Assembly: GCA_947501805.1 (NCBI GenBank)
Contig: CANMXJ010000003.1
Location: forward strand, 310,001 to 374,000
DNA: 64,000 nt
Source: an uncultured Sulfitobacter sp.
GTDB lineage: Bacteria > Pseudomonadota > Alphaproteobacteria > Rhodobacterales > Rhodobacteraceae
Direction of reading: 5' to 3'
Shown here: positions 1-64,000 of the stretch, piece after piece
How the letters are laid out: each line of letters begins with the position of its first letter
Position numbering within the stretch: the first letter of the stretch is position 1
Translations under genes and position numbers: made by a program
Notes under the pieces: generated by a model
Databases searched by the model: none
What the model saw: the letters and a program-made list of their open reading frames with translations, nothing else
Told to the model about the DNA's origin: nothing

Positions 1-1896
1 ATCAAACCCGCCTTCAACGGCACCATCAAGCTGATGGCTGTGGCGTGGTCGCAGCGCGCGGTTGGGGAAGCATCACAAGATATCGTGGCCAAAGATCCAG
101 TTGTAGTGAGCGCTTCTTTGCCCCGTTTCCTCGCGCCCAAAGATGAAAGCCGCCTGTTGCTGGAGTTTGTGCATGCCGATGGTCCGGCGGGCGAAATGGC
201 ATTGCAGGTTTATGCAGATGCAGGTGTCGCATTGGGCAAGGTCGCAGCCAACGTGACGCTAAGCAATCAAGGATCTGCCAGCCTCAATATCCCAGTGACG
301 GGTCGCGAAGTTGGTGATCATTTGATCACCGTTGTTCTGAGAACACCTGACGGCACCGAACTGCGCAAGGTACTGACGTTGCCTGTGCGCGACAACGATC
401 CCGAAGTAGCAATCACACGGCAGTTCGCGCTTGGTATCGGGGAGAGTTTTACCTTCGATAGCAACGTGTTCGCGGGCTTTCGTCCCGGTTCGGCCAATGC
501 CACACTGACTGGCGGACCACTGGCGCGTTTTGATGTGCCGGGTTTTTTGCAACTGCTTGACCGTTATCCTTATGGCTGTACCGAACAGGTAACGTCCGGT
601 GCATTGCCGCTGCTCTATCTCAGTTCCATCGCGCAAGAATCCGGACTTGGCGAACCTGCACAGCTAAGTGAGAAAATCAGCCAAGCAATCGCCCGCATCT
701 TGGCCCGTCAGTCCAGCAATGGTGCCTTTGGCATGTGGTCTGCGCAATCGGGTGAGTTCTGGCTGGATGCCTATGTTACCGACTTCCTGTCGCGGGCGCG
801 CAGTCAGGGCCACACTGTGTCAGATCTTGCTTTCAGTCTTGCGATGGACAACCTGCGCAACCGGATCAACTATGCGCCCGATTTTGACAGGGGCGGCGAA
901 GACATCGCCTATGCCCTGCTGGTGCTGGCCCGTGAAGGGGCGGCAAGCATGGGAGACCTGCGCTATTATGCTGACACCAAAGCGCAGGATTTTGCGACCC
1001 CCTTGGCGGTCGCCCAGCTCGGTGCCGCATTGGCTGCTTATGGCGACCCTGTGCGTGCGGACTCTATGTTTCGTCGTGCCGGTACGATGCTGACCGTTAC
1101 AGGTGACGGACGACAATGGCGCGATGATTTCGGCACGCCGTTGCGTGATACGGCGGCAGTATTGAAATTGAGCGCCGAGGCAGGAAGTGCTGCCGTTGAT
1201 CCGGCCAACCTAGTGTCGTTGATCCAGCGCGATAGCCGCGGCCTATCCACACAAGAGGCGGCCCAGCTTGTGATGGCGGCTCATGCGCTGAGTTCGCCGG
1301 ATGCCACGCCCGGTTTGCGTGTGGATGGTGTCGCAGCAAGTAGTCTTGTGGTGCAGCGGTTGAGCGATCGGAAGGGCGGCACATCGGTGATCGAGAACAT
1401 CAGCGCCATGCCAATGGACGTCACGATGACAACCTACGGCGTGCCCGAGGTCGCACCACTTGCGGATGGCTATGGTTACAGAATCGTGCGCAACATCTAC
1501 AAGATGGACGGTACACTGTCAGAGGGGCCGGTTTCATCAGGTGAACGCTTGGTCGTTGTGATCGAAGTTACCCCGTTTGAGAGTATTGGCGCACGTTTGA
1601 TTGTGGATGATCCGCTGCCAGCAGGTTTCGAGATCGACAATCCCAACCTGTTGCGCAGTGGTGAGGTGTCAGCACTGGACTGGCTGAAAACCAAAGAGGC
1701 CGAAACCGCTGAGTTCCGCTCTGACCGTTTCATCGCTGCGGTAAACCATCGCACGGCTGAGCCTTTCCGCCTTGCGTATGTCGTGCGTGCCATAACGCCG
1801 GGCACATACCACCATCCTGCCGCAACAGTTGCTGATATGTACCGTGCCGAATACCGCGCCAACACAGGCACAGGCAGAGTGACAGTTGCACCATGA
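1..1896 (+). CDS. Alpha-2-macroglobulin family protein, 3' part
   Basis: This is the C-terminal 631 residues of a bacterial alpha-2-macroglobulin; the open frame runs off the left edge, so the start and any signal or lipobox are not visible. A thioester signature GCTEQ (codons at 574-588) lies about residue 192-196 of the visible part. In this family it forms the internal Cys-Gln thioester that traps attacking proteases. The helical thioester domain and the C-terminal receptor-like domain follow. The stop overlaps the pbpC start by 4 nt. A2M genes paired with PBP1C genes are a known arrangement, taken to combine protease trapping with peptidoglycan repair in the periplasm. Family assignment is firm; the exact substrate is not known. 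Confidence 0.93.
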   Translation: MKPAFNGTIKLMAVAWSQRAVGEASQDIVAKDPVVVSASLPRFLAPKDESRLLLEFVHADGPAGEMALQVYADAGVALGKVAANVTLSNQGSASLNIPVTGREVGDHLITVVLRTPDGTELRKVLTLPVRDNDPEVAITRQFALGIGESFTFDSNVFAGFRPGSANATLTGGPLARFDVPGFLQLLDRYPYGCTEQVTSGALPLLYLSSIAQESGLGEPAQLSEKISQAIARILARQSSNGAFGMWSAQSGEFWLDAYVTDFLSRARSQGHTVSDLAFSLAMDNLRNRINYAPDFDRGGEDIAYALLVLAREGAASMGDLRYYADTKAQDFATPLAVAQLGAALAAYGDPVRADSMFRRAGTMLTVTGDGRQWRDDFGTPLRDTAAVLKLSAEAGSAAVDPANLVSLIQRDSRGLSTQEAAQLVMAAHALSSPDATPGLRVDGVAASSLVVQRLSDRKGGTSVIENISAMPMDVTMTTYGVPEVAPLADGYGYRIVRNIYKMDGTLSEGPVSSGERLVVVIEVTPFESIGARLIVDDPLPAGFEIDNPNLLRSGEVSALDWLKTKEAETAEFRSDRFIAAVNHRTAEPFRLAYVVRAITPGTYHHPAATVADMYRAEYRANTGTGRVTVAP

Positions 1897-3914
1897 TCCA
1901 TCGTTTCGCCCCTTTTGCGTTGGTGGTGGTCCTTGGTTTGGGCGCAGGTTTGCGCGATCGCTTTGACACATGGGTCGCGCAGACCGAAGTGCCGCCGGTT
2001 TTGGTTGAAACCTCAGTGGAGGTGCGGGACCGTTCAGGTGCGTTGATGCGTGTTTTTCCGGTTGAAAACGGGCGTATCAGAATGGGCCTGACGCTTGATC
2101 AGGTTGACGCTGAATACCTTGAGATGTTGATCGCATATGAGGACAAGCGGTTCTACCGGCACGGTGGCGTCGATCTGTTGGCAGCCCTGCGTGCAGGCCT
2201 GCAGGCGATCTGGCAGGGGGAGGTTGTATCCGGCGGATCGACCCTGAGCATGCAGGTGGCACGCCTGCTGGAAAATTCGGGAACCGGGCGCTGGCACGGC
2301 AAGCTAAGACAGGTACGGTTGGCGTTGGCGTTAGAGAAACGTCTGAGCAAGAAGCAAATTCTGACCCTCTATCTGGCCCACGCGCCCTACGGTGGCGCAG
2401 TTGAAGGTCTGCGCGCCGGATCACTGGCTTGGTTTGGAAAAGAACCAGCACGTTTGACCACGGCGGAGGCAGCTTTGTTGGTCGCGCTGCCCCAAGCCCC
2501 TGAAATGCGTCGTCCGGACCGGCGTCCCGACGCTGCAATACAGGCGCGCGCGCGTGTATTGGCGCGTGTTCATGCGCCTGACCAGACACATCTTGCGCCT
2601 GTCCCACGAAGAATGCGCCCGTTTGTGCGTCTGGCACCGCATTTGACGGACAAACTTTACTCCTTAGACCCATTCGCGCGGCGGCATGATTTGACTTTGG
2701 ACGCCCGTTTGCAGCGCCAGATGGAACAACTTGCGACGCGTGCGGTGCGTGGGCAAGCCACCGGCGTTTCGGCTGCAATCGTTGTTGCGGATCATCGCAG
2801 CGGCGAAGTGTTGGCTTCTGTTGGCTCTCCTGAATACGCCGCGCAGAACGGCACTTTGGGATTTGTCGATATGACCCGCGCGGTGCGATCTCCGGGCTCG
2901 ACGTTGAAACCTTTGATCTACGGATTGGCCTTCGATCAGGGCTTGGCGCATCCCGACACGGTGATTGACGATTCACCCGTATCCTTCGGTCGCTACGCAC
3001 CGCAGAATTTTGACGGCCAGTTTCGCGGAGAACTTACAGTGCGCGAAGCATTGCAGCTTTCGCTGAACATTCCGCCGGTTTTATTGATGCAGGAACTGGG
3101 TCCGGCCCGCCTGATGGCAGCATTGCGCAAGGGCGGTGCCGACCCGCAAGTGCCGGGTGGAAATGCAGGGCTGGCAGTTGCACTGGGGGGTGTCGGGCTG
3201 GCGCTGAACGATCTGGTGCAACTTTATGGCGGGTTGGCGCAGAACGGTGAGGTGCATCCACTGGTCTGGCAACAAAGCCAGACGGAATCCATACGCATCC
3301 TGTCGCGCAGTGCCGCGTGGCAGGTGGCGCATATTCTGGCGAGCATCTCCCCACCGCAGGGCCACGGCGCGCAGGCCAAAGGTATCGCTTATAAAACGGG
3401 CACGTCATACGGCCACCGCGATGCTTGGGCAATTGGATTTGATGGCGCACATGTGATCGGTGTCTGGATGGGTCGCCCCGATGGAACACCGGTGCCGGGG
3501 GCGTTCGGTGGCGAGCTGGCCGCACCTGTCTTGTTCGAAGCATTCAACCGTCTGAAGCCACGTCCTGTGCCGCTTTCGCCCCCGCCGCCCGAAACATTGA
3601 TCCTTAGTACTTCCGCATTGCCTGTTCCGCTGCAAAAGTTCCGCAGCCGATATGCCATATTTGCGCGCGCGCCTAATGCGCCCAAAGTACAATTTCCGCC
3701 TGATGGTGCCGTTTTGCGTATGAGTGACGAAGGTGTTCCACTCAAGATGGCCGCAGGGGTTTTGCCATTTACTGTCTTGGTTGACGGTACGCCGAAGTTG
3801 ACGGGCCTGCGCCAGCGCAGCACACAATTGCCCCTAACAGAACGTGGTTTTTCAAGGATATCGGTGATTGATGCCAAGGGGCGTTCATCCAGTGTGAACA
3901 TCCGGCTTCAATAG
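1893..3914 (+). CDS. pbpC: Penicillin-binding protein 1C (bifunctional glycosyltransferase/transpeptidase)
   Basis: This 673-residue inner-membrane protein has an N-terminal anchor, then a glycosyltransferase (GT51) domain with EDKRFYRHGGVD and GGSTLSMQ. A transpeptidase domain follows, with the catalytic SxxK as SPGSTLKP, an SLN motif and KTGTSYGHRDAW. The C-terminal roughly 90 residues, after a proline-rich linker, fit the BiPBP_C domain typical of PBP1C. It polymerises and cross-links peptidoglycan in the periplasm. The ATG start overlaps the stop of the alpha-2-macroglobulin gene (ATGA), so the two are translationally coupled. All catalytic motifs look intact. Confidence 0.95.
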   Translation: MIHRFAPFALVVVLGLGAGLRDRFDTWVAQTEVPPVLVETSVEVRDRSGALMRVFPVENGRIRMGLTLDQVDAEYLEMLIAYEDKRFYRHGGVDLLAALRAGLQAIWQGEVVSGGSTLSMQVARLLENSGTGRWHGKLRQVRLALALEKRLSKKQILTLYLAHAPYGGAVEGLRAGSLAWFGKEPARLTTAEAALLVALPQAPEMRRPDRRPDAAIQARARVLARVHAPDQTHLAPVPRRMRPFVRLAPHLTDKLYSLDPFARRHDLTLDARLQRQMEQLATRAVRGQATGVSAAIVVADHRSGEVLASVGSPEYAAQNGTLGFVDMTRAVRSPGSTLKPLIYGLAFDQGLAHPDTVIDDSPVSFGRYAPQNFDGQFRGELTVREALQLSLNIPPVLLMQELGPARLMAALRKGGADPQVPGGNAGLAVALGGVGLALNDLVQLYGGLAQNGEVHPLVWQQSQTESIRILSRSAAWQVAHILASISPPQGHGAQAKGIAYKTGTSYGHRDAWAIGFDGAHVIGVWMGRPDGTPVPGAFGGELAAPVLFEAFNRLKPRPVPLSPPPPETLILSTSALPVPLQKFRSRYAIFARAPNAPKVQFPPDGAVLRMSDEGVPLKMAAGVLPFTVLVDGTPKLTGLRQRSTQLPLTERGFSRISVIDAKGRSSSVNIRLQ

Positions 3915-3984
3915 TGGCAAACTGCCGCCACTGTGTTGGCATTATTCTTGTTGCTGCATAAGCGATGCTGTATCCAAAAACGCA

Positions 3985-4635
3985 ATGAAACACCTCCTTG
4001 CCTTGTTGTTTTGCCTGTTTAGTGTCGCCCCTTTGGGCGCGCACCCGCATATCTTTGTCGATACCGGATTGGACTTGCGGTTTGACGCGCAAGGCCGCCT
4101 GACGGAGGTGCGCATTATCTGGGCCTACGACGAATTCTATTCGCTGCTTATTACCGAAGATCGTGGGTTGGACCCTGATTTTGATGGCGTCCTAACGGAA
4201 GCGGAAAAGGAAGATCTTATCGGCTTTGACATGCAATGGACCGAAGGTTTTAACGGTGATCTGGTGATCATGCAGGGCGATCGCATTTTGACCCTTTCAG
4301 GTCCGATGGAGGCGACCGCCGTGTATGAAGACGCCCGCATCACTACGACGCATGTACGCCGCGTTGATGTTGATCAAACAATAGGTTTGCCGATTGAGGT
4401 GAAGCCCTATGATGCGACCTATTACACCGCCTATGATATTACCCTGCCGGTACGGATTGAGGGTGCAGATAATTGTCGTAAAAGAGTTGAAACGCCGGAT
4501 ATTGATGCGCGACTGATGGAAGTGCGGGATCAGTTGAATGCGCTGGATAGTGACATGACGGCGGAAGAAGCGGGTATGCCCGACATTGGCATCCTGCTGG
4601 CCAGTACGGTGGTCGTGACATGCGCTACGCCCTAA
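3985..4635 (+). CDS. DUF1007 family periplasmic protein
   Basis: This 216-residue protein has a clear signal peptide (MKHLLALLFCLFSVAPLGAHPH). The mature start AHPHIFVDTGLDLRFD is typical of DUF1007 proteins, whose first histidines may bind metal. The segment around residues 55-75 (DPDFDGVLTEAEKEDL) resembles an EF-hand-like acidic loop. Its 3' end overlaps the NicO transporter gene by 16 nt. DUF1007 proteins commonly sit next to NicO nickel/cobalt transporters and are assumed to be periplasmic partners of them. The function is inferred from context. A second cysteine pair (Cys residues near 162 and 214) could form a disulfide. Confidence 0.85.
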   Translation: MKHLLALLFCLFSVAPLGAHPHIFVDTGLDLRFDAQGRLTEVRIIWAYDEFYSLLITEDRGLDPDFDGVLTEAEKEDLIGFDMQWTEGFNGDLVIMQGDRILTLSGPMEATAVYEDARITTTHVRRVDVDQTIGLPIEVKPYDATYYTAYDITLPVRIEGADNCRKRVETPDIDARLMEVRDQLNALDSDMTAEEAGMPDIGILLASTVVVTCATP

Positions 4636-5513
4636 GCATTGCGGCCCTTGCCGTTGTCGCCGCTCTTGGCTGGTTCTGGTTCAGCGGTGGATTTGACCGC
4701 TTGGGGTTTTGGGCGGCGGATCAGCAACGCGATTTCCAGAACGGGATTGCACGCGCCCTGCGCCAAATCCGGGCAGGTGATCTGGCGGCGGTTTCGACCT
4801 TGCTGACTGCGTGTTTTGCGTACGGTCTTGTCCATGCGGCGGGTCCGGGTCATGGCAAGGTTTTGATTGGCGGCTATGGGTTTGCACGCAAGGTGCCGAT
4901 GCTGCGCCTGTCGTTGATTGCGCTCGCCGCTTCTCTTGGTCAAGCAGTAACAGCGGTGGTCTTGGTCTATGCCGGCGTATTGGTTCTGAACCTTGGTCGC
5001 GCAGCGATGGTGGATATGACAGAAGCCGTGATGGCTCCGGTTAGTTATGGTGCCATTGCGTTGATTGGTCTTTGGTTGATCTGGCGCGGTGTGCGTAAAC
5101 TGATGCCCGCCGCACATGATCATGCGCATCAGGGCGACGGGGATACCTGCTCAAGCTGTGGCCATGCCCATGGCCCTTCTCTGGATCAGGTCGAGCAGGC
5201 AGGCACCTTGCGCGATGCTGCTGTGTTGATCGCCGGTATCGCGGTTCGTCCCTGCACGGGTGCGTTGTTTGTATTGATCATCACATGGCAGATGGGCATC
5301 GGCGGGTTAGGCGTTGCCGGTGCTTTTGCGATGGCTTTTGGTACGGCTTTGATTACCATTTTTGTGGGGTTGGCCGCAGGTTCGTTGCGCGGCGGAATGT
5401 TAGCTGGCCTAAACGGATCGGCACAGATGGCGCGGGCCGGGGCAGGCATCGAGGTCATCGCTGGACTGGTAGTGGTTTTCCTCGCAGGGGGCCTGTTATT
5501 GCGGGCGCTTTAG
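4620..5513 (+). CDS. NicO-family nickel/cobalt efflux transporter
   Basis: This 297-residue membrane protein has about six predicted segments. The motif HAAGPGHGK at about residues 78-86 is the conserved metal-site helix of NicO/RcnA proteins. A histidine/cysteine-rich cytoplasmic loop follows at about residues 165-185 (HDHAHQ, then CSSCGHAHG). The motif RPCTGALFVL matches the second NicO signature. It is expected to export Ni2+ or Co2+, perhaps together with the DUF1007 protein encoded upstream, whose gene it overlaps. The Cys-X2-Cys next to His residues suggests it could also sense soft or borderline metals. Its stop overlaps the end of the convergent gene on the other strand by 4 nt. Confidence 0.88.
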   Translation: MRYALSIAALAVVAALGWFWFSGGFDRLGFWAADQQRDFQNGIARALRQIRAGDLAAVSTLLTACFAYGLVHAAGPGHGKVLIGGYGFARKVPMLRLSLIALAASLGQAVTAVVLVYAGVLVLNLGRAAMVDMTEAVMAPVSYGAIALIGLWLIWRGVRKLMPAAHDHAHQGDGDTCSSCGHAHGPSLDQVEQAGTLRDAAVLIAGIAVRPCTGALFVLIITWQMGIGGLGVAGAFAMAFGTALITIFVGLAAGSLRGGMLAGLNGSAQMARAGAGIEVIAGLVVVFLAGGLLLRAL

Positions 5514-7552
5514 CGACGACCTTCGCGCAGCCACGCCACTGTGATCAGGGCAACTGACAGAAGCAGGACCAGCCAACCTGGCAGGATTGCAGTTTGCCGG
5601 ATATCACGCGTTTCATAGGCACCACGCGGCGTAATGCCCAGCCAGCCACGTCCTGCAGCGGGTCGTCCGATACGTACATTGCGCAGACGAGGTACGCCTT
5701 CCTCAATCCGTGCGATGCCGCCTCTCAAAGACGTGACAACGGGATCAAGTGCATCACCGCTCGCAATTGTTTCGACAAATTCGCGTGGTGCAGATGGACC
5801 AAGACCGATAACAGTTGATTGATCGCCATTGTCCAAGCGATACAATCCGATCTCTGGCCCCTGATAATTTCCCTCAAAGACACCGGCGGCCCCTTCCAAC
5901 AACGGGAGTTCGGTCACACTGCCATCCGGTGCGGTGATTGTTACGGGCGGGACGGTCTCACCCAAAGTCCGGCGCGTGATCCGCATGGACTGACCTTCGG
6001 CATTTGCGGTCAGGGATTCTTCTTCCAGTTCGGGTTCTTTCATCATCCAGTGGGCAAGCCGGCGCAGTATCTCCAACTGTGGCCCACCGCCTTCATATCC
6101 GCGGCTCCAGAGCCACGCATGATCAGACGCGAGCAAGGCGACGCGCCCTTCATCTACACGGTTCAGCACCAAGAGCGGGCGTCCGTCGATCCCCTCCATC
6201 ACGACATTGCCCTGTGGTTCCGCCACATCTATCTGGCGCAGCCAGCGGCCCCAGTCACCGTTACCGGGCAGGTTTGTCGTGACCGGATGGCGTTCCCCCA
6301 GTTCGGTTACTGCCGGGCTATAGGGGTCTTCGAGAACGCGTGCGGTCGGGGTTGCGGGGATTACAGCCCCTAGAGGCGAGCGGTAAATACTGTCGGCGCT
6401 GGCAAAGTCAGGCCCTGCCGCGACCAGAACAGCACCGCCCTTGCGCACATACTGCGCAACATTGTCGAGATAGAGCGCAGGCAGGATGCCACGGCGCTGA
6501 TAGCGATCAAAAATGATCAGATCAAAGTCTTCGATCTTTTCCATGAACAATTCACGGGTCGGAAAGGCGATGAGCGAAAGTTCATTCACAGGCACGCCAT
6601 CCTGCTTTTCCGGTGGCCGCAGGATAGTGAAATGCACGAGATCCACGGAGCTGTCGGATTTGAGCAGATTGCGCCATGTGCGACCACCCGGATGTGGCTC
6701 GCCACTGACAAGTAGCACGCTCAGTCGGTCGCGTACGCCGTTCATTTGGATCACTGCGGCGTTGTTGCGGTCGGTCAATTCGCCCTCGGCCACAGGCAGG
6801 GAAAACCGGATCACATTGCGCCCGCCATGGGGCAGGGTAATCGGCAGCTCAAGATCCTGCCCGATCGGGACGCGGAAGGTCTGGGGGGGCTCTCCGTCGA
6901 TGGATATATCCAGTGGGGCAAGTTCCTGATCTTCGGGTGCTGCGCCCAGATCATCAATGCGCAAGGTCAAAGTTACGGCCTCACCAATGATTGCAAAAGC
7001 GGGCGCATTGCGCACGGTCAGACGGCGGTCCCAATCCGTTTCCTTGCCCGTTATCACCAGATGCATCGGCGCGGGTAAATCAATCGGCAGATCACCATCG
7101 TGGACACGACCGTCACTAATCGCAAGGATGCCTGCGATCCGTGCGCGCGGTTCCTCGGCCAGCGCATCAGTGATGGCAGTCATGATTTGCGTGCCAGCAT
7201 CGCCCGCGCCATCTGGAACACTGATGCGGCGCAGTTCGGTGTTCGGTCGGGCTGTAATTTGCGCGGCCAGTGTATCCGCTGCTTGCTTGGTTTGATCGGG
7301 GCGCTCGCCAAGCCTTTGACTCGCACTTTCATCCTCGATGAGCAGCACGATATCACTCAGCGGTGCACGATCTTCTTGTTGGTAGGACGGATTGGCCAGC
7401 GCGCCCAAGACAACCGCAGCCGCCAGCCCCCGCAATGGCCAACCATTCAGGCCGCGCAGGATCGCCAGAATCAAGCCAAGCAATGCAATAATCGCGACAA
7501 CAATCAGCAGTGAAACGGGGATCAGCGGATCATAAACAATCGTTGCGGTCAT
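5510..7552 (-). CDS. Large membrane protein with VWA-like and glutamine-amidotransferase-like domains
   Basis: This 680-residue protein has two N-terminal membrane helices (about residues 10-30 and 38-54) and one at the C-terminus (LPGWLVLLLSVALITVAW). Between them lies a VWA-like segment (DIVLLIEDESAS at about residue 66) and a class-I glutamine-amidotransferase-like fold around DLIIFDRYQRRG and GGAVLVAAGPDF. I see no Cys-His-Glu triad, so it is probably a non-catalytic fold. It is the last gene of the MoxR-DUF58-DUF4159 operon and overlaps the preceding gene by 4 nt (ATGA). By analogy to Bat operons it would act at the membrane with a MoxR chaperone. That role is inference. Confidence 0.8.
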   Translation of the reverse strand: MTATIVYDPLIPVSLLIVVAIIALLGLILAILRGLNGWPLRGLAAAVVLGALANPSYQQEDRAPLSDIVLLIEDESASQRLGERPDQTKQAADTLAAQITARPNTELRRISVPDGAGDAGTQIMTAITDALAEEPRARIAGILAISDGRVHDGDLPIDLPAPMHLVITGKETDWDRRLTVRNAPAFAIIGEAVTLTLRIDDLGAAPEDQELAPLDISIDGEPPQTFRVPIGQDLELPITLPHGGRNVIRFSLPVAEGELTDRNNAAVIQMNGVRDRLSVLLVSGEPHPGGRTWRNLLKSDSSVDLVHFTILRPPEKQDGVPVNELSLIAFPTRELFMEKIEDFDLIIFDRYQRRGILPALYLDNVAQYVRKGGAVLVAAGPDFASADSIYRSPLGAVIPATPTARVLEDPYSPAVTELGERHPVTTNLPGNGDWGRWLRQIDVAEPQGNVVMEGIDGRPLLVLNRVDEGRVALLASDHAWLWSRGYEGGGPQLEILRRLAHWMMKEPELEEESLTANAEGQSMRITRRTLGETVPPVTITAPDGSVTELPLLEGAAGVFEGNYQGPEIGLYRLDNGDQSTVIGLGPSAPREFVETIASGDALDPVVTSLRGGIARIEEGVPRLRNVRIGRPAAGRGWLGITPRGAYETRDIRQTAILPGWLVLLLSVALITVAWLREGRR

Positions 7553-10320
7553 TGGCCCAACCTATCCAGAAGGGCAGGCACATGAACCTGATCCGACTTA
7601 TAATTCCCTGTCAGCACATGCATGATCAGGTTCACGCCAAAGCGGTTCGCAAGTTCGCGCTGTCGGTCGCCCGCGTATCCCCGCCCTATAGGCAGCAAAG
7701 GCGCGCCGTCACTGCGCGTGGCCCAGGCGGCGGCCCAATCATTGCCGCCAATCACAACGGGTGTGACCCCGTCATTGAGGTTTCGAAACGGCATGCCTTC
7801 GATCTTTTCGGCGTTGGGTGGCGCGGCTTCGATCCAGACTTCGCGGCTGTTATACCGTCCCGGAAAGTCCTGCAGCAGATAAAAGGTGCGCGTCAACACA
7901 TGGTCGCTTGGCAACGGTTCCAACGGCGGAATGTCCAAAGGGGCAGCGATATCGCGTAGTTTGGCACCATTCGGGCTGGACGCGCCATAGCTGGCCGTGT
8001 CGGCATCGCGAGTGTCAAAAAGGATCAAACCGCCGGACCGCAGGTATTCATTCAACTTGGTATACGCCTCTGAGGACGGGCGTGGCTGGTCCGGCGTAAT
8101 CGGCCAATAGAGGATGGGAAAGAACGCGAGTTCGTCGGTTTCAAGATCAACAGCTGTGGCTGGTGCAGGTTCGATCGAGGTGCGGAAAAACAGGATATCG
8201 GAGAGACCCTGCAGGCCAGCGGCGGCGATTTCATCGACACCCGGATTGCCCGTAATGACATGGGCCAATGACACGTCTGCTGTCGCAGCAAGTGCGAAAT
8301 CGTCTGCTTCGGTTTGGGCGTCTGCTGGCAAGGCTAAGCTGATAAAAGGCACCGCCAGAACTTTCAAAAGGGTGGCGTTGCTTCGTTGTAAGAGCCGCCC
8401 GGAAAGCGCGAGAGAGGCCACAACATCAACCAACAGCAACAGGATCGAAAGGCTGAGCAACCATCCCGCCACGGGCTGTTCAGGGGCGACAGCAAGGCCG
8501 CGCACCGGGATGTTCGAAGGCCAGCTTGCGGGTGTGAGGGTTGCATCCGTACCAAAGACGTTGCGCGCCAAACGGCGCTCTGCGCTGCTGTATATGCCGG
8601 GTTGCAAGGCTGGACCAGCAGCAGATGAAAGCAAGTCGGCCCCATCCACACCGGGCAGATTGCCCGCGTCCGACAGTACCCCGTAACCGTCCATCACGCG
8701 CTGCGGTGTCCATGTTGTGCCCGCCAGATCACCGGGTTCAGGTGAGGCTGCGGTAGAGGATACGGCAAGCCGCTCCAGCATTTCCACAAACAGTCCGGAC
8801 AGCGGTAATGTAGACCATTCCGCTGTTGCTGTGACGTGAAACAGGACAATCTGGCCTTGGCCAACAACCTTGCGCGTCACCAGCGGGGTACCATCGCTGA
8901 GGGATGCAATCACGCGGTCTGCCAGCGTCGGATCGGGTTGCGCGACGACCTGGGCTGAGACAACCACATCATCTGGCACACCTAGGCCAAAGAACGGCGA
9001 GGTATCCCTGAAAGGCGCGAGCGATTTCGGCTCGCCCCAAGACATCGCGCCCCCAACGCTGCGGCCACCGGCACGCAGACGCACAGGCATCAGCGGATCT
9101 TCGTCAAAGCGGCTGACATCGCTGGCCGCAATACGTGGCCCTGCAAAACGCACCAACATGCCGCCTTGGGCGATCCATTCGAGCAGTGGTTCTGCTTCTG
9201 CGTCGGCCAAAGTTGCTACATCCGCAAGAACAATCACATCCGGGTTGGCAGGCAGCACGTCCGTGATAGATCCGTCAATCAGGTCTGCTGTCGGGGCCAA
9301 AGCCTGTTCGATGTAATGCAACGGGGAAAGCAGTTGCAGTCCTTCGCGATCACTATCCGATCCGATCAAGGCAACCTCGCGGCGGCGCAGCGCATCATCA
9401 ACCAAAGAAACCGCACCGGCGGAACGCTGCCCTGCAATCGTGAACCCCGTGATGCGGGCGCGCAGCTCAGAGGGCAGAGAAAGTTCGGTTGTTGCAGTGG
9501 TCTCGCTTGCATCAAAGGTGGCAACCGAAGTGGCAAGGATACGTGCATTGCCTGCGGGATCACGCCCTTCGGCCCGGATCACCACTTCGCGTTCCAAACC
9601 GCTGGCGGCGCGTGCCACGCTAAGTTTCACCACGGCGTCTTCGTATTTAGCGGGGGCGATGGCCAGCACGTTTGCGGCAGTTTGATAGACTTCGACGCTG
9701 CCACGGGATTGCAAGGTATCCAAAATGGTATCGCGCCCCTCATACTCAAGCGCATCGCTGAACCAAAGTGTGTCAAAGGCGGGCAAATCGCGCATGATCT
9801 CGGCCGCTTTGGCGATGTTCTCGGCGGAAGGCTGCCAAGGTGCGGGCGTAAATCCGGCCAGACGCGAACGCCAGACATCTGCGGTCTGGAACGCGGGCGC
9901 ATCAGGTCGGCTAAGGGCGAGGAAACCAACGGGCCGTTCCGCACGGCCTGCGCGGGTCAATTGTGCTTCGATCGCCGCAGTCTGTTCGGGCCAGCGGGTT
10001 GCGCCAGCCCATGTGCCATCAAGTACAATCAACAAGGGGCCGTCGCCGGACGCTTGATCCACCTCGGGGTTCAGGACCGGACCGGCCAGCCCCAGAATGA
10101 TCGCGGCAACAGCCAACATGCGCAGCAACAACAGCCACCACGGGGTTCGATCCGAAACGGTCTCGTCATCTGAAAGACCCAGCAAAAGCGCAACACCTGG
10201 GAAGCGGCGGCGGATCGGAGCGGGTGGCACAGCGCGCAGGATGAGCCACAGGATCGGCAAGGCCAACAGAGCGAACAGCAACCAAGGAGCGGTGAAGCCT
10301 ATGCCGCCGAGAACCGTCAT
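7549..10320 (-). CDS. DUF4159 protein with N-terminal BatA domain
   Basis: This 923-residue membrane protein opens with the BatA/aerotolerance N-terminal domain (about residues 1-80, with helices FTAPWLLFALLALPILWLIL and WWLLLLRMLAVAAIILGL). A long extracytoplasmic region with VWA-like features follows. Further membrane helices lie near residue 620-660 (LLSLSILLLLVDVVASLAL). A DUF4159 domain covers roughly the last 220 residues (DELAFFPILYWPITPDQP, GGLILFDTRDAD). Its start overlaps the stop of the DUF58 gene by 4 nt. The family is conserved with MoxR and DUF58 genes in Alphaproteobacteria. No enzyme activity is established, and a role in envelope or complex assembly is inferred. Confidence 0.88.
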   Translation of the reverse strand: MTVLGGIGFTAPWLLFALLALPILWLILRAVPPAPIRRRFPGVALLLGLSDDETVSDRTPWWLLLLRMLAVAAIILGLAGPVLNPEVDQASGDGPLLIVLDGTWAGATRWPEQTAAIEAQLTRAGRAERPVGFLALSRPDAPAFQTADVWRSRLAGFTPAPWQPSAENIAKAAEIMRDLPAFDTLWFSDALEYEGRDTILDTLQSRGSVEVYQTAANVLAIAPAKYEDAVVKLSVARAASGLEREVVIRAEGRDPAGNARILATSVATFDASETTATTELSLPSELRARITGFTIAGQRSAGAVSLVDDALRRREVALIGSDSDREGLQLLSPLHYIEQALAPTADLIDGSITDVLPANPDVIVLADVATLADAEAEPLLEWIAQGGMLVRFAGPRIAASDVSRFDEDPLMPVRLRAGGRSVGGAMSWGEPKSLAPFRDTSPFFGLGVPDDVVVSAQVVAQPDPTLADRVIASLSDGTPLVTRKVVGQGQIVLFHVTATAEWSTLPLSGLFVEMLERLAVSSTAASPEPGDLAGTTWTPQRVMDGYGVLSDAGNLPGVDGADLLSSAAGPALQPGIYSSAERRLARNVFGTDATLTPASWPSNIPVRGLAVAPEQPVAGWLLSLSILLLLVDVVASLALSGRLLQRSNATLLKVLAVPFISLALPADAQTEADDFALAATADVSLAHVITGNPGVDEIAAAGLQGLSDILFFRTSIEPAPATAVDLETDELAFFPILYWPITPDQPRPSSEAYTKLNEYLRSGGLILFDTRDADTASYGASSPNGAKLRDIAAPLDIPPLEPLPSDHVLTRTFYLLQDFPGRYNSREVWIEAAPPNAEKIEGMPFRNLNDGVTPVVIGGNDWAAAWATRSDGAPLLPIGRGYAGDRQRELANRFGVNLIMHVLTGNYKSDQVHVPALLDRLGQ

Positions 10321-11225
10321 GCGGCCACTCCTGCGCGGGCATCAAGTGCACCGTAGAGCCATAACAGAGCTGATTGCGGTGAGGCATCGGTATGGTGCAA
10401 ACCATATTGCCAACCCGTCAAGGCGCAAAGCTGTTGGAGTTCCGATTTGCGTTCGGCAAGACGCTCCAGATAACGGGTTTTCAGGTCATTCGCCTTGAGA
10501 GTTTCATGGCTGATAGTGCCGCCCACACTTTCAAAAATAGTGCGCCCTGTGAAAGGGAACGCTTCCTCGGAGGGGTCAAGCACGTGATAGATCACGCCGC
10601 GCACGCCACGGTCGGCTGCCTTGGTAAGTGCCGTTTGTACACCATCAAGGTTGCCCATGAAATCAGAGATAAAGACCGCCCGCGCATGGGGGATCATGGC
10701 GCGGTGTTCCGGCGGGCTGTAATCAGTGGCATCGTCCTGGCAAAACATTTCGGCCAGCCGCAGAATTTGTGGATTACCCCGACGCGGGGGAAGGGCGGTG
10801 CCGGTCAACCCGACACGCTCACCGCCACGCAGCAGCAGGATCGACAGTGCCAATCCCAACAGTCGGGCGCGGTCGGCTTTTTGTGGTAAGCCAGCATCAG
10901 AGGCAAAGCGCATTGACGCCCCCTGATCCACCCACAACATGACCGATTGCGCAATCTGCCATTCGCGTTCGCGTACAAATTCCTGATCGCCGCGTGCAGA
11001 ACGGCGGTGATCAATCATGCGGCGGCTGTCCCCGATTTGCGCCGGACGGTATTGCCAGAAGTCATCCCCCATGCCCGCACGTCTGCGTCCATGCGCGCCC
11101 AAAAGCACTGCGCCTGCAAGGTGTTCGGCGCGAGCAAGGAGAGCAGGCAAGCGGCTTGCTTGATCCTCCGCGTCGGCCCGAAGGCTCGCAGGGTTTGTGC
11201 CGCGCAGGGTGCCGGGCGTGTTCAC
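10317..11225 (-). CDS. DUF58 domain-containing protein
   Basis: This 302-residue protein carries the DUF58 core: the RRAGMGDDFWQYRPAQIGD segment at about residues 45-63, then RMIDHRRSARGDQ and a VWA-like strand ending in LWVDQGASM. DUF58 proteins are thought to be clients or partners of MoxR AAA+ ATPases. The start is GTG in a GTGA overlap with the moxR stop; no ATG with comparable support exists nearby. The downstream DUF4159 gene also overlaps it by 4 nt, so the four genes are one translational unit. Confidence 0.92.
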   Translation of the reverse strand: MNTPGTLRGTNPASLRADAEDQASRLPALLARAEHLAGAVLLGAHGRRRAGMGDDFWQYRPAQIGDSRRMIDHRRSARGDQEFVREREWQIAQSVMLWVDQGASMRFASDAGLPQKADRARLLGLALSILLLRGGERVGLTGTALPPRRGNPQILRLAEMFCQDDATDYSPPEHRAMIPHARAVFISDFMGNLDGVQTALTKAADRGVRGVIYHVLDPSEEAFPFTGRTIFESVGGTISHETLKANDLKTRYLERLAERKSELQQLCALTGWQYGLHHTDASPQSALLWLYGALDARAGVAA

Positions 11226-12229
11226 GCGGCGGCCTTTGATCCGGTCAACGCGGCGGCGGTTTCGTCGATCAGTCCTTGCAAACTATCGCCCCTTGCCCGT
11301 GCGGCAAAGTTCAAGGCCATTCGATGAGAGAGTACAGGCTTTGCCATATCAAGCACATCCTCGGCTGAAGGTGCCAGACGTCCCTGCAACAAAGCGCGCG
11401 CGCGCACCGCCAACATCAAGGCCTGCGCGGCACGAGGGCCGGGGCCCCATGCAACTGTTTCGCGCACTTGTTGGCTCACACCGTCTTCCTCGGGGCGAAA
11501 AGCACGCACCAGATCAAGGATCATCTCTACAACGGAGTCGCCCACAGGCATACGTCGCAACAGGCGTTGGGCGTTCAGCAATTCAGCACTTGTGAAAACC
11601 TGAGTAGACTGACCTTCGAAATCACCGGTGGTTGCCAAAAGAATATCACGCTCTGTCGCGCGGTCGGGATAGGCGACGTCAATTTGCACAAGGAAACGAT
11701 CCAACTGCGCTTCGGGCAAGGGGTAGGTGCCCTCCTGTTCGATCGGGTTTTGTGTGGCAAGCACGTGAAACGGAATGCCCAAGGTGCGATCCTGCCCTGC
11801 AACGGTCACGGTTTTTTCCTGCATCGCCTGCAATAAGGCGGATTGCGTACGCGGCGAGGCGCGGTTGATTTCGTCCGCCATCAGTAATTGGCAAAAAATC
11901 GGACCCTCCACAAAGCGGAACGCGCGGCTGCCGTCAGCTGCGGTATCAAGCACCTCTGAACCGAGAATATCCGCCGGCATCAAGTCAGGCGTGAATTGAA
12001 CACGCCCTCCGTCCAGCCCCATCACGGTGCTGAGTGTCTCAACCAACAGCGTCTTGCCGAGACCCGGCAAACCGATCAACAAGCCATGTCCGCCACACAA
12101 GAGCGCGGTCAGGGTCAGATCGACAACACGTTCCTGTCCGATGAAGCGATTGGTTATCGAAGCTTTGGCCTCAGCCAGTTTATCGCCTAGTGCTTCGATT
12201 TCCGCTACCATATCTTCGGGTTGGGTCAT
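11222..12229 (-). CDS. MoxR family AAA+ ATPase
   Basis: This 335-residue AAA+ ATPase has Walker A GLPGLGKT, Walker B LLMADEINRA, and the conserved stretch ATQNPIEQEGTYPLPEAQLDRF containing sensor 1. MoxR proteins act as chaperones that help assemble or mature membrane and metalloprotein complexes, usually with VWA/DUF58 proteins encoded beside them, as here. I place the start at 12229 (MTQPEDMVAE) because GAGGAA lies about 8 nt upstream. The open frame reaches back to 12445, but that part runs antisense into the divergent DUF1285 gene and has no coding character. First gene of the operon that runs down to 5510. Confidence 0.95.
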   Translation of the reverse strand: MTQPEDMVAEIEALGDKLAEAKASITNRFIGQERVVDLTLTALLCGGHGLLIGLPGLGKTLLVETLSTVMGLDGGRVQFTPDLMPADILGSEVLDTAADGSRAFRFVEGPIFCQLLMADEINRASPRTQSALLQAMQEKTVTVAGQDRTLGIPFHVLATQNPIEQEGTYPLPEAQLDRFLVQIDVAYPDRATERDILLATTGDFEGQSTQVFTSAELLNAQRLLRRMPVGDSVVEMILDLVRAFRPEEDGVSQQVRETVAWGPGPRAAQALMLAVRARALLQGRLAPSAEDVLDMAKPVLSHRMALNFAARARGDSLQGLIDETAAALTGSKAAA

Positions 12230-12299
12230 GACTATTGCTTCCTCGGAGTTATATAGGCTCAATGTAACTCTAACTCTTTCATGGGGAATGGCAAAAGCA

Positions 12300-12881
12300 A
12301 TGAGCGGACAAAAAACTGTTACTCCGACAGTGAACAGCCTTGTGGAGACGATAACGGCTGCAAAAACACGCGGATTGCCGCCACTTGAGCAATGGAATCC
12401 GCCGTTTTGCGGTGACATTGATATGCAGATCAAACGCGATGGCACTTGGTTTTATGAGGGTACGCCAATCGGGCGGCCCAAACTGGTCAAGTTATTTGCA
12501 TCGATTCTGTGGCGGGAGGGGGACAACTATTTCCTTGTCACACCGGTCGAAAAGGTCGGGATCACCGTTGAAGACGCGCCATTTGTCGCAGTCGATTTTG
12601 ACGCATCCGGCGGGGATGAACAGGTGCTGACTTTTACTACCAATCTGGAAGATACGGCTGTTGCCGGGCCAGACAATCCAATCCGTGTGGTGCGCGACCC
12701 CGAAACGGGTGAACCATCACCCTACATCCTGATCCGGCGCAATCTTGAGGCGCTGATCGACCGCAAGAGCTTTTATCGACTTGTCGATCTGGGTGTTCAC
12801 CATGAGGGCTGGTTTGGTGTTTGGTCGGGCGGGGCTTTCTTTGGCATCATTCCATCAGATGAGCTACCGACAGATGCTTGA
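12300..12881 (+). CDS. DUF1285 domain-containing protein
   Basis: This protein of about 193 residues shows the DUF1285 pattern: LPPLEQWNPPFCGDIDMQI, DGTWFYEGTPIGRPKLVKLFASIL, and a C-terminal domain with VDLGVHHEGWFGVWSGGAFFGI. The family is soluble, widespread in Alphaproteobacteria and uncharacterised; published structures show a two-domain fold. The start at 12300 (MSGQK) is chosen; 12288 (MAKAMSGQ) is an in-frame alternative. The 70-nt gap to the divergent moxR start must hold both promoters. Confidence 0.9.
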   Translation: MSGQKTVTPTVNSLVETITAAKTRGLPPLEQWNPPFCGDIDMQIKRDGTWFYEGTPIGRPKLVKLFASILWREGDNYFLVTPVEKVGITVEDAPFVAVDFDASGGDEQVLTFTTNLEDTAVAGPDNPIRVVRDPETGEPSPYILIRRNLEALIDRKSFYRLVDLGVHHEGWFGVWSGGAFFGIIPSDELPTDA

Positions 12882-13106
12882 AATCCACTGAAGGTCGTTG
12901 CCGCTTTTGGCGCGCCTTGATGGTAGATTCGCAGATGCACCCGCGGGATTTGAACAACGCTGTGCTAGAACGTGACCCGCAGGGCACAGGCTGTGCCGAA
13001 CTGGATGGGGTGTTTGCGCGTGGCATAGCGTCATAATATGTTCCGAACATTGTCGTGGAATACCCTGCGCGAAAATCAGAACCACCTTCACATGATTGGA
13101 TGAACG
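12882..13106. other. Intergenic region, one weak 38-codon ORF
   Basis: This 225-nt stretch between the DUF1285 gene and the DUF2798 gene has no clear signal. A 38-codon frame at 12920-13036 (+) starts MVDSQMHPRDLNN. It lacks a ribosome-binding site and resembles nothing I know, so I do not call it a gene. The promoter of the DUF2798 gene presumably lies here, but I cannot fix its boxes. Confidence 0.4.
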
Positions 13107-13334
13107 ATGTTTCCGGCCCGTTTTGCACCTGCGTTATTTGGCTTTATCTTGTCGGGACTGATGTCTTGCATGGTGTCCGGCATTTCGACGTCGCTGACGT
13201 TGGGCTTTGTGCCCGGTTTCTTTTCGATCTGGATGGGATCATGGCTGCCAAGCTGGGCAGTTGCCTTTCCGGCAGTCTTGGTTGTGGCACCGGTGACACG
13301 CAGGATCGTTGCAAAACTGGTGCGGCAAGACTGA
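13107..13334 (+). CDS. DUF2798 family small membrane protein
   Basis: This 75-residue protein has two predicted membrane helices (about residues 5-27 and 45-65) and a short basic tail (RRIVAKLVRQD). The pattern PARFAPALFGFILSGLMSCMVSGIST fits DUF2798, a family of small two-helix membrane proteins of unknown function. It ends 7 nt before the convergent stop of the GST gene. Confidence 0.8.
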   Translation: MFPARFAPALFGFILSGLMSCMVSGISTSLTLGFVPGFFSIWMGSWLPSWAVAFPAVLVVAPVTRRIVAKLVRQD

Positions 13335-13341
13335 ATTCCGA

Positions 13342-13971
13342 TCAGGTTTTCCGGACTGGAAAGTAGACAGGCGTTTCGCCGGGTGCCCATTGGCCGAACT
13401 TTGGCATGATTTGTACAAATCGCTCCGAAGTCAGGAACGCCTCAAGCCAGCCTTGCAGGTTTGGCCAAGGTTGCGCGTCAAACCATGTCTTGTCGATGAA
13501 AGCGAACTGGCGGATGAACGGCAGGATGGCATAATCCGCGAGGGTAGGTTTACCGAATAGGAAATCCTGAATTTGCCCGTCCAGATCAGCCAGAATACCA
13601 CTCGCGATGACGCGATGCTTTGCCGGATCATCATCTGGATAACGGGTCGCGTATTTGGTGCGATCAAGGGCAGCTTTGAAAGGTCCGTCGATCTGCGCAA
13701 TCAGATCTTGACCTGCATCGGGCATGTCCAGCCACCCTTCGGGATCGGCCTGTTTCAACGCCCAAAGCATAATATCAAGGCTTTCGTCGATGATCTGCGT
13801 GGGCGTGACAAGGCAAGGAACCGTCCTGCTGGGCGAAGCGTCAAGGAAGGCTTGCGGCTTGTCGCGCAACACGACCTCACGCAATTCGGTTTCGTTGCCA
13901 GAGGACGCCAGCGCAAGGCGCGCACGCATCGCGTAAGGGCAGCGGCGAAAGGAATAGAGGATAGGGAGCAT
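13342..13971 (-). CDS. Glutathione S-transferase family protein
   Basis: This 209-residue protein begins with a thioredoxin-like GST_N domain: LYSFRRCPYAMRARLAL at residues 5-21, a CPYA motif that offers a catalytic cysteine, then TVPCLV with the cis-proline and the DESLDIM glutathione-contact motif. An all-helical GST_C domain follows. The CPYA motif points to an omega/glutaredoxin-like GST rather than a Tyr/Ser class. It starts 5 nt after the polA stop, so it probably shares the polA transcript. Confidence 0.9.
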   Translation of the reverse strand: MLPILYSFRRCPYAMRARLALASSGNETELREVVLRDKPQAFLDASPSRTVPCLVTPTQIIDESLDIMLWALKQADPEGWLDMPDAGQDLIAQIDGPFKAALDRTKYATRYPDDDPAKHRVIASGILADLDGQIQDFLFGKPTLADYAILPFIRQFAFIDKTWFDAQPWPNLQGWLEAFLTSERFVQIMPKFGQWAPGETPVYFPVRKT

Positions 13972-13977
13972 ATGGCC

Positions 13978-16776
13978 TTAGTGCGCCTCTGCCCAATTTG
14001 CCCCTTTGCCCGCATCCACCGTCAGTTTAACATCAAGCTTAACCACTGGATCATTGGCGTTTTCCATCACCTCGCGGGCGGTGTCGATGAGTTTGTCCTC
14101 GTACCCCTGCTCCACCTCGAACAGCAGTTCATCATGCACCTGCAACAACATTGTCGCGGGTAGATCGGCGATGGCATCAGGCATGCGGATCATGGCGCGG
14201 CGGATCACGTCGGCAGCGGTGCCTTGGATCGGTGCGTTGATCGCAGCACGAGCGGCGAACCCGGCGTGTGGGCCTTTGGCGGTGATATTGGGTGTGTGGA
14301 TTTTCCGGCCGAATAGGGTTTGCACGTAGCCATGTTCCTTGGCGAAGGCTTTGGTGTCGTCCATGTAGGTGCGGATGCCGGGGAAACGCTCGAAATACCG
14401 GTCGATGAACCCTTGGGCTTCGGAGCGCGGAATGCGTAGGTTGCGTGCCAAACCGAAGCCGGAAATGCCATAGATCACGCCAAAGTTGATCGCCTTGGCG
14501 CGGCGGCGGATGTCGGGGGTCATCTGATCCATCGGGACGTCAAACATCTCGGAGGCTGTCATGGCGTGGATGTCGTCGCCCCGCGCAAAGGCTTCCTTGA
14601 GCGCAGGCAAGTCTGCGATATGTGCAAGGATGCGCAGCTCGATCTGTGAATAGTCGAGCGCGACCAGCGTCTTACCCGGTTCTGCGATGAACGCCTCGCG
14701 GATGCGGCGGCCCTCCTCAGAGCGGATCGGAATGTTTTGCAGGTTCGGATCAGTCGAGGCGAGGCGGCCGGTGGATGCCCCCGCAATCGAATAAGACGTG
14801 TGCACGCGACCGGTGTCCGGATTGATATGGGTCTGGAGCGCGTCAGTATAGGTCGATTTCAACTTGCTGAGTTGACGCCAATCCAGCACGCGGGCAGGCA
14901 ATTCGTGCTCGGTTGCGAGGTCTTCAAGGACGTCGACACCCGTAGAGTACTTGCCGGTCTTGCCCTTTTTGCCGCCTTCAATGCCCATCTCGTCAAACAG
15001 GATTTCACCCAGCTGCGCAGGGGAACCGACATTGAATTTACGCCCCACCATCTCGAAGATCTCGTCCTCCAGCGCCGCCATTTTCTGCGCAAAAGCGTTG
15101 GACATGCGCGACAGCGTATCGCGATCCACCTTGATGCCGGAGCGTTCCATTGCGGCCAACACTGGCACCAGAGGGCGTTCGAGTGTCTCATAGACACGCG
15201 TCACCTGCGCCGTGTGAAGTTGAGGCTTGAGAAACTGCCAGAGGCGCAGGGTAATGTCCGCGTCCTCAGCCGCATATTTGACAGCCTGATCAAGCGGAAC
15301 TTTGTCAAATGTGATCGCGGATTTACCGGACCCCAAGAGCGGTTTGATCGGAATTGGGGTATGGTTCAGGTAACGCTCCGACAGCGTGTCCATGCCGTGA
15401 TTGTGCAGCCCTGCATGTTGGGCATAGGACATCAACATCGTGTCATCAAACGGCGCAACTGTGACGCCGATTTGGGCAAAAATCTTGGCGTCGTATTTCA
15501 TGTTTTGCCCGATTTTAAGGATCGCTGGATCCTCCAGCATCGGAGTAAGCATGCGCAGCGCGTCTTCGGTTTTCATCTGCCCTTCAGCCAAATCATCCGA
15601 TCCGAACAGATCATCTGTGGCACCCGCCTTGTGCGTCAGCGGAATGTAGCAGGCTTTGCCGGGTTCGGTTGCCAAAGAAATGCCGACCAACTCGGCAATC
15701 ATTTCATCAAGACCCGTGGTTTCGGTGTCTACGGCGACATAGCCGACCTCGTAGATTGCATCGATCCAGCGCTCCAGGGCATCCGCATCGCTGACTTGTT
15801 CATATTTTTTAGCGGCAAAGGGCACATCAGCTACAAGCGGGGCATTTGCGGGCGCAGGGCTGTCTTCGATTTCGGGCATCTCCGCGCCAAGAGCAGTGGA
15901 AATGCGTTTGGTAAGGGTGCGGAACTCCATCTCGGCGAGGAAAGACAAAAGTTTGTCCGGATCGGGTTCACGCACCTCGAGGTCTTCGATGGTGAAATCC
16001 AGCGGCGTGTTTTCGTCAAGCAGCACCAGGCGGCGCGACAGGCGGATTTGCTCGGCATTGTCGATCAGGGTTTGGCGGCGCTTGGGTTGTTTGATCTCGC
16101 TTGCGCGTTCCAGAAGGGAGTCCAGATCCCCGTATTCGTTGATGAGCAATGCAGCGGTCTTGATGCCGATACCGGGTGCGCCGGGGACGTTGTCGACGCT
16201 GTCGCCTGCAAGCGCCTGCACGTCCACAACCCGCTCTGGATAAACGCCAAACTTGGCAAATACGCCCTCGCGGTCGATGCGGTTGTTTTTCATTGCGTCG
16301 AACATTTCAACGCCGTCGCCGACGAGTTGCATCATGTCCTTGTCGGAAGAAATAATGGTACAGCGGCCACCTGCATTGCGCGCTTGCACGGCAAGAGTGG
16401 CGATAATGTCGTCGGCCTCGAACCCTTCTTTCTCTTCACAGGCGATGTTGAAGGCAATGGTGGCTTCGCGCGTCAGGGGGATTTGCGGGCGCAGGTCTTC
16501 GGGCATCGCCTCGCGGTTGGCTTTGTATTGGTCATACATGTCGTTACGAAACGTATGGCTGCCTTTGTCGAAAATCACCGCGACATGCGTTGCTGCATCA
16601 TCGCCGGTGTTACCTTCAACGTATCGTTGCAGCATGTTGCAGAAACCCGAAACCGCACCAATGGGCAGCCCGTCCGATTTACGCGTCAGCGGTGGCAGGG
16701 CGTGATATGCACGAAAGATAAACGCGGAGCCGTCGATCAGATGCAGGTGGTGGCCTTTGCCAAATGCGTTGGACAT
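13978..16776 (-). CDS. polA: DNA polymerase I
   Basis: This 932-residue enzyme has three domains. The 5'-3' exonuclease occupies about residues 1-290 (LIDGSAFIFRAYHALP, GFEADDIIATLA, GDSVDNVPGAPGIG). The 3'-5' proofreading domain includes VAVDTETTGLD at about 350, with the DxE pair. The family A polymerase domain has DYSQIELRILAH, the O-helix RRRAKAINFGVIYG and LLQVHDELLFE. It acts in Okazaki fragment maturation and repair synthesis. The start is preceded by GGGGAG about 7 nt upstream. All catalytic motifs appear intact, and the length is normal. Confidence 0.98.
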   Translation of the reverse strand: MSNAFGKGHHLHLIDGSAFIFRAYHALPPLTRKSDGLPIGAVSGFCNMLQRYVEGNTGDDAATHVAVIFDKGSHTFRNDMYDQYKANREAMPEDLRPQIPLTREATIAFNIACEEKEGFEADDIIATLAVQARNAGGRCTIISSDKDMMQLVGDGVEMFDAMKNNRIDREGVFAKFGVYPERVVDVQALAGDSVDNVPGAPGIGIKTAALLINEYGDLDSLLERASEIKQPKRRQTLIDNAEQIRLSRRLVLLDENTPLDFTIEDLEVREPDPDKLLSFLAEMEFRTLTKRISTALGAEMPEIEDSPAPANAPLVADVPFAAKKYEQVSDADALERWIDAIYEVGYVAVDTETTGLDEMIAELVGISLATEPGKACYIPLTHKAGATDDLFGSDDLAEGQMKTEDALRMLTPMLEDPAILKIGQNMKYDAKIFAQIGVTVAPFDDTMLMSYAQHAGLHNHGMDTLSERYLNHTPIPIKPLLGSGKSAITFDKVPLDQAVKYAAEDADITLRLWQFLKPQLHTAQVTRVYETLERPLVPVLAAMERSGIKVDRDTLSRMSNAFAQKMAALEDEIFEMVGRKFNVGSPAQLGEILFDEMGIEGGKKGKTGKYSTGVDVLEDLATEHELPARVLDWRQLSKLKSTYTDALQTHINPDTGRVHTSYSIAGASTGRLASTDPNLQNIPIRSEEGRRIREAFIAEPGKTLVALDYSQIELRILAHIADLPALKEAFARGDDIHAMTASEMFDVPMDQMTPDIRRRAKAINFGVIYGISGFGLARNLRIPRSEAQGFIDRYFERFPGIRTYMDDTKAFAKEHGYVQTLFGRKIHTPNITAKGPHAGFAARAAINAPIQGTAADVIRRAMIRMPDAIADLPATMLLQVHDELLFEVEQGYEDKLIDTAREVMENANDPVVKLDVKLTVDAGKGANWAEAH

Positions 16777-16853
16777 GATGTGCTCCCCTCAGATGCGCCT
16801 GCACCTTTTGCCATGAAGGAGGCGGCACTGCCAGCAGGCAATGGTATTTGGTC

Positions 16854-17033
16854 TCAGACTTTGCCTTCGAAATCGACGTGCACGTATTTGCAGTCGCAAT
16901 AACCGCACTCGACGAACCCTGTATCGCGCGGAATTTGCAGCCAGACGCGGGGATGGCCCAATCCGTTGCCACCACCATCACAGGCGATGCGGTACGTATT
17001 CACTACCTTGGTTTCTGGCGCGGGCTGGCTCAT
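16854..17033 (-). CDS. Small zinc-ribbon protein (zf-CHCC)
   Basis: This 59-residue protein contains C-x(8)-H..C-x2-C ([13 protein letters not shown], then [11 protein letters not shown]), matching the zf-CHCC family related to the NDUFS6 subunit of complex I. In Alphaproteobacteria such proteins are annotated as zinc-finger domain proteins and probably bind one zinc. The start at 17033 (MSQPAPETK) has AAGGA 8 nt upstream; a longer frame to 17099 lacks such support. It lies divergent to gpmI. Confidence 0.85.
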
Positions 17034-17208
17034 GGGGTGATCCTTGGCTGAAGGGCGTTGATTGTGGTTTCTTATGCCCAAACAGCTGCTGCGCGGCAAG
17101 GCCGAGTTGGATCACGCTGGCCGGATTGCTGTCGGGTGAGGAAAGAGGTTCCCGCCACCGGTACAACGCGGTAAAAGGCGCAAAACAAAGACATGGAGCA
17201 GGTACGAC

Positions 17209-18726
17209 ATGAGCAGCCCGAAACCGGTGGTTCTGTGCATTCTGGACGGATGGGGCCTGAGTTCCAGTCGCGAAGGAAATGCACCGCTGTTGGCCAATAC
17301 GCCAACGATGGACCGGATCATGGTGGATTGCCCGAATGCGACGTTGATCACGCATGGACCTGACGTGGGATTGCCGCGTGGCCAGATGGGCAATTCCGAG
17401 GTCGGGCATACCAACATCGGGGCGGGTCGGGTTGTGGCAATGGACCTCGGCCAGATTGATCTGGCGATTGAGGAAGGCACGTTTGAACAAAACCCGCCTT
17501 TGCTGGACTTTATTGCGAAATTGCAGGCGTCTGGAGGTACAGCCCATTTGATCGGACTAGTCTCTGATGGTGGGGTGCATGGCCATCTGAACCATATGAT
17601 CGCCGCCGTGTCGGCGCTGGATGCTGCGGGCGTACCCGTTGTTGTGCACGCTCTGACGGATGGCCGGGATGTGGCCCCGCGTTCCGCGCATGAGTATTTT
17701 GAGATGCTTGAGGCAGCTCTGCCTGACAGTGTGAAAATCGTAACCATAACGGGGCGCTACTTTGCGATGGATCGCGACAATCGCTGGGATCGCGTCGAAA
17801 AGGCGGCACGCACGATATTGCACGGGGACGGTTTGCGCGCAGCGACTGTCAAATCGGCTGTTGAGCAGGCCTATGCGCGTGGCGAGGATGACGAGTTCAT
17901 TCAGGCGACCGTTCTTGATGGTTATGCTGGTGTGAAAGACGGTGATGCCCTGTTCTGCCTGAATTTTCGCGCGGATCGCGCGCGGGAGCTATTGGCGGCT
18001 TTGGCCGATCCAGACTTTGACGCGTTTGATGTGGACCCTCGTCCGGCGTGGGCCGCCGTGATGGGCATGGCGCAGTATTCATCACAGCATGCGGATTATA
18101 TGACCACGATGTATCACAAACCTGGTTTGCCGAACACCTTGGGCGCATGGGTAGCGAAGCAAGGGTTGCGGCAGTTTCGCTTGGCTGAAACCGAGAAGTA
18201 TCCGCATGTGACATTTTTCCTGAATGGCGGGGAGGAAAACCCCGCCACTGGTGAGGATCGTTTCATGCCGAAATCGCCGAATGTTGCCACCTATGATTTG
18301 CAGCCGGAGATGTCCTGCGCCGAGGTGACGGACCATTTTGTGGGGGCCATCGAGGAAGGGTATGATCTGATCGTGGTGAATTATGCCAACCCTGATATGG
18401 TTGGGCATACCGGTGATCTGGCCGCTGCAATGGCCGCTTGCGAGGCAGTTGATGCAGGGCTGGCGCGTGTGGTTGACGCGCTAGAAGCTGCAGGCGGTGC
18501 GATGATCGTTACGGCAGATCATGGCAATTGCGAAGTGATGATTGATCCCGAAACGGGCGGACCCCACACCGCGCATACTTTGAATCCCGTGCCTGTGGCG
18601 CTTGTTGGCGGACCTGAAGGCGCGAAATTAAATGACGGACGTCTGGCTGATCTCGCTCCGACGCTGCTTGTCTTGATGGGGTTGGAGCAACCGCCAGAGA
18701 TGACCGGAGTGTCCTTGATCACATGA
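17209..18726 (+). CDS. gpmI: 2,3-bisphosphoglycerate-independent phosphoglycerate mutase
   Basis: This 505-residue glycolytic enzyme interconverts 3- and 2-phosphoglycerate. The N-terminus VVLCILDGWGLS carries the first metal-binding aspartate. GQMGNSEVGHTNIGAGR holds the phospho-serine nucleophile. The C-terminal phosphatase-like half has NYANPDMVGHTGD and ITADHGNCE, which supply Mn ligands. The length is typical of the bacterial enzyme. The stop overlaps the start of the EnvC-like gene by 4 nt (ATGA), which puts glycolysis and cell-wall genes on one transcript, an order often seen in Rhodobacteraceae. Confidence 0.97.
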   Translation: MSSPKPVVLCILDGWGLSSSREGNAPLLANTPTMDRIMVDCPNATLITHGPDVGLPRGQMGNSEVGHTNIGAGRVVAMDLGQIDLAIEEGTFEQNPPLLDFIAKLQASGGTAHLIGLVSDGGVHGHLNHMIAAVSALDAAGVPVVVHALTDGRDVAPRSAHEYFEMLEAALPDSVKIVTITGRYFAMDRDNRWDRVEKAARTILHGDGLRAATVKSAVEQAYARGEDDEFIQATVLDGYAGVKDGDALFCLNFRADRARELLAALADPDFDAFDVDPRPAWAAVMGMAQYSSQHADYMTTMYHKPGLPNTLGAWVAKQGLRQFRLAETEKYPHVTFFLNGGEENPATGEDRFMPKSPNVATYDLQPEMSCAEVTDHFVGAIEEGYDLIVVNYANPDMVGHTGDLAAAMAACEAVDAGLARVVDALEAAGGAMIVTADHGNCEVMIDPETGGPHTAHTLNPVPVALVGGPEGAKLNDGRLADLAPTLLVLMGLEQPPEMTGVSLIT

Positions 18727-19853
18727 GAACCCTCACGTTCATATTTGCACTTTTCTGGGTCGGAGCAGCGCACGCGCAATCCTCACCTGCTGAACAGGCG
18801 CGTGACGCGGTCGCGGCGTTGGAAAGGGCTTCGGCCATGCTGGATGATGCGGGCGGTGCGCGGGATCGGGTGCGGGCGCTGACCGAAACGATACAAGCGT
18901 TTGAGACAGGTCTGGGTGCAATGCGTGCGGGGTTGCGTCAGGCTGCCATCAGCGAATCGCAGCTAACGGCAAAATTGCAATCACGGGATGGCGAAGTGGC
19001 GGAACTACTTGGGGTTTTGCAAAGCATGGGTGGCACGGTATCACCGGTTACGTTTCTGCATCCTGACGGGCCGATGGGTACAGCGCGTGCAGGTATGCTG
19101 CTTGCTGAACTCACGCCTGCATTGAACAAACGGGCTGATGCGCTGCGCCACGATCTGGAGAATGTGCAATTGTTGCGCAGCTTGCAGGCTGACGCTGCAA
19201 AACGATTGCAAGAGGGGCTGACGGAGGTGCAACTGGCGCGCACCGAGCTTAATCAGGCGATGGCCAACCGGACCGATCTGCCCATGCGTTTTACGGCTGA
19301 TCCGGTGCGCACGGGTATTCTGATCGCCTCGACAGAAACCTTGGGTGGCTTTGCCAGTGGCCTGTCCGAAATCATTTCGGACGAAATCGAACCGGCCCCT
19401 GTCACGCTTGAGGGCCAGATTGGAGAGCTGCGCCTGCCCGCCCAAGGATTAATCCTGCGCCGTGCGCAAGAGGCAGATGCAGCAGGGGTCAAACGTCCCG
19501 GAATTATCCTTGCCACACGTCCCGGTGCGATTGTCACAACGCCCACTGCGGCGACGATCCGCTATGCAGGGCCGTTGTTGGATTTCGGCAACGTGGTGAT
19601 TTTAGAACCCCAAGCCGATACTTTGTTTGTCATTGCGGGTCTTGATGTGGTTTACGGCGAGGCAGGACAGGTGATTGCGGGTGGTACGCCAATCGGCTTG
19701 ATGGGCGGCGCTGTGGCAACAAATGGCGCTGAATTGTCACCCCTTCGTGAAGGCACTGGTACGGAGCGGTCAGAAACGCTCTATATAGAAGTAAGAGAAC
19801 AGAACATTCCACAGGATCCAAGTGAATGGTTCCGCACCGGCGAGGATGGATAA
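18723..19853 (+). CDS. EnvC-like murein hydrolase activator (degenerate LytM domain)
   Basis: This 376-residue exported protein has a signal peptide (FIFALFWVGAAHAQ), a long coiled-coil region at about residues 20-190, and a C-terminal LytM/M23-like domain at about 250-376. The usual zinc ligands are missing: the HxxxD site reads PGIIL and the C-terminal LHFE-type motif reads LYIEV. That fits EnvC/NlpD-type activators, which switch on cell-wall amidases during division and do not cut peptidoglycan themselves. It is coupled to gpmI upstream and followed by ctpA. The assignment as activator is inference from the architecture. Confidence 0.88.
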   Translation: MRTLTFIFALFWVGAAHAQSSPAEQARDAVAALERASAMLDDAGGARDRVRALTETIQAFETGLGAMRAGLRQAAISESQLTAKLQSRDGEVAELLGVLQSMGGTVSPVTFLHPDGPMGTARAGMLLAELTPALNKRADALRHDLENVQLLRSLQADAAKRLQEGLTEVQLARTELNQAMANRTDLPMRFTADPVRTGILIASTETLGGFASGLSEIISDEIEPAPVTLEGQIGELRLPAQGLILRRAQEADAAGVKRPGIILATRPGAIVTTPTAATIRYAGPLLDFGNVVILEPQADTLFVIAGLDVVYGEAGQVIAGGTPIGLMGGAVATNGAELSPLREGTGTERSETLYIEVREQNIPQDPSEWFRTGEDG

Positions 19854-19857
19854 CAAG

Positions 19858-21192
19858 ATGAAGAAGTTTGTAATGGCCGCATTGGGCGGCACGGTTTTGG
19901 GTGTGATTGCGACCACGCAGATTGCTGCACCACTACTGGCACAAGAAAGCGCCAAGACGGAAAACGTCTATGAGCAGCTGGATCTGTTTGGCGATATTTT
20001 CGAGCGCATCCGCGCACAATATGTCGAAGAGACCGACAGCAGTGAGTTGATCGAGGCAGCAATCAATGGGATGTTGACCTCCCTTGATCCACACTCCAGC
20101 TATCTGTCGCCCAAGGACGCCGCCAAGATGCGCGAACAGACACGCGGCGAATTTGGCGGTTTGGGTATCGAAGTCACGCAGGAAGAGGGCTTTGTCAAAG
20201 TTGTCTCTCCGATTGACGACACGCCTGCGGACGAGGCGGGTATCGAGGCCGGTGATTTCATCACCCATGTTGATGGCGAGAGCCTGCTGGGTCTGGTGCT
20301 GGATGATGCGGTTGAGCTGATGCGCGGACCTGTTGGCTCCGAGATTGTGATTACGATCGTGCGTGAAGGCGAAAAAGAACCGTTCGACGTCACCATTACA
20401 CGCGACACGATCCAGTTGACGGCCGTACGTGCGCGCACCGTCGGTCAAACGGCTGTGCTGCGCCTGACGACTTTCAATGAACAGACTTATCCAAAGATGA
20501 AAGAGGGCCTTGAGGAGCAAATCGAAGCGGCCGGTGGTATTGATAACATCAACGGTATCGTGCTCGACATGCGCAACAATCCCGGAGGCTTGTTGAATCA
20601 GGCTATCGCCGTGTCTGATGCCTTCCTTGAAAAAGGCGAGATCGTCAGCACCCGAGGCCGCGAATTGGCAGACGGGGATCGGGTTAATGCAACACCGGGA
20701 GATTTGTCGCAAGGCAAGCCGATTGTGGTCCTGATAAACGGCGGCTCTGCTTCGGCCTCCGAGATCGTCGCAGGTGCCTTGCAGGACCACCGCCGTGCGA
20801 TTGTGATCGGCACCAAGAGTTTTGGTAAAGGGTCCGTTCAGACGGTTATGCCCCTGCGCGGCAACGGTGCGATGCGTCTGACCACGGCGCGGTATTACAC
20901 ACCGTCCGGGCGCTCCATTCAGGCGCTGGGCGTTTCGCCTGACATCATTGTGGCACAACCCCCGGCCCAGCCAGATGAAACCGAGGAAGAAACAAGCAAC
21001 CGTCCCCTGCGGTCGGAAGCAGATCTGCGCGGGAGTTTGAACAACGACAGCCTGACTGAAGACCAGATCAAACAGATCATGGAAGACCGTGCCAAGGCCG
21101 AAACAGCGGCGGAACTACGTGAAGAGGATTATCAACTCGCCTATGCAATTGATATCCTCAAGGGTCTCTCGGCACTGGGTCCAACAGATTAA
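19858..21192 (+). CDS. ctpA: Carboxyl-terminal processing peptidase, S41 family
   Basis: This protein of about 444 residues has a signal sequence (MKKFVMAALGGTVLGVIATTQIAAPLLAQ), a PDZ domain (GGLGIEVTQEEGFVKVV to about residue 180) and an S41 protease domain. The catalytic serine lies in NGGSASASEIVAGAL and the lysine in TKSFGKGSVQT. Ctp proteases degrade or process periplasmic proteins from the C-terminus. I chose ATG 19858; ATG 19846 (MDNKMKKF) is in frame but would overlap the upstream stop. The C-terminal roughly 70 residues are acidic and low in complexity. A strong hairpin terminator follows. Confidence 0.94.
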   Translation: MKKFVMAALGGTVLGVIATTQIAAPLLAQESAKTENVYEQLDLFGDIFERIRAQYVEETDSSELIEAAINGMLTSLDPHSSYLSPKDAAKMREQTRGEFGGLGIEVTQEEGFVKVVSPIDDTPADEAGIEAGDFITHVDGESLLGLVLDDAVELMRGPVGSEIVITIVREGEKEPFDVTITRDTIQLTAVRARTVGQTAVLRLTTFNEQTYPKMKEGLEEQIEAAGGIDNINGIVLDMRNNPGGLLNQAIAVSDAFLEKGEIVSTRGRELADGDRVNATPGDLSQGKPIVVLINGGSASASEIVAGALQDHRRAIVIGTKSFGKGSVQTVMPLRGNGAMRLTTARYYTPSGRSIQALGVSPDIIVAQPPAQPDETEEETSNRPLRSEADLRGSLNNDSLTEDQIKQIMEDRAKAETAAELREEDYQLAYAIDILKGLSALGPTD

Positions 21193-21225
21193 GCGCACGC
21201 TTTCCTGGAAAGTGCTAAACAATAG

Positions 21226-21264
21226 AAGGGCGGCGGAGATGTATGTCTCCGCCGCCCTTTCTTG
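21226..21264. terminator. Bidirectional intrinsic terminator after ctpA
   Basis: A perfect 14-bp stem (21226-21239 with 21246-21259, GC-rich core GGGCGGCGGAGA) closes a 6-nt loop. It is followed on the + strand by TTTCTTGTTTT and preceded by an A-containing stretch, so it can end both ctpA (+) and the hydrolase gene (-) that converge here. Confidence 0.93.
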
Positions 21265-21275
21265 TTTTCATTATC

Positions 21276-22334
21276 TTAAAGTGCGGATTGGAAGTAATCC
21301 ACAATCATCTGTGTCAGCTCTGCGTGAATGTCCGCCCGCGAACGCCCACCTGCATCATCACACAACGGATCAAGCTCTCCTTCATTCTTGAGGATTGCCG
21401 CGCCCTTTGGCTTACATTGTGCCAAAAAGCTGAAGTGGATCGCATCGGGTACCGCAACATAACGGGACTGCGGTATCTGCGCGGCTGCGTCCTTGGCATA
21501 CACACCGGCGGGTACCGTTTCCTCTTCGCCCAGATTGATCATGAACATCGGAATACCAATGCTCGCAAGGCTCTCGGGCGTCAGCGTCTCGACAATCCCC
21601 GGATCAACAATAACGGCGGTCTTGATCCGCGGATCGGTCAAATCCTGTGCGGCAGGCGACAGATCAAACTCATGTAGATCAACGCCGAAATGCGCAAGGA
21701 AAGCACAATCGGACATGCCGTGATCGCCCTCGTCACAGAAGCTTTGCAACAGATCGGGGTTCACCCGCGCGCCGGACAAGGCCATAGCGGTGTACCCGCC
21801 CGCCGAGAAACCCAGTGTCGCGATACGATCCGTATCGATATAGGGATAGGTCTCGGGGTTTGCGGTGATCTTGTCCAAGACTGCCGATACGTCTTTGGGC
21901 CGTTCCCACACGCGTACAGCAGCCGCAGCAGATGCATTGCCTGTCGTGGTGCCGGGGTGATTGGGCAAAACAACGACAAAGCCTTTCTCGGCCAGCGCTG
22001 CCGCGATCCAGCCGAACTGCCCCGCGTTGCCCCCCGCGCCATGCGACATCACAATCATTGGATGACGGCCGGGCGCATGCGGCGCGTTGCGACCTGCAGG
22101 TGTGCCGTAAAACACGCCGTTGCCGCCAACAGTCACCGCGCGCCCCCCGGTGAAGGAGGGATACCAGATATGAAAGTCGACCTCTGTCTGACGGGCAGGG
22201 GCAAACGCCTCGCTGTAGGTAATGCCGGTCGTGCCATCGTAGGCGGGCCGTGTGATTTCGTACGCACCCCATGACGCCAGTCCCACAGTGGCGACAATAG
22301 AGGTTTTTTTGATAAGACGTTTTAAACGGGACAT
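21276..22334 (-). CDS. Alpha/beta hydrolase, dienelactone hydrolase/PAF-acetylhydrolase-like
   Basis: This 352-residue protein has an N-terminal basic stretch plus hydrophobic helix (KKTSIVATVGLASWGAYEI) that should export or anchor it. The alpha/beta hydrolase core shows VMSHGAGGNAGQF as the oxyanion region and GFSAGGYTAMAL as the nucleophile elbow, with Ser as nucleophile. A late DAIHFSFLAQC supplies the histidine. Four cysteines in the second half could pair in the periplasm. The substrate is unknown. The start has AAGGA 8 nt upstream. It is divergent from the AraC-type gene at 22478, which may control it. Confidence 0.85.
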   Translation of the reverse strand: MSRLKRLIKKTSIVATVGLASWGAYEITRPAYDGTTGITYSEAFAPARQTEVDFHIWYPSFTGGRAVTVGGNGVFYGTPAGRNAPHAPGRHPMIVMSHGAGGNAGQFGWIAAALAEKGFVVVLPNHPGTTTGNASAAAAVRVWERPKDVSAVLDKITANPETYPYIDTDRIATLGFSAGGYTAMALSGARVNPDLLQSFCDEGDHGMSDCAFLAHFGVDLHEFDLSPAAQDLTDPRIKTAVIVDPGIVETLTPESLASIGIPMFMINLGEEETVPAGVYAKDAAAQIPQSRYVAVPDAIHFSFLAQCKPKGAAILKNEGELDPLCDDAGGRSRADIHAELTQMIVDYFQSAL

Positions 22335-22445
22335 CGGTTTTTCCTTTGTGCGTGAAGTGATGTCACAGACCTAGGGAACATCGGCGCTCCAAGCGTCCTA
22401 AAACGCGATTGAGGTCGTCCTGCATCGTGATTAAGGATATGAACA

Positions 22446-22462
22446 ATTGGAATTGATCCAAT
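22446..22462. promoter_or_regulatory. Inverted repeat, possible operator
   Basis: ATTGGA-N5-TCCAAT is a perfect 6-bp-arm inverted repeat ending 15 nt before the AraC-type regulator start, in the divergent promoter region with the hydrolase gene. Position and symmetry suggest an operator; which protein binds it is not known. Confidence 0.4.
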
Positions 22463-22477
22463 ATGTGACCTCCCGAA

Positions 22478-23494
22478 ATGCTGTTCGTTCCTCTGCCGCT
22501 CTTTGCCACATTTGCACTGGTACTTGTTTTGGTGCGCCTTTGTCTGACCCGCGATATGAGACGGTTGGCGCATCGCTTGTTCGCTTTGGTTGTGGCCCTT
22601 TACGCCGTTCAATCCCTGCTGTTGAGTCTGCGCTGGGGGTATGAGATCGACGCGGCTTCGCGCTGGATCGCGTTACTTGCCCCGTGTCTGCCGGTTTTTG
22701 CTTACCTCGCATATCTGTCACTGGCGGAAACCTTGTCGCTTCAGAATATGTGGGGCTTGGGAGCCATTGCGGTAAATTGGGTAATCTGGCTGGTCGAACC
22801 AACAGCCGTGGATGTGCCGATCCTCCTCACCTACCTTGGTTTCGGTATGCTCCTGCTGCGGCGGGCATGGGGCGGCAGCGACGCACTGCCCTTGTCGCGG
22901 ATTTCGGATGCGACGGATACGCTACGGGCGATGCGTTTGACAGGCGCGGCATTGATTGCGTCCAGTTTCACGGATGCTTACCTGATCTACGATTTTGTCC
23001 AGAATGAAGGACGTCACGTCGGGTTGGTCGTTACTTTCGTGCAGACCGCGTTTGTCCTCGCGATTGGCCTGTCTGCTGCCCTTGGGCAGACAGCAGCGGT
23101 AGACACGCCTGAGGAAGAAATGCTGCCGCAATCTCCGGAACCGACCGAAGAGGAGGGCGATATTGTTGCGCGGCTCACAGCGTTGTTCGAGCGTGACGGG
23201 TTGCACCGCAATGAAGAACTCAGCTTGCGCAAATTGTCCCGACGTTTGGGTCTGCCGGATCGGCGGGTGTCAAATGCGGTGAACCGGATACGCGGCGTGA
23301 ACCTGTCACAGTTTGTAAATGATTTCCGTGTGTCCGAGGCGCAAAAGCTTTTGGCAGAGACGGACAAGACGGTACTGGAGGTTTCTCTTGCGGCAGGCTT
23401 TGCCACAAAATCCAATTTCAACCGCGAGTTTTCACGTGTGACAGGCCAAACCCCAACAGAGTGGCGCAAAGCTGCGCGTTCCAACGGACGCTAG
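22478..23494 (+). CDS. Membrane-anchored AraC-family transcriptional regulator
   Basis: This 338-residue protein has an N-terminal half with about seven hydrophobic segments (residues 1-205, for example LPLFATFALVLVLVRLCL and VVTFVQTAFVLAIGLSAAL). An acidic linker (about 208-228) leads to a C-terminal AraC/XylS DNA-binding domain with two helix-turn-helix units (LSLRKLSRRLGLPDRRVSNAVNR and TVLEVSLAAGFATKSNFNREFSRVTGQTPTEWR). A regulator fixed in the membrane must bind DNA there, so it may sense a membrane or periplasmic cue. It may control the divergent hydrolase gene. I see no good Shine-Dalgarno for the ATG chosen. Confidence 0.88.
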   Translation: MLFVPLPLFATFALVLVLVRLCLTRDMRRLAHRLFALVVALYAVQSLLLSLRWGYEIDAASRWIALLAPCLPVFAYLAYLSLAETLSLQNMWGLGAIAVNWVIWLVEPTAVDVPILLTYLGFGMLLLRRAWGGSDALPLSRISDATDTLRAMRLTGAALIASSFTDAYLIYDFVQNEGRHVGLVVTFVQTAFVLAIGLSAALGQTAAVDTPEEEMLPQSPEPTEEEGDIVARLTALFERDGLHRNEELSLRKLSRRLGLPDRRVSNAVNRIRGVNLSQFVNDFRVSEAQKLLAETDKTVLEVSLAAGFATKSNFNREFSRVTGQTPTEWRKAARSNGR

Positions 23495-23862
23495 GTGGTC
23501 TCGATGCAGTGGCGGCGGAATGCGCTCTTGAGCATGTCCAGTTCCGCCCGCAAAAGGTTCACTTCGGCGCGCAGATCTTCGCCGAGTTCATCACCGGCCA
23601 TTAGGGTGATGTGACCGATTTTCACATCTGCTTCGGCGTCGCGGATCATCAACGTGTGTACACCGTCTGCAATGGCCTGTGGTGGAATGGGGATCGACAA
23701 TGTCCAATGGTCCGCACTCTGGTTATGGGTCATCAGAATGTCAGTTATGACAGTGCTTTCATGGGTGACTTCAATGCGCGGCTCGTCTTCGCCCATGCCA
23801 GTGATGATGCCCTGCCAGACGCCTTCTTTCATCTTGGTTTTGGTCAACTGCAATGCGGACAT
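23491..23862 (-). CDS. Hypothetical protein (123 aa)
   Basis: This soluble 123-residue protein is of unknown function. The first roughly 90 residues look like a beta-rich domain (GVWQGIITGM, TVITDILMTHN, HWTLSIPIPPQAIADGVHTLMI). The last 30 form a short helix that could be a coiled coil (EDLRAEVNLLRAELDMLKSAFRRH). The start at 23862 has AAGGAG 8 nt upstream. It lies 15 nt downstream of the DUF6478-like gene, so the two probably form an operon, and its stop overlaps the convergent regulator stop by 4 nt. Confidence 0.75.
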   Translation of the reverse strand: MSALQLTKTKMKEGVWQGIITGMGEDEPRIEVTHESTVITDILMTHNQSADHWTLSIPIPPQAIADGVHTLMIRDAEADVKIGHITLMAGDELGEDLRAEVNLLRAELDMLKSAFRRHCIETT

Positions 23863-23877
23863 TTGCAAAGCTCCTTG

Positions 23878-24651
23878 TTAAAGATGCGCGCGTGGGCGAC
23901 GCGAGAAGGTGAGGTCGCGCAGCACCACCTGGTTCATCTGCGGCCCTTCAAAGATCAGATCAATCCACGCCCGTTCCACCCGTTTTTCGTTGAGGTTAGA
24001 ATAAGCGAGATCAAACTCGACGCGGTGGTTTTCCTCGTGCAATGGCAGTTCGCGCACGATTTGTTCGGTATTCGGGCCATGTTTGATGTTGAGCCGTGCA
24101 AAAATCTCAAGCGGCTTCTCCAGCTCGACAATGGCGTCCATGCGCAGCAAATGTGTGCGTTTCAGCCCTTTGCTGCCCGCTTCTGGCAAGTCGATGACCA
24201 AGGACAAAAATGACCCGTCAAACTGGAACACGTCAAGGCGCAGGCCGTAAGGTGCGAGGTCTTCTTCACGCAGGTTGCGCAGTTGGCGCAAGGTGAGTTC
24301 CGAGAATTCGCAGTCGTGAAACAGGGTGACCTCGTCCCCCAACATGGATTTGGTTTGCACCGCAGACAGACCCGGTGTGGCCAGCGGCCCGCGCCACAAT
24401 TCAGGGCGCCATGCCCAATCCGCGTTATGCGGTTTGGGAAAGCTGGTGGAGCCGATCATTGGCAGGGCAAGGCGTTCATCAGCAATATGGATCAGCCGGT
24501 CGAGATGCGTCTTGAGCGCGCGGGCGCGACCCCGTTGCCGCCGAAGCGTCGACAGTTCGGTTTTTTCCGCCCGCCGGGCTGCACGCGCCCAGCGTTGGAT
24601 GTTGCGCGAGAACACCTTTCCATCCAGAAAGCCGAGATTGATTTTGGACAT
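23878..24651 (-). CDS. Conserved hypothetical protein, DUF6478-like
   Basis: This 257-residue protein starts with a very basic helical segment (FSRNIQRWARAARRAEKTELSTLRRQRGRARALKTHLD split over residues 15-50). A region rich in tryptophan and beta-strands follows (HNADWAWRPELWRGPL, DVFQFDGSFLSLVIDLP). Conserved-looking blocks such as LHEENHRVEFDLAYSNLNEKRVERAWIDLIFEGPQMN resemble the Rhodobacteraceae family DUF6478; I recall this only loosely. No catalytic motif is visible. The start at 24651 (MSKINLG) was chosen over a long upstream extension with no coding character. It heads a two-gene unit with the 123-residue protein. Confidence 0.7.
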   Translation of the reverse strand: MSKINLGFLDGKVFSRNIQRWARAARRAEKTELSTLRRQRGRARALKTHLDRLIHIADERLALPMIGSTSFPKPHNADWAWRPELWRGPLATPGLSAVQTKSMLGDEVTLFHDCEFSELTLRQLRNLREEDLAPYGLRLDVFQFDGSFLSLVIDLPEAGSKGLKRTHLLRMDAIVELEKPLEIFARLNIKHGPNTEQIVRELPLHEENHRVEFDLAYSNLNEKRVERAWIDLIFEGPQMNQVVLRDLTFSRRPRAHL

Positions 24652-24769
24652 GAACGAGCGTGCCTGTTTGTTTTTCAGTACTGTATCTACGCTAGGGGTT
24701 ACGTTCAAATAAATTGGCAACAATTCAGGCCAAAAACAACCTGTGTTGCTAATTTCGAAACAGTGTAGC

Positions 24770-25345
24770 TTATGAACCGGCGGTTGACGCGGCAATGACA
24801 CCGTCAAGCAAGGCACGGCCCCGCGATCCGGTTGCTTGCCCGCCCGATGGGCCGAACAAGGCCAGCCCCATAATTTGTGTTCCGACCAACGCTGTTGCGC
24901 GCCAGTGATCGTTGCTGAATCCTTCTGCGGGTGGCGGGCCTTTTGCACGAAAAGTGATGCCTGTGTCGGTCTGTACGATATCAGTTACGCCGTCCAGCGC
25001 CAGTGCTGCCGCAGTGTCGAGTGGTGTTGGCATGCTGTCAGGGGACGTCGAGAAACTTGCAGTGATGATCCCGATTGGCGCATCTGCCGCAGCAGACGGT
25101 GCGCCAAGAGTGTCACAACGGGCCATCAGCGCAAAGTTTTGTCTCAGGCTGCTGCCATCAATGCAGAATCCGCGTGGTGCCACGAGCGTAACAGCGCCAA
25201 AGGCCATATTGGCCTGCGACAAGGCTTGTGCCTTTGGTACAGCGCCAATGCCCTGCAATAGCGATACGCCCTGACCGTCTTCACAAGCTGCAAGCACGGT
25301 CAGGGAGAGGGCTGCGACTCCGCCCTTAAAGCTCCATGTATTCAT
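24770..25345 (-). CDS. Putative lipoprotein of unknown function
   Basis: This protein of about 191 residues starts [21 protein letters not shown], a lipoprotein signal with cysteine at the lipobox. The mature part has [23 protein letters not shown], two cysteines that could pair, and a compact alpha/beta pattern. I do not recognise the family. The start overlaps the end of ilvD by 20 nt in another frame, so translation is probably coupled to ilvD. Confidence 0.78.
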
Positions 25346-27092
25346 GGGTCTCCACCGCTGCACCAGGATGCGTGACCGCGCCCAAATAAGTTGGGCCGAC
25401 CAACTGCGCATACTTCCACAGCGCGCCGGAGGCATAGTTCGTTGGCCGCGGACCCGGCCATGCGGCTTTGCGGGCGGCCAGTTCTTCGTCCGTCAAATCA
25501 ACGCTGATGGAGCCTTCGATTGCGTTCAAAGTGATCATGTCGCCGTTCTTGAGCAGGCCAATCGGGCCACCCAGCGCCGCTTCGGGCCCAACGTGTCCGA
25601 CGCAGAAACCACGTGTCGCGCCAGAGAAACGACCGTCTGTGATCAGCGCGACTTTCTTGCCCATGCCTTGTCCTGACAGGGCCGCCGTGGTTGCCAGCAT
25701 TTCTCGCATGCCCGGCCCGCCGCGTGGTCCTTCGTTGCGGATCACGAACACATCGCCTTCGGAATAGGTGCGGTTCTGCACCGCCTCAAACGCGTCCTGT
25801 TCACATTCAAAGATCAGCGCGGGACCGGTAAACACGATGTCTTCGTCCGACATGCCGGCGATTTTCACAATGGCACCTTCGGGGGCGAGGTTGCCCTTGA
25901 GGCCAACAACGCCGCCGGTTTTGCTAATGGGATTGTCGATGGCGTGGATCACCTTGCCGTCCGCTTCGCGGGTAATGCGGTCCAGCTCCTCGCCCATGGA
26001 ATAGCCCGTGGCGGTCATACAATCGACGTGGATCAGACCGGCCTTGCGCAATTCGTTCAATACAACCGGAACACCGCCTGCATCATACAGGTCTTTGGCC
26101 ACATAAGCACCGCCCGGTTTCATATCGACAAAATGTGGCGTGTCGCGGAAGATTTCGCAGACGTCTTCAAGGAAGAAGTCGATCCCCGCCTCATGGGCCA
26201 TCGCAGGCAGGTGAAGGCCTGCATTGGTGGAGCCACCGGTACAAGCCACGATACGCGCGGCGTTTTCGAACGCCTCGCGGGTGCAGATGTCACGTGCGCG
26301 GATGTTCTTTTCGATCAGGTTCATCACCGCAGCACCAGACGCGCGGCCATATTCATCGCGGTCCTTGTAGGGCGCGGGCATGCCGGAGGAGTTGGGCAGC
26401 GCAAGGCCGATGGCTTCGGACACGCAAGCCATGGTGTTGGCAGTGAACTGGCCACCGCAGGCACCCGCAGAGGGGCAGGCGACGCGCTCAAGAATTTCCA
26501 GCTCCGCCTCGGTCATGGTACCGGACTGATAGTTCCCAACCGCTTCGAACATGTCCTGAACCGTCAGGTCACGCTCGGCAAAGCTTTGCGGTACATCTGC
26601 GCCCTTGGGCGCTTTACCTGGCAGGATCGACCCGCCATAGAGAAAGACAGACGGCGTGTTCAAACGCAGCATCGCCATCATCATGCCCGGCAGGGATTTG
26701 TCACAGCCTGCAAGGCCGACAATTGCGTCGTAACAGTGACCGCGCATTGTCAACTCAACCGTATCGGCAATTGCATCGCGTGACGCGAGCGAAGAGCGCA
26801 TGCCCTCATGGCCCATCGCAATGCCGTCGGTCACCGTAATCGTGGTAAATTCTCGCGGTGTGCCCTGCTCATCCTTGACGCCGGCCTTGACGGCCTGCGC
26901 CTGGCGGGACAGCGCGATGTTACACGGGGCTGCTTCGTTCCAACAGGTTGCAACGCCAACCAATGGCTGATGGATTTCTTCTTCTGTCATGCCCATTGCA
27001 TAGTAATAGGACCGGTGCGGCGCGCGTGCGGGCCCTTCGGTTACATGGCGGCTAGGCAATTTGGTTTTGTCAAAGCGTTGGTTGCTGGACAT
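25326..27092 (-). CDS. ilvD: Dihydroxy-acid dehydratase
   Basis: This 588-residue enzyme makes 2-keto acids from dihydroxy acids in the valine, leucine and isoleucine pathway. The Fe-S cluster cysteines lie in [23 protein letters not shown] and the [13 protein letters not shown] region. The IlvD/Edd signatures [11 protein letters not shown] and the C-terminal [21 protein letters not shown] are present. The start at 27092 (MSSNQRFDK) has GGGAG about 8 nt upstream; a longer frame to 27146 lacks such a site. The C-terminus overlaps the following lipoprotein gene. Confidence 0.97.
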
Positions 27093-27255
27093 TTGGTGGC
27101 TCCCTCGAAAATCGTGTCGCAACCGGAATAGTCGGGCGGGCCGCATGCTGCAAGGGCCACGCTGCGATGTTGTAATGCACGAAGCTGCGCCCTAGGTAGG
27201 GAACCAAGACACGCAGGGACTGATCCGGCCCCTCGTCCCAGCGAAGGTCCGCCCC

Positions 27256-30200
27256 ATGGAACGCAGCATTTTTTCGTTCATTTGGAAATATTCCAAACGA
27301 GAGCAAATCTATTTGCTGGTGTTCACGCTGTTCACCTTTCCGTTTCTGTACGCCACGTTGGAGCTGCCCAAGCGGATCATCAACGACGCAATCGGGGCGC
27401 AGGCGGATATCATAAATGTGTTTGGCTATCAGATAAGCCAGGTGCAATTCCTGATGCTCCTGTGTTTTGGATACCTCGCAGCGGTGCTGGTTCATGGCTT
27501 GCTCAAGATGCGGCTGAACACGATGAAGGGTGTTTTGTCCGAACGCATGCTGCGCCGCTTTCGCTATATGCTGGTGAACCGCATGATGCGGTTTCCGCGT
27601 AGCTATTTCGAAAAGACGTCACAGGGTGAACTGGTCAGCATGGTCACCTCCGAAGCCGAGCCGATGGGTGGCTTGATGGGGGACGCAGTTGCGCAGCCTG
27701 TTTTTCAGGCAGGCCAGATGCTGGTGATTGTGGTGTTCCTGTTTCTTCAATCGTTCTGGTTTGGGGTGGCTGGTGTCGCGCTGATCCCGTTGCAGGCGTG
27801 GCTCATTCCCTTGCTGCAACGCCAGATTAACCTGTTGAACAAGGAACGGATCAAGGAAATCCGTCACTTTGCCGCCGAAATTGGTGAAACAGCTGCAGGG
27901 ATCACCGATCTGCGCACCAATGGCGGTTGGCGGTTCCAGCTTGCAAGATTTACGGACCGTTTGGGGCGGCTGTTCGAGGTGCGGTTCCGTATCTATCAAA
28001 AGAAGTTCTTTATGAAGTTTCTGAACAACTTCATCACACAACTGACACCGTTTTTCTTTTATGCTGTTGGCGGTTATCTGGCGATCAAGGGCGAGATTAC
28101 AGTTGGCGCGCTGGTCGCGGCATTGGCTGCCTACAAGGACCTGAGCAATCCGTGGAAAGAGTTGTTGGCCTATTACAACCAGACGCAGGACATGGCGTTG
28201 CGCTGGGACGTGGTCACGGAACGCTTTGCGCCCAAGAACATGATCGCAGAGTCATTGTTCACTGGCACACCTGACGAAATCCCGCATCTTCGCGGTGATA
28301 TCGTATTGCGAAATGTTTCGGTGCGGGCGGGGAATGGGGACATGATCCTTAGCGATCTGTCACTGGACATTCCCGCCGGCAGTCAGGTTGCATTCGAGGT
28401 GGGCACCCAGTCGGAGCGTACGGCGCTGGCCGAACTGCTGACGCGGGAAATAAACCCGACGCGTGGCAAGGTCGAGATTGCGGGCCGTAATCTGGCGGGG
28501 CTGCATCAGGCGGTGGTGGCTGCCCGCATCGGTTATGCACAGGCGCAGCCCTATCTGTTTCAGGGCAACATCGGGGACAACTTGTTGATGCCGTTGCGCA
28601 CCAGCCCGAAAACCGTTTTGTGGGATCCGCAACACAGTGACCGCTCCACCATAGAAGCGCGGCGCAGTGGCAACAGTCCTGACAGTACACGGGCCGATTG
28701 GCTTGATCCGGGAATAGCACAGCTGAACACCCGCGAGGATGTGCACAAATTCTGGTTCGAGATCACCGAGGCGCTGGGAACGGCAGACATAATATTTGAA
28801 GCCATGCTGGATGCGCGCATGGACCCCGAACGCAATCCAGAGCTGGCTCGGCGCATTGTTGGGTTGCGCGATGAGGTGTACGAGCGGATAAAGTCGGAAG
28901 GGCTGGAGGGTGGTTATTACCGTTTCGACCCTGACCAGTTCAACCCGGCTATGCCTGTCGGCGGAAACCTGATTTTTGCCTCCCCCAAGCAGGACATTAC
29001 ACAGGAGGGCTTGGTCGAGCAGCGCAGCTTTCTGGCCATGGTCATGGATCAGGGACTGGCCGAACAGGGCATCGCGATTTCGCAAACACTTGTGGAAACG
29101 CTGCACCAGACTTTCGGGTCCGACGGGACAGATCACCCTTTATTCACGGCCCTCGGCATCGAAGAGACGCTGTATGAGCAGCTGACTGATATTGCAGCGC
29201 GTCGCAAGGAACACGGGGATCAGGCGTTGTCCTCCGAAGAATTTGCGTTGTTGCTGACAGTACCCTTTGCCCTGACTGCCGAACAATTCGGCCCGTCTTT
29301 TCCCGAAAGCTTCAAGCGGGAAATTCTGCGTGTCCGTAAAACCCAAGGCCAGCAATTGCAAGAGCAGGCACTTGACCTGTTTATGCCGATTGAGCCGGAA
29401 AACTATCTGCCTCGCCTGACACTGCTGGAAAACCTGCTTTATGGCCGTTTATCGAGCATGGCTGGATTGCAGGCAGACCTGTTGCGCGATATGGTATCGG
29501 AAGTGCTGGTCAAACACGATCTTAAGCGGCTGATTTCGATTAACCTTTTCGACGTGCCAACCGCGATCGGCGGCACCAACCTGCCTGCGGTCTTTCAACA
29601 GCGTGCTGCCTTTGGACGTGCTGCGATCAAGCGGCCAGATGTCTTGGTTCTCAATCAGTCGTTGGCAGGGCAAAGCGCAGATGTGCAAAAACAGATTCGC
29701 CATAACCTTAGCGCGTTACTGCCGCAGACGACGCAGATTTACATCAACGACAGGTTCGCCAATCCCGACGATTTTGATCTGCACATCGAGATCAAGAATG
29801 GTCGTGTCAAAGGTGTCGAAAAGTCAGAACTCCTTGAAGAAGAAGGGGCCACTTCTGATGATCTGCGCAGCAAACTGCGCATCATCTCAAGCAACGCGCT
29901 TTTTGCATCTCTTGACGGGCGTAACCAACGTCTGCTGGCGTTTGCAGCGCAGTGGTACACAGCGGCCGCAGGACAGCGCATCTTTACGGCTGGCGAACGG
30001 CCGGATGCGGCGTATCTCTGTCTGTCGGGGCATGCCGAACTGGGCAACCATACAGAAGACGGCATTTATCGTCACGTCTCCGATGTTGCGCCTGGCCGCT
30101 TGATCGGTGATTTGGCGATTATTCTGGATGAGCCGCGCCAACTGGATCTGACCGCCACCGAAGAGGTAAAGTTCTTGCGCATCGGAGCCGAGCAATTCTT

Positions 30201-30363
30201 GTCCGTTATCGAAAGCGACAAGGTAGTCTTGCTTAGCCTGTTGCGCACAGTTTCGGGTCATTTGTCAGGGGCTGCGGATCTTTTGATCGAGGCCGGTATC
30301 GAGGTGCCGCCCGAACGCACGCCGCCGTCCCTGCGGGTCAAGCCGGAAGAAGATGTTCCATGA
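27256..30363 (+). CDS. ABC-exporter-like protein with degenerate nucleotide-binding domain and cNMP-binding-like domain
   Basis: This 1035-residue protein starts with a type-I exporter membrane domain (about residues 1-320). A nucleotide-binding fold follows (about 345-445 and 715-855), interrupted by a roughly 270-residue insertion. A cyclic-nucleotide-binding-like domain lies at about 875-1010. Every catalytic motif is altered: Walker A reads GTQSERTA (383-390), the signature reads LPAVF (776-780), Walker B reads VLVLNQ with N800 and Q801, and the switch histidine site is D832. Structural residues such as GGTNL and QQRAAFGRA remain, so the fold is kept without ATPase chemistry. The cNMP domain is also partly changed (GD at 951-952, R961 kept). 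The stop overlaps the CPBP protease gene by 4 nt. The function is not known. Confidence 0.9.
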   Translation: MERSIFSFIWKYSKREQIYLLVFTLFTFPFLYATLELPKRIINDAIGAQADIINVFGYQISQVQFLMLLCFGYLAAVLVHGLLKMRLNTMKGVLSERMLRRFRYMLVNRMMRFPRSYFEKTSQGELVSMVTSEAEPMGGLMGDAVAQPVFQAGQMLVIVVFLFLQSFWFGVAGVALIPLQAWLIPLLQRQINLLNKERIKEIRHFAAEIGETAAGITDLRTNGGWRFQLARFTDRLGRLFEVRFRIYQKKFFMKFLNNFITQLTPFFFYAVGGYLAIKGEITVGALVAALAAYKDLSNPWKELLAYYNQTQDMALRWDVVTERFAPKNMIAESLFTGTPDEIPHLRGDIVLRNVSVRAGNGDMILSDLSLDIPAGSQVAFEVGTQSERTALAELLTREINPTRGKVEIAGRNLAGLHQAVVAARIGYAQAQPYLFQGNIGDNLLMPLRTSPKTVLWDPQHSDRSTIEARRSGNSPDSTRADWLDPGIAQLNTREDVHKFWFEITEALGTADIIFEAMLDARMDPERNPELARRIVGLRDEVYERIKSEGLEGGYYRFDPDQFNPAMPVGGNLIFASPKQDITQEGLVEQRSFLAMVMDQGLAEQGIAISQTLVETLHQTFGSDGTDHPLFTALGIEETLYEQLTDIAARRKEHGDQALSSEEFALLLTVPFALTAEQFGPSFPESFKREILRVRKTQGQQLQEQALDLFMPIEPENYLPRLTLLENLLYGRLSSMAGLQADLLRDMVSEVLVKHDLKRLISINLFDVPTAIGGTNLPAVFQQRAAFGRAAIKRPDVLVLNQSLAGQSADVQKQIRHNLSALLPQTTQIYINDRFANPDDFDLHIEIKNGRVKGVEKSELLEEEGATSDDLRSKLRIISSNALFASLDGRNQRLLAFAAQWYTAAAGQRIFTAGERPDAAYLCLSGHAELGNHTEDGIYRHVSDVAPGRLIGDLAIILDEPRQLDLTATEEVKFLRIGAEQFLSVIESDKVVLLSLLRTVSGHLSGAADLLIEAGIEVPPERTPPSLRVKPEEDVP

Positions 30364-31259
30364 ACTCTCATGCAGCTTATCACGCACATGAAGCGTTTGT
30401 TGCGCCTGCCCGATCCCGTTCATCGCTTTGGCGGTTTGGTGCCGGAATGGTGTTGGCGACATTTGTCTATATCTCACTGAACCAGGTATTCTTTCAAACG
30501 GTCTATGGCATTGCGTTGTCTGGCAATCCTGCCGTTCTTGGGGAAATGGCAACAGGCCGGACGCCGCCTGCAATGTATCTGCTGCTGTTCAGCTTTGTAT
30601 TTATGATCGTCGGAGTAGGGTTAAGCGCGCGGTTGCTCCACCAGCGGTCGGTTCTGTCCTTACTAGGTCCACCAGACGTATTGTTGCATGATTTTCGTGC
30701 AGTTTTCTTGACCGTATTCGGGATCATGGCCGTTGTTTTTGTGCTGCCACCTTGGGGCATGGGCGATGATTTTATCCCGAACATGGCATTGGGGACCTGG
30801 CTTGCCTTGCTGATTCCGTCACTGGGTTTCATCCTTATTCAGGTCAGCGCCGAAGAAATCGTGTTTCGCGGCTATGTCCAGCAACAACTTGCGGCGCGGT
30901 TCCGCTCTCCGTTGATCTGGATGGTTCTGCCTTCTGTATTGTTTGCAGTTGGTCACTATCTTCCGGACATAGCCGGTGATAATGCGCTGATGATTGCGGT
31001 TTGGGCGGGTGTGTTTGGCATCCTGATGGCCGATCTGACAGCCCGGTCAGGGTCACTTGGTCCTGCCATTGCCGTGCACTTTCTTAATAATGTATCCGCA
31101 ATGATGATTATTTCGCTGCCCGACGACCTCTCCGGGCTTGCGCTTTATCTGACGCCGTTTGGTGTCGACGATACTGATATGCTGCGCGCTTGGTTGCCGG
31201 TAGACTTTGCGATGATGCTGGTCTTGTGGCTCGGCGCGCGCCTTGCCATCAGGCGCTGA
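30360..31259 (+). CDS. CPBP family intramembrane metalloprotease
   Basis: This 299-residue polytopic membrane protein has the CPBP (Abi/CAAX-protease-like) motifs: EEIVFRG with E165, E166 and R170; FAVGH with H199; and HFLNN with H240 and N244. These residues form the glutamate/histidine metal site of this family, so it should be an active intramembrane protease. Eight or so membrane segments are seen. The ATGA overlap with the ABC-like gene upstream points to a fixed partnership. In other bacteria such proteases process peptides or defend against bacteriocins; the substrate here is unknown. Confidence 0.92.
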
Positions 31260-31317
31260 TTGCAATTTATCCGCATGCGTCTTATCTGGAACTAAACACA
31301 GCCATCAGGGTCGCTTC

Positions 31318-32268
31318 ATGAACTGGATCAACAACTACGTCCGTCCCCGGATCAATTCGATCTTTTCGCGCCGCGAAACGCCGGACAATCTGTGGACGAA
31401 ATGCGATGACTGCGGCACCATGCTGTTTCACCGCGAAGTGTCGGACAACCTCAATGTCTGCACCAACTGCGGCCATCACATGCCCATCGGCGCACGCGAG
31501 CGGTTTACGTCCTTGTTTGACGGTGGAATTTTCACCGAAGTCACGGTACCCAAACCGCCCGCCGACCCCCTGCATTTCCGCGATCAAAAGAAGTATCCTG
31601 ATCGTTTGAAAGCCGCGCAAAAGGAAACCGGTGAAGACGAAGCAATGCTGGTGGCCACGGGCGAAATGGGCCGCACGCCGATTGTTGCCGCCTGTCAGGA
31701 TTTCTCGTTCATGGCCGGGTCCATGGGCATGTATGTAGGCAACGCGATCATTGCTGCCGCCGAAGAGGCGGTGAAGCTAAAGCGTCCGTTGATCCTGTTT
31801 TCCGCAGCAGGTGGCGCGCGCATGCAGGAAGGGATTTTGTCCCTGATGCAGATGCCGCGCACGACCGTTGCCGTACAGATGCTGAAAGAAGCTGGGTTGC
31901 CCTATATCGTTGTGTTGACACATCCCACAACGGGCGGTGTCACCGCCAGCTATGCGATGCTGGGCGATGTACATATCGCCGAACCCAACGCGTTGATCTG
32001 TTTTGCGGGTCCGCGCGTGATTGAACAAACCATCCGTGAAAAATTGCCCGATGGATTTCAACGTGCCGAATACCTGCTTGATCACGGCATGCTGGATCGG
32101 GTCACACCGCGCAACGAATTGCGCGATGAACTGATTAACATCACGCGGATGTTGTTGGGTTTGCCGCCTGCCGTGCGCGCCGATCTACCGCCGCCCCAAG
32201 ACGGTGGTGATCTGGATCACGCATTGACAGAAACCGAAGATGCCGCACAGGACGCACCGCAGAAATGA
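31318..32268 (+). CDS. accD: Acetyl-CoA carboxylase carboxyltransferase subunit beta
   Basis: This 316-residue subunit transfers the carboxyl group from biotin to acetyl-CoA, the first step of fatty acid synthesis. The N-terminus holds a four-cysteine zinc ribbon ([10 protein letters not shown], then NVCTNCGHH). The carboxyltransferase core has [14 protein letters not shown] and the [16 protein letters not shown] segment that shapes the CoA site. The start at 31318 is chosen by family length ([10 protein letters not shown]). folC overlaps its stop by 4 nt, the usual order in many bacteria. Confidence 0.97.
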
Positions 32269-33539
32269 GCGGGCCGACATCTGACCTCATCCTTGAGCGG
32301 ATGATGGCGCTGCATCCCAAGGTGATCGATCTGACATTGGGCCGCATGTTCCGTCTTCTTGAGACATTGGGCAATCCGCAAGAAAAACTACCGCCGATCA
32401 TCCACCTTGCCGGCACCAACGGCAAAGGATCGACCCAAGCGATGATCCGCGCGGGTCTAGAGGCGGCTGGCAACAAGGTGCATGCCTATACGTCGCCACA
32501 TCTGGCCCGGTTTCACGAACGTATCCGGCTCGCTGGAGAATTGATCGACGAAGACGCGCTGACGGCCTTGCTGGATGAGTGCTACGAAGCGAACAACGGC
32601 GAGACGGTTACGTATTTCGAGATCACTACAGCGGCAGCCTTGCTGGCGTTTTCCCGTGTCCCTGCGGATTATACGCTGCTTGAAGTCGGTCTGGGCGGAC
32701 GTGTGGATGCGACCAATGTGACGGATGATATGGCGTTGAGCATCATCACGCCTGTGTCCATCGACCACCAGCAGTTTCTGGGCGATACCCTACCCGAGAT
32801 CGCAGGTGAGAAAGCAGGTATCATCAAACGTGGCGTGCCCTGTATTGTTGGCCCACAAGATGAAACTGGCCTTGAAGTGATCGAAGCAGTTGCGGCCAAA
32901 AAGGGTGCGCCGCTGTTTGCTTATGGTCAGCAATGGCATGTTGGTGTTGAAGCAGGGCGATTGATCTATCAGGACGAGCGCGGATTGCTCGATCTGCCGC
33001 TACCCAACTTACCGGGCGCGCATCAGGTGATGAATGCAGGTGCTGCCCTTGCCGCCTGTCGCCATTTCGGTCTGGATGATGCGGCATGCGAAGCAGCAGT
33101 AACCCAAGCGCAATGGCCTGCCCGTATGCAGCGCCTGAAAGCTGGGCCGTTGGTCGAGCTGGCAGGGCAGGCGGAACTCTGGCTAGACGGCGGGCATAAT
33201 GCCGCTGCGGGTCATGCCTTGGCAGGCGTTCTGGCAACGGGGGGCAAGCGCCCGACACATCTGATCTGCGGGATGCTGAACACAAAAGACATCAGTGGCT
33301 ATCTGCGCCCCTTGGCAGAGCATGCACAAAGCCTGCATGCCGTTTCGATCCCCGGCGAGACTGCAACATTGCCTGCATCCGAAACAGCAAAGGCAGCCCG
33401 TAACGTGGGTATGAAGGCGGTCGAGGCGGAAAATGTCACTGAAGCCTTGCGGGAAATTGTCACGGATGCGCCGGGATCGCGCGTGTTAATCTGTGGTTCG
33501 CTGTATCTTGCTGGTGCAGTCTTGCGCGAAAATTCATAA
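32265..33539 (+). CDS. folC: Bifunctional folylpolyglutamate synthase/dihydrofolate synthase
   Basis: This 424-residue Mur-ligase-fold enzyme adds glutamate to dihydropteroate and to folates. The ATP-binding P-loop is [11 protein letters not shown] at about residues 47-57. The region [16 protein letters not shown] and [22 protein letters not shown] match the family. The C-terminal half has [10 protein letters not shown]. It is translationally coupled to accD by an ATGA overlap. Confidence 0.96.
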
Positions 33540-33644
33540 ATGTTGTGTCTTGCTCTAGAAATCTAACGGGATGTTGGGTTACGCTGGGTTCAGTTTGGGA
33601 GCGCATCTGCCGCGCATTCCCAGATATTTGAGAGGAGACATATT

Positions 33645-33821
33645 ATGACAAAGAATATTGTAGTAACCCCGACAGACGCGAAAATGCCCCAAGGGCGCGG
33701 CCTGTCCCAGATCATGTTTGTTGTGATTGGTCTGGGTATCATCACAGGCGGTCTGTGGACCTTGTATATGGCCGATGCGCCATATCATCCTGAAGTAGAC
33801 ATTCAATTGGCAGCGGACTGA
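33645..33821 (+). CDS. Small single-pass membrane protein (58 aa)
   Basis: This short gene has an AGGAG ribosome site 7-8 nt upstream of ATG 33645 and encodes 58 residues. A polar N-terminus (MTKNIVVTPTDAKMPQGRG) leads to one membrane helix (SQIMFVVIGLGIITGGLWTLYM) and a short acidic tail (DAPYHPEVDIQLAAD). The sequence is well formed as a gene but I do not recognise the family. It ends 3 nt before the convergent zapE stop. Confidence 0.7.
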   Translation: MTKNIVVTPTDAKMPQGRGLSQIMFVVIGLGIITGGLWTLYMADAPYHPEVDIQLAAD

Positions 33822-33824
33822 GGT

Positions 33825-34883
33825 CTAGACGCCCCAACCATCCGCCTGCATCTCGCGCAAGCGCGAGGCGGTGCGCTCGAACTCAAATGTGCCTTCGCCT
33901 TCAAGATACAGCATTTCCGGCTTGGCGGCGGCGGAGCAGATTAACCTGACACGTGCCTCATATAGCGCATCAATCAGTGTAACGAACCGTTTGGCTTCAT
34001 TAAAATTCGAGCGTCCTAGCGTCGGGATATCATCCAGCAGCAGCACCCGAACCGTATCGGCCAAGGCCAGGTAATCAGCCGCTCCTAACGCTTTGCTGCA
34101 CAATTCGTGAAACCGCGCACGGGCCATGCCGTTGTGATAGCGCGGGATTTCCACATCGCGCCCTTTGACGCGCAGCACCAGTGGCGCACCGGGCGCTCCG
34201 GCAAGGTCTTGCCAGACGCTGTCCATTGCGGCGCGGCTTTCGGCATTTACCGGGGTAAAATAAACCTGCGTGCCCGCAAGGCGGTCCTGTCGATAATCCT
34301 TGGGACTAACAAGTTCATGCACAACCATTTTTTCTTTGATCAATTCGATGAACGGCACAAACAGATCGCGGTTCAGCCCGTCTTTGTACAGGTCATCGGG
34401 AATGCGATTGGAAGTCGTGACCACCACTACTCCGGCAGCAAACAATGCCTGAAACAGCCTGCCCACAATCATCGCATCGGTGATGTCGGTGATCTGCATT
34501 TCGTCAAATGCCAGTAGCCGGACAGACGCCGCAACATCGGCTGCAACAGGTGCAATGGCGTCATCTACGCCTGTTTTACGGGCCTCGTGCATGGCGCTGT
34601 GGATTTCCTGCATGAAGGCGTGAAAATGCACACGCCGCGATGGAATGCCGTCCAGATGTTCCACGAACATGTCCATTAACATGCTTTTGCCGCGACCAAC
34701 GCCGCCCCACAGGTATAGTCCCTTTGGCGGTTCAGGCGCTTTGCGAAACAGGCCCTTTTTGACCGGCACCAGCAATGCATCGCGGATGCGGTCGAACTCT
34801 GACAACACGGCTTCCTGCGCGGGATCAGCGTGAAGGGTGCCCTCGGCAATCAGGCGTTCATATGTCGTGCGTAAACTGGTCAT
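33825..34883 (-). CDS. zapE: Cell division protein ZapE (AFG1-like ATPase)
   Basis: This 352-residue P-loop ATPase has Walker A GGVGRGKSMLMD and Walker B LLAFDEMQITDI, plus the AFG1/ZapE segment VHFHAFMQEIH. In Escherichia coli ZapE associates with the Z-ring under stress; related mitochondrial proteins act in protein quality control. TSNRIPDDLYKDGLNR is a strongly conserved family block. It is divergent from an MFS gene. Confidence 0.95.
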   Translation of the reverse strand: MTSLRTTYERLIAEGTLHADPAQEAVLSEFDRIRDALLVPVKKGLFRKAPEPPKGLYLWGGVGRGKSMLMDMFVEHLDGIPSRRVHFHAFMQEIHSAMHEARKTGVDDAIAPVAADVAASVRLLAFDEMQITDITDAMIVGRLFQALFAAGVVVVTTSNRIPDDLYKDGLNRDLFVPFIELIKEKMVVHELVSPKDYRQDRLAGTQVYFTPVNAESRAAMDSVWQDLAGAPGAPLVLRVKGRDVEIPRYHNGMARARFHELCSKALGAADYLALADTVRVLLLDDIPTLGRSNFNEAKRFVTLIDALYEARVRLICSAAAKPEMLYLEGEGTFEFERTASRLREMQADGWGV

Positions 34884-35019
34884 GGCCCTGACTTATCCTA
34901 TGCACGAAGGGTTTGGAAAGCACTCGCATTCAGATCGGTGCGCGCACCATCACGATGCTTCATTTGACGCGCCCGTGCTTTTTTCGCAAACGTGGTGCAG
35001 CAAGATCAAGGAAGCCCCG

Positions 35020-36261
35020 ATGCCGCACCGTACGCCCCTTTTCACCCCCGTTCTTATTGTGGGCTGCGCGATCATCATGGTCAGTTTCGCCATCCGCGCA
35101 TCCTTTGGCGTTTTCCAGATCCCGATTGCCGAGGAATTCGGCTGGTTGCGTGCTGAGTTCTCGTTGGCGATTGCCATCCAGAACCTTGCATGGGGCATCG
35201 GCCAACCGTTCTTTGGTGCCATTGCAGAGAAAATCGGGGACCGCAAAGCGATCATCATCGGCGCTGTCATTTATGCGCTGGGTCTGATGCTGTCGGCCAA
35301 TTCTGAGACCCCGTTGGAGCATCAGGCTTACGCATGGTTGGTGGGGTTCGGCATTGCGGGCACGGGATTTGGCGTGGTTTTGGCAGTGGTGGGCCGCGCC
35401 TCCACGGACGAAAACCGGTCCATGTCGCTGGCCATTGTCACCGCGGCAGGCAGCGCTGGACAGGTATTCGGTGCGCCACTTGCGGAATGGATGCTGGGGT
35501 TCCTTACGTGGCAGAGCACCTTCATGGTCTTCGCAGCCTTAATCCTGTCGATGATCCTGACATTGCCGTTCATGCGTGCGCCCGTGCGGGTCGGCAAAGC
35601 GGAACTGGAAGAAAGCCTTGGCCAGATCCTTGTTAAGGCGTTCAAAGATCCATCCTATACGTTGATCTTCCTTGGATTCTTTTCCTGTGGGTATCAACTG
35701 GCGTTTATCACCGCGCATTTTCCTGCTTTCGTAACAGAAATGTGCGGCCCAATTCTTGCAGGCGGTGTGCTGCACAACATCGGGATCACTACAACATCAG
35801 CGTTGGGCGCAGTCGCGATATCGCTGATTGGCCTTGCGAATATTGCAGGTACGTTGGCGGCAGGTTGGGCCGGTAAACGGTACTCCAAGAAATACCTTCT
35901 TGCCGGCATTTATGTGGGCCGCACCGTTATCGCAGCGCTTTTTATCATGTTCCCGATCACACCAATGACGGTGCTGTTGTTTTCCGTTGGCATGGGGTCG
36001 CTCTGGCTCGCCACTGTTCCGCTGACTTCGGGCTTGGTTGCCCATATTTATGGGCTGCGCTACATGGGCACGCTCTATGGCATCGTGTTCTTCAGCCACC
36101 AGTTGGGCAGCTTTCTGGGGGTCTGGCTGGGCGGTCGCATGTATGATGCTTATGGAAGTTACACAGCTGTCTGGTGGATTGGCGTGGCTGTTGGTGCGTT
36201 TAGCGCAATTGTGCATTTACCGATCAGGGAGCGCCGGTTGGAAGGGCTGGTGACGGCCTAA
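35020..36261 (+). CDS. MFS transporter, oxalate/formate antiporter-like
   Basis: This 413-residue carrier has about 12 membrane segments. The start at 35020 (MPHRTPLFTP) has AAGGAAG about 7 nt upstream; the frame extends back to 34837 but that part overlaps the zapE start region. The A-motif region appears as GAIAEKIGDRKAI after helix 2, and VTAAGSAGQVFGAPL resembles the antiporter motif of helix 5. The overall pattern is closest to OFA/monocarboxylate-type carriers. The substrate is unknown. Its last codons overlap the convergent hydrolase gene by 4 nt. Confidence 0.88.
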   Translation: MPHRTPLFTPVLIVGCAIIMVSFAIRASFGVFQIPIAEEFGWLRAEFSLAIAIQNLAWGIGQPFFGAIAEKIGDRKAIIIGAVIYALGLMLSANSETPLEHQAYAWLVGFGIAGTGFGVVLAVVGRASTDENRSMSLAIVTAAGSAGQVFGAPLAEWMLGFLTWQSTFMVFAALILSMILTLPFMRAPVRVGKAELEESLGQILVKAFKDPSYTLIFLGFFSCGYQLAFITAHFPAFVTEMCGPILAGGVLHNIGITTTSALGAVAISLIGLANIAGTLAAGWAGKRYSKKYLLAGIYVGRTVIAALFIMFPITPMTVLLFSVGMGSLWLATVPLTSGLVAHIYGLRYMGTLYGIVFFSHQLGSFLGVWLGGRMYDAYGSYTAVWWIGVAVGAFSAIVHLPIRERRLEGLVTA

Positions 36262-37181
36262 TCCAGTGGTTTCATCCAAGCTTGCATGATCCGCAAGACT
36301 TCGTCGGTATGGGTGTAGGTCAGTCCGTGACCCGCGCCCTCGATTACTTCCTGCGTGGCATCACGGTTCCATTCCGCGAGGGTACCGGATGAGGAATTCC
36401 CGATGACGGTGTCGTCGCGGCCCCAGATTGCCAGTACGGGAATACCACGGGCGGCCAGAGCCTTGTGATCTTTTGACAGATCATCAGACAGAACGCCCCG
36501 CAAGCTGGCGAGAACCGAAGGGATAAAGCGCCTGAGCTCAAGCTCGTTCGCCTGCAATTCAGTGATCTGGGGAACGGAAGTCGGCAGATCACGCTCGGCG
36601 CGAAACCCGCGGCGCAGCATTCTGGGGTAGAGCGCAAGGATCAGCCAGTCCCCGATCAGCGGCGTGTTCTTGATAAACCCGGCAAGCCCCCCGGAAACAC
36701 GGCGCATACCCGCAGGGGCAAGCAGGATCAGCTGTCGCACACGATCAGGATAGGTTGCGGCAAAGCAGGTGCTGATGGCACCACCCATCGAATACCCGAT
36801 AATGGTCAGATCATCACGAACCCCTTCATGGGCCAGCAATTCAGCCAACTGATTGACAAAAAATGCACGCCCCTGCGGCCCTTTGGGATGATCAGAATAG
36901 CCGCGTCCGTATAGATCATAGGTCAGCACGCGATAGCCGGATTTTGCCAAGGCAGGCGTTATGCCGCGCCACACGAAACTTGGCGTGGTTAATCCGTGTA
37001 CGCAAACGACAATTGGTCCGTTTTTGGGACCGTGCCACGCGTAATGCGTTACACCTTGGGACAAGTGCACAAATTGCCCCGGTGCTGAGCCTCGCGCGGC
37101 ATCGTCCATAACGCGACGGCGATACTCGAGCACAAGCGGGGCCGCGATAATGCCTGCAAGGATAAGAAGGAACCAGATCAC
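36258..37181 (-). CDS. Alpha/beta hydrolase
   Basis: This 307-residue hydrolase has an N-terminal membrane helix (IWFLLILAGIIAAPLVL), a HG oxyanion segment (VCVHGLTTPSFVW), a GYSMGGAIS nucleophile elbow, and a late GAGHGLTY carrying the histidine. It fits the AB_hydrolase_1 family (lipase/esterase-like), membrane-bound and probably facing the periplasm. The start is GTG at 37181 in a GTGA overlap with the upstream cyclodeaminase-like gene. The substrate is unknown. Confidence 0.88.
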   Translation of the reverse strand: MIWFLLILAGIIAAPLVLEYRRRVMDDAARGSAPGQFVHLSQGVTHYAWHGPKNGPIVVCVHGLTTPSFVWRGITPALAKSGYRVLTYDLYGRGYSDHPKGPQGRAFFVNQLAELLAHEGVRDDLTIIGYSMGGAISTCFAATYPDRVRQLILLAPAGMRRVSGGLAGFIKNTPLIGDWLILALYPRMLRRGFRAERDLPTSVPQITELQANELELRRFIPSVLASLRGVLSDDLSKDHKALAARGIPVLAIWGRDDTVIGNSSSGTLAEWNRDATQEVIEGAGHGLTYTHTDEVLRIMQAWMKPLD

Positions 37182-38092
37182 GTTTGCGCGTTCCAGCGGT
37201 CAAGAATGTAGCGCGATGTCATAAGATCGAGATGCGCGCCGCCGCCATTTTTGAACAGGGTGATTTCATCGCGGTCGTGCCGTTGAAAGGCATCAAAATC
37301 ATAGTAATCTGCAATAATGTGGTCACGTGTGATAATACCTGCGTCAATCGGGATACTGAGTTCACCGATGTGACCGATAGTTGTGTCAAAACTGTCCACA
37401 AACACGCGGGATTTCAGCATAGCCGCATTGTCCACTTCGCGCATGTCGGGCCGGTAGGCACCGATCAGGTCGACGTGTTGACCGGGCCGCAACCATGCGC
37501 CCTTGATCAGCGGGTCGGTTGACATCGTTGCGCTGGTGATGATGTCGGCGTTGGACACAGCGGTTTCGAGATCATCAGAAATTGTGAGGTTTTCAAGTTC
37601 TGCGGCCATCTGTTCTGCATTCGCCAGTGTGCGGTTCCAGATCGTGAACCGTGCCTGGGGGAAGGCGGCGGAATAGGCGGTATGCAACGCCCGGCCCTGA
37701 TTGCCCGCACCAATAATAAGGATGTTTTCACTGTCGGGGCGGGCAAGGCGGCGCGCGGCAAGCAGGCTGTCGCCTGCGGTTTTCCATTTGGTCACAAGAT
37801 GAAAATCAATGATCGCCTCAAGTGTGCCGTCAGCATCCGCATAAAGGTTCAGGCCACCATTAACCATCGGTGTTCCCTTGGCCGGATTGCCGGGAAAGAC
37901 CGTTGCGGTTTTCACGGCCATGCCAAGGCCATCAATCCACGCCGCACGGTTTAAAAGGGTATCTTCGCCACGATATAGAAACGTATCCCCAATCTCCGCT
38001 TTGGGGAGGGAGTGGCCCGCCGCAAGGGCATCGGTCAGGCCAATCCAGTCGAGAGTTTGTTCGCCGGCCTCAAACGGGATCATCGGGATCAT
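37178..38092 (-). CDS. Ornithine cyclodeaminase/mu-crystallin family protein
   Basis: This 304-residue NAD(P)-binding protein has a Rossmann motif ILIIGAGNQGRALHTAY at about residues 122-138, and VFPGNPAKGTP and LDLIGAYRPDMREVD blocks typical of the ornithine cyclodeaminase/mu-crystallin/alanine dehydrogenase family. The reaction could be deamination of ornithine or a related amino acid, or imine reduction. I cannot decide from sequence. The start at 38092 overlaps the HAD gene stop by 4 nt, so translation is coupled. Confidence 0.88.
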   Translation of the reverse strand: MIPMIPFEAGEQTLDWIGLTDALAAGHSLPKAEIGDTFLYRGEDTLLNRAAWIDGLGMAVKTATVFPGNPAKGTPMVNGGLNLYADADGTLEAIIDFHLVTKWKTAGDSLLAARRLARPDSENILIIGAGNQGRALHTAYSAAFPQARFTIWNRTLANAEQMAAELENLTISDDLETAVSNADIITSATMSTDPLIKGAWLRPGQHVDLIGAYRPDMREVDNAAMLKSRVFVDSFDTTIGHIGELSIPIDAGIITRDHIIADYYDFDAFQRHDRDEITLFKNGGGAHLDLMTSRYILDRWNAQT

Positions 38093-38709
38093 GCGGCTTC
38101 CTTTCCAGTCAGAAGGTTTGCGGTGACCAGACAGGCGGCCCACCCGTCACTGCCCTTAAAATGATGGGTTTGCCAGCCACGTCGGGCGGCGGCGGCGATA
38201 TTTTCGCGTCGGTCATCGGTGAATAGCAATGCTTCGGGCGCAACCCCGCTTGTTGTTTCCAGCGCGGCATATATGTCTTCATCCGGTTTGATGACACCAA
38301 GGTGTCCCGATATGAAATCACGATCGAATTGTGTGAGGAACGGATATCGTTCCGCTGCTATTTTATAGGTCTGGATTCCGAAATTCGTAAGGGAAAAGAC
38401 GGGAATGCCCTTTGCTTGCAATGCAGCCATCAACCTGACTGAATGGTCAATTGCGGGGGCTGCGATATCGAGCCAGCGGTCATGCCAAAGCATGATTTCG
38501 TCGTGCCAGTCCGGTGTCGCTTGTGCTGTCTCACCAATCACGTTGGCAAAGCTTTCCCCTCGATCCACACGGTCGTTCATTGCGTGCAAATCAACGCTGG
38601 CAAACATCGCTTTGCGACGGTTCGCGCCAATCACGCTATCAAAGAAACGCTCCGGCTGCCATTCGATCAATACGTTTCCGATGTCAAAGACCACTGCTTC
38701 GGGTGTCAT
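38089..38709 (-). CDS. HAD family phosphatase
   Basis: This 206-residue HAD hydrolase has motif I VVFDIGNVLIEW, motif II SLTNFG, motif III lysine KPDEDIY, and motif IV LFTDDRREN. Motif I has Asn in place of the second Asp (DIGN), a variant found in HAD-IA subfamily proteins such as YihX. The substrate is presumably a small sugar phosphate. The start at 38709 has GGAG about 8 nt upstream. First gene of a three-gene operon with the cyclodeaminase-like and hydrolase genes. Confidence 0.88.
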   Translation of the reverse strand: MTPEAVVFDIGNVLIEWQPERFFDSVIGANRRKAMFASVDLHAMNDRVDRGESFANVIGETAQATPDWHDEIMLWHDRWLDIAAPAIDHSVRLMAALQAKGIPVFSLTNFGIQTYKIAAERYPFLTQFDRDFISGHLGVIKPDEDIYAALETTSGVAPEALLFTDDRRENIAAAARRGWQTHHFKGSDGWAACLVTANLLTGKEAA

Positions 38710-38775
38710 GCTGTAATCTCCGTATGGCAACGGAAACTTTGTAAGTTTCCATCCGTTTTCTTTGAAAGAAAACGA

Positions 38776-39228
38776 TCATCCCCTCAGCGCGGCGCGCAAT
38801 TCACGCTCCAAGGCGTCCAGAAAACGCGACCGGTCCGCTTTTGTAAAGCTTTTGCCGCCGCCTTGCCGGAACGGATCTGCCGCACGCAGGTCCGTCATCA
38901 GATCGCGGGTGGCCAGTACGTTGCCGATGTTCGCCGCTGTCAATGCCTCGCCGTTGTGTTTCAAAACTCGCGCACCCGCCTCGACACATTTGGCAGCCAA
39001 AGGGATATCGCCTGTGACCACGACGTCACCGATACCACAGCGGTCGGCAATCCACATGTCCGCAACATCAGGGCCGTCCGCGACAATCACCGTTTCAACC
39101 AAAGGGTTTTGCGAGGGTCGCAACCCGCCGTTGGATACGATGAACATGCGTATCTTGTGGCGGGTCGCCACGCGTTCAGCCTCGGCCTTTACCGGACAGG
39201 CATCCGCGTCGATGTAGAGTGCGGTCAT
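38776..39228 (-). CDS. YaiI/YqxD family protein (DUF188)
   Basis: This 150-residue protein matches the YaiI family from its start ([20 protein letters not shown]) and the block [23 protein letters not shown]. The fold resembles PIN-type nucleases, with acidic residues at positions 6, 8 and near 72-76, but no activity is established. It lies 3 nt downstream of the fghA stop, so both are probably cotranscribed. Confidence 0.93.
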
Positions 39229-39231
39229 GGA

Positions 39232-40065
39232 TTAACCGGCATAAAGTGCTTCGGCATGGAACGCGACATGGTCTTCCATGAAGGTCGAGACGAAGAAATA
39301 GCTGTGATCATAGCCTTTTTGCATCCGGAACACACCGTCCTGGCGCTTGGCTGCCATCGCTTGGGAGAGCGCTTCTGGCTTGAGCAGGTCAAGGAACTGG
39401 TCAGACGCACCTTGATCAATCAAGACAGGCCCGTCAAATCCGACCTCAGCCATGAGCAAGGTCGAGTCATGTTTGGCCCAAGTGGTTTCGTCCTTGCCCA
39501 GATACGCGGTGAGCTGCTTTTGACCCCAATCGCTTGCCGTTGGATTGGCGATTGGTGCGAAAGCCGAAACGGACAGGAAGCGCCCGGGAAGGTTCATTGC
39601 AAGTGTCAGGGCCCCGTGCCCGCCCATTGAATGCCCGGTGATGCCTTGGCGGTCCATATCAATTGCGAAATTCTCGGCAATTAATGCAGGTAACTCATCC
39701 GCAATATAGCTCCACATCTGGAAATGGGGTGCCCACGGCTCTTGGGTTGCGTTCACGTAGAAACCGGCACCTTTCCCCAGATCATAGGCTTCATCATCTG
39801 CAACGTCATCGCCGCGCGGCGAGGTGTCGGGGAAAATTAGTGCGATACCGTGCTCTGCGGCCCACGCTTGGGCACCAGCCTTGGTCATGGCGTTTTCGTG
39901 GGTGCAGGTCAGGCCGGACAGATACCACAGGATCGGCACCGGACCGTCACGTGCCTCCTCGGGGAGGAACAACCCGAAGGTCATCTCGCAATTGCAAGCA
40001 GTTGATGTGTGGGAATAAACTCCCTGCGTCCCACCGAAACAGGCGTTTTCCGATATGGTTTTCAT
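39232..40065 (-). CDS. fghA: S-formylglutathione hydrolase
   Basis: This 277-residue esterase hydrolyses S-formylglutathione to formate and glutathione, the second step of glutathione-dependent formaldehyde detoxification. Nucleophile S146 is in GHSMGGHGAL, the LSGLTCTHENAM block contains the conserved cysteine, and the catalytic histidine is in YDHSYFF. The length matches the family. I do not see the partner formaldehyde dehydrogenase (adhI/flhA) in this window, so it must lie elsewhere. Confidence 0.96.
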   Translation of the reverse strand: MKTISENACFGGTQGVYSHTSTACNCEMTFGLFLPEEARDGPVPILWYLSGLTCTHENAMTKAGAQAWAAEHGIALIFPDTSPRGDDVADDEAYDLGKGAGFYVNATQEPWAPHFQMWSYIADELPALIAENFAIDMDRQGITGHSMGGHGALTLAMNLPGRFLSVSAFAPIANPTASDWGQKQLTAYLGKDETTWAKHDSTLLMAEVGFDGPVLIDQGASDQFLDLLKPEALSQAMAAKRQDGVFRMQKGYDHSYFFVSTFMEDHVAFHAEALYAG

Positions 40066-40082
40066 CTGGATTTCCTTTTTTA

Positions 40083-41012
40083 TCAGAGTGTTGTGACCCA
40101 GCCAACCACAAGGCTGACGGTGAGAATACTAAATGCGGTCGAGACCAGAATGGCGGTAGAGACGCGGGCCGGAGCCACGCCGTAATGTTGCGCCAACATG
40201 TAGACATTTCCCGCGACAGGCAAGGCTGCAACAGCGATGATAACACCCGCTTTGAATGGATCTACACCAAAAAGGAACAGCGCTGCAAAGCCGACAAAAA
40301 GGGGGTGCAGAACCAGTTTGCAAAACGTCAGCCAGCCCGCAATTTGCATTTTGTCAGGGGAGGTCAGGGCAAGAGATGCGCCAATTGCAAACAGGGCACC
40401 GGGGGTCGCGGCACCTCCAAGAATTGCCAGAAAATCATTCATCGGGTCAGGGATCGGAATATTCAGGCCGGACCACAAAAACCCAAGGGACATGGAAACA
40501 ATCATCGGGTTCTTGATTAACCCGAGGCCAATAGCGCGCAGCATTCGCAGGCTGATTTGGCCATCCCGCGATCCGGTGATCAGGATAACGATAAGGCTGG
40601 AAAACACGATCAAATCAATTGCGAGTGCAAGCAGAACGGTGCCAATTGCGTCGGCACCCAGCAGGAGTACCAGCATCGGAACGCCCAGAAATCCTGTGTT
40701 TCCGATCACGGCGCATTGCGCTTCGATTGCGTTTGTGGGGACGTCGAGACGGCGAAAGAAACCGACAAGAGAGGCAATGCCATAGACAAATGTGGTTCCC
40801 CAAAGATAGGCAGCGGCGAGGCGTGTATCCCAAATGTCGGCCAGTGACAGGTTGGCGGAAAAGCGAAAGAGCATCGCGGAAAGCGCGAAATAGAACACGA
40901 ATTTCGTGAGGTAGGCGGTTGCCTCGGCCGTAAAGAACCGTGTGCGACCTGCCCAGAATCCTAGACCGATCAGCGCAAAGAACGGCAGTGTTTTCAGAAA
41001 GATCGCCAGCAT
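40083..41012 (-). CDS. AEC family transporter
   Basis: This 309-residue membrane protein has about ten segments and the auxin-efflux-carrier pattern (FFALIGLGFWAGRTRFFTAEAT at the N-terminus, GNTGFLGVPMLVLLLG at about residue 108, and LHPLFVGFAALFLFG). Bacterial members transport malonate or other dicarboxylates in some cases; the substrate here is not clear. It lies 17 nt upstream of fghA on the same strand. Confidence 0.9.
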   Translation of the reverse strand: MLAIFLKTLPFFALIGLGFWAGRTRFFTAEATAYLTKFVFYFALSAMLFRFSANLSLADIWDTRLAAAYLWGTTFVYGIASLVGFFRRLDVPTNAIEAQCAVIGNTGFLGVPMLVLLLGADAIGTVLLALAIDLIVFSSLIVILITGSRDGQISLRMLRAIGLGLIKNPMIVSMSLGFLWSGLNIPIPDPMNDFLAILGGAATPGALFAIGASLALTSPDKMQIAGWLTFCKLVLHPLFVGFAALFLFGVDPFKAGVIIAVAALPVAGNVYMLAQHYGVAPARVSTAILVSTAFSILTVSLVVGWVTTL

Positions 41013-41050
41013 GGATCAGCAGTACCCAGCAATGCGTGGCCGTGCAAGCG

Positions 41051-42025
41051 TTAGCCTGAGCCGATCAACACACCAGCTGCAAAGACCAACGCGCCTCCCG
41101 CGACTACTTGCAGGGCGGCACGGACAAAAGGTGTATCCATGTAGCGGTTCTGGATCCATGCAATCGCCCAAAGCTCTATAAAAACAACGATGAAAGCAAT
41201 GATCGTTGCGGTCCAGAAATCGGGGATCAGATAGGGGAGTGCATGGCCCAATCCGCCCAGCGTGGTCATGATGCCAGAGGCAAAGCCGCGTTTGATCGGT
41301 GAGCCGCGCCCCGACAGTTCCCCGTCATCAGAGGCCGCTTCGGTGAATCCCATTGAAATGCCTGCACCAACGGAAGCTGCCAGCCCGACCAGAAAGGTGG
41401 TCCATGTATCCTGCGTGGCAAACGCGGTGGCAAAGATCGGGGCGAGGGTAGAAACAGAACCGTCCATTAATCCCGCGAGTCCTGGTTGCACCCATGTTAG
41501 CAGGAACTGCCGGCGTTCGCGGTCGTCTTCAGTGGCAATTGTTTCTTCGCTCAGATGCTGTTCGCTCAATTCTTGCGCGGTGTCTTGATGTCCTGCCTCT
41601 GCGGCCGCAAGTGTCCCCAGCAACTTGCGGGTTGCGGCGTCTTGAGTGCGCGCGGCGGCGGCAAGATAGAACCGCTCGGCATCACGCTCCATCGCGGCCG
41701 CTTCGGAGCGGATGCGCTCAAGTCCGAGGTTCTGTGTAAGCCAGACAGGCCGGCGGGCGTAATATCCCGACACGTGTTCGCGCCGGATTAAGGGGATTGT
41801 CGGGCCAAAGCGTTCTGCATGCAGGTCAATCAACAATTGACGGTGCTCGTCTTCCTCAGCGGCCATTCCCTCAAAAACAGCGGCAGTTTGCGGATATTCT
41901 GCCCGCAAACCTTCGGCGTAACCGCGATAAATGCGGGCATCATCTTCTTCCGAGGATATCGCCAGCGCAAGGATTTCCTGCTCTGACAGGTCTTTGAACC
42001 GCTTGCGGTTAAGTGAAAAGCGCAT
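41051..42025 (-). CDS. mbfA: Membrane-bound ferritin A-like iron exporter (ferritin-like domain + VIT1)
   Basis: This 324-residue fusion has an N-terminal ferritin-like/Er domain (about residues 10-150; acidic and histidine residues such as EEDEHR and EAGHQD) and a C-terminal VIT1/CCC1 membrane domain (about 170-324; GLMDGSVSTLAPIFATAFA and AGISMGFTEAASDDGE). MbfA proteins of Rhizobiales export ferrous iron and protect against acid and peroxide stress. The regulatory match is good: a palindrome of the Irr-box type lies 16 nt upstream of the start. The name is based on architecture and this site. Confidence 0.92.
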   Translation of the reverse strand: MRFSLNRKRFKDLSEQEILALAISSEEDDARIYRGYAEGLRAEYPQTAAVFEGMAAEEDEHRQLLIDLHAERFGPTIPLIRREHVSGYYARRPVWLTQNLGLERIRSEAAAMERDAERFYLAAAARTQDAATRKLLGTLAAAEAGHQDTAQELSEQHLSEETIATEDDRERRQFLLTWVQPGLAGLMDGSVSTLAPIFATAFATQDTWTTFLVGLAASVGAGISMGFTEAASDDGELSGRGSPIKRGFASGIMTTLGGLGHALPYLIPDFWTATIIAFIVVFIELWAIAWIQNRYMDTPFVRAALQVVAGGALVFAAGVLIGSG

Positions 42026-42040
42026 GTCTAACCCTTCTGT

Positions 42041-42055
42041 TTAGAATCATTCTAA
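42041..42055. promoter_or_regulatory. Irr-box-like iron control element
   Basis: TTAGAATCATTCTAA has perfect 7-bp arms around one central base. Irr operators (iron control elements) in Alphaproteobacteria have the TTAGAA-N3-TTCTAA shape, from what I know of the family. It sits 16-30 nt upstream of the mbfA start, where a repressor would block transcription. Irr is expected to repress mbfA when iron is scarce. Confidence 0.78.
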
Positions 42056-42104
42056 GTGCCTCATGTCACCTTCGCAAGCGGTTTGGGTAATTAGACCTTG
42101 GAAC

Positions 42105-42120
42105 TAAACGAAACGGTTTA
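42105..42120. promoter_or_regulatory. Possible TetR operator
   Basis: TAAAC-N6-GTTTA inverted repeat, 32 nt upstream of the TetR-family start at 42152. Such regulators often bind a palindrome in their own promoter. The arms are only 5 bp, so this is tentative. Confidence 0.3.
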
Positions 42121-42151
42121 TATTCTGTCCTCCTGTCCAATCGGTGAATTC

Positions 42152-42781
42152 ATGACTGCAACTGTCCAGAAAGTCCGAAAGGGCCGCAAATTCGATCAAG
42201 TGCTCTCGGGCGCGCGCGCCGTCTTTATGTCGGACGGGTTCGAAGGGGCAAGCGTCGATGAAATTGCCCGTGTCGCTGCCGTGTCCAAGGCAACGCTTTA
42301 TAGCTACTTTCCCGACAAACGCCTTTTGTTCATGGAAGTTGCCAACGCCGAATGCCTACGCCAGTCGAAAGAGGCGCTTGATAGCATCGACATGGCCGCC
42401 CCTCCGGAGGACGTGCTGTCGCAGGCAGGACATCATTTTCTACGCTTCATTACATCAACCTTCGGTCTGCAGATTTTTCGTATCTGCGTCGCCGAGTCCG
42501 ACCGCTTTCCTGACATTGGCCAGCAGTTCTATGCTTCTGGTCCGGCCGTGATGCGGTCCGAAATGGCTAAGTATTTTGAACAGGCCGAGGCGCGGGGCGA
42601 ATTGGTAATCGACGATTACATCTTGGCAGCGGACCAGTTTGGCGAGTTATGCAAAGCGGATCTCTGGCCAAGGCTGATTTTCGGCGTAAGCAACAGCATC
42701 AGCGAGGCAGAGATTGACCGTGTGGTTGAGGGCGCCGTTGAAATGTTCATGGCGCGGTATGGAGCGAAGCAGGGCGGATAG
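42152..42781 (+). CDS. TetR/AcrR family transcriptional regulator
   Basis: This 209-residue regulator has a TetR helix-turn-helix domain at about residues 10-55 (FMSDGFEGASVDEIARVAAVSKATLYSYF split across the recognition helices) and a C-terminal ligand domain resembling the AefR-like TetR_C group (FLRFITSTFGLQIFRICVAESDRFPDIGQQFY). The ATG at 42152 is chosen; upstream codons up to 42098 start with TTG and show no coding sign. It is divergent from mbfA but separate in function as far as seen. Its target is unknown. Confidence 0.9.
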   Translation: MTATVQKVRKGRKFDQVLSGARAVFMSDGFEGASVDEIARVAAVSKATLYSYFPDKRLLFMEVANAECLRQSKEALDSIDMAAPPEDVLSQAGHHFLRFITSTFGLQIFRICVAESDRFPDIGQQFYASGPAVMRSEMAKYFEQAEARGELVIDDYILAADQFGELCKADLWPRLIFGVSNSISEAEIDRVVEGAVEMFMARYGAKQGG

Positions 42782-42806
42782 GCCTTTGAATAACAGGAGT
42801 ACGAAA

Positions 42807-43076
42807 ATGCGAGCAATGATTTTGGCAACCTTGATGGTTGCGGGCTGCAGTACGGCGCAGGCACCACAGCGACAGGCAACGGCAAGCGGGCCGGATACCT
42901 GCAATGCGGCCGCGTATCAAAACCTGATCGGGCAAGACGCGGTTGTAGACCTGTCCTTGCCAGAGCCAAAGCGGACTTACCGGTTGGGTGATCCGGTGAC
43001 CACGGATTACATGGCCAACCGGCTGAACGTCCAACTGGATGATACCGACACGATTGTCGCATTCACCTGCGGGTGA
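42807..43076 (+). CDS. I78-family peptidase inhibitor-like lipoprotein
   Basis: This 89-residue protein starts MRAMILATLMVAGCSTAQA, a lipoprotein signal with Cys at the lipobox. The mature part CNAAAYQNLIGQDAVVD, GDPVTTDYMANRLNV and a final TIVAFTCG match the I78 peptidase-inhibitor family, with two cysteines that should form a disulfide. The family inhibits serine proteases such as elastase in fungi and is common but uncharacterised in Proteobacteria. CAGGAG lies about 8 nt upstream. Confidence 0.85.
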   Translation: MRAMILATLMVAGCSTAQAPQRQATASGPDTCNAAAYQNLIGQDAVVDLSLPEPKRTYRLGDPVTTDYMANRLNVQLDDTDTIVAFTCG

Positions 43077-43110
43077 CGTTGGTTTGCAAGGTCGGGCAAA
43101 TGTGTCCGGC

Positions 43111-44421
43111 CTATGATTTCGGGCGGTTGTCCACGATACGAACAGCTTTGCCTTCAGAACGTGCCACACCGCCGACATCCGCGACCACCACCGCCGCACT
43201 GATGCCGACGGTCTGTTTGATCTTGGCGGAGAGAGCTTTTGCCGCAGCCTGACGCGCATCTTCAGACAGGCTGGCGTCAGCACATTCACATAGAATACTC
43301 ATCTTATCCATGCGATCCGGACGGCTGAGTTCGATCTGGAAGTGTGGTGAAAGGGCTTCGACTTCCATAAGGGCTTCTTCGATCTGGGTTGGGAAAACAT
43401 TTACACCGCGCAAGATGATCATATCGTCGCTGCGTCCGGTGACTTTTTCCATGCGCCGCATCGAGCGCGCCGTGCCGGGCAAAAGGCGGGTCAGATCGCG
43501 TGTACGATACCGGATGATCGGGAATGCCTCTTTGGTCAGCGAAGTGAAAACCAGCTCGCCCTGTTCGCCTTCGGCTACGGGCTCGCCTGTCTCGGTATTG
43601 ATAATCTCTGGAAAGAAGTGATCCTCCCAGATGTGCAACCCGTCTTTGGTCTCCACACATTCCATTGACACACCCGGCCCCATCACTTCGGATAGTCCAT
43701 AAATATCAACAGCATGCATATCAAATGCTTGCTCTATCTCAAGCCGCATCGCGTTGGTCCAAGGCTCCGCACCAAAGATACCGACCTCCAGAGAGCAATC
43801 GCGCGGATCAAGGCCCTGATTGGCAAATTCGTCAAGGATCGACAGGGAATAGGATGGTGTCACCGTGATCCCCTTGGGCTTGAAATCTTCAATCAAGCGG
43901 ACCTGTCGTGGTGTCATGCCGCCGGAAACGGGATAGGTCGACAGACCCAATGTATCGGCACCCAGATGGATCCCCATACCACCCGTAAACAAACCGTAGC
44001 CATAAGCATTGTGCAACATATCACCGGGTCGCATCCCCGCTGCGCGAAGTGACCGCGCCACCACGGTTCCCCAATTTGCGAGGTCGTTTTTGGTATAACC
44101 AACCACGGTCGGCTGGCCTGTGGTGCCGGAGGAGGCGTGCAGACGCGCGACTTGTTCCCGCGGCACCGCAAACATCTTGAATGGGTAATTGTCCCGCAGA
44201 TCGGTTTTCACCGTGAAGGGGAATTTCGCCAGATCCGACAATTGCTTTAGATCGTCGGGATGGACACCAGCTTCATCAAAGCTTTTTTTATAGAACGGCA
44301 CATTGTCATAGGCATGGCGCAAGGACCATTTCAGCCGTTCCAGCTGAAGGGCCATGATCTCGTCTCGGCTGGCAATTTCAATGGGGTCCAATGTGGCCTT
44401 TGCCGGTGTCAGATCTTTCAT
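43111..44421 (-). CDS. paaK: Phenylacetate-CoA ligase
   Basis: This 436-residue adenylate-forming ligase activates phenylacetate to phenylacetyl-CoA. The ATP-binding block HASSGTTGQPTVVGYT, the GYGLFTGGMGIHLG motif, YGLSEVMGPGV and the C-terminal RSDDMIILRGVNVFPTQIEEAL region match PaaK. The stop of paaI overlaps its start by 4 nt. The ring-epoxidase genes paaABCDE are not in this window. Confidence 0.95.
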   Translation of the reverse strand: MKDLTPAKATLDPIEIASRDEIMALQLERLKWSLRHAYDNVPFYKKSFDEAGVHPDDLKQLSDLAKFPFTVKTDLRDNYPFKMFAVPREQVARLHASSGTTGQPTVVGYTKNDLANWGTVVARSLRAAGMRPGDMLHNAYGYGLFTGGMGIHLGADTLGLSTYPVSGGMTPRQVRLIEDFKPKGITVTPSYSLSILDEFANQGLDPRDCSLEVGIFGAEPWTNAMRLEIEQAFDMHAVDIYGLSEVMGPGVSMECVETKDGLHIWEDHFFPEIINTETGEPVAEGEQGELVFTSLTKEAFPIIRYRTRDLTRLLPGTARSMRRMEKVTGRSDDMIILRGVNVFPTQIEEALMEVEALSPHFQIELSRPDRMDKMSILCECADASLSEDARQAAAKALSAKIKQTVGISAAVVVADVGGVARSEGKAVRIVDNRPKS

Positions 44422-44858
44422 GACGCTGTGTCCTCTTCTGGAAAATGCTGTCCTTTGACGGTGCGCGATAGCCCGCGAAACAGTGCGACTGTGCGCCCGT
44501 CTTCACCTGTAACTGTCACATCATAAACACCGGAGCGGCCTGTGCGCGAGGATTCATTGGCTGTGGCCGTCAGAACCTCACCTTCATTGCCGGGGGCGAG
44601 GTAGGTGATCTGGTTTTGCTGCGCGACCGTCAATTGGTTGTAGCTGTTGCAGGCAAAGGCAAAGGCGCTGTCGGCTAGTGCAAAAATAAAACCGCCGTGA
44701 CAAATGCGATGCCCGTTCAACATATCAGGCCGGACCGTCATCGTCATTTCGGCTGTTCCAGGTCCGACTTTTATGATCGTCATACCAAGGCCGGGCGAGG
44801 CCGCGTCGCTGGCAAACATCACATCGGCGCATTTTTGTGCGCGGGCTTCAGGGGTCAT
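44418..44858 (-). CDS. paaI: Hydroxyphenylacetyl-CoA thioesterase
   Basis: This 146-residue hot-dog thioesterase matches PaaI: MTPEARAQKCADVMFASDAASPGLGM, the catalytic-site block NGHRICHGGFIFALADSAFAFACN, and TGRSGVYDVTV. It removes CoA from blocked intermediates of phenylacetate degradation. It is cotranscribed with paaK, with an ATGA overlap. Confidence 0.94.
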   Translation of the reverse strand: MTPEARAQKCADVMFASDAASPGLGMTIIKVGPGTAEMTMTVRPDMLNGHRICHGGFIFALADSAFAFACNSYNQLTVAQQNQITYLAPGNEGEVLTATANESSRTGRSGVYDVTVTGEDGRTVALFRGLSRTVKGQHFPEEDTAS

Positions 44859-44974
44859 TGGTAGCAGCTTTCACGTTTCATAAATTTGATGTCTGGCATT
44901 TTCTTGTAACGCTTTCAACAAGTATGATGCGCGACCCTCTTGATTTGCCACGCGAAGGGCGCAACTGTGAAAGC

Positions 44975-45322
44975 ATGACAGTACATATTCCTCCGAAAGT
45001 GACTACTTTTGAACGCCCGCCGGAACAAGTCGCGTATCATCGCACGGAGTTGTCGGTAATTCTGTCGCTCTATGGGCGGATGGTGGCTGCGGGTGAATGG
45101 CGCGACTACGGTATTTCCTGTCTGCGCGAGGTGGCAGTTTTTTCGATATTCCGGCGCACGGCTGAAAACCCGCTCTACCGGATAGAGAAACGCCCGAAAA
45201 TGCGCAACAAACAAGGTATGTATGCGGTTATTGGACCAGCGGGTCAGGTGCTGAAGCGCGGGCATGACCTGAAATCCGTGCTGCGCGTGTTGGAGCGCAA
45301 GCTGATCCGCGCTGTCGATTGA
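44975..45322 (+). CDS. DUF2794 family protein
   Basis: This protein of about 115 residues has the DUF2794 core, including FERPPEQVAYHRTELSVILSLYGRMVAAGEWRDYGIS (split) and FRRTAENPLYRIEKRPKMRNKQGMYAVIG. The family is limited to Alphaproteobacteria and has no known function. The start is uncertain: 44975 (MTVHIPPKV) is preferred, 44927 is possible, and neither has a strong ribosome site. The gene ends with no gap against the convergent NlpC/P60 gene. Confidence 0.85.
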   Translation: MTVHIPPKVTTFERPPEQVAYHRTELSVILSLYGRMVAAGEWRDYGISCLREVAVFSIFRRTAENPLYRIEKRPKMRNKQGMYAVIGPAGQVLKRGHDLKSVLRVLERKLIRAVD

Positions 45323-46096
45323 TTACAGGCGACGGTGGGCTGTGACAGGCCCGTCACCTTGATCGCTGATCCGTTTGATCGCGGCCTTGATCGGTTCATA
45401 AACCGTGGCCATCGCGCTGGCATTGGCGTGGATAAGCGTTTCAGCATCCGTGACCAGCGCCACATGCCCTTTCCAGAACAACAGATCGTTGCGCTGGTAG
45501 GTGCCGTCCGCCTCTTGACCAAGCTTTTCCTGCATATCGCTGTCACCGGGGCAGGGGATGGCACAGGCGAGCAGCGCGGCTTGCACAAGGCCCGAACAAT
45601 CAATGCCCCATCGGGAGTTGCCCCCCCAAAGATATGGCGTACCAAGGTAGTGCCTCGCGACGCTTGCCGGGTCGGATGCGGTTTTCTGAACAGGTGAAAG
45701 ATGTACTAGCGGAACAAAGCCCAGTTGTGTTTGCGCAAACCGATCTGTCTGCGCGATGACTTCCACTCGGCTATTGTGGCTCAGGCTTAGTCGATCCGCT
45801 GATTTGAAACTGGCTTGATCATAGGCGTGGGTCGCGGGGGCATTGACGATATGTGTTGGCGTGACAAACGGGCCAAGCATTTCTGAAACAACATAACCAC
45901 AATAGCCGTCTTTCGCCGCTTGCACATATGACCACCCCTCGGCGTCATTCAGAACCGTTACCAAATCACCGTACAACACTTGTCTGTCACGTACACCATT
46001 CGGCGCGCGGCGCAGGTCAGCGACAGGGTAAGCGACACTTGCCTTTTCATGCTTTGTGATCCGTGCAGGATCAGGCGTAAGGCGCGGATCGCTCAT
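45323..46096 (-). CDS. C40 family peptidase (NlpC/P60) with SH3 domains
   Basis: This 257-residue cell-wall peptidase has an N-terminal SH3-like part (SVAYPVADLRRAPNGVRDRQVLYGD and VVSEMLGPFV) and a C-terminal NlpC/P60 domain. The catalytic cysteine is in WGIDCSGLVQ and the histidine in WKGHVALV. These enzymes cut gamma-D-glutamyl bonds in peptidoglycan peptides, so it may act in recycling. I see no clear signal peptide, so it may be cytoplasmic. The start overlaps the stop of the aminopeptidase gene by 4 nt; the pair suggests murein-peptide breakdown. Confidence 0.92.
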   Translation of the reverse strand: MSDPRLTPDPARITKHEKASVAYPVADLRRAPNGVRDRQVLYGDLVTVLNDAEGWSYVQAAKDGYCGYVVSEMLGPFVTPTHIVNAPATHAYDQASFKSADRLSLSHNSRVEVIAQTDRFAQTQLGFVPLVHLSPVQKTASDPASVARHYLGTPYLWGGNSRWGIDCSGLVQAALLACAIPCPGDSDMQEKLGQEADGTYQRNDLLFWKGHVALVTDAETLIHANASAMATVYEPIKAAIKRISDQGDGPVTAHRRL

Positions 46097-47475
46097 AACT
46101 TCAGCAAGGGACCAAGCGCACCAAGCAAGGCACGTGTGCCTTGACCAACGCCGCCTTTGGCACGTGCAGGAGCATCAGAAGGTTGCCAGCCATAAATATC
46201 AAAATGCGCATAAGGGCTTTCGGTGACAAAGCGGCGCAGGAACAGGGCGGCGGTGATACATCCGGCAAAGCCGCCTTTGGGCGCATTGTCGAGGTCGGCA
46301 ATGCCCGGTTCGATCATGGTTTCATAGGCATCATGAAACGGCAAACGCCAGACGGGATCTTGTTCGGCCAAAGCGGCACCTTCCAGCGCTGCAACAAACG
46401 TGGGGTCATCAGAGAAATAGGGCGCAAGGTCTGGGCCAACGGCAACACGGGCTGCTCCGGTGAGGGTCGCCATTGAGATGATCTGGTCCGGTTTGTCCTC
46501 ATCCGCCAGCGCCAAGGCATCGGCCAGCACCAGGCGCCCTTCCGCATCAGTATTGTTAATCTCGACCGTCAGACCTTTGCGCGATGTCAGGATATCTCCA
46601 GGGCGGAATGCGTTACCAGAAACTGAATTCTCCACGGCCGGGATCAGCACGCGCAGTTGCACGGGAACCCCCGTAGCCATGATCATATGCGCCAGACCTA
46701 GTACTGCTGCCGCGCCCCCCATGTCCTTTTTCATCAAACCCATCGACGCGCCGGGCTTGAGGTTTAACCCGCCGGTATCAAAACAAACGCCTTTGCCTAC
46801 AAGGGTCAGTTTAGGGCCGGAACGACCCCACTGCATGTCAATCAAACGCGGCGCGTGGTCGGCTGCGCGGCCAACGGTGTGGATCATAGGAAAGTTCTGT
46901 TCCAGCAAGTCGTCGCCTGCAATGATATCAATACGTGCATCATGAACATCGGCCAGATCACGTGCGGCCTGTTCCAGCTGTGGCGGTCCCATATCGGATG
47001 CCGGCGTATTGATCAGGTCGCGTGTGAGCGCCTCACCCGATGCAACTGCTTCTATTTGTGCGCTGTCTACACCTTCTGGTGCAACCAGACGGGCCAAAAG
47101 AGCGGATTGCGTGCGGTAGCGGTCAAACCGATATCCAGCGAGCAGCCACCCCAGCGCCTCCACCGCTGCGCTTTCAGGATCCAGACCACTGGCAATTGCG
47201 TAATCACCCTTGGGCAGCTTTGACGCGGCTGCCGCCAGATGGAACCTGCTGCGTTTACGGCTGTTTGTGTTGCCGGTCCCGATGGCAGCCCAAGCGGGGT
47301 GACCATCCGGACCGGCAATTGTGACAGCTTGACCTGATCCGCCTGTGAACCCCTGCGCACTAATCCATGCCTGCGCCGCGGCTGGCTGTACGCCAAGCCA
47401 GTCCTTCAGGCCGTCCTCTGTGACGACATGCAACGGAATGGCAGCATCGGAAGCGGGCGCAAAGGAAAGGGACAT
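46093..47475 (-). CDS. Leucyl aminopeptidase family protein (M17)
   Basis: This 460-residue metallo-aminopeptidase has the M17 signature NNTDAEGRLVLAD and the metal-site segments LVGKGVCFDTGGLNLK and MKKDMGGAA. The N-terminal domain is shorter than that of PepA. Its ATGA overlap with the NlpC/P60 gene points to joint breakdown of peptides, perhaps of peptidoglycan origin; related pairs exist in several Alphaproteobacteria. The activity is likely but the substrate is inferred. Confidence 0.93.
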   Translation of the reverse strand: MSLSFAPASDAAIPLHVVTEDGLKDWLGVQPAAAQAWISAQGFTGGSGQAVTIAGPDGHPAWAAIGTGNTNSRKRSRFHLAAAASKLPKGDYAIASGLDPESAAVEALGWLLAGYRFDRYRTQSALLARLVAPEGVDSAQIEAVASGEALTRDLINTPASDMGPPQLEQAARDLADVHDARIDIIAGDDLLEQNFPMIHTVGRAADHAPRLIDMQWGRSGPKLTLVGKGVCFDTGGLNLKPGASMGLMKKDMGGAAAVLGLAHMIMATGVPVQLRVLIPAVENSVSGNAFRPGDILTSRKGLTVEINNTDAEGRLVLADALALADEDKPDQIISMATLTGAARVAVGPDLAPYFSDDPTFVAALEGAALAEQDPVWRLPFHDAYETMIEPGIADLDNAPKGGFAGCITAALFLRRFVTESPYAHFDIYGWQPSDAPARAKGGVGQGTRALLGALGPLLKL

Positions 47476-47540
47476 AGGAGACCTGACAGATTTGGAATTA
47501 CATATCGCAGCCTACCTGTTTCCCCGAGGCCCGCAATGGG

Positions 47541-47918
47541 TCAGATGGTGATATCCTGAATGTCCCAAACCGCCGTCAACGACCGTTCTCCCACGCGGAT
47601 CAGGCGTGACAGCGTCGCAGCGATTGCCACGTGATTGCGCTGGTCTATGCAATGGGTCACATCACTTGCCACATGGCTAAGCGCATGCATGCCGATTTGA
47701 TCTGCAATCGCAATCAGGGATCGTGTATTCTTGCGCAACTCGGTCCACGGCCCCTCGCGAAACAGGGCGTCACAATGCGATAAACGCAGCGCAAGCTCTT
47801 CCAGCGCGCGGCAAACTACATCCTCTGCTCCGGATTGGCCAAGCTGCGAATACAATGCCCCCAACCGTTCCTGATCGACACTAACACTTTCCATTGGTTT
47901 GATTTGCAGAACCTGCAT
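47541..47918 (-). CDS. Hypothetical helical protein (125 aa)
   Basis: This 125-residue, largely helical protein has the sequence ALEELALRLSHCDALFREGPWTELRKNTRSLIAIADQIGMHALSHVASDVTHCID (split), which has the spacing of a four-helix bundle such as an Hpt domain, but no clear phospho-histidine motif. I do not recognise the family. GGGTGAG upstream could serve as ribosome site. A GC hairpin lies in its leader. Confidence 0.65.
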   Translation of the reverse strand: MQVLQIKPMESVSVDQERLGALYSQLGQSGAEDVVCRALEELALRLSHCDALFREGPWTELRKNTRSLIAIADQIGMHALSHVASDVTHCIDQRNHVAIAATLSRLIRVGERSLTAVWDIQDITI

Positions 47919-47934
47919 CTTTACTCACCCTTCA

Positions 47935-47953
47935 CTCAGCCCCCACGGCTGAG
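47935..47953 (-). other. Leader hairpin
   Basis: CTCAGCC-N5-GGCTGAG forms a perfect 7-bp stem in the 5' leader of the 125-residue gene on the minus strand, 17 nt before its start. It lacks a T-run, so it is not a terminator. It might act on translation or mRNA stability. Confidence 0.3.
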
Positions 47954-48067
47954 ACGCAATTTGGCGCAAACTGGTGTTGAAATGGTTGCCCCCGGCATGC
48001 CTTTTCTCTCGAAACTATGAAAAATTTGGAGTACCCCTGACCAACTTAATCAAGGACCGAGGTTCAC

Positions 48068-48718
48068 ATGGACAACGCAAAGCCACTGCCAAGCTATCTG
48101 GCGCAACGCTATCACGGGTGGAAAGCGACAGGTTATGCCGAGAACAAAGCGTGGTACAAGCGCCTGGCATCAGACGGCCAACACCCGCGTGCGATGGTGA
48201 TTTCCTGTTGTGACAGCCGCGTGCATGTAACGTCGATCTTTGGCGCGGATCAGGGTGAATTCTTTATCCATCGCAATATTGCCAACCTTGTGCCACCTTA
48301 CGAGCCGGACGGGGATCACCACGGTACTTCGGCCGCTGTCGAATACGCCGTGCGGTTCCTCAAAGTCAGTCATCTGATTGTATTGGGGCATTCCAATTGT
48401 GGCGGGGTCAAAGGCTGCATGGACATGTGCGAAGGGCATGCGCCCGAGTTGGATGCCAAAGACAGTTTTGTCGGCAGGTGGATGGACATCCTGCGACCGC
48501 GCTATGAACTGGTTTCCGGACTGGAAGACCGCGAAGAGCAAATCCGCCAACTGGAAAAACATGCAGTGATGATTTCGTTGGAAAACCTGATGACGTTCCC
48601 GTGGATCAAGGATCTGGTCAATGAAGGTGAGTTAACGCTGCATGGCCTTTGGACTGATATTGGTGAAGGTGGCCTTGAACACTACAATTCACAAACACAA
48701 TCATTTCAACCAGTTTAA
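48068..48718 (+). CDS. Beta-carbonic anhydrase
   Basis: This 216-residue enzyme interconverts CO2 and bicarbonate. The zinc ligands C48, D49 (CDSR: D49-R51 dyad), H108 and C111 (GHSNCGGVKG) are all present, so it should be active. It is followed 13 nt later by the SbtA-like transporter gene and then the SbtB-like gene, all on one strand. That context links it to bicarbonate uptake. Confidence 0.95.
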   Translation: MDNAKPLPSYLAQRYHGWKATGYAENKAWYKRLASDGQHPRAMVISCCDSRVHVTSIFGADQGEFFIHRNIANLVPPYEPDGDHHGTSAAVEYAVRFLKVSHLIVLGHSNCGGVKGCMDMCEGHAPELDAKDSFVGRWMDILRPRYELVSGLEDREEQIRQLEKHAVMISLENLMTFPWIKDLVNEGELTLHGLWTDIGEGGLEHYNSQTQSFQPV

Positions 48719-48731
48719 GAGGCGCTCCTGA

Positions 48732-49715
48732 ATGGACCAACTGTTTTCGCTTGCTGCGGATAACCTGATCTCGCCGATTATTCTGTCCTTCGCACTCGGA
48801 GTCGCCGCGTCCCTTGCACGCTCTGATCTCAGTATTCCCGAAGCGGTGGCCAAAGGGCTGTCGATATATTTGCTTTTTGCGATTGGTTTCAAAGGTGGTG
48901 TGAGTGTCGCGGCGCACGGGATCGATGCGACGCTGGGGCTGGCATTGTTGGCTGGTATTGTCTTGTCGGCTGCCCTGCCGTTGGTCGCTTTTGCGCTGTT
49001 GCGGTTGATGACGAACATCAGCCGGCTGGATGCAGCAGCAGTCGCTGCGCATTATGGCTCCATTTCAATTGTGACCTTTGTTGCCGCCACCTCAATCCTT
49101 GAAAGTCGCGGCGTTGATTCCGAAGGCTATATGGTTGCGGTGGCTGCCGCGATGGAAGCGCCTGCGATTCTATCTGCACTGTGGCTGGTGGCAAAAGGCG
49201 GCGGTGAAGGAACCAAGGGCATGGACAGTGCATTGATGCGCGAGATCATGTTGAACGGGTCTATCGTTTTGCTGGTGGGATCGTTCTTTATTGGCTGGGC
49301 GACAGGGGAAGAGGGGCTGGCAGAAATTTCCAGTTTCATTGTGTCGCCTTTCAAGGGCGTTTTGTGCTTGTTCCTGCTCGACATGGGTTTGGTTGCGGGA
49401 CGCGGCCTGCGACAGGGCGGTGGAATTCTGCGTCCCGGCGTGCTGGCTTTTGGGGTGCTGATGCCGTTGATCGGGTCTGTTTTTGGATTGGCTTTTGCAA
49501 TGGCCTTGGGGCTATCTGCTGGTGGCGTGGCCCTGATGATGGTGCTGTCGGCATCTGCATCCTATATCGCGGTGCCAGCAGCAATGCGGGTTGCTCTGCC
49601 AGAGGCGAACCCGTCGTTGTATCTCACGCTCTCTTTGGGCGTGACTTTTCCATTCAACTTGACGCTGGGCATTCCGCTTTATGTGGCGGTGGCCCAGATA
49701 GTGACCGGAGGCTAA
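48732..49715 (+). CDS. sbtA: SbtA-like sodium-dependent bicarbonate transporter
   Basis: This 327-residue membrane protein has about ten segments in two inverted halves, each starting with a discontinuous helix. The pattern SPIILSFALGVAASLARSDLSIPEAVAKGLSIYLLFAIGFKGG (split), AHYGSISIVTFVAA and SASASYIAVPAAMR agree with SbtA (DUF897), the Na+/HCO3- symporter of cyanobacteria. Here it sits between a carbonic anhydrase and an SbtB-like gene. Uptake of bicarbonate is the likely role, though the bacterial family outside cyanobacteria is little studied. Confidence 0.9.
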   Translation: MDQLFSLAADNLISPIILSFALGVAASLARSDLSIPEAVAKGLSIYLLFAIGFKGGVSVAAHGIDATLGLALLAGIVLSAALPLVAFALLRLMTNISRLDAAAVAAHYGSISIVTFVAATSILESRGVDSEGYMVAVAAAMEAPAILSALWLVAKGGGEGTKGMDSALMREIMLNGSIVLLVGSFFIGWATGEEGLAEISSFIVSPFKGVLCLFLLDMGLVAGRGLRQGGGILRPGVLAFGVLMPLIGSVFGLAFAMALGLSAGGVALMMVLSASASYIAVPAAMRVALPEANPSLYLTLSLGVTFPFNLTLGIPLYVAVAQIVTGG

Positions 49716-49719
49716 AGGC

Positions 49720-50031
49720 ATGCAAACACATCAGGCAAAGCGTGTGGAAATCACGATCGAAGCGGTTATGGAATCGCGCCTGACTGATGCACTGAAAAAG
49801 GCTGGTGTGACGGGCTACACTGTCTTGCCAGTTCTGGGCGGATCGGGGCGATCCGGTGCATGGAGCAGGGCAGGACAGGTCAGTCGTGCCTCTGGCATGG
49901 TACAGGTTGTTTGTATCATCAAGCCCGAGCGACTCGATCGCCTGCTTGAGGGCGCTTTTGCGGTTGTCGATCGTCATATCGGTGTGGTCACGGTAACAGA
50001 TTGCGACGTGTTGCGCGCAGAGCGGTTTTAA
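49720..50031 (+). CDS. sbtB: SbtB-like PII-type signalling protein
   Basis: This 103-residue PII-like protein has a ferredoxin-like start (KRVEITIEAVMESRLTDALKKAGVTGYTVLP), a T-loop GGSGRSGAWSRAGQVSRASG, and the C-terminal VTDCDVLRAERF, close to the SbtB ending. It lacks the CGPxGC redox tail of some SbtBs. Such proteins bind AMP, ADP or cAMP and control SbtA. The gene starts 4 nt after the sbtA stop. Confidence 0.92.
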   Translation: MQTHQAKRVEITIEAVMESRLTDALKKAGVTGYTVLPVLGGSGRSGAWSRAGQVSRASGMVQVVCIIKPERLDRLLEGAFAVVDRHIGVVTVTDCDVLRAERF

Positions 50032-50066
50032 CGCGGCCTTAACCGAATCCGCGTCAGTGTCTGGAC

Positions 50067-50885
50067 ATGACGTTTGAGACCGTAACACTAAGACTGTCCC
50101 GCAGATTGCTAAGCGATGCCAATTCTGTGGCAGCAGGACAAGATGTCACGATCGGCCATCTGGTGCGGCATCTCCTTGCCAAAGAGATTGATCGCCGTCT
50201 GGGGCCAAGGACAAACGGGAAACCCGATGAAAATCTGGTCGCTGCTGTTGATGTTCTCCTTACTCAGGAGATGTCCGAAGCAGACGGATGGGACGATCTT
50301 GCAGCGCGATTGGTTCATTATGGCTTTGAACTGCGTCCCGATGGCGATGATATTTCCTTGCATAAACGTTTTTGCGGCACACACGTGTGCAAGGGGTCCG
50401 ACCTCGGCTTTGCCTACCGCACACTTGTCAGACGGTTTGGCTGCGGAATGCATGGACACCCGAGAGGGACGTTGGGCGAGGTATTCGGGGAGGATGAAGT
50501 CGCGCAGCACAATCTCAACAGTACGCGAAAAGGACGATTACAGCGCAGCTTGGGGCCTGTTTTCAAAACAGCACCGGATTGGGATACCCTGACATATCGC
50601 TTGCAGCGGCGCGGATACGTATTGCGCCCTCAGGGTACAGGTTTGGCCATATACGATGGAAAAGATGGCAGTCACCTGTGCAACACCGCAACAGTCGGCT
50701 ATCGCTACCGCGCTTTGGTGAAGCAGTTCGGCGCACCGATGCCCGGTCATACGCACGGAATGAAATGGGTGAAGACAAGCCGGCAGCCGGAGCAAGATGA
50801 ACCAGAGTTTGATGTGATCGACAGAGATTGGCGCATTCTGGATCCACAAACGCAAAACGCCCCGGCACTAGGCCGGGGCGTCTGA
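50067..50885 (+). CDS. Unknown protein with RHH-like start and two tandem 60-residue repeats
   Basis: This 272-residue protein starts with a ribbon-helix-helix-like stretch (TVTLRLSRRLL, then DVTIGHLVRHLLAKEIDRRL; residues 6-45). Two copies of a 60-residue module follow, residues 75-134 and 172-231, which align without gaps at 24 of 60 identities (about 40%), from WDDL..RL to F G..M.GH..G. The modules share a Trp start, a G-x-H-x-C block and a YR-x-LV motif. I do not know this module; it resembles the C-terminal domain of some relaxases only vaguely. It starts 35 nt after the sbtB stop, so it may belong to the same operon. Confidence 0.72.
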   Translation: MTFETVTLRLSRRLLSDANSVAAGQDVTIGHLVRHLLAKEIDRRLGPRTNGKPDENLVAAVDVLLTQEMSEADGWDDLAARLVHYGFELRPDGDDISLHKRFCGTHVCKGSDLGFAYRTLVRRFGCGMHGHPRGTLGEVFGEDEVAQHNLNSTRKGRLQRSLGPVFKTAPDWDTLTYRLQRRGYVLRPQGTGLAIYDGKDGSHLCNTATVGYRYRALVKQFGAPMPGHTHGMKWVKTSRQPEQDEPEFDVIDRDWRILDPQTQNAPALGRGV

Positions 50886-50887
50886 TC
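50857..50887. terminator. Terminator between the repeat-protein gene and asd
   Basis: A perfect 10-bp stem (50857-50866 with 50872-50881, ACGCCCCGGC) encloses a 5-nt loop. On the minus strand it is followed by TTTTGCGTTTG, so it can end asd. On the plus strand the stem lies inside the last codons of the repeat-protein gene. Confidence 0.85.
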
Positions 50888-50911
50888 TTACTGCGAAACC
50901 GATGCAGTGGA

Positions 50912-51934
50912 TTAGCCTTTTTTCAAGACCTCGCGTCCCAACAACTCTGCGATCTGCACCGCGTTCAACGCGGCACCTTTGCGAAGGTTATCGGAGACGC
51001 ACCACATGTTCAGGCCGTTATCAATTGTGCTGTCCTGCCGGATGCGGCTGATGAAAGTGGCGAAATCGCCGACACATTCGACGGGTGTGACGTAACCGCC
51101 GTCTTCACGCTTGTCGATAACCATAACACCTGGCGATTCACGCAGGATATCGCGGGCCTCATCTTCGTCCAGATGATCTTCGAATTCGATATTGATCGCC
51201 TCGGAATGGCCAACGAACACAGGCACCCGCACGCAAGTTGCCGTGACCTTGATCGCTTTGTCGATGATCTTTTTCGTCTCCGCGACCATCTTCCATTCTT
51301 CCTTGGTCGACCCATCGTCCATGAACACATCAATATGCGGAATCACGTTGAACGCGATCTGCTTGGTGAACTTGTTCGGCGGTACATCCGACGTCGGATT
51401 GTAGATCGACTTGGTCTGATCCCACAGTTCATCCGCGCCTTCCTTGCCGGCACCTGAAACAGATTGATAGGTGCTGACCACCACACGCTTGATCGTGGCA
51501 CGGTCATGCAACGGCTTGAGCGCGACAACCATCTGCGCGGTCGAGCAATTCGGATTTGCAATGATATTCTTGTTCGCATAATCGTGAATTGCTTCGGGGT
51601 TCACTTCGGGCACGATCAGCGGAATGTCAGCGTCATAGCGGTACAAAGACGAATTGTCGATCACGACACAGCCTGCCTTGGCAGCGGCGGGGGCGTACTT
51701 CTTGGTCGCTTCGGATCCGACAGCAAACAATGCCATGTCCCAGCCCGTGAAATCAAACGTATCAAGGTCTTTGCATTTCAGCGTCTTATCGCCAAAGCTG
51801 ACTTCCGTACCCTGCGAACGACGGCTGGCCAAGGCCACGATTTCGTCAACAGGGAACTGGCGTTCGGCCAGAATGTTCATCATTTCGCGGCCCACATTAC
51901 CTGTGGCACCGACGACGGCGACGCGATAACCCAT
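50912..51934 (-). CDS. asd: Aspartate-semialdehyde dehydrogenase
   Basis: This 340-residue enzyme makes aspartate semialdehyde for the lysine, threonine, methionine and diaminopimelate pathways. The NADP site is GATGNVG (residues 9-15), the active cysteine is C130 in NPNCSTAQ, and SGAGKEG follows. The second half shows the substrate-binding residues expected. It is divergent from the DUF3095 gene and ends at the hairpin described at 50857. Confidence 0.97.
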   Translation of the reverse strand: MGYRVAVVGATGNVGREMMNILAERQFPVDEIVALASRRSQGTEVSFGDKTLKCKDLDTFDFTGWDMALFAVGSEATKKYAPAAAKAGCVVIDNSSLYRYDADIPLIVPEVNPEAIHDYANKNIIANPNCSTAQMVVALKPLHDRATIKRVVVSTYQSVSGAGKEGADELWDQTKSIYNPTSDVPPNKFTKQIAFNVIPHIDVFMDDGSTKEEWKMVAETKKIIDKAIKVTATCVRVPVFVGHSEAINIEFEDHLDEDEARDILRESPGVMVIDKREDGGYVTPVECVGDFATFISRIRQDSTIDNGLNMWCVSDNLRKGAALNAVQIAELLGREVLKKG

Positions 51935-52070
51935 CTGATTTCTCCAATACTATAGGGATGGTGCGCGGCTCATACACCGCTTGCTTGCCTGTGAAAAGGC
52001 CCAGTGCTGCATGGCTGGCTTGCTTCCTTCCTTGCGTGTTAGGTTTGTTGAAACAGTCGGGGTACCATAC

Positions 52071-53222
52071 GTGACGCTACGGGATCAATTTTACGACACG
52101 CTGCCGCGGGTGAACGCCTTCGACCAGCTCACGCAATCAGAACGATATGCCACCATACCGGAAGGTTGGTGGATCGGCGCTGCGGACATCGTGAACTCAA
52201 CCGGACTGGTCGAGTTGGGTCAGTTCAAAAAGATCAACATGGTGGGGGCAGCCGTAATTTCTGCCTTGATGAATGCGCTCAAAGGGGAGGCGTTTCCGTT
52301 TGTGTTTGGCGGCGATGGTGCAGGTTTTGCGGTATCGCCCCAAGATGAAGCCGCCGCGCGGGATGCTCTGGCCCGCGTTGCGCGCTGGGCTTTGACTGAA
52401 TTTGATATTGAAATGCGCGTGGCCCTTGTTCCTGTGACAGATGTGCGCGCGGCAGGGGTGGATGTGCGTGTGGCACGGTTTCAGGTATCCGATGGCGTGG
52501 ATTATGCGATGTTCGACGGCGGCGGGCTAAATTGGGCGGAAACGCAAATGAAGGCGGGGCATTACACGATTGATCCCGCTCCGGCGGGAAGTGTGCCGGA
52601 TTTGACAGGCCTTTCGTGTCGCTGGTCCCAAATGCCGACACGTAATGGCACGATCTTGTCGCTGCTTGTTTCTCCGATTGAGGGGGCCGCGCCGGATCAG
52701 ATCGCGAAGGTCTATGACACCATTGTTGCGCTGGCTCAGGCGCTTGATCGCGGTGGTCATCCGGCCCCCGTGACGGGTCCGGGATCAAGCTGGCCGCCAA
52801 AGGGTGCCAAGCTGGAAGCCCATGCCGCCCACGGCGCGGGATCGCTTGGTGGGGCACGCTTGAAGGTTCTTTTTGAGTCCTTTGTTGCTTGGGTGCTGAT
52901 CAAGACGGGTATCAAACTAGGCGGTTTTGACGCCCGCCGTTATGCCCGAACCGTTGGCGAGAATGCAGATTTCCGAAAGCTGGACGATGGATTGAAAATG
53001 ACGCTTGATTGTGATGCGGACACGCAGGCCAAGATCGAAGCCGTGCTTTCGAATGCGGCCAAGGCTGGTCTGATCAACTACGGTGTGGCAACGCAGGACG
53101 AAGCGATGATGACGTGCATTGTGCCATCCATCTTGACTGATGATCATGTGCACTTCATCGATGGCGCAACTGGCGGTTATACGCTTGCGGCGTCTCGGAT
53201 GAAGGCACAGATCAAAGGGTGA
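52071..53222 (+). CDS. DUF3095 domain-containing protein
   Basis: This protein of about 383 residues has the DUF3095 core: FYDTLPRVNAFDQLT, GWWIGAADIVNSTGLVELGQFKKINMVGAAVI (split), FVFGGDGAGFAV and later LTGLSCRW. The DIVNST and GGDGAGF motifs resemble those of guanylyl/adenylyl cyclase-type folds, with D residues that might bind metal. No activity is proven. The start is uncertain: GTG 52071 (with GGGG upstream) fits the family; ATG 52011 is an in-frame alternative with a non-coding look before it. Confidence 0.82.
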   Translation: MTLRDQFYDTLPRVNAFDQLTQSERYATIPEGWWIGAADIVNSTGLVELGQFKKINMVGAAVISALMNALKGEAFPFVFGGDGAGFAVSPQDEAAARDALARVARWALTEFDIEMRVALVPVTDVRAAGVDVRVARFQVSDGVDYAMFDGGGLNWAETQMKAGHYTIDPAPAGSVPDLTGLSCRWSQMPTRNGTILSLLVSPIEGAAPDQIAKVYDTIVALAQALDRGGHPAPVTGPGSSWPPKGAKLEAHAAHGAGSLGGARLKVLFESFVAWVLIKTGIKLGGFDARRYARTVGENADFRKLDDGLKMTLDCDADTQAKIEAVLSNAAKAGLINYGVATQDEAMMTCIVPSILTDDHVHFIDGATGGYTLAASRMKAQIKG

Positions 53223-54398
53223 TCATTCCGTTTGATCGCGGCTGAACAGGTAGACGGCAAAGCCAACAGCAAGGGCGATGGTGAACAACAGGAAAACGGC
53301 AACATAAGGCGCGGCAGCGGTCTCGGCTGGCAATGAAGCACGATAGATGCGGCCTGATGCGAACTGCGCTACGCCAACACCGCCGATGCTGAAAAGGTTC
53401 AACATCGTTACCCCCCGCCCGATCAGATGCGGCGGCAGAAAACTGCGCCCGTGGGCCATGATGACCGGATAGGTCATACCGAAAAAGCCGATCATGCACA
53501 GTAGGGTAACGGAAAGGAACATGTCTTGGGCAGGCATCAGTATCAACCAGCCACCGGCAAACAATGTGATCGCGGTGCCGCCGGCAATCATCCATTTGCG
53601 TGATGGAAACAACCTGTCTGCTGGTCCATAGGCCAGCGCACCTGCAACCATGGCGATGCCCATTAACAGGCTTGCCTGTCCGATGGCCCCTGTGCTCGCG
53701 CCAAAAACATCAGCAAGATACGGGCCGATCCACAAACCGCGCACTGCACCCGAAATGGCATAGGTGACGCCCATCAGAGGAAAGATGAACCACAACGCGC
53801 GGATACGCATCAATTCACCCAACGAACCTTTACGCCCGTCCCCGGATTTCTCGGGGTCACTCACCAGCACCAAAGTCCCGAAGGCAACAAGCGCCGACAG
53901 GCCGGCCAACCCCCAAAGGGAGGTGCGCCAGCCGAGGGTTTCGGCTGCGAACGCCATTGGATAGGCGGCAACAAGGTTGCCCATACTGCCCAGCCCAACC
54001 ATCATCGACGCAAGGACGGCAAACTGTGCAGGCGGGTATACACGTGCAAAAATGTAATAGGAGGCCATCAATACCGGGGCACATCCAACGCCGATCAGCG
54101 ACATGGCGATACTAATATGGATCGGTGTGGTTGCCAGCGCAAATATGGCGGCACCGCCACCGCCACCTACCAGCAACAGCCAGCCTGCGGTGCGGCGTGG
54201 TCCGATGCTGTCCAACGCAGCCCCGATCGGGATTTGGCAGGCCGCAAATGTCAGGAACCAAAGGCCGGAGGCAAAGGCCAGATCATCCGGCGTTGCTCCG
54301 ATGTCTTGTTCTAGGATTTCTGACAAAACCGCCAAAAACGCGCGAAAAAATTGGCTGAGCACATAGGCCAGCCCCAGCAGAAAAATACCCGCGTTCAT
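53223..54398 (-). CDS. MFS transporter
   Basis: This 391-residue carrier has about 12 membrane segments (for example FLTFAACQIPIGAALDSIGPRRTAGWLLLVGG, split, as motif A). It is closest to general sugar/organic acid carriers of the major facilitator superfamily; the substrate is not clear. The start at 54398 is immediately next to the aldolase stop (TGATATG), so it is coupled to it. Together they suggest uptake and cleavage of a 2-keto-3-deoxy acid. The stop abuts the DUF3095 stop. Confidence 0.88.
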   Translation of the reverse strand: MNAGIFLLGLAYVLSQFFRAFLAVLSEILEQDIGATPDDLAFASGLWFLTFAACQIPIGAALDSIGPRRTAGWLLLVGGGGGAAIFALATTPIHISIAMSLIGVGCAPVLMASYYIFARVYPPAQFAVLASMMVGLGSMGNLVAAYPMAFAAETLGWRTSLWGLAGLSALVAFGTLVLVSDPEKSGDGRKGSLGELMRIRALWFIFPLMGVTYAISGAVRGLWIGPYLADVFGASTGAIGQASLLMGIAMVAGALAYGPADRLFPSRKWMIAGGTAITLFAGGWLILMPAQDMFLSVTLLCMIGFFGMTYPVIMAHGRSFLPPHLIGRGVTMLNLFSIGGVGVAQFASGRIYRASLPAETAAAPYVAVFLLFTIALAVGFAVYLFSRDQTE

Positions 54399-54399
54399 A

Positions 54400-55173
54400 T
54401 CAGTTTTTGTTCTTCCATTTTGCGCTAAGGGCCTGTGCATTGCGTTTTAGCAAAAGGACATCTGCCCCAACAGCCACGAATTGCGCCCCGGCTTCAAGAG
54501 CGTTTTCAGTCATTGGATCATGGGTCGAAAGAATGCCGGGGGCTTTGCCCGCAGCGCGGACGCGACGCAGGGCGTCCATAATCACGCTTTGCACGTCCGC
54601 GTGCAGCGCATTGCCCATGTGGCCCATGTCCGCTGCCAGATCGGCAGGTCCGATGAAAACACCGTCAATTCCATCCAGTGCAAGGATGTCATCAAGGGCC
54701 GCGATTCCCTTGGCGCTTTCGACTTGTACGAGCAGGCAGATTTGTGCGTCGGCCGTGGTGCCATAATCGGCGATTTCCGAGAACCGCGCAGCGCGGGTCA
54801 GCGCATACCCGACACCGCGATCCCCGTGCGGCGGATACGTCACGTCACGCACCAGCTGTGCGGCCTGTTCCGCACTATCCACCATTGGCACCAGCACTGT
54901 CTGCGCGCCCGCATCCAGTATCTGTTTGATCATATAGGTTTCGCCAATTGGCACCCGAACAACGGCATGGCTGTCGGATGCCTCCAACACCTGAAGCTGC
55001 GCAAGGATAGATCGCAAATCATTTGGCCCGTGTTCACCATCAATCACCAGCCAGTCAAAACCGGCCGTGCCCATTAACTCGGCGCTAAAGTTATCGGCAA
55101 GACCAAGCCAGCAGCCAAAGACGGTCTCGCCGTTCTTAAGGGCTTTCTTGAACGGGTTGTGGGGCGCTGGCAT
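54400..55173 (-). CDS. HpcH/HpaI family class II aldolase
   Basis: This 257-residue enzyme has the HpaI pattern: WLVIDGEHGPNDL at about residue 40, VQVESAKGI with the metal-binding Glu, and FIGPADLAADMGHMG with the second metal Asp. It cleaves 4-hydroxy-2-keto acids such as 2-keto-3-deoxyglucarate or 4-hydroxy-2-ketoheptanedioate to pyruvate and an aldehyde. The exact substrate cannot be read from sequence. It overlaps the upstream Tat-type gene by 38 nt and is followed by the MFS gene. Confidence 0.91.
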   Translation of the reverse strand: MPAPHNPFKKALKNGETVFGCWLGLADNFSAELMGTAGFDWLVIDGEHGPNDLRSILAQLQVLEASDSHAVVRVPIGETYMIKQILDAGAQTVLVPMVDSAEQAAQLVRDVTYPPHGDRGVGYALTRAARFSEIADYGTTADAQICLLVQVESAKGIAALDDILALDGIDGVFIGPADLAADMGHMGNALHADVQSVIMDALRRVRAAGKAPGILSTHDPMTENALEAGAQFVAVGADVLLLKRNAQALSAKWKNKN

Positions 55174-55609
55174 TATGATCTTCCTCCGACTGGGGCATGT
55201 CGCACCCTAGACGGGACGTGTCATCTTTGACCAGAGGGGCCGCGCCTTCATCTTCTGTCGCAAGCAGATCCCGCAGCTTCTTCAGGGACGGTCGCAGCGG
55301 CGAAGTTGTGGTTCCTGTTGCATCAATCGGCTGGGTCGCCTGTGCAATCCCTGCCATGCCAGGCGCGCGCAACACGCCATCCCGCAGCATTTCGTTGAAC
55401 AACTGCTTTGCCGCGTCGGGTGCAATGTGCAGCTGACGCGCCAAAATCTCTGGGCTGCATTTGTTTTGTGCACGTGCGATCAGTTGCGCCCACGCATAGG
55501 TGCCTGCAGGAATTGCCATTTGTCGGCTTGCGGCCACAGCAGTGGGCAGTGGGATCAACGGGGCGGCTGCCAAAGCCACCAGTGAGGTGGTGAATTCACG
55601 TCTGTTCAT
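55136..55609 (-). CDS. Exported protein with Tat-like signal (157 aa)
   Basis: This 157-residue protein begins NRREFTTSLVALAAAPLIPLPTAVAA, an RR-type signal that looks like a Tat leader. The mature part has a helical domain (AQLIARAQNKCSPEILARQLHIAPDAAKQLFNEMLRDGVL, split) resembling a winged-helix or Arg-rich binding fold, and a disordered tail. I do not recognise the family. It overlaps the aldolase gene by 38 nt, which suggests one transcript. Confidence 0.7.
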   Translation of the reverse strand: MNRREFTTSLVALAAAPLIPLPTAVAASRQMAIPAGTYAWAQLIARAQNKCSPEILARQLHIAPDAAKQLFNEMLRDGVLRAPGMAGIAQATQPIDATGTTTSPLRPSLKKLRDLLATEDEGAAPLVKDDTSRLGCDMPQSEEDHNASAPQPVQESP

Positions 55610-55652
55610 ATGTTTAAACTATGTGGAGCGTGAACGGATAACACGGGGAAAC

Positions 55653-56345
55653 TCACAGAACCTTGATCACATCCTTGTCGATGGCCAGCATATAGCCACG
55701 CCGCGCGATGTTTTTGACCAGCAGCTCACTGACGATCTGGTTTCCCAAAGTATCGCGCAAACGCTTGATCCGTGTCGCCCCTGCGGCTTCATCACAATCG
55801 GCTGCATTGCGTCCTGAAATCACGCCCTCGATTTCGCTCCCCGACATTACATCATCGTCCATCCGCGCTTCTGCCAGCACCGACATCGTCTCCATCGCGG
55901 CATCGGTTAGTTTGAAGCCGAGGTTGTTCAGGTAGACGGTATTTTCCTCGCGACTGATCAGCAGGGAATTCACCTGAATGCCGGCACGTTCAATCTGTGC
56001 CATGCGGCGGTTGAAGGTGATCAACATGATCAGAAACACCAGCGCCGCTATCAACATGGCTGTGGCAAAAACCAGCAGGACAAATATCACCAAACGGTAG
56101 CTGGCGAGTGTGTCGGAAAATGCCGTGCCCGATTGCGCAAGAATCTCCAGCAATTTGATTTCTGAACCGGAGGTCAGATCGTCGTTTTCGACAAAGATTC
56201 GCTCCACCTGTGCATTGAACAGGTTCGCATCCGGCAAGGTCCAGAACAGCACAACCGCACCCGCGATCAGCAAAGCCACGATGCCTACAATCCCGAACCC
56301 GACAAAGCGGCGCAAGTCAGAAGCGGAGGTAGTTTTGTCCGGCAC
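55653..56345 (-). CDS. Membrane protein with C-terminal OmpR-type winged helix
   Basis: This protein of about 230 residues starts at GTG 56345 with AAAGGA 6 nt upstream. It has a first membrane helix (GFGIVGIVALLIAGAVVLFW), about 50 residues outside, a second helix (LVIFVLLVFATAMLIAALVFLIMLI), and a C-terminal winged-helix domain with NTVYLNNLGFKLTDAAMETMSVLAEAR and IKRLRDTLGNQIVSELLVKNIARRGYMLA, as in OmpR/ToxR effectors. It would bind DNA at the membrane, with the DNA domain last rather than first as in ToxR. Its target and signal are unknown. Confidence 0.8.
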   Translation of the reverse strand: MPDKTTSASDLRRFVGFGIVGIVALLIAGAVVLFWTLPDANLFNAQVERIFVENDDLTSGSEIKLLEILAQSGTAFSDTLASYRLVIFVLLVFATAMLIAALVFLIMLITFNRRMAQIERAGIQVNSLLISREENTVYLNNLGFKLTDAAMETMSVLAEARMDDDVMSGSEIEGVISGRNAADCDEAAGATRIKRLRDTLGNQIVSELLVKNIARRGYMLAIDKDVIKVL

Positions 56346-56607
56346 TGTCTTTCCTTTGCGCAAGTCCGTCGTCCCCGAAAGTGGAAACGACATTAAGAAG
56401 GGTCCAGCCTTGGGCGGCCAAACGGGGGGCGAGTTCAGAGGCTGCACTGGCCGCGTCACAAGCTCCGTTAATCTGCGCGACACCATAATGCAGACGCAGA
56501 GGGTTGTCCTGTTTGGCTTTGTAATCAGCATAACATCCCGCCGCATGCGCGGGCAGGCCAAGCGTCATCACAAGGCTAAGGACAAGAATGAATGTTGTCT
56601 GTTTCAT
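56317..56607 (-). CDS. Small exported protein (96 aa)
   Basis: This 96-residue protein starts MKQTTFILVLSLVMTLGLPAHAAGC, a clear signal peptide. The mature part (CYADYKAKQDNPLRLHYGVAQINGACDAASAASELAPRLAAQGWTLLNVVSTF, split) has two cysteines that could pair and no motif I recognise; similar short exported proteins are common in Rhodobacteraceae. It overlaps the start of the winged-helix membrane gene by 29 nt, so the two are probably cotranscribed. Confidence 0.78.
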   Translation of the reverse strand: MKQTTFILVLSLVMTLGLPAHAAGCYADYKAKQDNPLRLHYGVAQINGACDAASAASELAPRLAAQGWTLLNVVSTFGDDGLAQRKDSAGQNYLRF

Positions 56608-56634
56608 GGGCCTATCTGTGCGCCTTTGTGCGCT

Positions 56635-56694
56635 GTTATTCAATATCAGACGGGTAATGACAGGACCGTTATTGGATAACACCGGGCTGTTATT
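56635..56694. promoter_or_regulatory. Repeated GTTATT elements in a divergent promoter region
   Basis: GTTATT occurs three times (56635, 56668, 56689), and the middle one is part of GTTAT-TGG-ATAAC (56668-56680). The elements lie in the 168-nt gap between two divergent small exported-protein genes. They may be binding sites of one regulator, but chance is possible. Confidence 0.3.
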
Positions 56695-56775
56695 GCCTGA
56701 CTTTTGGCATTTGCCCCAGATTGATTCCATCAAAGCGCGGGCTGTCCTGCTGGCGCATCAGAGAGGATCAGACTT

Positions 56776-57306
56776 ATGTACCGCACCTTTATCACCACCA
56801 TTGCCGCAGCCTCTATTGCGCTCACAGCATTCGGTGCTGCCCCTGCCTTTGCAGGAGAGCGCGAAAACGCCCGTGCAATCGCAGCCATTCTAGGCATCGC
56901 CGCTGTTGGGGCGTTGATCCACAAGAACAACAAGAAGGACAAACATCGTGCTGAAACCCACCGTCCAGCACCTGTTTATCAAGAACCAGTCTATAAAAAG
57001 CCGAAGACACATACGCCGAAATACGCCCAACCAATCCATGATACCCCCCGTTATCAGCACCCCAAGCCGCGCCCCCTTCCACAGCGCGCACATCGCAAAC
57101 TTTTGCCCAAGCAGTGCTTTCGTGCGTTCGAAACCTATCGCGGCAAAGTGCGGATGTTCGGGAAACGTTGCCTGAAGCGCAACTTCCAATTTGCACATCG
57201 TTTACCGCGCCAATGCCAGTATATCTTTGACACCCCACGCGGCGATCGCCGCGGATACGAAGCACGCTGTTTGCGCGAACATGGATACCGTTTGGCGCGG
57301 GGATAA
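56776..57306 (+). CDS. Basic exported protein (176 aa)
   Basis: This 176-residue protein has a signal peptide ending at AFA|GER. A helical, glycine-containing hydrophobic stretch follows (ARAIAAILGIAAVGALIHKNNKK), then a proline, lysine and histidine-rich linker (about 55-105), then a C-terminal domain with four cysteines (KQCFRAFETYRGKVRMFGKRCLKRN and RQCQYIFDTPRGDRRGYEARCLREHGYRL, split). I know this layout from uncharacterised Rhodobacteraceae proteins. The cysteines probably form disulfides in the periplasm. A terminator follows. Confidence 0.78.
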   Translation: MYRTFITTIAAASIALTAFGAAPAFAGERENARAIAAILGIAAVGALIHKNNKKDKHRAETHRPAPVYQEPVYKKPKTHTPKYAQPIHDTPRYQHPKPRPLPQRAHRKLLPKQCFRAFETYRGKVRMFGKRCLKRNFQFAHRLPRQCQYIFDTPRGDRRGYEARCLREHGYRLARG

Positions 57307-57353
57307 CACCGCGTCTTGATCTGGGTGGCAAGTCCCTGCCATTCGGATACCTG

Positions 57354-57385
57354 GAGGGAGACGTTCGGGCGTCTCCCTCTTTTTA
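57354..57385 (+). terminator. Intrinsic terminator after the 176-aa gene
   Basis: A perfect 10-bp stem GAGGGAGACG (57354-57363 with 57370-57379), a 6-nt loop TTCGGG, then TTTTT. It separates the 176-residue gene from rnhB. Confidence 0.9.
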
Positions 57386-57424
57386 TGCCTTGCAGTTCTC
57401 TCTGCGTTTCGGTTTGGAAAGACC

Positions 57425-58030
57425 ATGAAACCAGATTTTAGTTTTGAAGCTCAGGCCATCGCGCAAGGGTACACCCGCATCGCTGGCGTGGATGAAGTCG
57501 GGCGCGGCCCTTTGGCGGGGCCGGTCACCGCGGCGGCGGTTATATTGGATCCTGCGCGCATTCCCGAAGGACTGAACGATTCCAAAAAGCTGACGCAAAA
57601 AGCACGGCAAAGATTGTATGACGAGATCATGGAGGTCGCCGATGTCAGCATTGCGCATGCGTCGGTCGAGGAAATCGACAACCTGAACATCCTGCGCGCC
57701 AGCCATCTTGCGATGATGCGCGCGCTGGACGGCCTCAAAAACCCTGCAGATTACGCATTGATTGACGGAAACATGTTGCCGCGTGATCTGATCCTGCCCG
57801 CAGAAACAATCATCAAGGGTGATGCACGTTCGCAAAGCATTTCGGCGGCCTCAATTATGGCTAAAGTTTGTCGAGATTGTGTCATGTTGTCCTTGGCGCA
57901 ACAGCACCCCGGATACAGTTGGGAGACGAACATGGGATATGGATCAAAAAGCCACATCTCAGCGCTGCAAAATCTTGGCATAACCCCACACCATAGACGT
58001 TCGTTCAAACCCGTACACAAGATGTTGTAG
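57425..58030 (+). CDS. rnhB: Ribonuclease HII
   Basis: This 201-residue enzyme cuts RNA in RNA/DNA hybrids and single ribonucleotides in DNA. The family pattern AGVDEVGRGPLAGPVTAAAVIL carries the DE dyad, with further aspartates in LIDGN and GDARSQSISAASIMAKVCRD. The length is normal. ccrM follows 117 nt later, a neighbourhood seen in several Alphaproteobacteria. Confidence 0.97.
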   Translation: MKPDFSFEAQAIAQGYTRIAGVDEVGRGPLAGPVTAAAVILDPARIPEGLNDSKKLTQKARQRLYDEIMEVADVSIAHASVEEIDNLNILRASHLAMMRALDGLKNPADYALIDGNMLPRDLILPAETIIKGDARSQSISAASIMAKVCRDCVMLSLAQQHPGYSWETNMGYGSKSHISALQNLGITPHHRRSFKPVHKML

Positions 58031-58031
58031 C

Positions 58032-59248
<1,217 letters not shown>

Positions 59249-59315
59249 TTTTACCGAACACCGCCGGTGCCTGCGGCCTTCCACATGAAGGGCGCCTATA
59301 AAGGCACTTACCTTA

Positions 59316-59344
59316 ACCCCGCCCTCGTGGCGGGGTCTTTTTTT
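59316..59344 (+). terminator. Intrinsic terminator after ccrM
   Basis: The stem ACCCCGCC (59316-59323) pairs with GGCGGGGT (59329-59336) around a 5-nt loop, followed by C and seven T residues, a strong rho-independent terminator. Confidence 0.95.
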
Positions 59345-59414
59345 GTGTGTTAGACTTTTGTCATCTCGACAGGGAACGATAGAGTGTTGCTGAGCATCGT
59401 TACCACATCAAACC

Positions 59415-59431
59415 CTGATGTATTACATCAG
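59415..59431. promoter_or_regulatory. Perfect palindrome, possible operator
   Basis: CTGATGTATTACATCAG has perfect 8-bp arms around one base. It lies in a gap where two genes converge and no annotated gene starts, so its role is open; it might control a small RNA. Confidence 0.4.
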
Positions 59432-59550
59432 ATCTATCTAAAATTCCTTAATCTGCCGATTGCCCGATAGTGTGCCGGCAGGCGTATCAACTTATATCCA
59501 TGAGACCCGCCTGAAATCCCTGCACTTGGAGCTTGGAAACAACAGCTGGT

Positions 59551-59973
59551 TCAAATGGTCTTTCGGTCGCGTTTCGCTTGCAGCACATCGTGGACATAAC
59601 GTCCGTCGAATTCCGTTTTGCTCAGGACGTAGGCTACACCGGCTGTTGCGGCTTTTTCCCACATAAAGGGAGAAGGCCAATCACTGACCATGATCACCGG
59701 AATATCGGCCATTTTCGGATCTTTTGCCAGCTCAAGCGCAAAATCTGCGCCCAACCCGTCAGGCAAATTGTTGTCCAAGAGAATGAGAGCAGGTTCCTTT
59801 TTTTTCAGTGCCCGGCGCGCCGATTCCAATGTTGAGGCAACTTCTATCCGCATTTGTTCACGGGCCTTCTTCATTACGCGGGCCAGCTTTTCGCAGTCAA
59901 AATCGCTGTCTTCCACGATCAGGCAAGTCTCAAAACCTTGCCCGCCAGATGCTGCTGTATTTGTCATCAACAT
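59551..59973 (-). CDS. Stand-alone response regulator receiver protein
   Basis: This 140-residue receiver domain has E21/D22 in the acidic pocket, D67 as phospho-acceptor (LILLDNNLPDG), S97 and K119 (SKTEF). All switch residues are present, and no output domain follows, as in CheY or DivK. AAGGGGG lies about 6 nt before the start. No sensor kinase is encoded nearby, so its partner must lie elsewhere. Confidence 0.9.
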   Translation of the reverse strand: MLMTNTAASGGQGFETCLIVEDSDFDCEKLARVMKKAREQMRIEVASTLESARRALKKKEPALILLDNNLPDGLGADFALELAKDPKMADIPVIMVSDWPSPFMWEKAATAGVAYVLSKTEFDGRYVHDVLQAKRDRKTI

Positions 59974-60041
59974 ACGTTACCCCCTTCAAACGAAGTGCGG
60001 GATCACAGGTGACAGACAAGGCTTAAGATTGTGTGTTGAAC

Positions 60042-61190
60042 CTAGCGTGGTGGTGGCGTGAGGTGTTTGTTGTAGTCGGACCAATCCGTTATTTCAGGGT
60101 AATACATCCCCCGCCAGACGCGCACCCGCGGATTCATGATGCGCCGCCACAAAGGCGGAAACATCGCGGCCATGGTCATTACGGGATAGCCAAAAGGCAG
60201 TTGTGGCGCCTCGTCTGACCCGTGGTTTTGCAGGAGTGGAAAGCGGCGGTCGGGCTTATAATGATGATCGGAATGGCGTTGCAGGTTGATCAATAGCCAG
60301 TTGGACGCCTTGTGGGCTGCATTCCATGAATGGTGCGGTTTGACGTGTTCATATTTGCCATGACCCAGATGTTTGCGCGTTAACCCGTAATGTTCGATGT
60401 AGTTAACCAATTCCAGCTGCCAGATGGCAACACCGGCCTGAAACATAAACAGCATCACACCGGACCAACCGCCAAGCATCAGCGCAAGGATCAGACACAG
60501 GCCTTGCAAACCCCAATACTTGAAAAACGGATTACTGAAATCTGTCCACGGTAATTTCTTGCGTGCCAGCATTTCTGCTTCGGCCTTGAAAGCGGAATGC
60601 AGCGACTCGCGCAGGACACGGGGGTAGAAACGGTGGAACCCTTCATTGTAGCGGGCGGTCACCGTGTCCCTCGGTGTTGCGACATAGCGGTGATGCACCA
60701 GCAGGTGTTCGGACCGAAAATGGGAATAGAGCACCATCGCCAGCAGTACATCTGCCAGAAATCTTTCCAGTTTGTTTTTCTGGTGCATCAATTCGTGACT
60801 GTAGTTGATGCCAATTGTACCCGTCATCACGCCCACGCCAAAGAACAGCGCAATCCGTTCAAAGGTTCCCAGATGCTCTGCCTGTGGCACATACCAGATC
60901 AGGCCAAAGACAGTTAGAAATTGTGCAGGCACCCAGATCAGCGTGACAAGGCGATACCAATACAGATCATCATCATCCGCCTCCAGATCCGCGTTATCGA
61001 GATTCAGGCCAAGCACGGCATCTAGGACTGAAAACAAGAACCACGTGACCAGCGGCAGCAACGCAATTGTCCATCCACCGGACATGGCGGCGATCCATGC
61101 CAACGGGATCAGGCCCAGTGACAACCAAAATGGCAGAGCGCGCGACAACTGGCTTACCTCAGCGCGGGAAATATCGGGGTATTGGTTCAT
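60042..61190 (-). CDS. alkB: Alkane 1-monooxygenase
   Basis: This 382-residue membrane di-iron enzyme oxidises medium-chain alkanes at the terminal carbon. The histidine boxes are HELMH (132-136), EHLLVHH (161-167) and LQRHSDHH near residue 311, with NYIEHYG between. Six or so membrane segments are predicted. The electron-transfer partners rubredoxin and rubredoxin reductase are not in this window. mutY lies 79 nt away on the same strand. Confidence 0.94.
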   Translation of the reverse strand: MNQYPDISRAEVSQLSRALPFWLSLGLIPLAWIAAMSGGWTIALLPLVTWFLFSVLDAVLGLNLDNADLEADDDDLYWYRLVTLIWVPAQFLTVFGLIWYVPQAEHLGTFERIALFFGVGVMTGTIGINYSHELMHQKNKLERFLADVLLAMVLYSHFRSEHLLVHHRYVATPRDTVTARYNEGFHRFYPRVLRESLHSAFKAEAEMLARKKLPWTDFSNPFFKYWGLQGLCLILALMLGGWSGVMLFMFQAGVAIWQLELVNYIEHYGLTRKHLGHGKYEHVKPHHSWNAAHKASNWLLINLQRHSDHHYKPDRRFPLLQNHGSDEAPQLPFGYPVMTMAAMFPPLWRRIMNPRVRVWRGMYYPEITDWSDYNKHLTPPPR

Positions 61191-61269
61191 TTCGGTGCGA
61201 GACCTCGGGCAGCTTGAAACAGAAAGAATATAACGCAGTTCGCTAGCTGCTCAAAGCGGCGACATTGGG

Positions 61270-62337
61270 TCAGCCCTGTGACAAATTGAACGCTTTGCGC
61301 ATTACGGTCGGCAGGTCGCTGGGCCGAAATTCGCTTGGAAGTCGAAAGACTCCTTTGGCCGGATTTGCCTTTGCCGGAACGCTTGCACGTTTTACCGTTA
61401 AGATCAGATGAAAATGTGTGAAAGTATGGCGCACTTCACCCGCCAAATCCTGCCAGTCGGCCTGCATAGGCGGTGTACCAAGCGGGAGGGGCTTACTTGT
61501 ATCGACCCACTCCGATCCGGGCCAGCCAAGCATCCCGCCAAGTAGCCCTTTGTCAGGGCGGGTTTCCAGCAACCACGCACCATCTTCACGCTGCGCGAGG
61601 TAAACAGTGCCATGACGCACAGGTTTTGGCTTCTTCGGGGTCTTCTTTGGCAGTTCCGACTGGGTGCCGGCAATTCGTGCCGCACAGGGATCACGCCACG
61701 GGCAAATTCCGCAAGCTGGTGATTTCGGTGAACAGATCGTTGCGCCAAGGTCCATAACGGCTTGTGCATAATCGCCCGGGCGCACATGTGGCGTTAAAGC
61801 CTCCGCTTTGCCCATCAACTCTGGTTTGGCAGCGGGCAGAGGTGTGTGAATGTCATAGAGACGCGACATCACCCGTTCTACATTGCCGTCTAAAACAGTG
61901 AACGGCAGATCAAACGCAATGGACGATACGGCCGCTGCCGTATAGGGGCCAATTCCGGGTAAAGTAAGCAGTGCCGCGTGATCGGCAGGGAATTCTCCAT
62001 CATGATCCGCGACCACAGCGCGGGCGCATTTCAACAGGTTACGCGCCCGCGCGTAATAGCCAAGTCCGGCCCATTCACCCATGACATCCGCGTCTTGTGC
62101 TGCCGCCAGATCGCGCACTGTCGGCCAGCGTGTCACAAAGCGCCGAAAGTAGTCGCGGACGGTTGCAACGGTGGTCTGTTGCAACATGATTTCGCTCATC
62201 CAGATGCGGTATGGATCGGGGCGCTGACCCTCTTTGCGCAACAGAGGTCCGACCCGCCACGGCATTTCGCGGGCATGTATATCATACCATTCCAGTAACA
62301 GGCGCGGCAGGTCATCTTGGCTGGTGGTCTCACGCAA
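61270..62337 (-). CDS. mutY: A/G-specific adenine glycosylase
   Basis: This 355-residue DNA glycosylase removes adenine opposite 8-oxoguanine. A helix-hairpin-helix (LPGIGPYTAAAVSSIAF) and the iron-sulfur cluster C-x6-C-x2-C-x5-C (ICSPKSPACGICPWRDPC) are present, and a C-terminal NUDIX-like domain follows. The only start that fits is TTG at 62337, because an in-frame stop lies just upstream; GGAG is 9 nt before it. It is divergent from the DciA-like gene. Confidence 0.95.
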   Translation of the reverse strand: MRETTSQDDLPRLLLEWYDIHAREMPWRVGPLLRKEGQRPDPYRIWMSEIMLQQTTVATVRDYFRRFVTRWPTVRDLAAAQDADVMGEWAGLGYYARARNLLKCARAVVADHDGEFPADHAALLTLPGIGPYTAAAVSSIAFDLPFTVLDGNVERVMSRLYDIHTPLPAAKPELMGKAEALTPHVRPGDYAQAVMDLGATICSPKSPACGICPWRDPCAARIAGTQSELPKKTPKKPKPVRHGTVYLAQREDGAWLLETRPDKGLLGGMLGWPGSEWVDTSKPLPLGTPPMQADWQDLAGEVRHTFTHFHLILTVKRASVPAKANPAKGVFRLPSEFRPSDLPTVMRKAFNLSQG

Positions 62338-62424
62338 TGTTTATGGCTCCAATTGGCGGCTTGGGCTGGTGGTGCAGGGGCAATACGCTATGATGCGTAC
62401 AAGCATATTCAAGGAAACATAGTC

Positions 62425-62934
62425 ATGCCGCCACGGCGTACCAGCACAAAAGGGTTCAAGCGCACCGACAGTTTGTTGTCGGGGCAAATCCGGCGTGCAT
62501 CCGAGACCCGTGGCTTTGCGCAATCGCGGCTGTTGACCCAATGGACCGAGGTTGCGGGTACCGATATCGCGGCCATCGCACAGCCTGTGGAAATCGGCTA
62601 TGCCCGTGGCGGCATGGGGGCAACGCTGACCTTGCTGACCAATGGGGCCAATGCGCCAATGCTCGAGATGCAAAAGGAACAAATTCGCAAACGGGTCAAC
62701 GCCGTCTATGGCTATAACGCTATTGCGCGGGTCCGGATCACACAGACCGCGGCAACCGGATTTGCCGAAGGAAAAGTGGCGTTCGGGCACAAGACGAAAG
62801 CGGACAATATCCAGAAATTTGATCCTGCCCTGCGTCAAAAAGCAGCGGAGACAGCCAGACCCGTAACAGACGATGGTTTGCGCGACGCTCTTGCACGTCT
62901 GGGTGAGAACATATTGAACAAGACGAACCGCTGA
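62425..62934 (+). CDS. DUF721/DciA-like protein
   Basis: This 169-residue protein has the DUF721 core (FAQSRLLTQWTEVAGTDIAAIAQPVEI, then LTLLTNGANAPMLEMQKEQIRKRVNAVYGYNAI, split). DciA proteins load the replicative helicase DnaB in bacteria that lack DnaC. The start at 62425 has AAGGAAAC about 8 nt upstream. The role in helicase loading is inferred from the family. Confidence 0.88.
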   Translation: MPPRRTSTKGFKRTDSLLSGQIRRASETRGFAQSRLLTQWTEVAGTDIAAIAQPVEIGYARGGMGATLTLLTNGANAPMLEMQKEQIRKRVNAVYGYNAIARVRITQTAATGFAEGKVAFGHKTKADNIQKFDPALRQKAAETARPVTDDGLRDALARLGENILNKTNR

Positions 62935-62956
62935 AAAGCAGACAAAGGAAATACAG

Positions 62957-63634
62957 ATGCAACGTAGAAACATGATTCTGGGCGCTTTTGCCGTCGTCGG
63001 TCTGGGCGGCTGGGCCTGGACCAGCCAGCGGAGTGGGAATTCCACAGAGCTGACCAACCTGCCGGGTGCTGCAAATGCACAATCCACCTCGGCTGACGTA
63101 GACACCAGCGGCATTACAGACATGGTGCTGGGCAATCCTGACGCGGCGGTGACGGTAACGGAATATGCGTCCTTTACCTGTCCGCATTGCGCGACATTCC
63201 ACACAGGGGCGTTCAAGCAACTCAAGGCGGATTATATCGACACCGGCAAGATCAAGTTCATTTACCGTGAGGTCTATTTTGACCGTCCGGGCCTGTGGGC
63301 ATCAATGATTGCGCGTTGCGGCGGGACGGAAAAGTTCTTTGGCATCGCGGACCTGATCTACAAAGGCCAATCCGAGTGGGCGCGTGCAGGTGAACCCGCT
63401 GCTATCGTCGAAGAACTGCGCAAGATTGGCCGTTTGGCCGGTCTGGAGAACGCAAAGCTTGAGGCGTGCTTGCAGGACGGAGAGCAGGCGCAGGCGCTGA
63501 TGGCATGGTATCAGGGCAACGGTGAGCGGGACGGTATTTCCTCGACCCCGAGTTTCGTGATCAACGGCTCTTTGCATGCCAACATGTCCTATGCGGATAT
63601 GCAAAAGCTGATCGACAAGGAGCTTGGCAGCTGA
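62957..63634 (+). CDS. DsbA family thiol-disulfide oxidoreductase
   Basis: This 225-residue protein has an N-terminal signal (RRNMILGAFAVVGLGGWAW) and the thioredoxin fold with C75-P-H-C78 and the cis-proline loop SSTPSFVING. It should introduce or isomerise disulfide bonds in the periplasm. Its stop overlaps the CoA-transferase start (TGATG). Confidence 0.93.
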   Translation: MQRRNMILGAFAVVGLGGWAWTSQRSGNSTELTNLPGAANAQSTSADVDTSGITDMVLGNPDAAVTVTEYASFTCPHCATFHTGAFKQLKADYIDTGKIKFIYREVYFDRPGLWASMIARCGGTEKFFGIADLIYKGQSEWARAGEPAAIVEELRKIGRLAGLENAKLEACLQDGEQAQALMAWYQGNGERDGISSTPSFVINGSLHANMSYADMQKLIDKELGS

Positions 63635-64000
63635 TGTCCGGTCCTCTTGCGGGTTTGAAGGTCGTCGAAATGGCGCGGATCCTTGCTGGCCCATGGGCTG
63701 GCCAGACTCTGTCTGATCTGGGTTGTGACGTAATAAAGGTGGAAAGCCCTGATGGGGATGACACGCGCCAATGGGGCCCACCCTTTGTGACGCGCGGGGA
63801 GGACGTTTCGGCGTCCTATTTCCATTCCACCAATCGGGGCAAAGCGAGCGTCACCATCGACTTTCGCACGGATGCGGGCCAAGCCCAGCTCAAAGTGCTA
63901 CTCAAGGACGCGGATATCGTTATTGAGAACTTCAAGACGGGGGGGCTTGCGAAATACGGCTTGGACTATGACAGCCTCAAGCAGGAATTTCCCAAGCTGA
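63634..64000 (+). CDS. CaiB/BaiF family CoA-transferase, 5' part
   Basis: The first 122 residues of this enzyme are visible; the frame is open at the right edge. GLKVVEMARILAGPWAGQTLSDLGCDVIKVE, split, and VTIDFRTDAGQA match the N-terminal Rossmann-like part of class III CoA-transferases. They move CoA between organic acids. The ATG overlaps the dsbA-like stop. Confidence 0.92.
   Translation, partial: MSGPLAGLKVVEMARILAGPWAGQTLSDLGCDVIKVESPDGDDTRQWGPPFVTRGEDVSASYFHSTNRGKASVTIDFRTDAGQAQLKVLLKDADIVIENFKTGGLAKYGLDYDSLKQEFPKL

Follow-up and report, generated by a model that had tools for sequence, protein, structure and literature searches.

Established ABC biochemistry holds that nucleotide-binding domains (NBDs) without the Walker A lysine, the signature and the catalytic residues cannot form the usual ATP sandwich. 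Some heterodimeric exporters have a degenerate ATP site beside a functional one, and the degenerate subunit of known heterodimers usually retains part of each motif. According to the part of the source consulted, the ABC-like transmembrane domain (TMD) of SbmA is able to transport without ATP (PMC13316013). An ABC transporter and a cyclic nucleotide-binding (CNB) domain both appear in the abstract on cyanobacterial HetC, there described as a peptidase-based exporter, unlike the protein analyzed here (PMC10986499). In Sinorhizobium meliloti, MsbA2 (SMb21191) is described, in the excerpt consulted, as an exporter within a glycosyltransferase operon on pSymB (PMC3687685). Here, we analyzed a gene in a 64,000-nucleotide stretch of Sulfitobacter DNA (the window) whose product combines an exporter fold with the loss of every ATPase motif.

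The good open frame at positions 27256 to 30363 claimed in the first-pass annotation was confirmed; on the forward strand it runs uninterrupted from ATG to TGA and encodes 1,035 amino acids. Pfam matched ABC_membrane at residues 54 to 291 (77 bits), while ABC_tran stayed below threshold (17.8 bits versus a cut-off of 25) and covered residues 365 to 460, the N-terminal NBD half only. The features of the gene and its downstream neighbor are as follows.

27256..30363, + strand: pseudo-ABC exporter with CNB domain, 1,035 aa
27256..28245, + strand: transmembrane domain of exporter type, residues 1-330 (Pfam ABC_membrane; AF2; 139/330 positions invariant in 55 sequences)
27598..27690, + strand: putative coupling-helix loop, residues 115-145 (15/31 positions invariant in 55 sequences)
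27991..28080, + strand: family signature KFLNNFITQLTPFFFY region, residues 246-275, probably TM5 (21/30 positions invariant in 55 sequences)
28399..28422, + strand: Walker A remnant VGTQSERT, residues 382-389 (alignment with canonical exporters)
28543..28545, + strand: Q-loop position, A430 (alignment)
28594..29460, + strand: insertion in the interval between Q-loop and signature, about residues 447-735 (profile comparison)
29581..29595, + strand: signature remnant LPAVF, residues 776-780 (alignment)
29641..29658, + strand: Walker B remnant VLVLNQ, residues 796-801 (alignment)
29749..29751, + strand: switch-histidine position, D832 (alignment)
29857..30285, + strand: cyclic-nucleotide-binding domain, residues 868-1010 (Pfam PF00027, 2.6e-13; Foldseek)
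30109..30138, + strand: phosphate-binding cassette DLAIILDEPR with D952 and R961 (each invariant in 55/55)
30360..31259, + strand: CPBP (Rce1-like) intramembrane protease gene (PF02517, 2.2e-17; motifs EEIVFR, FAVGH, HFLNN)

The exporter fold proposed in the first-pass annotation was borne out by Pfam, by sequence matches in the PDB, by AF2 modeling and by Foldseek, and the fold of the protein is that of an ABC exporter, not a new one. A phmmer search of the PDB returned ABC exporters at E values of 2e-24 to 1e-15 (best 60 of 229 matches), aligned over the TMD and the N-terminal half of the NBD. AF2 models of the whole protein as a monomer (55 sequences) and of its soluble part (56 sequences) reached pLDDT values of 80.8 and 86.0 and pTM values of 0.65 and 0.67, respectively, with low-pLDDT stretches in the monomer at residues 145 to 160, 295 to 308, 854 to 865 and 1020 to 1035. 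The structural comparison with exporters, suggested as a check on the first pass, again gave ABC exporters for the whole chain (E values of 2e-17 to 1e-14 among the matches listed) with poor superposition (TMq 0.18 to 0.33, rmsd 14 to 35 Å); such low whole-chain TM-scores are as expected from the interdomain arrangement in a monomer model. The soluble part matched exporters, the ComA NBD (TMt 0.74) and cAMP-binding proteins. The ComA alignment spans 531 columns for a 240-residue target, as a long insertion would be expected to cause.

This insertion of about 290 aa (about residues 447 to 735), which the first pass overlooked, sits between the Q-loop and the signature. Profile comparison in the wider family (69 sequences) found three successive segments to be alike, with probabilities of 97.7, 91.3 and 79.3%, against at most 2.7% for nonrepeat pairs and at most 9.0% in 50 column shuffles per pair. 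The unit comprises an ENLLFG turn and the helices after it and, since all three segments share it, the NBD helical segment appears to be present three times in the wider family. For the window's own clade, the corresponding similarity was 31.6% for U2-U3 and 1.0% for both U1-U2 and U1-U3 (column shuffles, 30 for each pair, did not exceed 8.7%), so that a repeat origin, strong in the wider family, is weak here. Judging from these profiles, the copies of the helical segment are largely eroded in the window clade.

In an alignment with 12 canonical exporters (L201 to L212, taken from the genomes searched for relatives), the window protein carries VGTQSERT, LPAVF, N800 and Q801, D832 and A430 at the catalytic positions, where all 12 controls have intact Walker A, LSGGQ, DE, H and Q-loop Q. 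The altered signature, Walker B and switch residues reported on the first pass therefore stand, as do the residue numbers, while the Walker A string then given (GTQSERTA) was off by one residue. The strings GGTNL and QQRAAFGRA, cited there as retained structural residues, are present but merely flank the lost LSGGQ.

We then took a census of these motifs in 247 nonredundant members of 253, one per own locus, with TMD-only and short sequences excluded beforehand. Members were assigned to two types by locus number, a split that follows identity to the window and is not a tested clade, and the tree of members was read by leaf order alone, without support values. The window type (n = 107, 71 from named genomes, counting the window sequence and paralogues) comprises Rhodobacterales, in several paralogous clades, together with Moritella, Granulosicoccus and Chromatiales records. 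Here Walker A, an LSGGQ-like signature, the Walker B Glu, the switch His and the Q-loop Gln were each found in 0/107, as was the Walker B DE pair, and the Walker B Asp alone persisted in 59/107. The homologue alignment put forward as a check on the first pass thus shows the motif loss to be conserved. Because no window-type member keeps the catalytic motifs, there is good sequence-based reason to hold that ATP does not drive this protein as a pump. Loss of the ATPase in the window protein is well supported by these alignments, and the protein would be expected not to hydrolyze ATP.

The wider alphaproteobacterial type (n = 140) is partly eroded. Walker A was intact in 8 members, an LSGGQ-like signature in 9 (exact LSGGQ in none), the Walker B Asp in 22, the Glu in 71 and both in 7, the switch His in 41 and the Q-loop Gln in 24. 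All five of Walker A, signature, D, E and H occurred together in a single member (L269, genome G281), with GDGNSGKT, LSGAQ, DE and H. The Walker A Ser/Thr was replaced by D or E in 111/140 and the Walker B Asp mostly by N or S, so that both Mg2+ ligands are changed. Walker A Ser/Thr co-occurred with Walker B D (6/10 versus 10/111; Fisher P = 3e-4, relatedness ignored). In wider members with GSGK[DE], nucleotide binding may persist. The first pass had regarded homologues with intact Walker motifs as the sign of an isolated broken copy; such homologues exist in part (8/140 for Walker A, 1/140 for all five motifs), and one fully intact member in 247 is too few to call the others broken. Instead, the few intact wider relatives suggest an active ancestor.

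One way to explain the loss of motifs is that the protein forms the noncatalytic half of a heterodimeric exporter, with an unlinked canonical subunit supplying the ATPase. A canonical exporter is present in the same genome (L201, G000), and TmrAB and TM287/288 are among the whole-chain Foldseek matches listed. However, no motif is intact in the window protein, and in the gene tables of relatives, which are incomplete, no exporter is annotated next to the family gene, the neighboring ABC genes being importer-type or unspecified. We consider this arrangement improbable.

Relatives are widespread. Similar coding was detected in 318 stretches (tblastn of genome contigs, E ≤ 1e-3), from which 80 loci were kept. 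Full-length orthologues with 66 to 79% identity occur in 28 of 35 same-genus genomes, many of which also hold paralogues of about 50% identity; one of the 28 (G034) has one in-frame TGA reported. Of the other seven, G005 shows a fragment where a contig stops, and six hold only more distant members or pieces. A match at E ≤ 1e-10 was found in 51/60 related genomes, many of them canonical exporters only. In a class sample, the L024 protein matched 131 of 385 genomes at E ≤ 1e-60. A phylum sample gave matches in 32 of 398 genomes at E ≤ 1e-50; a single match came from beyond the class, and it covered the TMD only. Among 72,556 plasmid records, 344 matched at E ≤ 1e-30 and 202 covered at least 80% of the query, with Rhizobium (144) and Sinorhizobium (80) foremost by genus. 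Public records label some family genes "ABC transporter ATP-binding protein", a misleading name for pseudo-ABC exporters. Frames of at least 1,000 aa were found in 79 of the 80 kept loci, all from named genomes, the remaining one being cut by a contig end. Together with the full-length orthologues and the shared motif loss, these frames exclude an isolated broken copy. The absence of every catalytic motif could still be read as a pseudogene in decay, but the long frames, the residues invariant across 55 sequences and the intact CNB site leave that reading with almost no credence. From the sequences compared, the loss shared among relatives suggests a functional design and not a gene that has broken down.

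The first pass had made no mention of the CNB domain. Pfam places cNMP_binding at residues 904 to 988 (50.2 bits versus a cut-off of 27.5), and Foldseek finds this region to resemble cyclic-nucleotide-binding proteins. In the phosphate-binding cassette, D952 and R961 are each invariant in 55/55 sequences, the clade having Asp where Glu is usual. Among 114 CNB matches from the wider family and four plasmid loci, the acid was E in 109, D in 3 and M in 2, and the Arg was present in all 114. With the catalytic motifs lost and the ligand residues of the CNB domain invariant, the ATP site appears to be gone and the cyclic-nucleotide site kept, and the window domain is predicted to bind a cyclic nucleotide (cNMP). 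The earlier description of the protein as a scaffold or sensor rather than a pump is sustained as regards an ATP-driven pump, and the invariant CNB residues strengthen its sensor part. The CNB domain is fused in all 60 clade A loci (L041 to L100, out of the 80 kept loci). In 118 wider loci (23 + 95, fetched in two rounds, with split or partial class-sample matches left out), it is a separate downstream gene in 94, counted on the same strand within 1.5 kb of the pseudo-ABC (pABC) gene, fused in 7 and neither in 17; some of the 17 sit on short contigs. A Brucella CNB structure, 5d1i, matched closely (E values of 3e-21 and 2e-17) and was not adopted as a partner protein on closeness alone.

The TMD is better conserved than the NBD: 139 of 330 positions are invariant in 55 sequences, and the TMD and the loop at 115 to 145 are the best conserved parts of the protein. 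The pattern K[FL]hNN in the TM5 region occurs in 216/247 family members and in 0/12 canonical exporters. Such conservation would also suit a secondary transporter or channel of the SbmA/BacA kind, driven by the proton gradient or running downhill, with the pseudo-NBD and CNB domain merely regulatory or structural. A TMD-only relative without an NBD is encoded in the same genome (L022:4614-5870, - strand), and the excerpt consulted describes SLiPT proteins as ABC-exporter-like TMDs that function without ATP (PMC13316013). However, SLiPTs lack coupling helices according to the same excerpt, whereas the putative coupling loop here is among the best conserved parts, and the counted members, chosen by length with TMD-only relatives outside the count, have a full-size pseudo-NBD. 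By analogy, ATP-independent transport of the SbmA kind is possible for the window protein but unlikely. The conserved TMD, residues 115 to 145 and 246 to 275 and the CNB residues fit a TMD that is worked from below by a ligand and not by ATP, and the cyclic nucleotide may gate it.

We also compared the gene neighborhoods. In the wider loci, 87/118 contain a glycosyltransferase-like gene, with GT4-like genes in 84, GT28-like genes in 83, a histidine phosphatase in 72 and a SAM methyltransferase-like gene in 60. In Rhizobium etli CIAT 652, the order on one strand is adenylate cyclase, four importer genes, redA, redB, glycosyltransferase, pABC and CNB. On pSymB of S. meliloti R28, it is cyclase, lyase, four importer-type genes, three glycosyltransferases, pABC, CNB and FkbM, with an opposite-strand methyltransferase before pABC. 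A plasmid of Sulfitobacter DSM 110093 has a nucleotide-sugar dehydrogenase, glycosyltransferases, a phosphatase, a deacetylase and a pABC-CNB fusion, and in Azospirillum lipoferum the fusion is followed by four importer-type ABC genes. A glycan is most likely the client of the wider alphaproteobacterial family. The flanks fetched for clade A held glycosyltransferase-like genes in 0/60 loci. The window's own genome contains the glycosyltransferase cluster (Pfam; G000:C15), with no pABC match in the 20-kb stretch around it; by eye, this cluster adjoins apparent peptide-importer genes. Of the 8 clade C/D loci (103.5 kb), 4 contain a class III cyclase gene, where the density in the window's genome would predict about 0.2; of the 118 wider loci (1.58 Mb), 9 contain one, with about 3 predicted. 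None was found in the stretches fetched for 60 clade A and 18 clade B loci. Since the clade A flanks lack both kinds of neighbor, the case for glycan and cNMP links in that clade leans on relatives. The window's genome (4.56 Mb) has nine cyclase matches, so that a cyclic-nucleotide signal could be present.

Downstream of the window gene lies a CPBP protease gene, missed on the first pass, whose start overlaps the window-gene stop by 4 bases (ATGA). Its product carries EEIVFR, FAVGH and HFLNN, in keeping with the CPBP/Rce1-like motifs EExxxR, FxxxH and HxxxN. A CPBP-type frame with a possible start between -25 and +20 bases from the stop was present in 61/71 loci, the ATGA overlap being the commonest arrangement (24 loci, taking the first possible start codon). 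The order ilvD, pseudo-ABC gene, CPBP, accD and folC is recurrent across Rhodobacterales loci and, since the entire ilvD-folC stretch recurs, the adjacency is perhaps plain synteny; no CPBP match was found in the clade B loci examined. The protease may nevertheless have a role with the window protein. Both neighborhoods could suit a pure scaffold or receptor that transports nothing and serves as a cNMP-dependent platform, for the clustered glycosyltransferases in the wider family or, given the CPBP-type frames near the stop, for CPBP substrates in clade A. Very strong TMD conservation (21/30 invariant positions at residues 246 to 275) suggests more than a platform, and the possible synteny and the clade B loci weaken the link to CPBP; we regard a pure platform as quite improbable.

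Our tentative preference, at slightly less than an even chance, is for a transport or scaffold protein that works without ATP under the control of a cyclic nucleotide and, in the wider type, acts in envelope-glycan assembly. The pseudo-NBD would retain its fold and its TMD contacts without an ATP sandwich or hydrolysis. A cyclic nucleotide on the CNB domain, fused here and mostly a separate downstream protein in the wider family, would switch the membrane part. Its signal would reach the transmembrane helices by way of the pseudo-NBD, whose helical part is enlarged, and the helices might respond by opening, closing or presenting a binding site. The client of the wider family would be a lipid-linked or periplasmic glycan from the adjacent glycosyltransferases; in the window's Rhodobacterales clade, the gene lies outside the glycan cluster and would be translationally coupled to the CPBP protease gene. 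It is conceivable, if rather unlikely, that a motor was exchanged for a second-messenger switch, the ATP site decaying stepwise from the Mg ligands to the rest as a CNB protein turned into a constant partner and at last into a fused domain, to give a cNMP-gated exporter-fold transporter in control of surface-glycan export in alphaproteobacteria.

No specific family model was found: none of the best 25 NCBIfam matches per protein came near its cut-off, and Pfam matched general domains only. The openly licensed part of the PMC literature yielded no description of a pseudo-ABC exporter family. MsbA2 was considered as a characterized member and rejected, as the exporter frame at the msbA2 place, identified by position, retains its Walker A (GRSGAGKT) and is about 97 kb away from the family member that pSymB of strain 2011 carries at 841688 to 844438. 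The family forms a natural gradient of erosion, with one member fully intact, others half eroded and others wholly so. It lets one ask what an ABC exporter fold does without using ATP and whether a domain that senses a ligand can replace a motor. Its recurring glycosyltransferase and CNB neighborhood points to a second-messenger-controlled surface-glycan pathway in rhizobia, roseobacters and relatives.

Among known systems, MsbA, PCAT1, TM287/288 and P-gp have the TMD and NBD fold in common with the window protein, which differs in having no Walker A, LSGGQ, catalytic Glu, switch His or Q-loop Gln, and MsbA-type exporters lack its additional insertion of about 290 aa and C-terminal CNB domain. 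The SLiPT proteins SbmA and BacA lack both an NBD and coupling helices, according to the excerpt consulted (PMC13316013), whereas the window protein has a full pseudo-NBD and the loop. With SthK, MloK1/Mll3241 and the regulatory domains of PKA and PKG, it shares the CNB fold and the acid and Arg of the cassette; unlike them, it has no channel pore and no kinase, and its CNB domain is attached to an exporter TMD.

All five ATPase motifs (Walker A, the signature, the Walker B Asp and Glu, and the switch His) were intact in only one of the 247 members of the pseudo-ABC exporter family, whose gene lies, as elsewhere in the wider family, in a glycosyltransferase/cyclic-nucleotide-binding (CNB) cluster:

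L269:6055-8751, minus strand, family member with all five motifs (genome G281)

This protein is a natural counterpart to the other members and is possibly active. In the alignment of the wider family, Asp or Glu replaced Ser/Thr in the Walker A column and Asn or Ser replaced Asp in the Walker B column, as if the acid of the Mg2+ site had switched sides from Walker B to Walker A.

Two other members stood apart in their transmembrane half:

L199 and L200, family members (genomes G317 and G663)

These kept the pseudo-nucleotide-binding-domain (NBD) insertion, and their transmembrane half gave no query match at the search threshold. Relatives of 418-465 aa consisted of the transmembrane domain only:

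L022:4614-5870, minus strand (G000:C19), NBD match absent
L038:3017-4414, minus strand (G022:C2), NBD match absent

Both adjoin genes for cupredoxin and multicopper oxidase, along with cytochrome-like and outer-membrane-efflux-like ones; the genes at L022 were assigned by Pfam and the remaining ones by eye.

The genome of the window carries the glycosyltransferase cluster usual for the family, without an adjoining pseudo-ABC exporter gene:

G000:C15:74842-80961 (L316:8843-14962), glycosyltransferase cluster

In Rhizobium, Sinorhizobium and Azospirillum (L213, L214 and L215), four peptide-importer-type genes, whose substrate may be an envelope fragment, join the cluster. Adenylate/guanylate cyclase genes carrying CHASE2 or HAMP domains lie near paralogues of the exporter:

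L029:2357-4234, cyclase gene
L037:2807-4525, cyclase gene
L158:7664-9883, cyclase gene

The separate CNB partner of the wider family resembles a small Brucella CNB protein of solved structure (PDB 5d1i, chain of 131 residues; E 3e-21).
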